A stretch of DNA of 34,538 bases from Candidatus Poribacteria bacterium (GCA_009839745.1 VXPE01000070.1:88445-122982); one strand, 5' to 3'. Shown: positions 1 through 34,538, numbered from the stretch's first letter. Numbers and translations: made by a program. The notes: a model not told the origin generated them from the sequence alone.

Positions 1-72
1 CTTGAAGTTTCCCCTTTCTTCTCTCCAGAGATTCAACAAAAGACTTTACCTGTTCTATCATTTTCTCCATTA
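1..72 (-). CDS. Partial small ORF, runs out of the window
   Basis: An ATG on the minus strand at 72 begins a frame reading MEKMIEQVKSFVESLERRKG and continues past base 1 without a stop. The ATG overlaps by one base the stop codon of the 33-residue ORF at 70-171 (TAATG arrangement), the usual sign of translational coupling. The visible part is charged and probably helical. I do not recognise it. Only about 23 codons are visible, so support comes mostly from the coupled arrangement. Confidence 0.3.
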
Positions 73-171
73 TCTTGATAGGGTGAGTAAATCCCAAAGC
101 ATTTCTAAAATCAGGACAATCCGACCAAACCAGTCTTTTTCGCCCTTGGCCTTTTTCTTATCTGTTTTCAT
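70..171 (-). CDS. Small basic/hydrophobic protein, 33 aa, unknown
   Basis: The ATG at 171 is preceded by an AGGAT-type ribosome binding site about 8-10 nt upstream. The product starts with a lysine-rich stretch (MKTDKKKAKGEKDW) and continues into a short hydrophobic helix (IVLILEMLWDLLTL), like a small membrane-associated peptide. It lies 50 nt downstream of the 92-residue membrane protein and is coupled to the partial ORF that leaves the window. I infer that it belongs to a minus-strand cluster of small proteins. No family is recognised, and an ORF this short could be fortuitous. Confidence 0.35.
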   Translation of the reverse strand: MKTDKKKAKGEKDWFGRIVLILEMLWDLLTLSR

Positions 172-221
172 TGATGGTGATCCTCATCTTTGAGATCAGT
201 CCACATACCTCAATGTTCAGG

Positions 222-500
222 TCAATTCAAAATTAGATATACACCCGTCCCTATAAGTCCCAGTCCGCCAAGCGTATCTAAAAGAAACGATGAAAAGCCG
301 TTTTTCCTTGAAGAAAACACGGCGTGAATACCAACACACACAGATACGATTCCGAAAAGCCGGTCATGCCATACATTGAAAAGGGATTTACCGGTGAAAA
401 CCTCATAAAGCTCAGAACAGAAAAAGCCCATAAAGAAGGGGAAATAAACCTTTCTTGCAATCACTTTCCAGATGGTTTGTCGGAAATTAAAGGGTTTCAT
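222..500 (-). CDS. Small membrane protein, 92 aa, unknown
   Basis: I start this gene at the ATG at 500 (MKPFNFRQTIWK) rather than at a longer frame opening at 668, because the longer version overlaps the upstream 80-residue gene almost completely. From 500 the gene follows the upstream stop (509-511) by 8 nt. The product has two or three hydrophobic segments (around residues 18-30, 45-60 and 72-92) and ends in a glycine-rich hydrophobic tail (GGLGLIGTGVYLILN). It is probably an inner-membrane protein. I do not recognise a family. It may belong to an integrated element, since a MITE and an IS remnant lie just upstream. Confidence 0.5.
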   Translation of the reverse strand: MKPFNFRQTIWKVIARKVYFPFFMGFFCSELYEVFTGKSLFNVWHDRLFGIVSVCVGIHAVFSSRKNGFSSFLLDTLGGLGLIGTGVYLILN

Positions 501-508
501 CTCAACGC

Positions 509-751
509 CTACGTTCTGTCGGGTTCTGCAATATCTCCGGTAGATGTCTCTGAATTGACGATATTCGCATATCTTCGGCAGAACCGTTCGATTTGGGTTA
601 TCATCTCGCGGAGGGTTGTGTAGTTGAAAAGATGAAGAATCCTGCTGCAGAGCTGATAGATTTTGCACATGAACCCCATGAGAAAAATGAGTGCGACCAA
701 CACAAAAACGGAGACGGCAATATCTACGATGAGCTTTAGGTGTGTCATCAC
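509..751 (-). CDS. Small membrane protein, 80 aa, unknown
   Basis: The ATG-ATG start at 751 is preceded by a good ribosome binding site (AAGGGGAT about 6 nt upstream). One clear N-terminal membrane segment spans about residues 7-30 (IVDIAVSVFVLVALIFLMGF). A basic, cysteine-containing amphipathic part follows (RFCRRYANIVN) with a polar acidic tail. It is the first visible gene of a leftward cluster of small proteins (80, 92 and 33 aa, then a partial ORF). No homologous family comes to mind; holin-like or toxin-like roles are possible but unsupported. Confidence 0.45.
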   Translation of the reverse strand: MMTHLKLIVDIAVSVFVLVALIFLMGFMCKIYQLCSRILHLFNYTTLREMITQIERFCRRYANIVNSETSTGDIAEPDRT

Positions 752-1165
752 AGGATCCCCTTTAATATAGATCGTTAAAAGCAGTCCATTCGTTAATAAA
801 AGCCTGAGACACTACAATACCCGAAACGGGTAAATCCGCAACCAATGATAACACGTTTTCAAGAAATGTTCCAGTCTATTGCGGGTTACTTTATAACTTG
901 ACATCCACCACTTTTTTTGGTCAGGACTTACGCAAATTAAGTAAATATCGGACATATAGACGCAAAAAGCGGTAATTTTCGTCCTTTAAACCCCCTAAAT
1001 CCCCCTTATCAGGGGGACTTTAAGAGGAGATGCGTAAGTCCTATTGGTATAATTATTTTCGCAACAAACGGATCGTGCGAATTGCTCAGCTGCCCGAATT
1101 GAGAATTGGTAACACAGTTAGGGGCTCCACACTAACGCTGATATAGCGAACCATAGGAGTGCCCC
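752..1165. other. Gene-free stretch with MITE and short hairpin
   Basis: No convincing gene is present. A 5-bp-stem hairpin (ACCCG AAA CGGGT) lies at 819-831. The sequence AATCCGCAACCAATGATA at 833-850 recurs with one mismatch at 1790-1807. The MITE-like element at 923-1042 and the truncated 5' edge of a transposase gene fill the rest. Confidence 0.5.
923..1042. mobile_element. MITE-like element, 120 bp, 12-bp perfect inverted repeats
   Basis: AGGACTTACGCA at 923-934 is repeated as its exact reverse complement, TGCGTAAGTCCT, at 1031-1042. TTGGT occurs on both sides (917-921 and 1044-1048), one base outside each inverted repeat, and may be a target-site duplication. The inside contains a C-rich/G-rich inverted stretch (CCCCCTAAATCCCCC then CAGGGGGACTTT). 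There is no coding capacity. Size, ends and duplicated flank fit a non-autonomous element moved by a transposase encoded elsewhere. Confidence 0.65.
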
Positions 1166-1432
1166 GTGCGAAAATCTGAAACCCGGTTCTCGGATGCGTT
1201 CAGAGAGGCGATCATCTCTGCGGGTGGGGTGGCGGTGATCCCGCCCCGGGACAGTCGCACCGAGCCGCGGCCTTATGACGAGGCTCTCTATAAACGCAGG
1301 AACATCATTGAACGCTTTTTTCATCGGTTGAAACAGTATCGGCGTGTCGCAACGCGCTACGATAAGTTCAAGCACAGGTATCTCGGATTCGTCTATTTCG
1401 CAGCAATATTGATAACCACTAAGAAAATGTAA
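1157..1432 (+). pseudogene. IS5-type transposase remnant, C-terminal end only
   Basis: The readable part (GTG at 1166, about 88 codons) matches the C-terminal end of IS5/IS4-type DDE transposases. It has an IPPR motif, then PYDEALYKRRN, then IERFFHRLKQYRRVATRYDK, which carries the final catalytic Glu and the conserved Lys-rich helix. Known transposases of this type are several times longer and carry two Asp residues upstream; those are absent, and an in-frame TAG sits at 1154-1156. I read it as a 5'-truncated, inactive copy. Intact IS ends were not identified. It lies next to the MITE, consistent with an insertion hot spot. Confidence 0.75.
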
Positions 1433-1573
1433 ACACTACGTAGAAAGCCGGTTTTTTGAACGCAGGTCTGGTAACGTATTCTTTTTGCGGCAGATTGTTT
1501 AAACGGAGGGATAAGGAAAAGGGCTTTAAACCCTTACGGGTACTGGGTTTTCTGCCGACAGCTGTTCACCACC

Positions 1574-1597
1574 AAATGTTACACAGGTGTAACATTT
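1574..1597. promoter_or_regulatory. 24-bp palindrome, possible operator
   Basis: AAATGTTACAC and GTGTAACATTT are exact reverse complements separated by AG. The symmetry and two-base centre are typical of a dimeric repressor site. It lies about 210 bp upstream of the putative promoter of the sugar kinase, which is far for direct repression; it may instead belong to the ends of the adjacent IS remnant. No regulator gene is present in the window. Confidence 0.4.
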
Positions 1598-1782
1598 TAA
1601 CGGGATAATTTATCAATATGTTATATTTATCCCAACAAAACAATCTTTTTACAGTAATCCCAAAAATCCTGAAATTCCCAAAGTGGCTCTAAACCCATAC
1701 CCTAACTGGGTTTTCAGAGGATCGAATCGAGCACCAATTTTCACATCCCCATGATTGCCAAGAGCCAACCGAAAACAAATTC

Positions 1783-1811
1783 TTGCATTAATCCGCAACC
1801 TATGATAGGAT
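1783..1811 (+). promoter_or_regulatory. Putative sigma70-type promoter for the FGGY kinase
   Basis: TTGCAT (1783-1788), a 17-bp spacer and TAGGAT (1806-1811) lie 36 bp upstream of the start codon. The -10 box is imperfect. Confidence 0.4.
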
Positions 1812-1847
1812 AGTCACATCCCGTATGAAAAGAAAAGGAAGAAAGCA

Positions 1848-3353
1848 ATGAGTCTTTTGGGTATAGATGTTGGAACAACAGGGTGCAAGGTCATCGCCTT
1901 TCGCGAAGATGGCACGACGCTCGCACAGGCGTATGGCGAGTATCCGTTGATCCACCCGCAACCCGGCTGGTCGGAACTGGACGCGAACGTCGTCTGGGAA
2001 AATATATCCGCTGGTATCCAACAGGTTGCAGCACAAACGAAATCCGATCCAATTGAGGCAATCAGTGTCGCTTCACAGGGTGAAGCGGTAACACCCGTGT
2101 CCGCCGATGGACAGATTCTGGCGAACGCCATCACCACTTTCGATGCTCGGACAACCGGCATCTGCGATAGATTGAAACAACACATAACGCCTTTAGAGGT
2201 GATGCAAATCACTGGAATGCCGATGAGTGATATTCATACCTTGGCGAAACTCATCTGGATGCAGGAGCAGCAACCCGACCTCTATCGACAGGTATGGAAA
2301 TTCCTCGGCTTCGAGGATTTCGTCTATTTCAAACTCGGTGTTTCGCCTGTGGTGGACTACTCTCTCGCTGCACGCACGATGGCATTCGATATTATCAACA
2401 AGGGTTGGTCAGAAAAAATGCTCGGTTTGGCAGATGTAGACGCGGCACTCTTTCCAGACGCTGCGCCATCAGGCACGCCAATAGGTGAGGTGAGTTCCAA
2501 AGTCGCCGATGAACTCGGTTTGCCGCAAGGCGTGGTATGCGTTACGGGTGGACATGACCAACCGTGCGGTGCTTTAGGGGCAGGGATCATTCGGAGCGGT
2601 GAGGTGATGGACGCAACCGGCACGGTCGAATGTATCGCACCCGCTTTCACAGAACCCGTCATCAACCAAGACATGATAGATGGGAATTTCGCCTGTTATC
2701 CGCACGTTGTCGATGGATTGTATGTCACACTGGGGTTTGTATCCAGTGGTGGCGTTGTGCTTCGGTGGTTTAGAGACACACTCGCGCAAGCAGAGGTCGC
2801 ACAAGCAGACGCAGAGGGACGCGATGTCTACGATTTACTGATGGAGGCACTCCCTGACGCGCCTGGGACAGCCATGGTGCTGCCCCACTTTACCGGTTCA
2901 GGCACGCCGCATCTCGATCTTGAATCGAAGGGAGCAATTGTTGGGTTGACGCTTTCGACGACGAAAGGCGAGCTTATCAAAGGGATTCTGGAGGGTATCA
3001 GTTACGAAATTAAACAGAATCTCGCGATGCTTCAAGACGCTGGGGTCGTGATAAACGAAGTGCGTGCCATCGGTGGCGGCGCGAAATCTGAAAAATGGCT
3101 CCAACTCAAAGCGGATATGTTTGGGAAAAAGGTGATTGCCTTAGATATATCGGAAGGTGTCTGTCTCGGCACTGCCATCCTTTCCGGCACAGCGATAGGC
3201 AAGTATGATTCCATTGAATCGGCGGTCGATGCGTTGGTTACGCCACGCGATGTGTATTATCCACGTGAGGCGTTCACGCAGCGTTACGATGAGAAGTTGA
3301 AAGCATACCAACAGATATATCCGGCACTGCGCGCATTGAATTATGAGTTGTAA
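1848..3353 (+). CDS. xylB: FGGY-family carbohydrate kinase, xylulokinase-like
   Basis: This cytosolic kinase transfers phosphate from ATP to a sugar, most likely D-xylulose to xylulose 5-phosphate. The 501 residues match the usual FGGY length. The N-terminal ATPase fold opens with GIDVGTTG (residues 5-12). The catalytic base should be Asp237 in GGHDQP, and the second FGGY signature region carries the ATP-binding GGGAK at 409-413. The start has a good site (AGGAAG about 6 nt upstream). A XylA-like isomerase lies 22 kb away, and a ROK kinase and SIS isomerase follow on the same strand. Related FGGY kinases act on L-fuculose, L-ribulose or lyxulose, so the substrate is inferred from overall resemblance; the family assignment is secure. 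Confidence 0.85.
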   Translation: MSLLGIDVGTTGCKVIAFREDGTTLAQAYGEYPLIHPQPGWSELDANVVWENISAGIQQVAAQTKSDPIEAISVASQGEAVTPVSADGQILANAITTFDARTTGICDRLKQHITPLEVMQITGMPMSDIHTLAKLIWMQEQQPDLYRQVWKFLGFEDFVYFKLGVSPVVDYSLAARTMAFDIINKGWSEKMLGLADVDAALFPDAAPSGTPIGEVSSKVADELGLPQGVVCVTGGHDQPCGALGAGIIRSGEVMDATGTVECIAPAFTEPVINQDMIDGNFACYPHVVDGLYVTLGFVSSGGVVLRWFRDTLAQAEVAQADAEGRDVYDLLMEALPDAPGTAMVLPHFTGSGTPHLDLESKGAIVGLTLSTTKGELIKGILEGISYEIKQNLAMLQDAGVVINEVRAIGGGAKSEKWLQLKADMFGKKVIALDISEGVCLGTAILSGTAIGKYDSIESAVDALVTPRDVYYPREAFTQRYDEKLKAYQQIYPALRALNYEL

Positions 3354-3386
3354 TGTAGGTGTTAATGGTCTGACAATTTACGGAAC

Positions 3387-3448
3387 GTGCTATAAATAGC
3401 ACTACTACAAGCAGCCCCCTTCGTTTGTAGTAGGGCGATTCATCGCCC
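3387..3448. repeat. Cluster of palindromic intergenic repeats
   Basis: Three inverted repeats are stacked between the two kinase genes: GTGCTATAAATAGCAC (3387-3402), the arms CTACTACAA / TTTGTAGTAG (about 3401-3434), and GGGCGAT TC ATCGCCC (3433-3448). None is followed by a clear T-run, so they look like REP-type repeats rather than a classical terminator. Confidence 0.6.
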
Positions 3449-3495
3449 GTCAATGACGCAATTTATCTCTTTCTTCAGAGAGGGAAAGCCCGCTT

Positions 3496-4464
3496 ATGAA
3501 GGAATATGTTGTCGGCATAGACATTGGTGGGACGAAACTCGCGACGGTTGTCGCTGATAAGACCGGACATATCCTCGGCAAGGTGCGTAAACCGACGCAT
3601 TCAGAAAAGGGACCGGAATATGCGATCGGTTTGCTGTTTGACATGGTGCGTGAGGTTGTCAATCAAGTCGGCGTGGAACAGACCTCTATTTCAGCGATAG
3701 GTGTGAGTTGCGGGGGTCCATTGGATACGAAGACTGGGATTGTCTATTCGCCGCCGAACTTACCCGGCTGGGACGCGCTCCCGCTTAAAGCACTGTTGGA
3801 ATCCGAATTTCAAGTGCCGGTGATAATTGAGAACGACGCGAATGCGAGTGCGCTCGCAGAGTTCAGGTTCGGGGGTGGACGCGGCTACAGTGCCGTCCTC
3901 TATATGACGATGAGCACAGGCATCGGGGGCGGTATTGTTATCGACGGACAGGTTTACCACGGTGCCAATGACAGTGCCGGTGAGGTAGGGCATCAGATAC
4001 TCCTGCCAAATGGACCCCGGTGTGGCTGTGGAAAACGGGGGTGTCTTGAGGCACTCTGCTCGGGTCCTGCTATCGCACGCCGCGCACAGGCTGCACTACG
4101 AAAGCAACGAAAAGGTGGAAAGTCGCCAACCGCACTGCTAACGCTTGCCGATGGACAGATCGAAGCCGTTAAGTCAGAGCATGTCCTCGCAGCGGCGCGC
4201 ACGGGTGACGCTTTAGCGTTAGAACTCGTTCAGGAAACGGCATATTACATGGGGTGGGGTATCGCAAATCTGGTCAACATCTTGAACCCTGACATCGTTT
4301 TACTCGGAACTATCGCGGTTGCCGCTGGCGATCTCTTGCTCGACCCAATTCGAGAGACGGTTTCAAAGTTCGCGATGCCCCGTCCTGCAGAAGCCGTTAA
4401 TATCGCGCCAGCCGAATTAGGTGATGCCTTGGGGGACCTCGCTGCCGTCGCATTAGTCGTCTGA
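3496..4464 (+). CDS. ROK-family sugar kinase, glucokinase-like
   Basis: This 322-residue protein has the full ROK layout: phosphate-binding DIGGTK at residues 9-14, the catalytic Asp114 in ENDANAS, and the ROK zinc site made by His166 and Cys176, Cys178 and Cys183 (CGCGKRGCLE). It should phosphorylate a hexose such as glucose, N-acetylglucosamine or N-acetylmannosamine with ATP in the cytosol. The zinc site and length fit a kinase; there is no N-terminal helix-turn-helix, so it is not a ROK repressor of NagC/XylR type. A GAGAGGG site precedes the ATG by about 11 nt. The SIS isomerase follows 30 nt downstream, suggesting one transcript. Substrate not determinable from the sequence. Confidence 0.87.
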   Translation: MKEYVVGIDIGGTKLATVVADKTGHILGKVRKPTHSEKGPEYAIGLLFDMVREVVNQVGVEQTSISAIGVSCGGPLDTKTGIVYSPPNLPGWDALPLKALLESEFQVPVIIENDANASALAEFRFGGGRGYSAVLYMTMSTGIGGGIVIDGQVYHGANDSAGEVGHQILLPNGPRCGCGKRGCLEALCSGPAIARRAQAALRKQRKGGKSPTALLTLADGQIEAVKSEHVLAAARTGDALALELVQETAYYMGWGIANLVNILNPDIVLLGTIAVAAGDLLLDPIRETVSKFAMPRPAEAVNIAPAELGDALGDLAAVALVV

Positions 4465-4494
4465 AAATCATAGAAAGGGAATCAAAAAATCAAA

Positions 4495-5058
4495 ATGGAG
4501 AGAATTCAAAATTATATTTCACATCTACAAGGTGTTTTAGAGCGACTCACAGTGGCAGACGTGCGGCGTTCTATAGACGTTATCATGGAGGCATATTACG
4601 CCGAAAAGCAGATTTTTGTGATTGGTAACGGTGGCAGTGCCTCTACAGCATCACATATTGCCTGTGACTTAGGAAAAGGCACGAGTGTCCCCGGCAAACC
4701 CCGTTTTCGTGTTATAAGTCTAACGGATAACGTCGCAACAATGACGGCGTGGTCAAACGACGTATCTTACGAAGATGTTTTCGTCGAACAACTCAAAAAT
4801 CTTGTGAATCCGGGTGATGTCGTTATCGGTATCAGTGCGAGCGGCAATTCAGAGAATGTGCTTCGAGCACTGCGACACGCCAAAGAGATTGGGTGTCAAA
4901 CAATCGGGTGGAGTGGCTTCGGTGGCGGGGCATTGGCAACGATTTGCGATGTGAATGTCATTGTAGACAGTGACCGCTACGGTCCCGTTGAGGATGTCCA
5001 TTTAATCCTGAACCATATCCTCCATTCATGGATTCAAGAAGAGTTCACATCGGGTTGA
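4495..5058 (+). CDS. gmhA: SIS-domain phosphosugar isomerase, GmhA-like
   Basis: The 187 residues form a single SIS domain of the phosphoheptose-isomerase type. GmhA converts sedoheptulose 7-phosphate to D-glycero-manno-heptose 7-phosphate, the first step to LPS heptose. Supporting motifs are GNGGSASTASHIACDLGKG near residues 43-62, the phosphate loop GISASGNSENV near 113-123, and the C-terminal EDVHLILNHILH, which carries the metal-site Glu/His of GmhA. Length is right for GmhA. An upstream GAAAGGGA lies about 13 nt from the ATG. It follows the ROK kinase closely, which recalls heptose pathways where an isomerase and a kinase act in sequence, although a ROK enzyme is not the usual HldE/HddA kinase. 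Related SIS enzymes such as DiaA lack catalytic activity, so the exact role is less certain than the fold. Confidence 0.8.
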   Translation: MERIQNYISHLQGVLERLTVADVRRSIDVIMEAYYAEKQIFVIGNGGSASTASHIACDLGKGTSVPGKPRFRVISLTDNVATMTAWSNDVSYEDVFVEQLKNLVNPGDVVIGISASGNSENVLRALRHAKEIGCQTIGWSGFGGGALATICDVNVIVDSDRYGPVEDVHLILNHILHSWIQEEFTSG

Positions 5059-5071
5059 ATTGCAAATCGTC

Positions 5072-5101
5072 TTGACGTTTACCGGGGTCTTCAGGTATAA
5101 T
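5072..5101 (+). promoter_or_regulatory. Sigma70-type promoter of the NfeD/flotillin operon
   Basis: TTGACG (5072-5077), an 18-bp spacer and TATAAT (5096-5101). Transcription would start near 5108, about 100 nt before the start codon, so the untranslated leader would contain the box A hairpin at 5167-5187. Confidence 0.65.
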
Positions 5102-5166
5102 TGAATTGGTTACCAATTATTTTAAAATTCCGCAAGAAACATTTTTCTTTTAACACAAAATAGTAA

Positions 5167-5250
5167 GCCTGTAACGCAGTAGAAGGCGGATTTAAGAAAG
5201 GCAATTCAACATGAAACCCATTTCATTTCTCCGCAAGGTAAAATTAAAAA
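5167..5250 (+). repeat. Gene-start repeat, copy 1 (box A + box B)
   Basis: The box A hairpin has stem GCCT (5167-5170) and AGGC (5184-5187) around the loop GTAACGCAGTAGA, followed by GGATTTAAGAAAGGC, whose AAAGG serves as ribosome binding site for the ATG at 5211. Box B (CCGCAAGGTAAAATTAAAAA) lies at 5231-5250, inside the reading frame of the NfeD-type protease. The stem sequence differs from other copies but stays paired. Confidence 0.75.
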
Positions 5251-6734
5251 ATGTGTTCCTGTTTATCGGATGTCTTTTCATGACGGGCGGTCTGTCCGCT
5301 CAGGACGCCGCGCTGGTTTACGTGATTGACATTCGGAACGAGATCGGGAGCGGACTCGGGACCTATATCAGTGACGGCATCCAAACAGCAGAGGCGGCTG
5401 GTGCCGACGCTATTGTTTTCGATGTGGATACACCGGGCGGCAGGGTAGATTCCGCTGTGAATATCATCCGGTCTATCCAGGATACACAAGTTCCAACAAT
5501 CGCTTTTGTCAATCGACAGGCTATATCTGCGGGAGCGATGATTTCTATCGCTTGTAATCAGATTGTTATGACTTCGGGCGGAACGATTGGGGATTCCGCG
5601 CCCGTTAATATTCAAGGACAAGAGGTCGGAGAAAAGGCAATCTCTTATATTCAGGGAACCATTCGTGCGACGGCAGAACGCGAGAACCGAAACCCGGATA
5701 TTGCTGAAGCGATGGTAGACAAAGAACTCGTCCTCGTAAAACTCACAGACGGTCAGATTATCAAACTCCTCCCCGAAGAATACATTGCGCGTGAAGAAGA
5801 AGGCGAGGAGATGGAAATCCTCTGTGCCCAAGGAAAACTGCTCACGTTATCGACGCAACAGGCATTAGAATACGCGTTCGTAGACGCACAAGCCGAAACC
5901 CTCACGGAACTATTGGCACAATACGAGATTGTCGAGGTTGATGGGACCAAACTGCCGCTCACAGAAGACGGCATTGCACAACGACAGCAGGATATTGGTA
6001 TTTCAGAAATTAACCGTCTCAAAACGTTAGCAGGCGCGCGTATTATCGAAGTTGAGGCGACACTCGCCGATAGGATTGTTTTCTTTATCACGAATCCGCT
6101 CATCAGTTCGCTTCTCCTTTCATTGGGAATCCTGGGTATCTTTATAGAGATCCGGACACCCGGTTTCGGTATCCCCGGATTCCTCGGTTTACTGTGTGTC
6201 GGACTTTTCTTCGGTGGACACATGCTAACGAAAATCGGTGCAGAATGGGCATTTCTACTCTTTCTGATCGGTCTTGGACTTATCGCCGTAGAGGTCTTCG
6301 TCATCCCCGGCTTCGGTGTTGCTGGTATTCTCGGCATTACATTGATGTTAGGGAGCGTCTTCTTCGTTTTCGACAAGGCTTATGAGTTCCGGACCGCGGT
6401 GATGTGGCTCTCAGTCTCTGTAATCTTGAGTGGCGGACTGGTGATTCTCGCGGCTTTTCTCCTTCCCGAGACGCAGCTGTTTCGGAGGCTTGCTTTGTCA
6501 ACAGTGATGGATACCCAGATGGGGTATCACTCGTCGAGTTCGGAGGATTTTCAGGCGTATCTCGGACAATCTGGGACCGCCCTAACGCCTTTGCGTCCCT
6601 CTGGCACGGCTCGCATCGCTAATAATAGGGTGGATGTCGTCACGGTTGGCGATTTCATCGCACAAGATAGCACCGTCAAAGTCGTAAATGTGGAAGGTCC
6701 CAAGGTGTTCGTAGAAGCCGTTGAAGATGATTAA
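5211..6734 (+). CDS. NfeD-family membrane serine protease (long form, SppA/ClpP-like)
   Basis: Long NfeD proteins pair a ClpP-like Ser/Lys protease domain with membrane helices and an OB-fold, and act with flotillins/stomatins in membrane quality control. The 507 residues start with a signal peptide (about 1-30, ending GGLSA). The protease domain (about 33-250) contains DTPGG at 73-77 and the nucleophile Ser106 in AISAGAM; Lys142 is the candidate catalytic base. Four or five membrane helices occupy about 282-420, and an NfeD OB-fold about 440-507. The n-region RKVKLK is encoded by box B of the gene-start repeat. A sigma70-like promoter lies upstream. It heads a cluster with a short NfeD and two flotillins, the classical partners, which supports the call strongly. 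Confidence 0.9.
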   Translation: MKPISFLRKVKLKNVFLFIGCLFMTGGLSAQDAALVYVIDIRNEIGSGLGTYISDGIQTAEAAGADAIVFDVDTPGGRVDSAVNIIRSIQDTQVPTIAFVNRQAISAGAMISIACNQIVMTSGGTIGDSAPVNIQGQEVGEKAISYIQGTIRATAERENRNPDIAEAMVDKELVLVKLTDGQIIKLLPEEYIAREEEGEEMEILCAQGKLLTLSTQQALEYAFVDAQAETLTELLAQYEIVEVDGTKLPLTEDGIAQRQQDIGISEINRLKTLAGARIIEVEATLADRIVFFITNPLISSLLLSLGILGIFIEIRTPGFGIPGFLGLLCVGLFFGGHMLTKIGAEWAFLLFLIGLGLIAVEVFVIPGFGVAGILGITLMLGSVFFVFDKAYEFRTAVMWLSVSVILSGGLVILAAFLLPETQLFRRLALSTVMDTQMGYHSSSSEDFQAYLGQSGTALTPLRPSGTARIANNRVDVVTVGDFIAQDSTVKVVNVEGPKVFVEAVEDD

Positions 6735-6754
6735 TTTTTTGCTGGGTCGATTTG

Positions 6755-6780
6755 ACCGAACCGCAAGGAAAAATTAAAAA
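6755..6780 (+). repeat. Gene-start repeat, copy 2 (box B only)
   Basis: ACCGAACCGCAAGG followed by an A-rich tail ends directly at the ATG of the short NfeD gene (6781). The AAGGA at 6766-6770 is the only candidate ribosome binding site. Box A is missing; a 4-bp hairpin GGTC/GACC overlaps the left edge. Confidence 0.7.
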
Positions 6781-7266
6781 ATGATGTGGTTTCTCATCTT
6801 CCTGATAGGCATTGGAATCCTGTTAGTATTCATTGAGTTACTCATCCTTCCTGGATTTGGAGCAGCAGGGGTGCCGGGGGTTCTGCTTATATTGATAGGT
6901 GTTGGGATCGCCTGGTGGAAATTTGGATTCCAGACGACTCTCACTTATACGGGGGCAACGCTGATAGGCGTTATACCACTGGCGATTGTAGGGTTATCTG
7001 TCATGCGTGCAACGCCTGCCGGTAAAACCTTTATCTTGGGAAAAACGCAAAATAAGGCAGAGGGTTTTCACGCCCCCCCATCGGAATTGGAAAGTTTAGT
7101 TGGGAAGTCGGGTAAGGCATTGACCCCGCTGCGTCCCGCAGGGGCTGCGCTTATCAGTGGAAACCGTGTCGATATTGTCACGCAAGGCGAATTTGTTCCG
7201 GCAGAGACCGAAATTGAAGTAATTTTTGTAGAAGGCAGTCGTGTGGTCGTTCGTAGTTTACAGTAG
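6781..7266 (+). CDS. Short NfeD-type membrane protein
   Basis: This 161-residue protein has three N-terminal membrane helices (about 3-25, 28-48 and 55-78) with the LPGFGAAGVPG loop seen between NfeD helices. It ends in an OB-fold NfeD domain (about 92-161) with GKSGKALTPLRPAGAALISGNRVDIVT, closely similar to the C-terminal domain of the preceding long NfeD. There is no protease domain. Short NfeD proteins are usual neighbours of flotillins and are thought to stabilise or localise them. The gene begins right at the end of a box B repeat. The next gene starts 9 nt after its stop, and that gene's AGGAGG overlaps this stop. Confidence 0.88.
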   Translation: MMWFLIFLIGIGILLVFIELLILPGFGAAGVPGVLLILIGVGIAWWKFGFQTTLTYTGATLIGVIPLAIVGLSVMRATPAGKTFILGKTQNKAEGFHAPPSELESLVGKSGKALTPLRPAGAALISGNRVDIVTQGEFVPAETEIEVIFVEGSRVVVRSLQ

Positions 7267-7275
7267 GAGGCAGAT

Positions 7276-8181
7276 ATGGTGGATCTATTTACAGGGGGAA
7301 TTGCCCTTGTTGTCCTAATTTTTGTTATCGTGTTCTTTTGGTTCGTCCCCATTGGATTGTGGATTGCCGCTGTTGCAGCGGGTGTCCCGCTCCGAATTTT
7401 TGACTTGATCGGGATGCGCCTCAGACGCGTGAACCCCAATGTTATTGTGAAGGGATTAATCAGTGCACACAAGGCTGGATTGAAAGTCGTGACGGCTGAA
7501 TTAGAGGCGCATTACCTTGCGGGCGGTAACGTCCTCAATGTTGTCAGTGCGCTCATCGCCGCAGATAAAGCGAGAATTGCGTTAAATTTTCAACGCTCGG
7601 CTGCTATAGACTTGGCTGGACGGGATGTCTTTGAGGCAGTTCAGGTCAGCGTCAATCCACGCGTGATCACGACTCCGAAAATCAGTGCGCTCGCTTTAGA
7701 TGGCGTTGAATTGATAGCCACCGTGCGTATTACAGTGCGCACGAACATCAATCGGCTGGTTGGCGGTGCGGGTGAAGAAACGATTATCGCGCGTGTCGGT
7801 GAAGGGATTATCAGCGCAATCGGTGCCTCTGAAACTTATGAAGATGTGCTTGAAAACCCAGACATTATCTCGAAAACGGTGCTTGACCGTGGCCTCGATG
7901 CTGGGACCGCTTTTGAAATCCTTTCCATTGATATCGCTGACGTCAACGTTGGCAAAAATATCGGTGCGGAACTCCAAGCCGAGCAAGCCGAGGCAGACTT
8001 GGTCGTCGCACAAGCAAAGGCAGAAGAGCGGCGTGCTATGGCAGTCGCTCGGAAGCAAGAGATGACCGCAGGTGTCCAAGAGATGCGTGCGAAAGTTGTT
8101 GAAGCGGAAGCGCAAGTCCCGCGTTCCTTGGCAAATGCGTTCCGTGAAGGAAACTTGAACGTTAATACGGAGGAATCGTAA
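7276..8181 (+). CDS. floA: FloA-type flotillin-like protein, first copy
   Basis: FloA proteins scaffold functional membrane microdomains at the inner membrane. The N-terminal hydrophobic hairpin (about residues 8-40, [17 protein letters not shown]) and the segment [15 protein letters not shown] are diagnostic. An SPFH-like region follows (about 45-215, with [19 protein letters not shown]), then an Ala/Glu-rich coiled coil (about 225-285). At 301 residues it is about 30 shorter than typical FloA, missing part of the C-terminal tail. Strong AGGAGG site. It is clearly paralogous to the next gene, 3 nt away, so a tandem duplication is likely; the two may form mixed oligomers. Confidence 0.9.
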
Positions 8182-8183
8182 AC

Positions 8184-9215
8184 ATGGCACCAACAATGGT
8201 AGCAATTATTGCTGTCCTGCTTATCCTGTTTATCATTATTATTAGTTGGCTGGTTCCGATCGGTCTTTGGATTACTGCCATTGCCGCCGGTGTGAAGGTT
8301 GGGATTTTTGATCTCGTTGCGATGCGTTTACGGCGTGTCCCCCCCGCGGCGATTGTAGAACCTCAGATCAACGCAACGAAAGCAGGCTTAAATCTATCGC
8401 TGGACGATCTGGAAGCCCATTTCCTTGCTGGCGGGCGCGTTGCGAGTGTCGTATCGGCACTGATTGCCGCGGATAAAGCCAACATAGATCTCGGTTTCGC
8501 GCAGGCTGCCGCAATTGATCTTGCGGGTCGAGATGTCTTGCAAGCCGTTCAAGTTAGCGTTACGCCTGAGATTATAGACATTCCCAGTAGAGATGATCCG
8601 AGTATCGGTATTACGGCTGTCGCCCGTGACGGTATCCAGTTAATCGTGAAAGCGCGTGTTACGGTGAGAGCCGATATTGACCGACTCGTCGGGGGTGCGA
8701 CTGAAGATACAATCCGTGCGAGGGTTGGCGAAGGGATTATCACGACGATCGGTTCATCAGGGAGCCACAAGCAAGTCTTGGAAAACCCGGTGCTCATCTC
8801 AGAGACGGTGCTCGCAAAGGGCTTAGCTGCGGGAACTGCTTTTGAAATTTTGTCTATCGACATCGCCGATATAAATGTCGGTGAGAATGTCGGCGCGAAA
8901 TTACAGACCGACCAGGCACAGGCTGAACTCAAGATCGCACGTGCGAAAGCCGAAGAACTTCGCGCACGCGCACAAGCGGAAGAGGAAGAGAATAAAGCGT
9001 TGGTCGAAGAGATGACCGTCAAGCTGATTGAGGCAGAAGCGGAGGTACCACTTGCCATCTCGGACACCTTTGATTCCCAGCGGATGAGCGTGATGACGTA
9101 TTATGAACTCCGTAATATCCTTGCGGATACAGAGATGCGTCAATCCATCGCTTCACCCGGTGGCACGCAAGAGATAGACACAACGCGGTCTGCACACTCA
9201 CTCGGATTTTCGTAA
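8184..9215 (+). CDS. floA: FloA-type flotillin-like protein, second copy
   Basis: A 343-residue paralogue of the preceding gene with the same order: N-terminal membrane hairpin (about 8-42, [16 protein letters not shown]), [10 protein letters not shown], an SPFH-like region (about 50-240) and an Ala/Glu-rich coiled coil (about 250-295). It keeps a C-terminal tail (about 296-343) that the first copy lacks, and a small insertion around residues 130-145 ([11 protein letters not shown]). A GGAGG site in the end of the previous gene precedes the ATG. The full tail suggests this is the ancestral-type copy and the first is derived, though the direction of duplication is inference. Likely forms detergent-resistant scaffolds with the NfeD proteins encoded upstream. 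Confidence 0.9.
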
Positions 9216-9324
9216 AAGGGTTATCAGTTGTCAGTCGTCGGGAAGTTTTAAAGTCTCTGTAGAGTTGCGAAGTGTTCTAAAGTTGTCAATACCTTTACGG
9301 ATTTTAGCACACTTTTTAGAAAAA

Positions 9325-9417
9325 GCGCGTAGCTTGAAACGAAGTGGAAAGCGGGTATACGGAAAGCAACATTAAAACCCTATGCCCACTCACCGAACCG
9401 CAAGGAAAAATTAAAAA
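9325..9417 (+). repeat. Gene-start repeat, copy 3 (full length)
   Basis: Box A stem GCTT (9332-9335) and AAGC (9349-9352) encloses GAAACGAAGTGGA. An outer CGTA/TACG helix can also form (9328-9331 with 9357-9360). Box B (ACCGAACCGCAAGG plus A-rich tail) at 9392-9417 ends exactly at the ATG at 9418. Stem GCTT/AAGC replaces GCCC/GGGC of other copies, a double compensatory change. Confidence 0.8.
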
Positions 9418-9888
9418 ATGGAAAGTATCATTCAGATGCTGGCACCGCTGATTATCGTGATCCTGATCTCTATCTTGAGCAATGCGCGTCGACGGAAAGC
9501 ACAACAACGGGATGCGGAGAGAAAAGGGGGCGAGCGTGCGATGTCGGAGAGCGACGATACACCCCCGCCTTTCATGGAAGACTTTCCGTTTGAGACACAA
9601 CTGGAGCAGATGATTCTGCAGGAGGACGAAAAAGAGGAGACCTCGCCCGTGGTTGCCGAAGAGCCAGCGCGTCCTGAAGCAGAACAGTCTGGTCCGGTCG
9701 TCGAAGAACCGCAACCACAACCGCCGCCAGTGCCTGTGGAATCCCCGACCAGAATTCGGTCCGTCCCCGGGACATCCCTGCTGAACTTATCGCCGCAAAC
9801 TTTTCGTCAAGGCATTATTCTTTCAGAGATCCTGGGTCGTCCGAAATCACGCCGAACAAGCCAACGGTCAGCCACCAACCGTCAGTGA
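9418..9888 (+). CDS. Membrane-anchored small protein with acidic/proline-rich linker
   Basis: The 156-residue product has one N-terminal membrane helix (about 4-20, IIQMLAPLIIVILISIL), a basic stop-transfer segment (ARRRKAQQR), a low-complexity acidic and proline-rich linker (about 40-112, including QPQPPPVPVE) and a conserved-looking C-terminal element, TFRQGIILSEILGRPKS (about 128-144). I know this C-terminal motif from short hypothetical proteins of several bacterial phyla but know no function for it. It follows the flotillin genes on the same strand with its own repeat leader, so it may be part of the microdomain operon; that is inference. Confidence 0.65.
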   Translation: MESIIQMLAPLIIVILISILSNARRRKAQQRDAERKGGERAMSESDDTPPPFMEDFPFETQLEQMILQEDEKEETSPVVAEEPARPEAEQSGPVVEEPQPQPPPVPVESPTRIRSVPGTSLLNLSPQTFRQGIILSEILGRPKSRRTSQRSATNRQ

Positions 9889-9906
9889 CAAGGAAAAATT
9901 AAAAAA
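9889..9906 (+). repeat. Box B 3' half, solitary
   Basis: CAAGGAAAAATTAAAAAA follows the TGA stop of the preceding gene directly. Upstream, AACCG at 9877-9881 is separated from CAAGG by seven bases, as if a box B had been split by a short insertion that contains the stop codon. Confidence 0.5.
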
Positions 9907-9913
9907 CCGGAAC

Positions 9914-10005
9914 GCGCACCTCGTAATGAAATGGAGAGTGGATATACGGAAAGGCACCCCAAATGCCAAAACCTGCCTCACTGAACCGCAAGGAAAAATT
10001 AAAAA
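9914..10005 (+). repeat. Gene-start repeat, copy 4 (overlaps amidase gene)
   Basis: The box A loop GTAATGAAATGGA (9923-9935) is flanked by CTC and GAG (3 bp). GGATATACGGAAAGGC follows, and its GGAAAGG is the ribosome binding site for the ATG at 9963. Box B (CTGAACCGCAAGG plus tail, 9981-10005) lies inside the reading frame and encodes residues LNRKEKLK. Confidence 0.75.
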
Positions 10006-12140
10006 TCCTTTTGATTTTTCTGTTGTTTGTGGGTTGTTCTCAACGCCAGACCCCTGTGGAACAGCAGGCTTCATTTCACTTTGAACCTCCCCCTTATACC
10101 CGGCATCTCAAAGGTTTCAAAATTTGTTTGGACCCCGGACACGGCGGACAAGCGCACGTCCCAGATTACAAACGGGGTCCCACAGGCGTTCGCGAAGCCG
10201 AGGCGAACCTACGGGTCGCACTCTATCTACGCGAGATGTTACAGAAAGTCGGGGCTACCGTCGTCATGACGCGCGTTGACGATTCCTATGTGAGTCTGTC
10301 GAGGCGGAGTGAAATTGCCAACGAAAATAGTGCCGATTTTTTCATCTCGCTGCACCATAACGGGATTGATAATCCGAAAGTTAACTATACCTCTACTTGG
10401 TATCATGGCGATGCGGATGACTCACGCCAGAGTCTCGACCTTGCTCGGTATGTCCAGCAGGGAGTCTCAGACGCACTCCAATTGCCCACTTCTCCTGCAT
10501 CGGGACTTTATTCGGATAAATTAATAACGACTTCCGGTTTTGGGGTCCTGCGACTGACAGAATGTCCAGCAGTGTTATGTGAGGCATCTTTTCTCTCGAA
10601 CCCAGAAGAAGAAGTAAGATTGCAAAAGGACGACTATCTGAGAAGGGAAGCCTACGGCTACTTTCTTGGGATTGCCCGTTATGTTGAAGGCGGGTTTCCG
10701 AAAGGTGTTCTGGTCGATCCGCAACACGCCTCCGTCATCCAAACGAAAACGCCGCGCCTCCAGATTCAGGTGATGGACGGACTCCATGAGCGGGGGGCGT
10801 GGATGCTCAAACGTCAACAGGTCTTCACGGACTCCATCCGTGTCAAGATTGATAATGTGGATGTCCCCTATTCCTACGACCGCGGGACAGATCTGATTAC
10901 TGTCTCCCTTGATAAACCCTTATCGAACGGTGTGCATCTTGTCCAGACTGACTTAGTGAACTATTATGGGAATCACAGTCTCCCCGCGCCGCAATGGTTT
11001 AAGGTGGCACCGCCTGCTGCGGTATTGGACCTCACGGCGTGGACAGATACCCTCCCTGCTGAGGGAAAAAGTTACGTCGGTATCTCTGTAACTACACGGG
11101 ACAATGAGGGAATGCCAATTGCTGACGACGAACCGATCTACGCACAAACATCAAACGGGACGCTCGCAGCGGATCATCGACTCTCAAAGGACGGTTCAGC
11201 ACAGTTTTATCTATACGCGCCCGATGCGCCGGGCACAGCAACGGTGGAAGTCTCATATCAACAGACCCGTCAGTCGTTGACGATTCACTTCGCGAACATT
11301 GATGGCGCGATTGTGCAAGGACAGGTTTCTGATGCAGACTCCGGAAAACCGATCCAAGATGTAGAATTACGAACCGATTCAGGATTGACGACGACTACAG
11401 ATGCCGAGGGACACTTTTTTATTCTAACAGGTTCCGAATCAAAGGATTTTGGCGAAACGACGCTTTACATTTCCGTAGGGGTTGGGGCACCCAACCCCTA
11501 CTATCCCAACAAACACAGGATTCACATCCGACCGAATCAAGCAACAATTGTTGATGTCGGACTTCACCCGATTGCAGAAGGGGCGTTTGCTTCGACCGTC
11601 ATCGTTCTCGATTCAAAAACGGATACGCCTGAGACCCAAGAACTTCTCACAACGTTGGAAAAGATGTTGAAACTCGCTGGGGCAAAGGTTTATAATATTT
11701 ATACTGCTAAGTCAAAAATGCCTGTGCAAAAACGGATAGAGAAGGTTAACGCCATCAAGGAGAGCGGATACTATTTGCAAATTAATCACGCGGAATGGGA
11801 TAAGGAACAACCCATTGTGGTAGCGGCACACTACCGAGGCAATCAGGGGACAGAGACGTTTCTAAAGCGGATACTTGAACAGTTCAACAGGAGTCTCTAT
11901 GAGACCCCGATTGTTACCCTTCAAGACAGAACAACCCCTGAAATTCAGCAGACGAACAAAATGGCGATGACACTTGAAATCAAATCCTTGAATCATCCGA
12001 ATGCTTCCACCGTTTCGGAAGTGCATGCGATCTTTTTCGGGGCATGGGCTTTCCTGAAGAGTGATGGAGAAATTCCGATAGAAAGACAAAAGCGGTTTAT
12101 GGCATACTTAAAAGAGAGGCAAGCGTCTTCTTCTAATTAG
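9963..12140 (+). CDS. Lipoprotein N-acetylmuramoyl-L-alanine amidase with degenerate second amidase domain
   Basis: This is a zinc amidase (Amidase_3) that should cut the MurNAc-L-Ala bond of peptidoglycan in the periplasm. The N-terminus is a lipoprotein signal: basic NRKEKLK, hydrophobic core, lipobox LFVG-Cys25. The catalytic domain (about 52-243) has zinc ligands His60 (DPGHGG), Glu78 and His131 (SLHHN), and catalytic Glu207 (VLCEASFLSNPE). Beta-rich regions follow: about 255-345, an invasin/Big-like domain about 350-445 and a carboxypeptidase-regulatory-like domain about 447-520. The C-terminal part (about 542-712) resembles a second amidase fold keeping His609 and Glu672 but lacking DPGH. 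A 27-nt perfect hairpin is embedded in the coding sequence. The 725 residues are about twice the size of simple amidases. A dipeptide epimerase follows, fitting murein peptide recycling. Confidence 0.88.
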   Translation: MPKPASLNRKEKLKILLIFLLFVGCSQRQTPVEQQASFHFEPPPYTRHLKGFKICLDPGHGGQAHVPDYKRGPTGVREAEANLRVALYLREMLQKVGATVVMTRVDDSYVSLSRRSEIANENSADFFISLHHNGIDNPKVNYTSTWYHGDADDSRQSLDLARYVQQGVSDALQLPTSPASGLYSDKLITTSGFGVLRLTECPAVLCEASFLSNPEEEVRLQKDDYLRREAYGYFLGIARYVEGGFPKGVLVDPQHASVIQTKTPRLQIQVMDGLHERGAWMLKRQQVFTDSIRVKIDNVDVPYSYDRGTDLITVSLDKPLSNGVHLVQTDLVNYYGNHSLPAPQWFKVAPPAAVLDLTAWTDTLPAEGKSYVGISVTTRDNEGMPIADDEPIYAQTSNGTLAADHRLSKDGSAQFYLYAPDAPGTATVEVSYQQTRQSLTIHFANIDGAIVQGQVSDADSGKPIQDVELRTDSGLTTTTDAEGHFFILTGSESKDFGETTLYISVGVGAPNPYYPNKHRIHIRPNQATIVDVGLHPIAEGAFASTVIVLDSKTDTPETQELLTTLEKMLKLAGAKVYNIYTAKSKMPVQKRIEKVNAIKESGYYLQINHAEWDKEQPIVVAAHYRGNQGTETFLKRILEQFNRSLYETPIVTLQDRTTPEIQQTNKMAMTLEIKSLNHPNASTVSEVHAIFFGAWAFLKSDGEIPIERQKRFMAYLKERQASSSN
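11475..11501. repeat. 27-nt perfect hairpin inside the amidase gene
   Basis: GTAGGGGTTGGG (11475-11486), loop GCA and CCCAACCCCTAC (11490-11501) form a 12-bp perfect stem. It is translated in frame as part of VGVGAPNPYY at the edge of the regulatory-like beta domain. Its length is nine codons, as expected for an inserted palindromic repeat tolerated in a loop. Confidence 0.7.
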
Positions 12141-12146
12141 ATGAAA

Positions 12147-12238
12147 GCGCGTAGCCCGTAATGAAATGGAGGGCGGATATACGGAGAGGCGCATGACATA
12201 CCGAACCCACTTTACCGAACCGCAAGGTATAATTAAAA
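12147..12238 (+). repeat. Gene-start repeat, copy 5 (overlaps epimerase gene)
   Basis: Box A stem GCCC (12154-12157) and GGGC (12171-12174) encloses GTAATGAAATGGA, with the outer CGTA/TACG helix present. GGATATACGGAGAGGC supplies the ribosome binding site GGAGAGG for the ATG at 12193. Box B (ACCGAACCGCAAGG plus TATAATTAAAA, 12214-12238) lies inside the reading frame as TEPQGIIK, a different frame from the one used in the amidase gene. Confidence 0.8.
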
Positions 12239-13242
12239 CTAACATCACAGATTTACAACTCCAGCATCCGTTCAAGATTGCGCGTCGTGCGACAGACGCG
12301 TTCCGACAAGTGATTTCTGTAGAGATTGATGGTGGCATCGGTGAAGCGGCACCCGCTCGGTTGTATGGTGAAACCGTTCAGACGGTGCGTGTCGCGTTGG
12401 AAATTATCGCACCGTCACTTCCCAAAGACCTCGATGCGATTCACGATGTGATGGAGACGGTTGAAGCAAGGCTTGGCGGCAATTACGCAGCAAAGTCCGC
12501 CATTGATATGGCACTTCATGATCGACTCGGTAAAAAACTTGGCGTTCCGCTCTATCAACTCTGGGGGCTCAACCCGAATAAGACCCCTTGCACATCGTTT
12601 ACGATTGGACTGGATGAACCCGAAGTAATGGCAGAGAAGACCCGACATGCTGAAGCGTATCCGATCCTGAAAGTCAAACTCGGTACGCCGCAGGATATTG
12701 AGATAATTCAGAAACTCCGCGAGGTCACGGATAAGCCCATCTATGTTGATGCGAATACAGCATGGACACCGAAGGAGGCTGTTCGCAAGATTCGTGAGCT
12801 TGCCGGTTATGGTGTTGAATTGATAGAACAACCGACGAAACCGAATGATCTGGCAGGACTCAAGTTTGTCCACGAACACTCTGAACTGCCGATTATCGCC
12901 GATGAAAGCGTCAAGCGCGCAAGTGATATTCCGATTCTCGCTGAGTGTGTTGACGGTATCAATATCAAACTCGTCAAATGTGGTGGATTGCTTGAGGCAC
13001 ATCGAATGATAAGTGTTGCCCGCGCCCACGGTTTGCTGGTCATGATTGGTTGCATGATAGAGAGTTCGCTCGGCATCACCGCCGCTGCACACTTGACACC
13101 CCTCGTAGACTATGCCGATCTGGACGGTCATCTGCTCATTGCGAACGATCCCTACACGGGTGTAAGTCTTGATAAGGGTAAATTGATACCACCAAACCGC
13201 CCTGGCATCGGGATTATTTATAAGCAGGAAAGCAGCTCATAG
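12193..13242 (+). CDS. Enolase-superfamily dipeptide epimerase (L-Ala-D/L-Glu epimerase-like)
   Basis: These cytosolic enzymes of the MLE subgroup epimerise L-Ala-D-Glu during murein peptide recycling. Using the ATG at 12193 the product has 349 residues; it has a GGAGAGG site, and a longer frame from 12166 would translate the repeat hairpin. The capping domain is about 15-120 and the barrel about 130-330. Catalytic Lys160/Lys162 (KVK), metal ligands Asp186 (VDAN), Glu212 (IEQP) and Asp237 (ADES), and the second acid/base Lys259 (NIKLVK) are all visible. The first 15 or so residues derive from the repeat and precede the usual start of the family. Adjacent murein amidase supports a cell-wall peptide substrate. 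Other dipeptide epimerases with different specificity cannot be excluded. Confidence 0.85.
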   Translation: MTYRTHFTEPQGIIKTNITDLQLQHPFKIARRATDAFRQVISVEIDGGIGEAAPARLYGETVQTVRVALEIIAPSLPKDLDAIHDVMETVEARLGGNYAAKSAIDMALHDRLGKKLGVPLYQLWGLNPNKTPCTSFTIGLDEPEVMAEKTRHAEAYPILKVKLGTPQDIEIIQKLREVTDKPIYVDANTAWTPKEAVRKIRELAGYGVELIEQPTKPNDLAGLKFVHEHSELPIIADESVKRASDIPILAECVDGINIKLVKCGGLLEAHRMISVARAHGLLVMIGCMIESSLGITAAAHLTPLVDYADLDGHLLIANDPYTGVSLDKGKLIPPNRPGIGIIYKQESSS

Positions 13243-13326
13243 TTAAAAAATTCCAATTCAAATTTGGTGTCTGCTCCTCTTTTAATTCGTTACAAATTTC
13301 CAAAAACGCTGCGATTAACCAAAAAC

Positions 13327-13374
13327 CTGCCTGAAACGAAGTGGAAGGCAGCCCAGGAGGCCACAGTTAAAAAG
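13327..13374 (+). repeat. Gene-start repeat, subtype II (SDR gene)
   Basis: Stem CTGCCT (13327-13332) and AGGCAG (13346-13351), 6 bp, encloses the loop GAAACGAAGTGGA. CCCAGGAGGCCA and CAGTTAAAAAG then lead to the ATG at 13375, with GGAGG as ribosome binding site 14 nt upstream. No box B precedes the start; a weak box-B-like AGAACCGCAATG lies just inside the gene. Confidence 0.75.
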
Positions 13375-14088
13375 ATGACAAAACAGAACCGCAATGTTCT
13401 CATCACCGGCGGCACAGGTATATTAGGGAGTGCCGTCACCAAAGCCTATCTCGCCCAAGGTGACAGTGTTGCTGTCACATATCTATTTGAAGATGAAGTT
13501 GACCGCTTCAAAGAATACAATCCTGAGATTAGCGAAGACGTTACTTTCTTGTTCGCGAACGTTACCGAGGAAGCCGAGGTCCAGAAGACCGTTCAGGAAT
13601 TTTTATCCAAATTCGGTTCACTGGATGTATTGGTGAATATCGTTGGCGGGTTTGTCGGTGGGATCCCCACTGCGGAACTTGAAGAGAATAGATGGGATTT
13701 TATGATGAACCTCAACCTCAAATCGGTGTTCCTGTGTTGCAAGACAGTCATACCACACATGACGGAACGCGGTTATGGCAAGATTATCAACGTTTCCGCA
13801 CGCGCTGGATTGAAAGGTGAGGCGGGATTGAGTGCGTATTGCGTCTCTAAAGGCGGTGTCCGCACCTTGACCGAGTCGTTGGCGGCTGAGGTGATGGATT
13901 CGGGGGTAAACGTCAATGCCATTATGCCGAGCGTGATGGACACCCCCGCGAATCGTGAATCCATGCCGGACGAGGAGCACGACCGGTGGGTATCCCCTAC
14001 CGATGTCGCCAAGGTAATATGTTTCCTGACTTCCGACGATGCTGCCGTCATCAACGGTGCTGCGATCCCTGTTTACGGCAGAGCCTAA
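13375..14088 (+). CDS. Short-chain dehydrogenase/reductase
   Basis: A classical SDR of 237 residues from the ATG at 13375; an upstream extension to 13264 would translate the repeat hairpin and is not credible. The Rossmann motif TGGTGILG is at 11-18, the NAG-equivalent NIVGG at 88-92, and the catalytic set is Asn114, Ser141, Tyr155 and Lys159 (YCVSK). It should reduce or oxidise a carbonyl/alcohol with NAD(P)(H); the residues after the second strand do not give a clear cofactor preference. It resembles 3-oxoacyl-ACP reductase-type SDRs, but the substrate cannot be told. It may be co-transcribed with the epimerase 130 nt upstream, and ends 3 nt from the stop of the convergent sulfatase. Confidence 0.85.
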   Translation: MTKQNRNVLITGGTGILGSAVTKAYLAQGDSVAVTYLFEDEVDRFKEYNPEISEDVTFLFANVTEEAEVQKTVQEFLSKFGSLDVLVNIVGGFVGGIPTAELEENRWDFMMNLNLKSVFLCCKTVIPHMTERGYGKIINVSARAGLKGEAGLSAYCVSKGGVRTLTESLAAEVMDSGVNVNAIMPSVMDTPANRESMPDEEHDRWVSPTDVAKVICFLTSDDAAVINGAAIPVYGRA

Positions 14089-14091
14089 TTT

Positions 14092-15489
14092 TTATCGAAA
14101 CGGCTCTTTAAGTTGCGTCTGCATGAGTCTTTCTAAAATTTGCAGGCGCAACGCCGTTTCAATATCCGCAACTTCAGGTCTACCGACGAGGTTCTGTATC
14201 TCATTCGGGTCGTTTTGGACATCAAATAAAAGGTAAACTTCGCCATTAGCATTGAGAGCCGCCTTCCATTCCTTGCTGAGTAACATAATCTCGCCTTCTA
14301 TCTCGGACATTGCGAAGTCGCGATGTGTCGCTTCAGGTTGCGTCAATACCGGACACAACGATTTCCCGAATTGACGATGCCCTAACTCACCACCTACCAA
14401 TTCAACAAGCGTAGGACCAATGTCAATCCATTCGACTGGACTCTCACAAATTGTCCCTGTGGGCGGGGTTTGTAACCTTGATGTATCAGGCGTTCGGACG
14501 AGTAGCGGGATCCGAACGGCACCGTTGAGGAAGTTGCTCTTATAGATGAGTCCATAGTCTCCGTTCATTTCACCGTGGTCGGAGGTGTGGACAATGATTG
14601 TGTTTTCGAGTTCGCCGCGTGCCTCGATTGCGTCAAGAATCTCGCCGATCTGATCATCAATGAGCGTTACGTTGCCGGCGTAATTCGCTCGGAGTCTTCC
14701 GACTTCGCCGGGTTCAAACGTCGGGTTCACCCGCTGCATAAGCCTGTCCAAATGTCCTGTGGGACGTTTTTCCGCAAATGGACGCGGGATCGCTGGCGGC
14801 ATGTCCGTAGGATCGTACATGCTGGCATAAGGTTCAGGCGTATCCCACGGTTCATGCGGTCCCCCGAAACTCACCCAACAACACCAAGGTTCCTCCCGTT
14901 CATAGTTCTGGAGGTATTGCTTCGCTTGTTGTCCGACATAGACATCGGCGTAGTCCTCAAGTCCAAGCGTCGAAGCGCGGACGAGATGCGGTTTCGTGCT
15001 GAACCGCTCACGATAATCGGCGCGGTACCCCTCCCATACCCCCTTTTCTTCCCACATAGCCGTCATGTGGGACAGCACATTCGCGCTTGCCCGCGGTCCA
15101 CCGATTTCGTTCACATCGTCCAATCCATAAGCGTTCATTAAACCTTCGTGTTCGCGTAGATCGCCGTTGTGTGGGTGGAGGTGCGTCTTACCGAAAAGAC
15201 TTGTCCGATAGCCCGCATCACGCACGGCTTGCATCCATGTCGGGGTTTCGGCAGGCATCTGGTGATTCATGTTGTTCCAGACGTGGGTGTTATGCGGATA
15301 TAAACCTGTTGCCAGACTGAGGCGCGTAGGGATACAGACGGGTGATGTGGTGACACAGTTCGTGAATCGGATACCTTCACTGGCAATCCGATCCAAATGT
15401 GGGGTCTGGACCCAATCACCACTGCAACTCATCGCGTCCCAACGCTGTTGGTCTGTCATGAGAAAAAGGATGTTCGGGGTGGTTTCCAT
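14092..15489 (-). CDS. Sulfatase, type I (formylglycine)
   Basis: The 465-residue protein is an arylsulfatase-type enzyme hydrolysing sulfate esters with a formylglycine nucleophile. The modification motif is C-I-P-T-R at 52-56 (PVCIPTRLSLATG), Asp13 of MTDQQR is a calcium ligand, and the HTSDHGEMNGDYGL region carries the second metal Asp and His. There is no signal peptide, so it is predicted cytosolic, or the substrate is imported. A maturase (FGE or anSME) is not in the window. The start has a GAGG site 8 nt upstream and lies 2 nt after the stop of the TIM-barrel gene, so both form one operon. Sulfated polysaccharide or sulfated sugar catabolism is the likely context. Phosphonate monoester hydrolases share this fold. 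Confidence 0.88.
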   Translation of the reverse strand: METTPNILFLMTDQQRWDAMSCSGDWVQTPHLDRIASEGIRFTNCVTTSPVCIPTRLSLATGLYPHNTHVWNNMNHQMPAETPTWMQAVRDAGYRTSLFGKTHLHPHNGDLREHEGLMNAYGLDDVNEIGGPRASANVLSHMTAMWEEKGVWEGYRADYRERFSTKPHLVRASTLGLEDYADVYVGQQAKQYLQNYEREEPWCCWVSFGGPHEPWDTPEPYASMYDPTDMPPAIPRPFAEKRPTGHLDRLMQRVNPTFEPGEVGRLRANYAGNVTLIDDQIGEILDAIEARGELENTIIVHTSDHGEMNGDYGLIYKSNFLNGAVRIPLLVRTPDTSRLQTPPTGTICESPVEWIDIGPTLVELVGGELGHRQFGKSLCPVLTQPEATHRDFAMSEIEGEIMLLSKEWKAALNANGEVYLLFDVQNDPNEIQNLVGRPEVADIETALRLQILERLMQTQLKEPFR

Positions 15490-15491
15490 CG

Positions 15492-16334
15492 TTATCCTCG
15501 TTCAATTCCGGCTTCTTCAAAAGCGTTCGCCAATGTTTCGTAAGAGAGTGTCGCGGCGGCGAGCGGATCGTAGTCTTCGCGTGCCTGCACCATGAAACTC
15601 ACCTCAGCAGTAATGAATCCGTCATAACCGTGCGCCTGCATCCGCTTGAGATAATCAACATAATCGAAGGGACCTTCCCCGGGGATGAGGAATTCGTGGT
15701 CGGGTGCAGTGCCGCGCTGGTCTTTGACGTGTGTATGCGCTGATACGGGTGCTAACGCTGACACTGTCTCTTCCGTCGGCATACCGATAATATCGAAATG
15801 GCTGATGTCGAAGTTAACTTTGAGATACGGTGAATTGACCATTTCGAGGAGTTCAAGCACCTTCGCAGGTGTATCAACGATCGCACCCACATGGGGTTCC
15901 ATAGCGATGATGACCCCGCGCGATGCCCCGTAATCGACGAGTTCTCCGACGCGTTCTGCGAGGAAATCTTTTTTGATCTCCCATTCTTCCGGCTTTCCAC
16001 CCGGTGTCGTATTGACGGCGGGCGGTTCGTCCCCTTGTGCGAGTTCAACAGCCAAATCAACACCGCCTTTTAACCGCCACATGTTTTTCGCATGGGCTTC
16101 TGGATCTATTTCCAATAGACTGGAATGCGCCGCGATTGCTGGCAGTGCCAAGTTATGCTGTTGGAACAGGGATGCGATCCGTTTCCGTTCTGGGGCATCA
16201 AGCACGCTAAGTTCAGTCGTAAAGCGTGGGATAATGGTGAGTTCAACGCCATCGTATCCGAGGCTAGCGAGATGGGCGAGAGCAGTGTCTATGGGAACCG
16301 TGGGCATCCCCCATGTACTATATCCGATTTTCAT
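15492..16334 (-). CDS. Sugar phosphate isomerase/epimerase (xylose isomerase-like TIM barrel)
   Basis: A 280-residue AP endonuclease 2-type TIM barrel of the sugar isomerase/epimerase group. Metal-binding candidates are Glu146 (IAMEPH), Asp176 and His179 (NFDISH), His202 with Asp205 (HTHVKD) and Glu244 (ITAEVS). This pattern matches enzymes such as tagatose 3-epimerase and inosose isomerases, which move protons in ketoses or inositols. The exact substrate is not readable. It is the first gene of an operon with the sulfatase, so it may process the desulfated sugar. The start ATG is preceded by a subtype II gene-start repeat whose GGAGG is the ribosome binding site. Distinct from the XylA-like protein at 25.6-26.7 kb. 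Confidence 0.82.
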   Translation of the reverse strand: MKIGYSTWGMPTVPIDTALAHLASLGYDGVELTIIPRFTTELSVLDAPERKRIASLFQQHNLALPAIAAHSSLLEIDPEAHAKNMWRLKGGVDLAVELAQGDEPPAVNTTPGGKPEEWEIKKDFLAERVGELVDYGASRGVIIAMEPHVGAIVDTPAKVLELLEMVNSPYLKVNFDISHFDIIGMPTEETVSALAPVSAHTHVKDQRGTAPDHEFLIPGEGPFDYVDYLKRMQAHGYDGFITAEVSFMVQAREDYDPLAAATLSYETLANAFEEAGIERG

Positions 16335-16382
16335 TTTTTAAATTATGGCCTCCTGGGCTGCGCTCCATTACATTACGCGCAG
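16335..16382 (-). repeat. Gene-start repeat, subtype II (TIM-barrel gene)
   Basis: Read on the minus strand: stem CTGCGC and GCGCAG (16382-16377 with 16363-16358) around loop GTAATGTAATGGA, then CCCAGGAGGCCATAATTTAAAAA directly before the ATG (quoted from 16357 leftward in two parts: CCCAGGAGGCCA and TAATTTAAAAA). The stem differs from the SDR copy (CTGCCT/AGGCAG) by paired changes, while the downstream segment is identical. Confidence 0.75.
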
Positions 16383-16690
16383 ATTTCCGCTTAAACCGCG
16401 GCTGGGTTTGGAAGTTTGTACGTTTTTTTCTATGTATCTCCTGAAGACGGCAGCTCGCAACAATACGCAGAAATACCGGATTTAGTCTGGGAATAGGCTC
16501 AATCCGTTCCTTGTATTACATTTCCGTAGCACCAGAACGGATGCGCGTGTGGCGTCCGAGGACAACGTGTGGACTTGCGGGACAATGTATTAGATTTCCA
16601 TTCCTTGTATTACATTGCAAAAACACGCGGGCGGGTATACGGAATGGCACCTTCACCGCACAACCCACCTAACCGAACCGCAAGGTATAA
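16383..16690. other. Gene-free stretch with short direct and inverted repeats
   Basis: No gene is visible. TGTATTACATTTCC-like words occur three times (about 16512, 16579 and 16604). ATCCGTT near 16502 and AACGGAT near 16535 form an inverted repeat. The right end is a truncated gene-start repeat. Confidence 0.45.
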
Positions 16691-16696
16691 TTAAAA
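16626..16696 (+). repeat. Gene-start repeat, copy 6 (truncated, at a gene end)
   Basis: The right half of box A (GCGGGCGGGTATACGGAATGGC) is present at about 16627-16648 without its left arm, in two visible blocks (GCGGGCGGGTATACGG and AATGGC). Box B (ACCGAACCGCAAGG plus TATAATTAAAA) is at 16672-16696. There is no plus-strand gene after it. Its TTA at 16691-16693 is the TAA stop codon of the minus-strand membrane gene. Confidence 0.65.
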
Positions 16697-17380
16697 GGTG
16701 CCGAGCCAGTCGTTTATTAAAAAACCGGCGCGATGAATCAAGAGTGCGACACGTCCCATGACGGTGTTACCGAACGCGGCACCGAATCCTACCATGAGGA
16801 AGGCAATCCCAATTTTCGACAGCCATCCGACAGGCCCCTGATGCTCCACAGAGAAAAAGAAATAGATGAGCGTACAAATCAGACCTATGACTATAAGAAC
16901 CGCTCCGATAATATCGCCAAGGGGTAGCGGCCCGGCATGCATTTGTGCAAAGGGTGTAAGTGTGCCGTGTGTCTGCTCAAAAATATTGGCCCGCAGCATA
17001 TTCGGAATGGCAATTCCAGAGTTAAAGCCGATGAGGATAGCAATAGGGTAGCGAATTAGCCATGCCTGCCGTGGGGACAACCGAGCAAAAAAGAGCAAAC
17101 CGATGCCAATCGGAAATATTTTGAATAAACCGCTAAGGGCTTCGCTTGTTTCTGGTGTGGCTTCACCTGCTATTTGGGTCCCCAGTGCCCCCACTGCCTC
17201 AGCTAACGGATTCCAGGCTAACGGTATGAATCCTTGATGAATGGTAATGACGATACTATATCCAACTGATATTCCCACGAAGAGATGTTCTGCGAACCGA
17301 TAGAACGGGTTATCTCGATAGAGGAAACTGTAGATGCAAAGCGTTAAGAGTGCGGCAATCCAGATACCAAAAATTTCCAT
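16691..17380 (-). CDS. Polytopic membrane protein, 229 aa, last gene of four-gene cassette
   Basis: About six hydrophobic helices are visible (roughly residues 4-20, 32-50, 86-104, 108-126, 152-176 and 186-205). A hydrophilic loop with GTQIAGEATPETSEAL lies at about 67-82. Its neighbours are three more membrane or membrane-anchored genes with gaps of 3-8 nt, so this is a cassette expressed together. The start has a GGAGGAG site. The stop codon is supplied by an adjacent gene-start repeat in the opposite orientation, so the C-terminus may have been altered by it. I do not recognise a named family; role unknown. Confidence 0.75.
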   Translation of the reverse strand: MEIFGIWIAALLTLCIYSFLYRDNPFYRFAEHLFVGISVGYSIVITIHQGFIPLAWNPLAEAVGALGTQIAGEATPETSEALSGLFKIFPIGIGLLFFARLSPRQAWLIRYPIAILIGFNSGIAIPNMLRANIFEQTHGTLTPFAQMHAGPLPLGDIIGAVLIVIGLICTLIYFFFSVEHQGPVGWLSKIGIAFLMVGFGAAFGNTVMGRVALLIHRAGFLINDWLGTF

Positions 17381-17384
17381 TAAT

Positions 17385-18200
17385 TTACTCCTCCCGCCTT
17401 CGATGCATGAAAAAAGCGATGTTGCCCAGGATAACCAGTCCGATCAGTAAAACATGCACGAAGGACGCTGTATTTAAGCCGACAGTTCCATCCCCAGGGG
17501 CGTTTAACAGTTTCTCGTACTCAGTGGCACCCAAATACCCCGGCATCAAACCGATCAATTGTCCGGTTTGCAGGAACGGATACATTTGTGCGATAATCAC
17601 ACCCGTAACGCCTGCAGCAATCTTTAAACCGTATCTTGTATTTGCGTAAACAATCCAGGCTTCTGTCGAACTTCCAGCGGCAAGGTCAAGTAGCAAAGCA
17701 ATTTGGTCGTAGTTCGTAATATTTTTCATCATCGGGATTTCATTCATTGCCGTTCCACTGTAATCGGTTTCAAAAACACTAGCGATACTGTTCCCCATCC
17801 CAAGGATGACCTGCAACGCTCCAGGGCGGTATCCCAAAAAAATGTAATCTTCTCCGTAAACTGCCCCGTTTTCCGCAGCAATCCTTTGCATGAGTCCGTG
17901 AGCCAAGGTGGGCATATTCGCATAAAGCGTCACTCCGATAACGTTCACCCCTTTATTAAAACAGTGCCGTAGCACCGCTTTTGCCATTGGTTCTGGTTCG
18001 GCTAAAGAGGAAGGCCCGTAATCGAAAGCGATTATAATGGTCTCCCCGGGAGAAAGTTCGTCAATATAGTCATAAAGTTTCTGGGCAGGTTCAGACACCC
18101 GCGTGGGTAACCTGATCGGAATAAGCGTTGGGATGATAACGACTACGGCAACCAATATAAAAATTATCCGCCGGTCCATATTCATGAATTTTTCAAGCAT
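17385..18200 (-). CDS. Membrane-anchored alpha/beta protein, 271 aa, third gene of cassette
   Basis: One N-terminal helix (about 10-27, IIFILVAVVVIIPTLIPI) and one C-terminal helix (about 243-263) flank a soluble alpha/beta region. That region begins with VSEPAQKLYDYIDELSPGETIIIAFDYGPSS and contains a segment like a receiver or nucleotide-fold strand pattern (GVNVIGVTLYAN). The soluble part is probably outside the cytoplasm or lies between two anchors; topology cannot be fixed by eye. A very strong site (GGGGGAGGAG) precedes the start, and the upstream stop is 3 nt away. No named family recognised. It most likely forms a complex with the other three products. Confidence 0.75.
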   Translation of the reverse strand: MLEKFMNMDRRIIFILVAVVVIIPTLIPIRLPTRVSEPAQKLYDYIDELSPGETIIIAFDYGPSSLAEPEPMAKAVLRHCFNKGVNVIGVTLYANMPTLAHGLMQRIAAENGAVYGEDYIFLGYRPGALQVILGMGNSIASVFETDYSGTAMNEIPMMKNITNYDQIALLLDLAAGSSTEAWIVYANTRYGLKIAAGVTGVIIAQMYPFLQTGQLIGLMPGYLGATEYEKLLNAPGDGTVGLNTASFVHVLLIGLVILGNIAFFMHRRREE

Positions 18201-18203
18201 TGG

Positions 18204-18854
18204 CTAATCTCCTCCCCCTAAGTAAGAGCGTTCAATTCCCAAAATAATCCGAATGGATTGCGAGATAACGCCGAGGCTTACACCGAGGATAATACCGCGC
18301 CGTGATGCGAGGTTGGGAATATCCAAAATCCATTGGCGTGCTTTTGTGGCACCGTCTTCCCAAGGCAGCCATGACAAAACCGTGTTCCAGACGAGGTCGC
18401 CTACCGGCACATTTCCTATCATCACAACCATTGCAGTAACGAGGAGCAAGGTCGCTTCAAAGGTTCGGGCTCGGAATGCGCGATATGCCGCTGAGGCAAT
18501 AAAGAAAGCAAGTAAGGAGAACATCGTGGCATCCATTGGAACTTGCACATTGTTGTATAACCACTCAAATACAGTGTTTTGCGGTCCGAAGGGAACACCT
18601 ATCAACACCATAACTGCCATGCCCACGAAAACAACAAAACTGTATTGCCAACGTTCCGTGCGCCGGCGAACCTGCGCAATGTGGGTTTCAATGAGGGTCG
18701 CGACCGCTAAAATCAACGCAAAGGGCGTTATTATAAGCCCCCAGTCGATAACCTCTTCATAAAGTTTTTGAGAGACTGAATGTGGGCTAAACTGCGTGAA
18801 GATGAGTGCTATACCAAAAAGAAAACAGAGGGCTAAGGGTACCTGTCGTTTCAT
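18204..18854 (-). CDS. Polytopic membrane protein, 216 aa, second gene of cassette
   Basis: I start at 18854 (MKRQVPLALC), preceded by GGAGG 4 nt upstream; an upstream frame to 18962 would overlap the first gene heavily. About six helices are visible (roughly 6-20, 38-56, 70-88, 106-122, 130-150 and 190-205), separated by short polar loops, including QVRRRTERWQ. It starts 8 nt after the stop of the DUF6754-like gene. I do not recognise the family. Like the 229-aa product it is likely an inner-membrane component of the cassette. Confidence 0.75.
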   Translation of the reverse strand: MKRQVPLALCFLFGIALIFTQFSPHSVSQKLYEEVIDWGLIITPFALILAVATLIETHIAQVRRRTERWQYSFVVFVGMAVMVLIGVPFGPQNTVFEWLYNNVQVPMDATMFSLLAFFIASAAYRAFRARTFEATLLLVTAMVVMIGNVPVGDLVWNTVLSWLPWEDGATKARQWILDIPNLASRRGIILGVSLGVISQSIRIILGIERSYLGGGD

Positions 18855-18862
18855 AAAGCCTC

Positions 18863-20038
18863 CTAACGTACTCTCTGTAAGAACGATGTAATCCAATTGA
18901 CACCGGATAATTCCAATATCACCCCAAGCACAATTGCTGCAAAGATAACGACCTTCCCCCAATCTTGCCCTCTGAGACTCCCTAAGAACATAGGATCTTT
19001 GGATAGATAAGCTGTTGCAGCGTAGAGTTCTTCACCAATTAAGGTATAATCACACGCTGCGATGAAGAACGGGAGCTGATGTTCAGAATCTGTCCCTGCG
19101 ATCTGTATTGCGCCGATAGAATTCCCGGTTTCAGCCATGAGGAGCGATTCAGCATAAAACTGACCTTGCAAAAAAACTGCCGCGGGTTTCTCGCGAACCA
19201 TCATACCGTCTACACCAGCAGCATAAGCGAACTGACTATCGGTAAGAAAGAAAATATTTTCTTCATTGTAAGCATCCGGGCGCCCTTCGTCAAGGTAAGA
19301 CGTTCTCACCATCTCACGCACGACATTCAGCACAATCGCGTCATTACACGGCACCCGTAGCGGTGTTTCATAGTCGGCTGTCCTCCGCGCAATTTGCCCT
19401 AAGATTGTCATACTGGCAATAGTCGCGACATTATCTACACCGCCTAATCCGAGGACATAGAGAATGGAACGTCCCATCTCTGTCGCTCTACCGATGGCTT
19501 CATCTACTGCCTCAAGTCCAGGAATGCGACGGACAAATACCTCTTTACCGCTCCTTGCATCATAGATATTCCAAAGAATCGCTGCTGAGAAAAGAAGCAT
19601 AGCGACAAGTAGCGGGACTTTGCCGGTATGAAACCATTCCCCGGTTCCTTTAGCGGGCGCGGTTTCCTCAGAATCCACTGTTGCCTCAGCGTCACTCACG
19701 GCACGCACGATGTAGGCGTAAGCGTTTCCTTTTTCGATGGTGGCATCAACATAGGAGGTTGTTCCAGCAGGCAGGAGTTCGCCAATTTCTTCAAGCCCCC
19801 CCCCCGCAATCCGACGTAGAATTTGATACCCGCTGATACCGCTACCCTCTGGTGCGGCATCCCAGCTAATCGTGACGCTGCTGCCGTCGTCGTTGGGTGT
19901 GTCAACCGCCGTGACGTTTGACGGTGGCGAAAGTCCTTGGCTGAATGCAAGGCTAACGCATAAAACCAAGCAGATAATTTTAGCACAGCTTGCAAACCAA
20001 AACTTGCTGGACTCTGTGCATTGAATTATTTCTTTCAT
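18863..20038 (-). CDS. Fibronectin type III / DUF6754-like membrane protein, first gene of cassette
   Basis: I use the ATG at 20038 (391 aa; AGGA about 11 nt upstream) rather than a TTG at 20056. A signal peptide or anchor covers about 13-33 and a fibronectin type III domain about 36-128 (PSNVTAVDT, SVTISWDAAP, YAYIVRAVSD). A membrane helix spans about 140-158. The conserved domain I associate with DUF6754 follows (about 165-360, with RRIPGLEAVDEAIGRATEMG, LGGVDNVATIASM and DSEHQLPFFIAACDYTLIGEE), and a C-terminal helix spans about 366-382. Function unknown. It heads an operon with three membrane proteins. A run of ten G on the coding strand (19796-19805) lies in the fibronectin part and could slip. 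The DUF name is from memory. Confidence 0.78.
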   Translation of the reverse strand: MKEIIQCTESSKFWFASCAKIICLVLCVSLAFSQGLSPPSNVTAVDTPNDDGSSVTISWDAAPEGSGISGYQILRRIAGGGLEEIGELLPAGTTSYVDATIEKGNAYAYIVRAVSDAEATVDSEETAPAKGTGEWFHTGKVPLLVAMLLFSAAILWNIYDARSGKEVFVRRIPGLEAVDEAIGRATEMGRSILYVLGLGGVDNVATIASMTILGQIARRTADYETPLRVPCNDAIVLNVVREMVRTSYLDEGRPDAYNEENIFFLTDSQFAYAAGVDGMMVREKPAAVFLQGQFYAESLLMAETGNSIGAIQIAGTDSEHQLPFFIAACDYTLIGEELYAATAYLSKDPMFLGSLRGQDWGKVVIFAAIVLGVILELSGVNWITSFLQRVR

Positions 20039-20056
20039 AAATGTTATATTCCTCAA

Positions 20057-20158
20057 TAGTTGTCGGTTATCGGTGACAAGAGGAAACCTTTCTTAAACCA
20101 AAACCTCTTCACTGAAAACTGATAACTGAAAGGGTTGCGTAGCAACCCGCACTGATAA
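20057..20158. repeat. Degenerate heptamer-type repeat with hairpin
   Basis: CTGAAAACTGATAACTGAAAGG and related words of the (C)AGTTATCAG/CAGTTTTCAG type fill 20110-20131 (blocks ACTGAAAACTGATAACTG and AAAGG). GGGTTGC GTA GCAACCC forms a 7-bp perfect hairpin at 20132-20148. CAGTGAAGAGGTTTTGGTTTAA, read on the minus strand in part, matches the start of the elements at 21880 and 30714. Confidence 0.6.
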
Positions 20159-20163
20159 CCCTA

Positions 20164-21252
20164 TTAAAAACATTGCGAAATAGCTTGTAAAACGTGCTGA
20201 TCATCAACATCGTCGCGGATAACGACTTCTCCGATACGTGTCGGCAGGATAAGGCGGAGTTTACCGCTCAACGTCTTTTTGTCTAAGTACATTGCATCAC
20301 ATAACGCCTCTGGGATGAGATCGTTTGGAAAAACGATCGGCAATTTCGCACGCTTTAAGAGGGTGCGTTGCCGTTGAAAATCGGTCTCAGCGAACATACC
20401 CAAATTGACAGCCAATTGCGCAGCACAATTCAGACCGATAGAAACCGCTTCCCCGTGTCGATACCTGTTGTAATGCGTCAGTGCCTCCAAGGCGTGTCCA
20501 AAGGTGTGTCCATAGTTCAGCACCATCCGCAGTCGGCTTTCTTTTTCATCTTTCGCGACAATTTCTGCCTTGTTGACACACGCCTGTGAGATAACCTCAA
20601 TCAGTGTTGTGTCGTCTAAATTTAAGAGTGCCTCCAGATTTCTTTCAACCCTTTCAAACAGCGGTTCATCGCGGATAACACCCATTTTGATAACTTCGAT
20701 AAGTCCTGCTCGGATGTCGCGCTGCGGCAAAGTCTTGAGTGTGTCTACATCAATGACCACCAACTTCGGTTGATGAAACGCACCGATGAGGTTTTTCCCT
20801 TTTGGGTGATTAATCGCTGTCTTACCACCGACGCTTGCATCGACTTGTGCTTGGAGCGTTGTAGGAATCTGAACGTAAGGAATACCACGCATATACACGG
20901 CTGCAGCGAATCCAGCCACATCGCCGATGACTCCCCCACCGAGAGCAATAATCAGGGAACCCCGATCGAGTTGGTGTTCCACCAAACTATCCTGTATCCG
21001 GGAGAACTGCGCCAACGATTTGCTCTCCTCGCCACCGGGAACTTCAATCGTGCGGACATCAAATCCGGTATTTTCAAGGCTCTTTAGAACGACAGGCAGA
21101 TAGCACGTTTTGACATAAGTATCCGAAACGATGAGAACCTTATTAGATTTCATAACCGGTGTGAGCAGTTCTCCGACACTGTTGAGAAGTCCTGTCCCAA
21201 CAACGATCGGATACCTGTTATCTCCGAGTTCCACGTGTAAGGTTTTCGTCAT
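20164..21252 (-). CDS. aroB: 3-dehydroquinate synthase
   Basis: AroB converts DAHP to 3-dehydroquinate, the second step of the shikimate pathway, using NAD and a divalent metal. The 362 residues match the family length. Diagnostic segments are VPGGEESKSL, ALGGGVIGDVAGFAAAVYMRG (NAD glycine loop), IPTTLQAQVDASVGGKTAINHPKGKN, GLIEVIKMG (metal Glu) and NYGHTFGHALE followed by RHGEAVSIG, which carry the two metal-binding His. The start overlaps the end of aroK by 4 nt (ATGA), so translation is coupled. The following four-gene cassette lies 126 nt downstream and may or may not be co-transcribed. Complete and apparently functional. Confidence 0.95.
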   Translation of the reverse strand: MTKTLHVELGDNRYPIVVGTGLLNSVGELLTPVMKSNKVLIVSDTYVKTCYLPVVLKSLENTGFDVRTIEVPGGEESKSLAQFSRIQDSLVEHQLDRGSLIIALGGGVIGDVAGFAAAVYMRGIPYVQIPTTLQAQVDASVGGKTAINHPKGKNLIGAFHQPKLVVIDVDTLKTLPQRDIRAGLIEVIKMGVIRDEPLFERVERNLEALLNLDDTTLIEVISQACVNKAEIVAKDEKESRLRMVLNYGHTFGHALEALTHYNRYRHGEAVSIGLNCAAQLAVNLGMFAETDFQRQRTLLKRAKLPIVFPNDLIPEALCDAMYLDKKTLSGKLRLILPTRIGEVVIRDDVDDQHVLQAISQCF

Positions 21253-21791
21253 TTTAGTTTCCTAACGCTCTTTGTGAACACCCGTTTGATGTGAGTGATA
21301 ATTTCACCGAAGGAGCGTCCCGTCGTGCTTATGGTATGATCGGCTTCCGCATAGTAGGGCTGTCGTTCCGTTAACATCGACTGGATCTGCGCGAGTGGAT
21401 CAGAGGTTTGGAGTAATGGGCGGTGTGTCTGGTGTCCGACCCGTCTGTAAATTTCTTTCGCCGTTGCTGTTAGGCAGAAGACAATGCCATTTCGCTTTAA
21501 CGCTATCATATTGGCTTCTTTCAGGACGACACCGCCACCGGTGGAAATAACGTGGTTGTGCAGTTCCGATACCTTACGCACGGCTTTGCTCTCAAGCTCC
21601 CGAAAAGCAGGTTCTCCGTCGTCCGAGAAGATGTCGCTGATGCGTCTGCCACTGTCCCGTTCAACAACATCATCTGTATCCACATATCGCATCCGAAGTT
21701 GTGAGGAAAGCCGTCTTCCGATAGAAGTTTTTCCTGTGCCCATAAAACCGACAAGCACAATATTGGGTTTTCTTTTCATAGGTCGCTGCAC
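21249..21791 (-). CDS. aroK: Shikimate kinase
   Basis: AroK phosphorylates shikimate at O3 with ATP. The Walker A GFMGTGKT is at 15-22, shikimate-binding DTDD at 38-41, FRELE with Arg64 at 63-67, GGG at 85-87, and the lid Arg region YRRVGHQTHRP follows. The 180 residues are the normal size. I favour the GTG start at 21791 because AAGGTGG lies just upstream; an ATG at 21779 is the alternative and would lose four residues. A sigma70-type promoter lies at 21815-21842. It precedes and overlaps aroB. Confidence 0.93.
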   Translation of the reverse strand: MQRPMKRKPNIVLVGFMGTGKTSIGRRLSSQLRMRYVDTDDVVERDSGRRISDIFSDDGEPAFRELESKAVRKVSELHNHVISTGGGVVLKEANMIALKRNGIVFCLTATAKEIYRRVGHQTHRPLLQTSDPLAQIQSMLTERQPYYAEADHTISTTGRSFGEIITHIKRVFTKSVRKLK

Positions 21792-21814
21792 CGGATTCCC
21801 ACCTTTTAATAGCC

Positions 21815-21842
21815 ATTATAGCACCTTTAAAAAATATTGCAA
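21815..21842 (-). promoter_or_regulatory. Promoter of aroK-aroB
   Basis: On the minus strand, TTGCAA (21842-21837), a 16-bp spacer and TATAAT (21820-21815) lie 24 bp before the GTG start. The -35 box stands 5 bp from that of the divergent promoter at 21848. Confidence 0.6.
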
Positions 21843-21847
21843 AGGTT

Positions 21848-21876
21848 TTGCAACAATTTTTGAGGTATGGTATAAT
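21848..21876 (+). promoter_or_regulatory. Promoter of the acetyltransferase pair
   Basis: TTGCAA (21848-21853), a 17-bp spacer and TATAAT (21871-21876). The predicted transcript would begin in the repeat at 21880 and carry the whole gene-start repeat in its leader. Confidence 0.65.
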
Positions 21877-21879
21877 TAG

Positions 21880-21913
21880 TTTTCAGTTTTCAGTTAAGAG
21901 GTTTTTGTTAAAC
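21880..21913 (+). repeat. CAGTTTTCAGTTAAGAGG-type repeat, truncated
   Basis: Two TTTTCAG words lead into CAGTTAAGAGGTTTTTGTT. The same start occurs in the longer copy at 30714 and, inverted, near 20057-20125. Here it runs straight into a gene-start repeat. Confidence 0.55.
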
Positions 21914-21916
21914 CGA

Positions 21917-22019
21917 AGCGCGCAGCCCGTAAGCGTAGCGGAGGGCGGATATACGCACAAACAATGTATTTACCAAAACGACCGAACCGAACCGCAAGGT
22001 ATCATTAAAAAATTAAAAA
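21917..22019 (+). repeat. Gene-start repeat, copy 7 (full length)
   Basis: Box A stem GCCC (21925-21928) and GGGC (21943-21946) encloses a 14-nt loop GTAAGCGTAGCGGA, one base longer than elsewhere. GGATATACGC follows. Box B (ACCGAACCGAACCGCAAGG, with the ACCGA unit doubled) at 21981-21999 is followed by a doubled A-rich tail (ATTAAAAA twice) that ends at the ATG at 22020. Confidence 0.75.
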
Positions 22020-22616
22020 ATGGCACGACAGCTCAGAATGGTGCGTCCCAATTTAGAAGATTTACCTGAACTGCAACTCCCGTCAGGCTACGGCATGCGA
22101 ACCTATCGTAAGGGAGATGAGCTGCATTGGGCACATATCATTAGCGACTCGTTTGGGGGCAGGAAACGCACTGCCCAAGATACGCGGAACGAGATTACCG
22201 ACAGAGATGTATTCATTCCTGAGGGACTCTATTTCGCAACACATCAGGATATCCCTGTTGGCACTGCCTGTGCGTGGCGGGAATCTGTAGATGAAAAGGA
22301 TGTCGGCTATGTCCACATGGTCGGCGTTGTCGCCGAACACACCGGACACAAGCTCGGAAAATGGGTCTCGCTCGCTGTTCTTATCTACTTTCGCGACAAC
22401 GGATTCAAATGCTCAATGCTGGATACCGATGATTTCCGTATCCCCGCCGTCAAAACCTATCTCAATTTAGGATTCATCCCTGTTTACGTTGAAGAGGGAC
22501 AGATAGAACGATGGCAGAAGATTTTTGAGAAATTGGGACTGCCCGCTATGTCAGCGCAAATCGAGAATGTTAGAGAAATGCTCCCTGAGGAGCTGTGGGT
22601 GAAAGTTTCACGTTAG
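22020..22616 (+). CDS. GNAT-family N-acetyltransferase, first of tandem pair
   Basis: This 198-residue protein has a GNAT fold: an N-terminal strand (YGMRTYRKGDE), then VGTACAW (strand 4 of the core), then VHMVGVVAEHTGHKLGKW, which carries the acetyl-CoA pyrophosphate loop (a variant HxGxxLG in place of Q/RxxGxG/A), and LDTDDFRIPAVKTYLNLGF near the C-terminus (the usual GNAT strand and helix 4). It should transfer an acetyl group from acetyl-CoA to an amine; the substrate is unknown. The neighbouring gene encodes a paralogue with the same motifs. Its ribosome binding site is the AAGG of the upstream repeat. Confidence 0.82.
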   Translation: MARQLRMVRPNLEDLPELQLPSGYGMRTYRKGDELHWAHIISDSFGGRKRTAQDTRNEITDRDVFIPEGLYFATHQDIPVGTACAWRESVDEKDVGYVHMVGVVAEHTGHKLGKWVSLAVLIYFRDNGFKCSMLDTDDFRIPAVKTYLNLGFIPVYVEEGQIERWQKIFEKLGLPAMSAQIENVREMLPEELWVKVSR

Positions 22617-22623
22617 AAATAGC

Positions 22624-23151
22624 ATGGAAGATCAACTCAAAATGGCTCGGCACAGTTTGGAAAATCTACCGGTACTCCAGTGTCCTGATGGGTATCATAT
22701 CCGTACCTATCAGCAGGGAGATGAGATACATTGGGCAAGAATAATGGACAGCGCCTTCGTAGACCAAGAAAGAACCGCTCAAGATACCCACACTGACGTT
22801 ATTAGCCAACCCAATTTCGATCCAGACGGCTTCTGTTTCGTCATTCACAAAGATATTCCTATCGGCACGGCGTGTGCGTGGAAGGAATCCCTTCATGGCA
22901 AACCGATTGGCTACATTGATATGCTCGCCGTGCTTCCCGAACACACTGGACATAAACTCGGCAAATGGTTAACAGTGTTTCTCCTACACTATTTCAAAGC
23001 GCAGCACGTAACATCTGTAATGTTAGATACAGACGATTTCCGACTTCCCGCAATCAAAAATTATCTCAACCTGGGGTTTGTTCCTGTTTATGTAGGTGAA
23101 AATCACCTGTCACGTTGGCGCAGTATCTTTGAAAAACTGGACATTTTTTAA
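22624..23151 (+). CDS. GNAT-family N-acetyltransferase, second of tandem pair
   Basis: A 175-residue paralogue of the preceding gene, 7 nt downstream. It shares QLKMARHSLENLPVLQ, IPIGTACAWKES, the acetyl-CoA loop PEHTGHKLGKW and LDTDDFRLPAIKNYLNLGFVPVYV. It lacks the C-terminal extension of about 25 residues found in the first copy. The ribosome binding site is weak, so coupling to the first gene is likely. The tandem arrangement suggests local duplication with some divergence in the N-terminal acceptor-binding region. Acceptor unknown. Confidence 0.82.
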   Translation: MEDQLKMARHSLENLPVLQCPDGYHIRTYQQGDEIHWARIMDSAFVDQERTAQDTHTDVISQPNFDPDGFCFVIHKDIPIGTACAWKESLHGKPIGYIDMLAVLPEHTGHKLGKWLTVFLLHYFKAQHVTSVMLDTDDFRLPAIKNYLNLGFVPVYVGENHLSRWRSIFEKLDIF

Positions 23152-23168
23152 TTTTTCCTTTCCTAAAA

Positions 23169-24863
23169 ATGAGAGTACCCCTCGCGGTGAGAAACCATTT
23201 CCGTTTGCCGAGTCGTTTTGTTATATCTGCGATTCTCATCAGCGGCTTCGGTTTCCGAGTTATCGGGATAAACATCGGCTTACCTGATTCTCCCGACCCC
23301 CGTGAAGTGCTAATCGCCCGAGATGTGCTGAACCTCATCCACTTCACGGCACCCCCTGAAATCTACAACTGGCCCGGGACAGCATGGTTTTACGTTATTG
23401 CTGGGATAGGCAAATTACTGTCGCTTGCGGGTTTGCAGCTAACGGAAGCCCGTGTCATCCTACTGGCACGCTGCATCAACGTTCTGTTGTCTATAGCGAC
23501 ACTTTGGTTCACCTATCGTATCGGCATTCACTGCTACAGTAAACGTATAGGTCAGATTGCAGCGGGATTGCTCGCTATTGCGATGTTACACGCTACGAAT
23601 GAATCGCGTTTTGCACTCGTTGACATCCCCGCGACCTTCTGTGTAACGTTGTTTCTCTATCACGTGGCGCGCGTGCGGTCTTCCTCAGACGCGCCCACGT
23701 TTCAAACAGCGGTATGGCTCGGCGTTATCGCAGGCGTTGGTTTCGCAGTCAAATTTACAACCGTCTTTGTAGGTCTCTCCTTGCTGGTCTTCCCAATAAG
23801 TGCGGGCTTTTATAAAAAGTTTTCAACAATTATCGGTGTTTCCGTATTAACCTTTACGCTCCTCTGCCCTTATTGGCTCATCGATCTGATTTCACCGGAG
23901 TGGAACCTCTTCTTTGAGGACTTTTGGTATGAAGCCACGCATTATCACCGCGGGCACTTCGGTCTCATCGCTGCAGCGGAATCTGGATTGCTACATCGGT
24001 TTACCCATCTATGGATGCTCCTGAAATGGGGCATGGGTTTACCGCTTGCGCTCCTTGTCAGTTTAGGGATTTTGTGGGCGCTCGTGCGGCTTAAAAGAGC
24101 CGTTGGTGGGTTTCCTATATCAGAAGTCCTCCTGCTAACTTTCGTTATTCCGTATCTACTATTTATCGGGATACATAAGGTTAAATTCGCCCGCCACCTC
24201 CTAATACTCTATCCGGCACTCACTGTGCTGGCAGCTGCAGCATTCACACGTATTCCGAGCATCGTGGCAACGCTGTTAGCGCGGGGATGTCGGCGCGAGA
24301 CCGTGAATCGTCTACGTTCCATTGAAGGGTTTAATACATTTGGGAAATGGTTTGGGACAGTCTTGGGTGGTGTTGTGGCACTTTACTCACTGGTTTATAC
24401 GCTTTCGTTTGCCTCTATCCTACTGTCTCAACCGACGAAGATCGCAGCATCCGACTGGATAGCCGCGCACATTCCACCAGAGGAATCTGTTGCTGTCGCG
24501 CCAGAGATCCTATTCGACTGGCTTCTCCCTGACGTAGACTTTATCGTGACAGATGAAAAGGTGAAATGGGTGCTTATTGTTGTGCCAGATCTTGAAGTGT
24601 TCCAAAAATACCAAGCGTCGCCCGACCGCTATCAAGATAAGGATTGGTATCCTCTCAGCGAGATTGAATTCGAGGAGACCCTTGCGTTTTACACGCGGGT
24701 CTTAGGAGACGGAAGTCCATATCAACTCTCCAAAACATTCAGATGCCCACCAAAGTTCTTAGGTATCCCCATAATATCCGATAGCGGTGCCCTGTTTCCA
24801 ATGCGCGCCCTTGCCCATCCAGAACTCCGCGTCTATCGCCGTCTCGATGCAACGGTGCCGTAA
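23169..24863 (+). CDS. GT39-like (ArnT/PMT-type) membrane glycosyltransferase
   Basis: A 564-residue GT-C type protein with about ten membrane helices and a C-terminal hydrophilic domain (about 430-564). The first external loop carries the acidic motif DPREVLIARD (about 43-52), where GT39 enzymes have their catalytic Asp. A second acidic segment, ESRFALVDIPATF, follows the third or fourth helix, as in dolichol- or undecaprenyl-phosphate-sugar transferases. It should transfer a sugar from a polyprenyl-phosphate donor to protein or lipid at the outer face of the inner membrane. No clear ribosome binding site precedes 23169, so an internal start is possible. It begins 17 nt after the acetyltransferase stop. 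Donor and acceptor unknown. Confidence 0.78.
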   Translation: MRVPLAVRNHFRLPSRFVISAILISGFGFRVIGINIGLPDSPDPREVLIARDVLNLIHFTAPPEIYNWPGTAWFYVIAGIGKLLSLAGLQLTEARVILLARCINVLLSIATLWFTYRIGIHCYSKRIGQIAAGLLAIAMLHATNESRFALVDIPATFCVTLFLYHVARVRSSSDAPTFQTAVWLGVIAGVGFAVKFTTVFVGLSLLVFPISAGFYKKFSTIIGVSVLTFTLLCPYWLIDLISPEWNLFFEDFWYEATHYHRGHFGLIAAAESGLLHRFTHLWMLLKWGMGLPLALLVSLGILWALVRLKRAVGGFPISEVLLLTFVIPYLLFIGIHKVKFARHLLILYPALTVLAAAAFTRIPSIVATLLARGCRRETVNRLRSIEGFNTFGKWFGTVLGGVVALYSLVYTLSFASILLSQPTKIAASDWIAAHIPPEESVAVAPEILFDWLLPDVDFIVTDEKVKWVLIVVPDLEVFQKYQASPDRYQDKDWYPLSEIEFEETLAFYTRVLGDGSPYQLSKTFRCPPKFLGIPIISDSGALFPMRALAHPELRVYRRLDATVP

Positions 24864-24886
24864 GAAATGGGATGTCGCGCGATGGC

Positions 24887-25537
24887 TTACATGATTGGGG
24901 GCTTGAAATAATTCTTTTGGATAGGCACGAGCGTTGACAGGATTTGATGAAGTACATCCGCCGCAGTCGTATCGGCATCAATGATGCGAACGAGGTCTTG
25001 AGGATAGTAATCAATCAAGGGTTCGGTTTCTCGTTTGTAAACATCCCAGCGATAGCGAACTACGATTTCTTCAGAATCGTCGATTCGATTTTCTTTGAGT
25101 GCGCGCCCGCGGATGCGTCTAAACATCACTTCCCGGTCCTCACAGACCATGTAGATGACCTTAAAAAGTTTAATATAAGGTGCTATGAGACTTGCTTGTG
25201 CAATGTTGCGTGGGATGCCATCAAGAATCAACAGATCGCTTTCTGGCGCGTAGACCTGCTCGCGGACTTTTGCCGCCATATAGTCTTGCCAGATTTTGAT
25301 TGTGATGTGATCTGGGACTAATTTACCGATGCCTGCGTATTGTTGGAAAATCTGTCCGCATTTGGAATTGATATCAAGTTCGCGGAACATATCCCCACTG
25401 GAGACGTGGAAAATGCCGGGGATTCCTGCCAGCAATTTCCCTTGTGTTCCCTTACCAACACCAGGGGGACCCACAAGTATCACTGCTTGATAACACAGTC
25501 CATCCACCTCGTGTAGAGGGTTCTTATCCGTTGTCAT
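24887..25537 (-). CDS. adk: Adenylate kinase family protein (short-lid type)
   Basis: These enzymes interconvert ATP+AMP and 2 ADP. The P-loop GPPGVGKGT is at 23-31, the AMP-binding segment SSGDMFRE at 46-53 and DGIPRN at 106-111 (DGFPR in standard Adk). RRIRGRALKENRIDDSEE at about 140-157 forms a short lid without zinc cysteines, followed by the catalytic Arg161 and WDVYKRETEPLIDYY. The N-terminal 15 residues extend beyond typical Adk. AGAGGA lies 12 nt before the ATG. Phe to Ile in DGFPR and the unusual YMVCEDREVMFRR leave open a related nucleoside monophosphate kinase. Convergent with the glycosyltransferase, 23 nt apart. Confidence 0.83.
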   Translation of the reverse strand: MTTDKNPLHEVDGLCYQAVILVGPPGVGKGTQGKLLAGIPGIFHVSSGDMFRELDINSKCGQIFQQYAGIGKLVPDHITIKIWQDYMAAKVREQVYAPESDLLILDGIPRNIAQASLIAPYIKLFKVIYMVCEDREVMFRRIRGRALKENRIDDSEEIVVRYRWDVYKRETEPLIDYYPQDLVRIIDADTTAADVLHQILSTLVPIQKNYFKPPIM

Positions 25538-25616
25538 GTCTGTTTTTGTCCTCTGCCGCCTTTCTTCCTCTTCGTTGAGTTAACGAGCCTCACAAAAGCG
25601 TTCACACGCGCCCCTA

Positions 25617-26678
25617 TCATACACACTCTGCTCCAAGAAGGTGTTCAAGGATGTAGAAGTCCAGACCTTCATAATCTCGGGCTGCGATAAATTCCTGTTC
25701 GACATCTTTGTCAAACGTTCGGACTTTCTCAAGTAGGTTAAGGAAGGTTCTGCGACTGCTCAATAAGTGTTTTGTTGAGATGTCGCGGGGTTGGGTTCGC
25801 ATTACTTTCACATCTAATCCAATGAATTCACCGTTTCTACCGTATCCGTTCTCCTCCAGGACCCGTACCTGATTAAACGCACGTCGCAAATTAACGGAAC
25901 CGAACGCCTTATCTTGATCGAATTTTAGCCCATTCTGATCGTTGAGATGGACACTCCAAAGTTTCTGATGACAGAGGGCGTATCCCATCTCATCGGAGGG
26001 TTCCAAACCTGCCAGAATGGCGTGCGCGCTTTCGATTAACCCGCCAACGCGCTCTGGTGCGTCGCTCGCGTATGCTAAACCAATAGCGTGTCCGATGGTT
26101 GGAATATAAGCGATGTCCATCGGTTCATTCGGTTTGGGTTCTATAAGGATTCGGATTTCTGGATCGTAGTCGAGTAGCGCGTTAATCGCTTCTAAAATTT
26201 GACCAACTGCGCCTGCTGCGTCTTTCGTTTCCCGGATGTAGGTGCCTTCTCGGGCAAGCCACAACACGAGATTCCTACACCCGATCTCGTTGGCAATATC
26301 CACACACCTTTTTGAACGTTCCAGGGCATAGTGTCTTTCTTTTTCGGAATTAGAGGTGTAAGCCCCATCAAGTGTCTGTGGAGATTCCCACAACCGCGGT
26401 GCCACCACCTCTGCCGTCAAACCATGGTCATCAATCTGTTTTTTTACGGCTTTTGTCCGTGCTATCAGTTGTGTATATGTTTTCTCGTCAATATCCGGTA
26501 CAATATCATCATCGTGAAATTGAATTCCAACAAAACCGAGATCGCGATAAACTCCAACTTTTTCATCGAAACTGAACGGCTCCCGAACAGGGGGGCCAAA
26601 AGGGTCTGTTCCCTCATGTATATTCCAGGGTCCGAAAGAGAAACAATATTCTGTTGCTTCTTTAAGGGGTTCGCTCAT
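25617..26678 (-). CDS. Xylose isomerase (XylA)-like protein, one metal ligand substituted
   Basis: Class I xylose isomerases interconvert xylose and xylulose in a TIM barrel with two metals. Numbered from the first of two ATGs (26681), the protein follows Streptomyces XylA closely: His56 (FHDDD), Trp141, Glu181 and Lys183 (EPKPNEP), Glu217, His220, Asp255 and Asp257 (FDQD), Asp290. The C-terminus LEHLLGA also matches. The aspartate that is residue 245 in Streptomyces, a metal-1 ligand, is His245 here (SVHLND). At 354 residues it is about 30 shorter. The second ATG (26678) has better spacing from AGGAG, so I use it. Substrate may be xylose or a related sugar; an FGGY kinase lies elsewhere in the window. 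Confidence 0.82.
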   Translation of the reverse strand: MSEPLKEATEYCFSFGPWNIHEGTDPFGPPVREPFSFDEKVGVYRDLGFVGIQFHDDDIVPDIDEKTYTQLIARTKAVKKQIDDHGLTAEVVAPRLWESPQTLDGAYTSNSEKERHYALERSKRCVDIANEIGCRNLVLWLAREGTYIRETKDAAGAVGQILEAINALLDYDPEIRILIEPKPNEPMDIAYIPTIGHAIGLAYASDAPERVGGLIESAHAILAGLEPSDEMGYALCHQKLWSVHLNDQNGLKFDQDKAFGSVNLRRAFNQVRVLEENGYGRNGEFIGLDVKVMRTQPRDISTKHLLSSRRTFLNLLEKVRTFDKDVEQEFIAARDYEGLDFYILEHLLGAECV

Positions 26679-26707
26679 CATCCTCTCCTATACGCAACGT
26701 TTTTTAT

Positions 26708-26720
26708 TCCATTTCGTTAC
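26708..26720 (-). repeat. Box A loop without a strong stem, XylA-like leader
   Basis: On the minus strand GTAACGAAATGGA matches the box A loop consensus. The flanks allow only about 3 bp including a wobble. GCGTATAGGAGAGG follows and ends at the start codon, like the GGATATACGGAGAGGC of full copies. This is probably a decayed copy. Confidence 0.45.
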
Positions 26721-26752
26721 ACATATTACCTTCGATCGCTTTGTTTTGGAAA

Positions 26753-26765
26753 CGCTACGGTAGCG
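26753..26765. promoter_or_regulatory. 13-bp palindrome between divergent genes
   Basis: CGCTAC G GTAGCG lies between the XylA-like and Omp85 genes, nested in a wider ATCGCT/AGCGAT inverted repeat (26735-26740 and 26762-26767). It could be an operator; no regulator is known. Confidence 0.3.
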
Positions 26766-26787
26766 ATAAAAGATACGAAAAAACTGC

Positions 26788-26817
26788 TTGACTTTACCAA
26801 TAAGTATAATGTATTAT
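26788..26817 (+). promoter_or_regulatory. Putative promoter of the Omp85 fusion gene
   Basis: TTGACT (26788-26793), an 18-bp spacer and TATTAT (26812-26817). The predicted leader to the ATG at 26906 is about 80 nt. Confidence 0.5.
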
Positions 26818-26905
26818 TTAAAATGTGTCAAGCAATTCTGTAGTCGAGGTTTGCAAACCGATATTGCAAATCAGATATGCTGGATTAAGAAGGAACCTTC
26901 CCAGA

Positions 26906-29900
26906 ATGTTACCCATATCTCGAGCGATTTTCTCTCACGCATATTTATTATATTTTTTGATGCTCACGCTGAACCTGTCTATCCAGCATATACATGCAGC
27001 GGATCATGAAGGCAAAGGGAGCACCTCCCTTCCATCTGTCAACAATTCGATCCGCGAAGTCCAGACATTGATATTAGGGACACCGTCAACAAAAACCTTC
27101 AGTTTTTTAGATGTTTACCACATAGCACTCAGTCTAAATATATCAGGTAATATTGAACTGATCGCTACAGAGGGGGATGTCATCACCGTTACGCTTGAGA
27201 AGCAGGCACGGAAAACCACAAATACAAAACAGGACGATCTGATTCGCGACTATCTTGATAGCATCACCTTTACAGGAACGCACAGCGGTGACACACTTCA
27301 GTTAAGGATACAACTATCCAACAATTCCTCTGAAACACAGCCGAACTCGCTTTCTAATGCGGAAGCGTTACAAGCCGCCCGCTATGATGGACTCCAACTG
27401 AAATGTAGAATTAAAACGCCAGCGGATGTCTCTGTTCAGCTCCACACCAAAACTGGGGACATCTCCCTTCAACGTATCCGTGGGAAAATAGAAACTTCGA
27501 CAGAGACAGGGAACGTCCATTTAGATGAAACCGTAGGTAATTATAACGTCCGTGTGACCAAGGGCAACATTGACGGGAAGATCTTGCTGACCCATGGACA
27601 AAACAAATTAGAGACCCAAAACGGCTCAATTGGACTGGAGGTCCTTGACTCCGTTGCATCACCGATGGATATAACCGCCCAAGCGGGTAGCATCCGTTTA
27701 CGACTTCCCGAAAATTATGCCGCGGATGTTGAACTTGAGAGTGAGAAACAGCAGATTGTTGTCAATTTGCCCGCACAATTTGACGAGGTGACGGGATTGA
27801 CTATTATTAACGACGGTGGACCTTTGTTTCGCCTGAAAGCCACCACCTTGATTTCACTTCTACCGAGTGCATCAAGCAGCAATACATCCGCAGATACTGA
27901 AACGGATCTCACCATAGATTTCGCGCACCCCGTCCCGCAAGTAGCACAACCGCCCACTATTGATGGAAATTTATCTGAAATCGTGTGGCAAGCAGCGGCG
28001 CGACTCTCTCCGCTCCAAAACCCAGATGGCACGGAGGTGCCAAGCAACGCAACTGAAACTTTTTTAATGTGGGATGCCGAGAATTTCTATGTCGGGGTAA
28101 AGGCACATTTGTCTGACTCGCTCCTTCTGTATGTTTCACAGACCCAACACGATTCGCCAATTTGGGAAGACGAGTGTATTGAAATTCTGATTGACCCGAA
28201 TCCGAAAACCGATGTCTATTATCACCTCGTTATTAATCCGATTGGCGCGTATTTTGATCAGCAGGTGAATACACCCGGAGAGCCGAGTTTCCAGTTCGCG
28301 CCTCATGATGTCCAACTCACTTTAAATCGGAAAACGCTGCAAACGGCATTCAAGGCAAATAGCGCGTGGAATTCAAATGCAAAAGTTGCGAGTCAAATTA
28401 ACGCTGCTTTTTGGAGCCTTGAGGTCGCTTTTCCGCGTAAAATGTTGGAACCTGCTCCTAAGATGGATCCGCAGTCGACTTCGTCTTTTGAAAACAAGTG
28501 GCTTTTTAACATCCACCGTAAGATGCACAGCAGCAATATGAAGAGCCTCATTCCTGCTACGTCCAGAGAATATAGCTACTGGCTGCCGATTTACGATACC
28601 GAGCGTCCATGGTGGCCCCACACGCCACAGGAGTATACGGGTCCGCTTGCCGGACGCTATGGTCCAGCAATGGGAATTTTGGAATTCATTACGACACCAC
28701 TCGCTTCCGAAGACTTCGCATCCAAAACCAAGGTCCGGGTCGCGACTATTGAGATCAAAGGCAACACTACTATTTCGACAGAGGCTGTTCAACAAGCCCT
28801 TCCGATTCAGGTTGAAGATGTTATCACAAGTTCACAACTTTCTTGGCTCATCGCAGAATTGCAGGAACAGGGTTGGTTCCAAGATGTGCGTTTGGAAACT
28901 CAGCAAGTCGATGTTGCCAATGCAGAATCCATCAGCAGTCAGCAAGCGACTGGGAGACAAGATTGGAAGGATGGAAGACTGGTAGATGGGGTAACATACC
29001 CAATCTTCCCTTCTTTCAACCCTCCAATCAATTTGCATATCCGAGTTACGGAAGCCCCCGTGCTTTTTGCGCAGCAAATTAAGATCGAAGGGAACAGGAG
29101 CTTTCCTTCACGATTCATAAAGGAGTGGTTTCAGTTAGAATCCGGCTATCTTGCCGTTGCGATTGTTAGACTGAAAGAACGATTAATTGCTGATTTTTAC
29201 GCAAATCGCGGATATGAATTCGCCACTGTTACACATCGAATTGACAACGATGTCCTTGAATTTAGCATTGACGAGGGGACACTACACGAGATTCGTTTCA
29301 CTGGGAACAGTCGAATCCCGCGGGCGGAACTGTTGTCGGCACTTAACCTCAGCACTGGAAATGGTGATGGAGAAGGAGGTTCACAAGCCTCGGATATTTA
29401 CCATCACGCGCTGGGTCAATCGAAAATAAACGGTCTGCGCCAGGAACTCAGCAAAAACAGTGAACATTTCAAATCGGTTCGGAATTGGCATGTTCAACGT
29501 GAGGGTGGAAAAAACGTCATGATTATTGACATTGAAGAGCAACCCTTCGCGAGACCTGGTGGTTTCCCGATTCTTCAATTTAATCGTGTTCACGGATTAA
29601 TGCTTGGCGCGGGAGGGACGCTCTCGACGCAGCTCACGGGTAAAGAACGGGTTTTCGGCTCAATAAGTCATGGATTTTCCAGCAAAATATGGAACTACCA
29701 CGCCGGTATCGAGAAAGGGTTCTTTAAACGGCAGCTGCTCAAATTCGGAGGGGGGTTCTATAAACTCACGGATGTCAGTTCCAATCTCTATCTACATCAA
29801 GGTGAGGCTTCTCTGAGTGCCAGCTATTACGGTTCAGCACTTCAGGATTATTATCAACGTCAGGGCGCACAGGGATGGATAACTTACGCGCTATCAGAGT

Positions 29901-30679
29901 GGTCGTATCTTAGGCTGGAGTTTACTGGGGAAAGACACGACAACCTTTCCAAATCTACGGATTGGAGTTACTTAAACCGAAATCTAATCAAGCGGGGCAA
30001 CTCACGGATTAATCGTGGACAATTGAGGAGTCTTTCTCTCGTTTATGCGTTCGATACACGGGACCACAGATCGACGATCACACGGCATTTCCACACACTG
30101 TTTTCTGCGAATGAGAGGACTCGGCGGGGATGGCGTGGTCAATTCGCGGTTGAAATAGCCGGGAACAGTTTCGGTGGGGACCACGCCTTCAATTTCTATC
30201 GGTTTGAGTTGGCACGCTACACACCTGTATCCGGCGCACACCATCTGAACGTGCGGATTGCGGGTGATTTTTCCGATGCTCCCTTGCCAAGGCAACGGCT
30301 TCTCCACCTTGGGGGCGGTAATACCCTGCGCGGTCACGATTCTAATGTGTTCGCTGGGGATAATCGGTTCCTGATTAACCTGGAGTATCGGTTCATCAAA
30401 GAAACAATTCCCAATGAACAAGATGGTGTCTTGGGATGGACCCTCAGTTGCTTCATGGATGCGGGTCGTGTGTGGTGGTATGATGATGCCCCCTTTTCTG
30501 ACTTTGAATATTTCATGACCCAGTTGGAGGCATCTGTTGGGATTGGAGGCTCCATCTTTTGGGATCCTTTCGGGAATCCCGAACCGTGGAGTGTCGCCCT
30601 TGAAGTGGCAGAACCCCTTAATTCGTCTTTTTCCTTACGAAATCCGAGCATCATTTTACGTTTAGGACGCATGTTCTAA
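26906..30679 (+). CDS. DUF4097 + CBM9-like + POTRA + Omp85 barrel fusion protein
   Basis: I start at the ATG at 26906 (1257 aa; AAGGAA 11 nt upstream) because it gives a clean signal peptide ending HIHA-A near residue 31; a GTG at 26825 gives a longer N-terminus without one. Domains in order: DUF4097-like repetitive beta region (about 75-330; TGDISLQRIRGKIETSTETG), CBM9-like domain (about 348-590; IDGNLSEIVWQAAARL, EDECIEILIDPN), POTRA 1 (about 608-668), POTRA 2 (about 714-785), POTRA 3 (about 789-875) and an Omp85/BamA-TamA barrel (about 885-1257). The barrel has FDTRDHR, GGGNTLRGHD (the LRG motif of the L6 loop) and a C-terminal Phe. Omp85 proteins insert or export outer-membrane or lipid-linked cargo. 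The N-terminal fusion suggests a cargo- or glycan-binding module. Barrel and POTRA calls are firm; the DUF4097 call is less so. Confidence 0.82.
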   Translation: MLPISRAIFSHAYLLYFLMLTLNLSIQHIHAADHEGKGSTSLPSVNNSIREVQTLILGTPSTKTFSFLDVYHIALSLNISGNIELIATEGDVITVTLEKQARKTTNTKQDDLIRDYLDSITFTGTHSGDTLQLRIQLSNNSSETQPNSLSNAEALQAARYDGLQLKCRIKTPADVSVQLHTKTGDISLQRIRGKIETSTETGNVHLDETVGNYNVRVTKGNIDGKILLTHGQNKLETQNGSIGLEVLDSVASPMDITAQAGSIRLRLPENYAADVELESEKQQIVVNLPAQFDEVTGLTIINDGGPLFRLKATTLISLLPSASSSNTSADTETDLTIDFAHPVPQVAQPPTIDGNLSEIVWQAAARLSPLQNPDGTEVPSNATETFLMWDAENFYVGVKAHLSDSLLLYVSQTQHDSPIWEDECIEILIDPNPKTDVYYHLVINPIGAYFDQQVNTPGEPSFQFAPHDVQLTLNRKTLQTAFKANSAWNSNAKVASQINAAFWSLEVAFPRKMLEPAPKMDPQSTSSFENKWLFNIHRKMHSSNMKSLIPATSREYSYWLPIYDTERPWWPHTPQEYTGPLAGRYGPAMGILEFITTPLASEDFASKTKVRVATIEIKGNTTISTEAVQQALPIQVEDVITSSQLSWLIAELQEQGWFQDVRLETQQVDVANAESISSQQATGRQDWKDGRLVDGVTYPIFPSFNPPINLHIRVTEAPVLFAQQIKIEGNRSFPSRFIKEWFQLESGYLAVAIVRLKERLIADFYANRGYEFATVTHRIDNDVLEFSIDEGTLHEIRFTGNSRIPRAELLSALNLSTGNGDGEGGSQASDIYHHALGQSKINGLRQELSKNSEHFKSVRNWHVQREGGKNVMIIDIEEQPFARPGGFPILQFNRVHGLMLGAGGTLSTQLTGKERVFGSISHGFSSKIWNYHAGIEKGFFKRQLLKFGGGFYKLTDVSSNLYLHQGEASLSASYYGSALQDYYQRQGAQGWITYALSEWSYLRLEFTGERHDNLSKSTDWSYLNRNLIKRGNSRINRGQLRSLSLVYAFDTRDHRSTITRHFHTLFSANERTRRGWRGQFAVEIAGNSFGGDHAFNFYRFELARYTPVSGAHHLNVRIAGDFSDAPLPRQRLLHLGGGNTLRGHDSNVFAGDNRFLINLEYRFIKETIPNEQDGVLGWTLSCFMDAGRVWWYDDAPFSDFEYFMTQLEASVGIGGSIFWDPFGNPEPWSVALEVAEPLNSSFSLRNPSIILRLGRMF
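28961..29029. repeat. 69-nt imperfect palindrome inside the Omp85 gene
   Basis: Two 33-nt arms (28961-28993 and 28997-29029) are 26 of 33 complementary, separated by the loop ACA. The arms begin with GATTGGAAGG and end with CCTCCAATC. The element is 23 codons long, keeps the frame and lies in the linker between POTRA 1 and POTRA 2. Confidence 0.65.
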
Positions 30680-30713
30680 TGGGTATCGGTTCGGATTTTT
30701 TTTCAAAAATCCT

Positions 30714-30827
30714 TTCAGTCGCCAGTCTTCAGTTAAGAGATTTTCGTTTAACGAGGGGAAACACCCAAGCAAAAACACCCTCTTTTAACTGATAACTGGC
30801 AATTGGCAACTGACAACTGACAACTAC
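30714..30827 (+). repeat. CAGTTAAGAG-type repeat with heptamer tail
   Basis: CAGTCTTCAGTTAAGAG near the left end and CTCTTTTAACTGATAACTG near 30780-30798 are inverted copies. ACTGGCAATTGGCAACTG and ACTGACAACTGACAACT heptamer-like words follow up to the ATG of the next gene. It occupies nearly all of the Omp85 to GcvT-like intergenic space. Confidence 0.6.
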
Positions 30828-30832
30828 TAAAT

Positions 30833-31945
30833 ATGAAAACAACACTACTCTATACCATCCATAAACAACTCGGTGCGACATTCGAGAAAAAGCATTTAGA
30901 CTGGAATATCGCTACCGAGTTCACCGATACCATTTCTGAACATCATGCTGTCAGAAACAACGTCGGTATTGCTGACGTGTCCTACCGAGGTCAACATCGG
31001 TTAATCGGCGAGGATCGGGCGAAATTTCTACATCGTATTATCTCCAACGATGTTGAAAGTCTCTCCAGTGGGCACGGAACTTACGCCACGATCTTAACGC
31101 ATCGCGGAAAAATTATAGCCGACATGAACATCTCCGTTCTTGAGGAGGCAATCCGTATTGACACCGCGCCTGAGACCACAGACCTCCTTTTCACGGAATT
31201 GGATAAGTACATCATCGCTGACGATGTTGAGATTTTTGATGTAACCGCTGACACCGGAGCAATCGCTGTTCACGGTCCACAGTCGACGGATCTTGTTCAA
31301 TCTGTGCTGGGTATAAACGAACTCACGTCGCTGCCAGAACGGCATAACTGCTTTCGTGAAGCAGATACGCTTTTTAAATACGCAATTGTCTGCGTGCGAA
31401 CAGAGGGGACAGGCGAGGTAGGTTGGACGCTTTATACCGCTGCCGAGGGATTAGTTTCGCTCTGGGAAACATTGATGACTGCGGGAGCACGCCTTGACGT
31501 TCAACCGATCGGTTGGAATGCCCTTGAGTCGCTCCGCATTGAGGCAGGTATACCGAGATACGGAACGGAATTGACCGATTCTGTTATCCCACTTGAGGCT
31601 GAATTAGAACACGCTATCGACTTTGAGAAGGGGTGTTATATCGGACAAGAAATTGTCGCGCGTATGAAGTATCGAGGTCACCCAAATCGGCTCTTGCGCG
31701 GTATTGAAATTGATGTAAACTTAACATCGCAAGACTGTCACAGCGATTTCTTGGGGGCGCGGGTCTTTAACGGGGACAGAGAGGTTGGTTGGGTTACGAG
31801 TGCTACCTTTGCTCCGACTCTCGGGAAGACGGTTGCCCTCGGTTACGTGCGGATGGCAGTTACTGAAGCAGGCAGCCGTGTGCGAATTGAAACATCAGAA
31901 GGCCCCCTTGATGGGACAGTCGCACTTCTGCCGTTTTTGGCGTAA
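30833..31945 (+). CDS. Folate-binding GcvT/YgfZ-like protein
   Basis: This 370-residue protein belongs to the aminomethyltransferase (GcvT)/YgfZ family that binds tetrahydrofolate. The N-terminal part has RAKFLHRIISNDVESLSSGHGTYATILTHRGKIIADM and the C-terminal part the YgfZ signature KGCYIGQEIVARMKYRG with Cys (about residues 264-280), which in YgfZ helps build or repair iron-sulfur proteins. GcvT proper carries a different segment there and is normally accompanied by gcvH and gcvP, which are absent here. Length is between YgfZ (about 325) and GcvT (about 365). I favour a YgfZ-type Fe-S role; a demethylase of the same family is possible. No strong ribosome binding site; the ATG follows a heptamer repeat directly. 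Confidence 0.8.
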   Translation: MKTTLLYTIHKQLGATFEKKHLDWNIATEFTDTISEHHAVRNNVGIADVSYRGQHRLIGEDRAKFLHRIISNDVESLSSGHGTYATILTHRGKIIADMNISVLEEAIRIDTAPETTDLLFTELDKYIIADDVEIFDVTADTGAIAVHGPQSTDLVQSVLGINELTSLPERHNCFREADTLFKYAIVCVRTEGTGEVGWTLYTAAEGLVSLWETLMTAGARLDVQPIGWNALESLRIEAGIPRYGTELTDSVIPLEAELEHAIDFEKGCYIGQEIVARMKYRGHPNRLLRGIEIDVNLTSQDCHSDFLGARVFNGDREVGWVTSATFAPTLGKTVALGYVRMAVTEAGSRVRIETSEGPLDGTVALLPFLA

Positions 31946-31970
31946 CTTGTTAAGTCGAAAACTTGTTACG

Positions 31971-32210
31971 TAACATATTACTAAACTTTGGACAATTTTT
32001 TTAAGAACACACATATCGCCCCGCTGGGGCTTAGGTCTTGGGGGGTTGGCGTTTCTATACACATATCGCCCCGCTGGGGCTGCCGTTGGGTGCATCGGGG
32101 TTTATTTTCCTGCAAGTTGGGTTTGTTTCAGAAACTTTCAGAAAAATCAAAGATCTCTTGAAAACCGAGCATGAACCCGACCAAAATTGTCCAAACTATA
32201 GTAACATATT
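31971..32210. mobile_element. 220-bp MITE with 10-bp target duplication
   Basis: TAACATATTA occurs exactly at 31971-31980 and 32201-32210. Immediately inside are 19-bp terminal inverted repeats (31981-31999 CTAAACTTTGGACAATTTT, and 32182-32200, 17 of 19 complementary). The interior has no reading frame and carries two palindromic repeats. This is a complete structure for a non-autonomous transposable element inserted after the GcvT-like gene. Confidence 0.7.
32009..32081. repeat. Two direct copies of a GCCCC-GGGGC hairpin repeat
   Basis: ACACATATCGCCCCGCTGGGGCT occurs at 32009-32031 and 32059-32081, exactly 50 bp apart (cited in parts: ACACATATC then GCCCC GCT GGGGC). The 13-nt hairpin sits at 32018-32030 and 32068-32080, both inside the MITE. 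Confidence 0.75.
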
Positions 32211-32362
32211 AGAACAAGGTTTTTATCAGCGCGCGGGTTGATGTCGATTTTTAGGTTTTGCGCTACAAGCGCGCAGGTAAAACCGCAGCAAAGGAATTTT
32301 ACAATTAACCAACGGCTGATAACCAATATAATTAATAACGCTAAGGAGGTAAATCTAAACCG

Positions 32363-33271
32363 ATGCTGGACAACAAATTTTATTTTCATATATCGCTTCT
32401 ATTGTTACTCCCGATGCTCTTAGGCGGATGCGGTCTTGCGAAATTGGCAAGCATTCAAGGGGAAGGGGATCTCACTGTAGTAGAAGCCACCCTTGCGGGG
32501 AACATCGGCACGCTTGAAAACCTATCTAAAATTGGGAATAAAAATCTCATTATCAAGACGGCGCGCGCGTATTCATCTTATGCGGGTTTTATTGAGGATA
32601 AGATGGAAGAGGCTGAAATAGCAGGCGACTATGAAACAGCGGACGAGATGCGCGCCCGTGCAATCGACTACTATAAACGTTCTGAGGGATACGCGACTAA
32701 GGCTTTAGCGAAATCCGATGAAACCTTTAAAGAGATAAGAACTGTCGATATGGCTGTGTTTGAAAAAGCACTTCAGAAGTTGAAACCGAAGGATGTCGAA
32801 CCCCTATTTTGGGCGGCTTATTCGATCGCACGCGGCATTAGTCTCCAGAAAGATGATCCGATGCAGGTGATTGACCTCGCTCGGGTGGAATTGATGATGG
32901 GACGTGTGCTGGAATTGGAGGAAAACTTCTACTTCGGGAGCGCGCATCTGTTTTATGCCGTCTATTACGGCGACCGGGCCCCCTCAATTGGTGGAGATCC
33001 AGAGAAGGCAAAGGAACATATTGCCCACGTAGATCAAATCAATGACGGCAAGTTTTTGATGAGCAAGCTCTATCTTGCACGTTACTATGCTTATCCGAAA
33101 CAGGATGTGACGCTTTTCAAGCAGTCGTTACAAGAAATTCTTGACGCGCCCTCGGACATTTATCCGGGGGAAGAAGCCGCGACTTCGTTGGCGAAATCGC
33201 GTGCCAAACGCTTACTTGACCAGATTGATGACCTTTTTGATCCAGAAATGGAGGAAGGAGACAGAGAATAA
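32363..33271 (+). CDS. TRAP-associated periplasmic protein TatT, lipoprotein
   Basis: A 302-residue protein of the TatT type, the TPR-like T component studied in Treponema (Tp0956) that pairs with a DctP-type binding protein. Residues 1-23 are a lipoprotein signal with lipobox LLGG-Cys23. The rest is alpha-helical with repeats (KTARAYSSYAGFIEDKMEEAE, MGRVLELEENFYFGSAHLFYAVYYG). The family forms a trimer with pores and may pass ligand between periplasm and the P component. A strong AAGGAGG precedes the ATG. Its stop codon overlaps the next start by one base (TAATG), confirming that the two are produced together. Confidence 0.86.
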   Translation: MLDNKFYFHISLLLLLPMLLGGCGLAKLASIQGEGDLTVVEATLAGNIGTLENLSKIGNKNLIIKTARAYSSYAGFIEDKMEEAEIAGDYETADEMRARAIDYYKRSEGYATKALAKSDETFKEIRTVDMAVFEKALQKLKPKDVEPLFWAAYSIARGISLQKDDPMQVIDLARVELMMGRVLELEENFYFGSAHLFYAVYYGDRAPSIGGDPEKAKEHIAHVDQINDGKFLMSKLYLARYYAYPKQDVTLFKQSLQEILDAPSDIYPGEEAATSLAKSRAKRLLDQIDDLFDPEMEEGDRE

Positions 33272-34332
33272 TGAAGAACGAAAAAACAGGCTATGTAGGA
33301 GGGGTTTTTAACCCCGATTCCCTTTTTAAATTAGCGAGCGTGTTTCTACTGATTCTCGGAATGTTCTGTCTACCCGTAGCGCATCTCAGTGCCGAATCTA
33401 TTAAGTTCGCAACACTCGCGCCAAAGGGTTCTACATGGATGAACAATTTTGAAGCGATGGGGAAAGAAATCCGCTCCAAAACAGATGGTGAGATTCGTCT
33501 GCGTATCTATCCGAACGGGGTTCAGGGAGATGAACTCGATGTTATCCGCAAGATGCGGGCAGGATTGATCCACGCGGGTGCTATGACCGCCACGGGTCTT
33601 GGCGAGATACAGGAAGAGGTTCTGATTTTCCAACTGCCTCGAATGTTCAGAACTTACGAGGAACTCGACTATGTCCGGGACTATCTCCGGGCAGATCTCG
33701 ACAAAGCATTCATGGATGTCGGATATGTCCTACTCGGTATGGGAGACATCGGCTTTTATTATATATTCAGTAATCAACCTATCCGCACTATTGCTGACCT
33801 TCAATCCCCAAACGTCAAGATGTGGGCTCGGACGAGCGACAGAATTGGGCTTACGTTTTACAAAAACGCTGAGATCGCAACTGTGCCGAGAGAAGTTACA
33901 CAGGTTCTCGGTTCGCTTTACTCGGGGCAAATCAACACTCTCACTGCGTCTCCTTACGTCACTGTCGCACTGCAATGGCACGATAAATTCAAATATATGA
34001 CGGACCTTCCTGTGAGTGTTGGTGTGGGTGCAACAGTCATGACACAGGAAAAGTTTGATGCGCTTTCCTCGGAGCAGCAGCAGGTTTTGCGCGAAGTCGC
34101 GGACGCGCATCAGGGACAGTTAATTCAGGATATTCGCAAGGACAATGAAAGGGCACTGGAGGCATTGCAAAAGAAGGCAGGCATTCAAGTGGTTGAATTC
34201 GAGGACGATGCCCGAGAAGCGTGGGATGCGCTTGCCGCGGAAACCCACAAAGCCTTGGTCGGTGAGATCTACTCGCAAGAATTTCTTGATAAGATTAACG
34301 CCCTCTTGCAAGCGTATCGAGAGAAAAATTAA
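33271..34332 (+). CDS. TRAP transporter substrate-binding protein DctP/TatP-like
   Basis: This 353-residue periplasmic binding protein has a signal peptide (about 21-41, VFLLILGMFCLPVAHLSA) and then the DctP fold. ESIKFATLAPKGSTWMNNF opens the domain, MRAGLIHAGAMTATGLGEI follows, and LQSPNVKMWARTSD contains the region that usually holds the carboxylate-binding Arg. A TatT partner is translationally coupled upstream. TRAP systems also need DctQ and DctM membrane subunits; none is visible in the 206 nt left, and a terminator follows the stop. Substrate unknown; TatP of Treponema has been linked to hydrophobic ligands, whereas DctP typically binds organic acids. Confidence 0.9.
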   Translation: MKNEKTGYVGGVFNPDSLFKLASVFLLILGMFCLPVAHLSAESIKFATLAPKGSTWMNNFEAMGKEIRSKTDGEIRLRIYPNGVQGDELDVIRKMRAGLIHAGAMTATGLGEIQEEVLIFQLPRMFRTYEELDYVRDYLRADLDKAFMDVGYVLLGMGDIGFYYIFSNQPIRTIADLQSPNVKMWARTSDRIGLTFYKNAEIATVPREVTQVLGSLYSGQINTLTASPYVTVALQWHDKFKYMTDLPVSVGVGATVMTQEKFDALSSEQQQVLREVADAHQGQLIQDIRKDNERALEALQKKAGIQVVEFEDDAREAWDALAAETHKALVGEIYSQEFLDKINALLQAYREKN

Positions 34333-34365
34333 GGGGCACTGACGCAATCGATCAATAACTTTCCG

Positions 34366-34402
34366 TTGATAGGCGTGCTTCCAAGGCGCGCCTATCAATT
34401 TT
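34366..34402 (+). terminator. Rho-independent terminator after the TatT-DctP pair
   Basis: A 10-bp perfect stem TTGATAGGCG (34366-34375) and CGCCTATCAA (34389-34398), a 13-nt loop, then TTTT. It starts 34 nt after the DctP stop codon. Confidence 0.85.
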
Positions 34403-34439
34403 GTGTAAGCCCTATTTTCCCAAACCTCGGCAATTCCCC

Positions 34440-34469
34440 TTGCAATTGTCCTTCACATCCGTGTATAAT
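34440..34469 (+). promoter_or_regulatory. Putative promoter near the right edge
   Basis: TTGCAA (34440-34445), an 18-bp spacer and TATAAT (34464-34469). The boxes resemble those at 21848-21876. What it would transcribe is outside the window. Confidence 0.5.
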
Positions 34470-34491
34470 TGACATTATCCTTAATTGACAC

Positions 34492-34513
34492 TCCCACAGC
34501 TAAAGCAGTGGGA
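34492..34513. mobile_element. IS200/IS605-type terminal hairpin, element leaves the window
   Basis: TCCCAC (34492-34497) and GTGGGA (34508-34513) flank AGCTAAAGCA, with inner GC/GC pairing around TAAA. It is bordered by ATTGACA at 34484-34490 and followed by TTCTTG. I recognise this TTGACACTCCCAC...GTGGGATTCTTG form from ends of TnpB-carrying IS605-like elements. If it is the right end, tnpB lies beyond the window on the minus strand; the left end is possible. Confidence 0.5.
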
Positions 34514-34538
34514 TTCTTGTTTCGTCATTTCGTGCCTC

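Follow-up and report, generated by a model that had tools for sequence, protein, structure and literature searches.

The Omp85 superfamily is divided by N-terminal architecture into ten subfamilies, with forms other than POTRA among them, in the passages of PMC4104836 that were searched; neither a toastrack nor a CBM9 domain is listed for the ten in those passages, and the words "carbohydrate" and "Poribacteria" are absent from the main text of that paper. Patatin-, WD40- and metallophosphatase-Omp85 proteins are known (PMC4104836, PMC11116518), so the premise from which the original prediction started, that Omp85 proteins normally carry only POTRA domains, was too strong. In the open-access literature we found no paper joining DUF4097 with Omp85, or POTRA with CBM9. 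The protein described here, from Candidatus Poribacteria, carries both extra modules on one chain and apparently represents an undescribed Omp85 subfamily that extends the known superfamily.

The window is a stretch of 34,538 nucleotides (GCA_009839745.1 VXPE01000070.1:88445-122982). As shown in Table 1, it contains a complete gene whose frame runs uninterrupted from an ATG start through 1257 codons and a stop. An alternative in-frame GTG start lies upstream at 26825, and stops abound when the opposite strand is read in register with it. By sequence, the N-terminus of the protein lacks a lipobox cysteine. The domains named in the original prediction were all correctly called; each passed its Pfam gathering cut-off: DUF4097 (residues 74-283) barely, at 24.0 against 22.9, CBM9_1 (residues 352-440) at 31.3 against 23.4, POTRA in three stretches at 65.7 against 21.3, POTRA_1 (residues 611-665) at 26.1 against 23, and Omp85 (PF01103, residues 983-1214) at 32.2 against 24. 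The DUF4097 score is higher in relatives (38.2 in L057). The Pfam scan of the 1257-residue protein gave no match to a patatin domain and no WD40/PD40 propeller, and a PHROGs search with the protein returned no match. As in other members of the superfamily, a 16-strand PF01103 barrel is preceded by at least one POTRA domain (three here, lost in family f3), and an outer-membrane assembly or translocation activity is what we infer for the protein.

Table 1. The gene and its features, in window coordinates.
Feature	Position	Strand	Basis
Complete gene, toastrack-CBM9-3xPOTRA-Omp85 barrel, 1257 aa	26906..30679	+	ORF, Pfam, relatives
Predicted signal peptide, residues 1-32, with IHAA-D after the hydrophobic core	26906..27001	+	Hydropathy and sequence (inferred)
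Toastrack (DUF4097) right-handed beta-helix, residues ~61-320	27086..27865	+	PF13349, AF2, Foldseek 4qrk
CBM9-type domain, residues ~345-600	27938..28705	+	PF06452, profile vs 1i82, Foldseek 1i82/7nwo/4jpq
W420 codon (aligns with W71 of Thermotoga CBM9-2)	28163..28165	+	Alignment
W570 codon (aligns with W175 of Thermotoga CBM9-2)	28613..28615	+	Alignment
POTRA1, residues ~610-716, variable insert 668-706	28733..29053	+	Pfam POTRA_1, AF2 secondary structure
POTRA2, residues ~719-789	29060..29272	+	Pfam PF07244 724-791, AF2
POTRA3, residues ~795-878	29288..29539	+	AF2 beta-alpha-alpha-beta-beta; Pfam three POTRA stretches
16-stranded Omp85 barrel, terminal Phe, residues 882-1257	29549..30676	+	Pfam Omp85, AF2, Foldseek

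Structure prediction recovered the toastrack, the CBM9 domain and the BamA/TamA-like parts, in keeping with the original prediction. In the full AF2 model (residues 60-1257, mean pLDDT 70.3), a beta-helix and a CBM9-like beta-sandwich were accompanied by three beta-alpha-alpha-beta-beta POTRA units and a barrel of 16 strands, with strands and units read by eye from the secondary-structure string. Against solved structures, Foldseek matched this model to BamA, Toc75 and TamA with E-values of ~1e-18 to 2e-21. A model of the N-terminal part (residues 50-610, pLDDT 75.7), in which the pLDDT of the toastrack beta-helix was mostly 80-96, matched the solved toastrack 4qrk (E 9e-8) and the CBM9 structure 1i82 (E 5e-6, TM 0.73 by target); its other Foldseek matches included the CBM9 entries 7nwo and 7nwn and a putative carbohydrate-binding protein, 4jpq. 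By sequence, the family profile also matched 1i82 (CBM9-2) with an E-value of 2.6e-7. By Pfam, Foldseek and, for CBM9, the family profile, the protein has both a CBM9 fold and a toastrack beta-helix fold. Because overall confidence is moderate (pTM 0.43), the placement of the domains relative to one another is unreliable in the AF2 models.

The CBM9-2 domain of Thermotoga has two tryptophans, W71 and W175, that sandwich the sugar. W420 of the window protein aligns with W71 and W570 with W175 in an alignment by sequence only, in which the first half of the CBM9-2 sequence used agrees with the HMMER alignment to 1i82 and the two tryptophans fall at positions 71 and 175. W420 is kept in 34 and W570 in all 35 of the order members compared, among which H440, N535 and R538 show little or no variation. 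A CBM9 domain does precede a DUF5916 barrel in the same genome (L046:2038-4227), as the original prediction had stated for such proteins in general, and both sandwich tryptophans are missing from the CBM9-like domains of this DUF5916 protein and of phosphoesterases. Since W420 and W570 are conserved here yet missing from these related domains, glycan binding is plausible, and sequence comparison speaks for a functional sugar site in the window protein's lineage. The site is eroded in class-level members G054 and G059 and partly in G051, and the second sandwich tryptophan is gone in G052, the family f7 member. Given these losses, and the f3 proteins, which have neither CBM9 nor POTRA, the core function does not depend on binding a glycan.

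All 85 Poribacteria genomes gave some match, and in 74 of them, from a table counted by hand, the whole architecture lies in one ORF. In three others the gene is broken at contig ends (G013, G049 and G083), three carry the short form of family f3, and five genomes of lower completeness gave weaker matches only. Because the whole architecture recurs in a single ORF in so many genomes, the gene is neither a frame open by chance nor a product of misassembly, and an assembly chimera was rejected on this ground. There is one gene copy per genome, and in the genome of the window the protein is the sole match to PF13349. The full architecture reaches two further Poribacteria classes (G060 and G061). 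Poribacteria matches in the genome collection (L066-L108) come from a scan built on the closer set of relatives, class-level members having been left out as too diverse.

The survey of the architecture that the original prediction called for thus found it phylum-wide in Poribacteria and in 0 of ~920 genomes of other phyla. Scans in which only the few top-ranking candidates of each genome were scored gave no full-length match among 132 genomes of the Zixibacteria/Calditrichota group (phylum of L116), 395 of the Gemmatimonadota group (phylum of L115) and 396 of the Acidobacteriota group (phylum of L120), or among 16 non-Poribacteria genomes with hits in the collection. Those collection hits, classed by eye, were metallophosphoesterase-CBM9, DUF5916-type and other CBM9 proteins, and the Acidobacteriota matches span the region from about POTRA2 onward and the barrel. 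As far as scanned, the protein has so far been seen only in Poribacteria. The nearest outside barrels among those found are POTRA-less proteins of ~590 residues in the Zixibacteria/Calditrichota group (E to 2.5e-61). These have a signal peptide and bactofilin-like repeats followed by an Omp85/DUF5686-like barrel; the repeats look like a bactofilin-type beta-helix, but the resemblance is weak (15.8 bits against a cut-off of 27.9). Barrel or CBM9 matches with E <1e-30, mostly to this ~590-residue barrel, occur in 99 of the 132 genomes of that group.

Surface adhesins are usually more variable at the N-terminus. Within the genus, identity to the window protein is 64% for the toastrack, 65% for CBM9, 64-70% for the POTRAs and 75% for the barrel, and in family f4 the corresponding values are 38, 40, 34-43 and 42%. 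Between families, the toastrack and CBM9 are 38-41% identical, compared to 29-51% for POTRA and barrel, and the only regions free to vary are one linker and the POTRA1 insert. With conservation close to that of POTRA and barrel, the toastrack and CBM9 look like integral parts and not like a fast-changing surface passenger. On a type V-like explanation, the toastrack and CBM9 would be displayed outside the cell, whether exported via its own barrel or by another route, with CBM9 bound to sponge matrix polysaccharide and the POTRAs and barrel acting as carrier. The order of passenger, POTRA and 16-strand barrel resembles type Vd, beta-helices are common among passengers, the sugar-site tryptophans are conserved and the bacteria are sponge symbionts (PMC3909097), but three POTRAs stand between the supposed passenger and the barrel, sequence variation in the N-terminal modules barely exceeds that in the barrel, and a single-copy core gene across the phylum is unlike typical adhesins. 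Moreover, the N-terminal patatin domain of PlpD, the type Vd prototype, remains periplasmic (PMC11116518). We regard surface display as unlikely.

The orthologues of family f3 are only 649-687 residues long and consist of a toastrack followed by the barrel (L062:6778-8841, L063:5969-7960 and L064:5674-7623). CBM9 and POTRA are absent from the f3 proteins, and none was seen in the neighbouring ORFs. Because the f3 barrels nest inside the window-protein family (support 98/97) and the outgroup families are full-length, the short form is most simply read as a loss, of exactly the CBM9 domain and all POTRAs. As f3 retains these two alone, the toastrack and the barrel are the constant pair, and f3 is the strongest single hint as to which parts perform the basic job. 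This finding also speaks for a different account of the N-terminal modules, that CBM9 and toastrack are only protein-protein scaffolds, CBM9 having ceased to bind sugar, and that the arm serves to recruit partners in the periplasm or to sense envelope stress, a role proposed for toastrack proteins of the Lia and Psp systems. Toastracks have been proposed as assembly surfaces in envelope-stress systems, where they would build membrane-proximal assembly or signalling complexes (PMC11237479), and the degenerate CBM9 sites of distant members fit such a role. On the other hand, the toastrack of the Psp system is argued to be cytoplasmic and not periplasmic (PMC11237479), and a pure scaffold need not keep the sandwich tryptophans, H440, N535 and R538 nearly invariant throughout the order. 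A purely scaffolding arm seems rather doubtful to us, if less so than surface display.

The genome carries six other Omp85 loci, and it keeps several accessory Omp85 barrels with differing periplasmic modules. A separate BamA, for which the original prediction had suggested looking, is present at C65 (TIGR03303, 400.6 bits against a cut-off of 297), C5 encodes a three-POTRA Omp85, and at C117 a POTRA-Omp85 directly follows a TamB-like ORF. The window protein scores 72.2 against the cut-off of 297.15 of the BamA equivalog TIGR03303, with three POTRAs where five mark BamA, and 14 against 625 bits for the TamA equivalog NF047950. As BamA and a TamA/TamB-like pair are encoded separately in this genome, the window protein is not the BamA of the phylum, and that assignment was rejected on its low TIGR03303 score and the true BamA at C65. 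An assignment as TamA was rejected on the low NF047950 score and because the TamB-like ORF adjoins the C117 Omp85 instead.

The three remaining loci lie at C54 and C91. C54 (L049:8418-11522) encodes Peptidase_MA_2 and a PD40 propeller fused to an Omp85 barrel, an arrangement like that of the WD40-Omp85 proteins except for a preceding protease-like domain. C91 (L050:5161-7572 and 9074-11029) holds two nearby Omp85 paralogues, the closer of which has ~29-37% identity to the window protein across the final POTRA and the barrel; one of the two has a POTRA match and, at its N-terminus, a weak DUF4252 match below the cut-off. Pairs resembling these paralogues occur in many Poribacteria genomes.

In family f1, the gene is flanked on one side by a divergent sugar-isomerase-like gene and on the other by YgfZ-TatT-DctP genes (named by eye), and in f2 YgfZ is the sole neighbour still shared. 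Elsewhere the neighbours are unrelated and none is conserved across families, and the idea of conserved operon partners was rejected for this reason. At 5211-9215 the window also holds a row of four genes that by eye resemble two NfeD-type and two flotillin-like (FloA-type) proteins and are apparent tandem duplicates. The neighbourhood bears on whether the barrel might handle glycolipid or polysaccharide in place of protein, with CBM9 taking a periplasmic saccharide that the barrel passes or inserts, replacing the LPS machinery. The C-terminal domain of LptD (PF04453) was not found in the genome, in which LPS export may, judged from sequence, be absent or divergent, and TAM has been discussed as a possible lipid conduit (PMC11014939). 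The absence of LptD carries little weight, however, because PF04453 matched only 2 of 14 control genomes, with diderms among those missed, and across families the gene has no conserved neighbour for the transport of glycans or lipids. We consider transport of a glycolipid or polysaccharide very improbable.

A link to type IX secretion was also considered. A 2014 paper (PMC3909097) described sorting tails in Poribacteria and reported that structural Por genes were lacking. A 2268-residue frame (G000:C42:96390-100313; L135-L137) resembles SprA, the T9SS translocon, in several collinear pieces (best E 6e-16, below the curated cut-off), and the same genome has 32 Por_Secre_tail matches. The window protein as the missing route for proteins with T9SS tails was dropped because this SprA-like ORF is present.

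The reading we prefer, though with something short of even confidence, is that of an accessory outer-membrane assembly or translocation barrel that works beside BamA and has a glycan-binding periplasmic arm. The protein would be exported by Sec and then form a 16-strand barrel in the outer membrane, with its N-terminal part kept in the periplasm: three POTRAs, then CBM9, then the toastrack. That the N-terminal modules lie on the periplasmic side is probable by analogy, from general POTRA topology and from PlpD. The conserved tryptophans suggest that CBM9 binds carbohydrate, and the toastrack beta-helix would provide docking surfaces. Most likely, the protein serves in the assembly or movement of some of the outer-membrane or surface proteins, and CBM9 may anchor the arm either to a glycosylated substrate or to a glycan of the periplasm, be it peptidoglycan or another whose ends are accessible; ligand and cargo are both presumed. 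The interpretation in the original prediction is partly supported, cargo capture and tethering to cell-wall or matrix polysaccharide being conjectural. A further proposal, which we advance as speculative and rather unlikely, is that the protein defines an additional, phylum-defining Omp85 subfamily in which a functional glycan module and the toastrack make a glycan-anchored or glycan-sensing translocon, with toastrack and barrel as its irreducible core. If true, outer-membrane protein assembly would be coupled to the state of periplasmic or surface polysaccharide. What distinguishes one Omp85 subfamily from another is the set of modules joined to the barrel, and the window protein represents an apparently further, phylum-wide one in dominant sponge symbionts, in which a bona fide CBM9 and a toastrack are added to a POTRA arm, with the natural deletion in f3 showing which pieces are separable. 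The ability of an outer-membrane assembly protein to read or hold a glycan becomes directly testable with it, and for an uncultured phylum it gives a specific point of entry to envelope biogenesis.

Several known systems share part of this architecture. The CBM9-2 domain of Thermotoga maritima Xyn10A (1i82) has the same fold, and both of its sugar-sandwich tryptophans have counterparts in the window protein; it sits in a secreted enzyme, whereas the window CBM9 belongs to an outer-membrane barrel protein. DUF5916 proteins likewise place CBM9 before an outer-membrane barrel, but the barrel is of another family, with no POTRA or toastrack match and without the sandwich tryptophans. The ~590-residue Zixibacteria/Calditrichota barrels (L129-L133 and L138-L141) gave no POTRA, CBM9 or toastrack match. 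The WD40- and metallo-Omp85 proteins (PMC4104836) similarly combine an Omp85 barrel with a non-POTRA periplasmic module, although the modules in these non-POTRA N-terminal architectures are not those of the window protein. Patatin-Omp85 proteins (PlpD and FplA; type Vd) also join a non-POTRA N-terminal domain, POTRA and a 16-strand Omp85 barrel in one chain. They are marked by a patatin (phospholipase) domain and a single POTRA, in contrast to the window protein, which has three POTRAs, a toastrack and CBM9 and no enzyme domain. With BamA and TamA it has in common the POTRA arm and the 16-strand barrel, and the extra modules set it apart from both.
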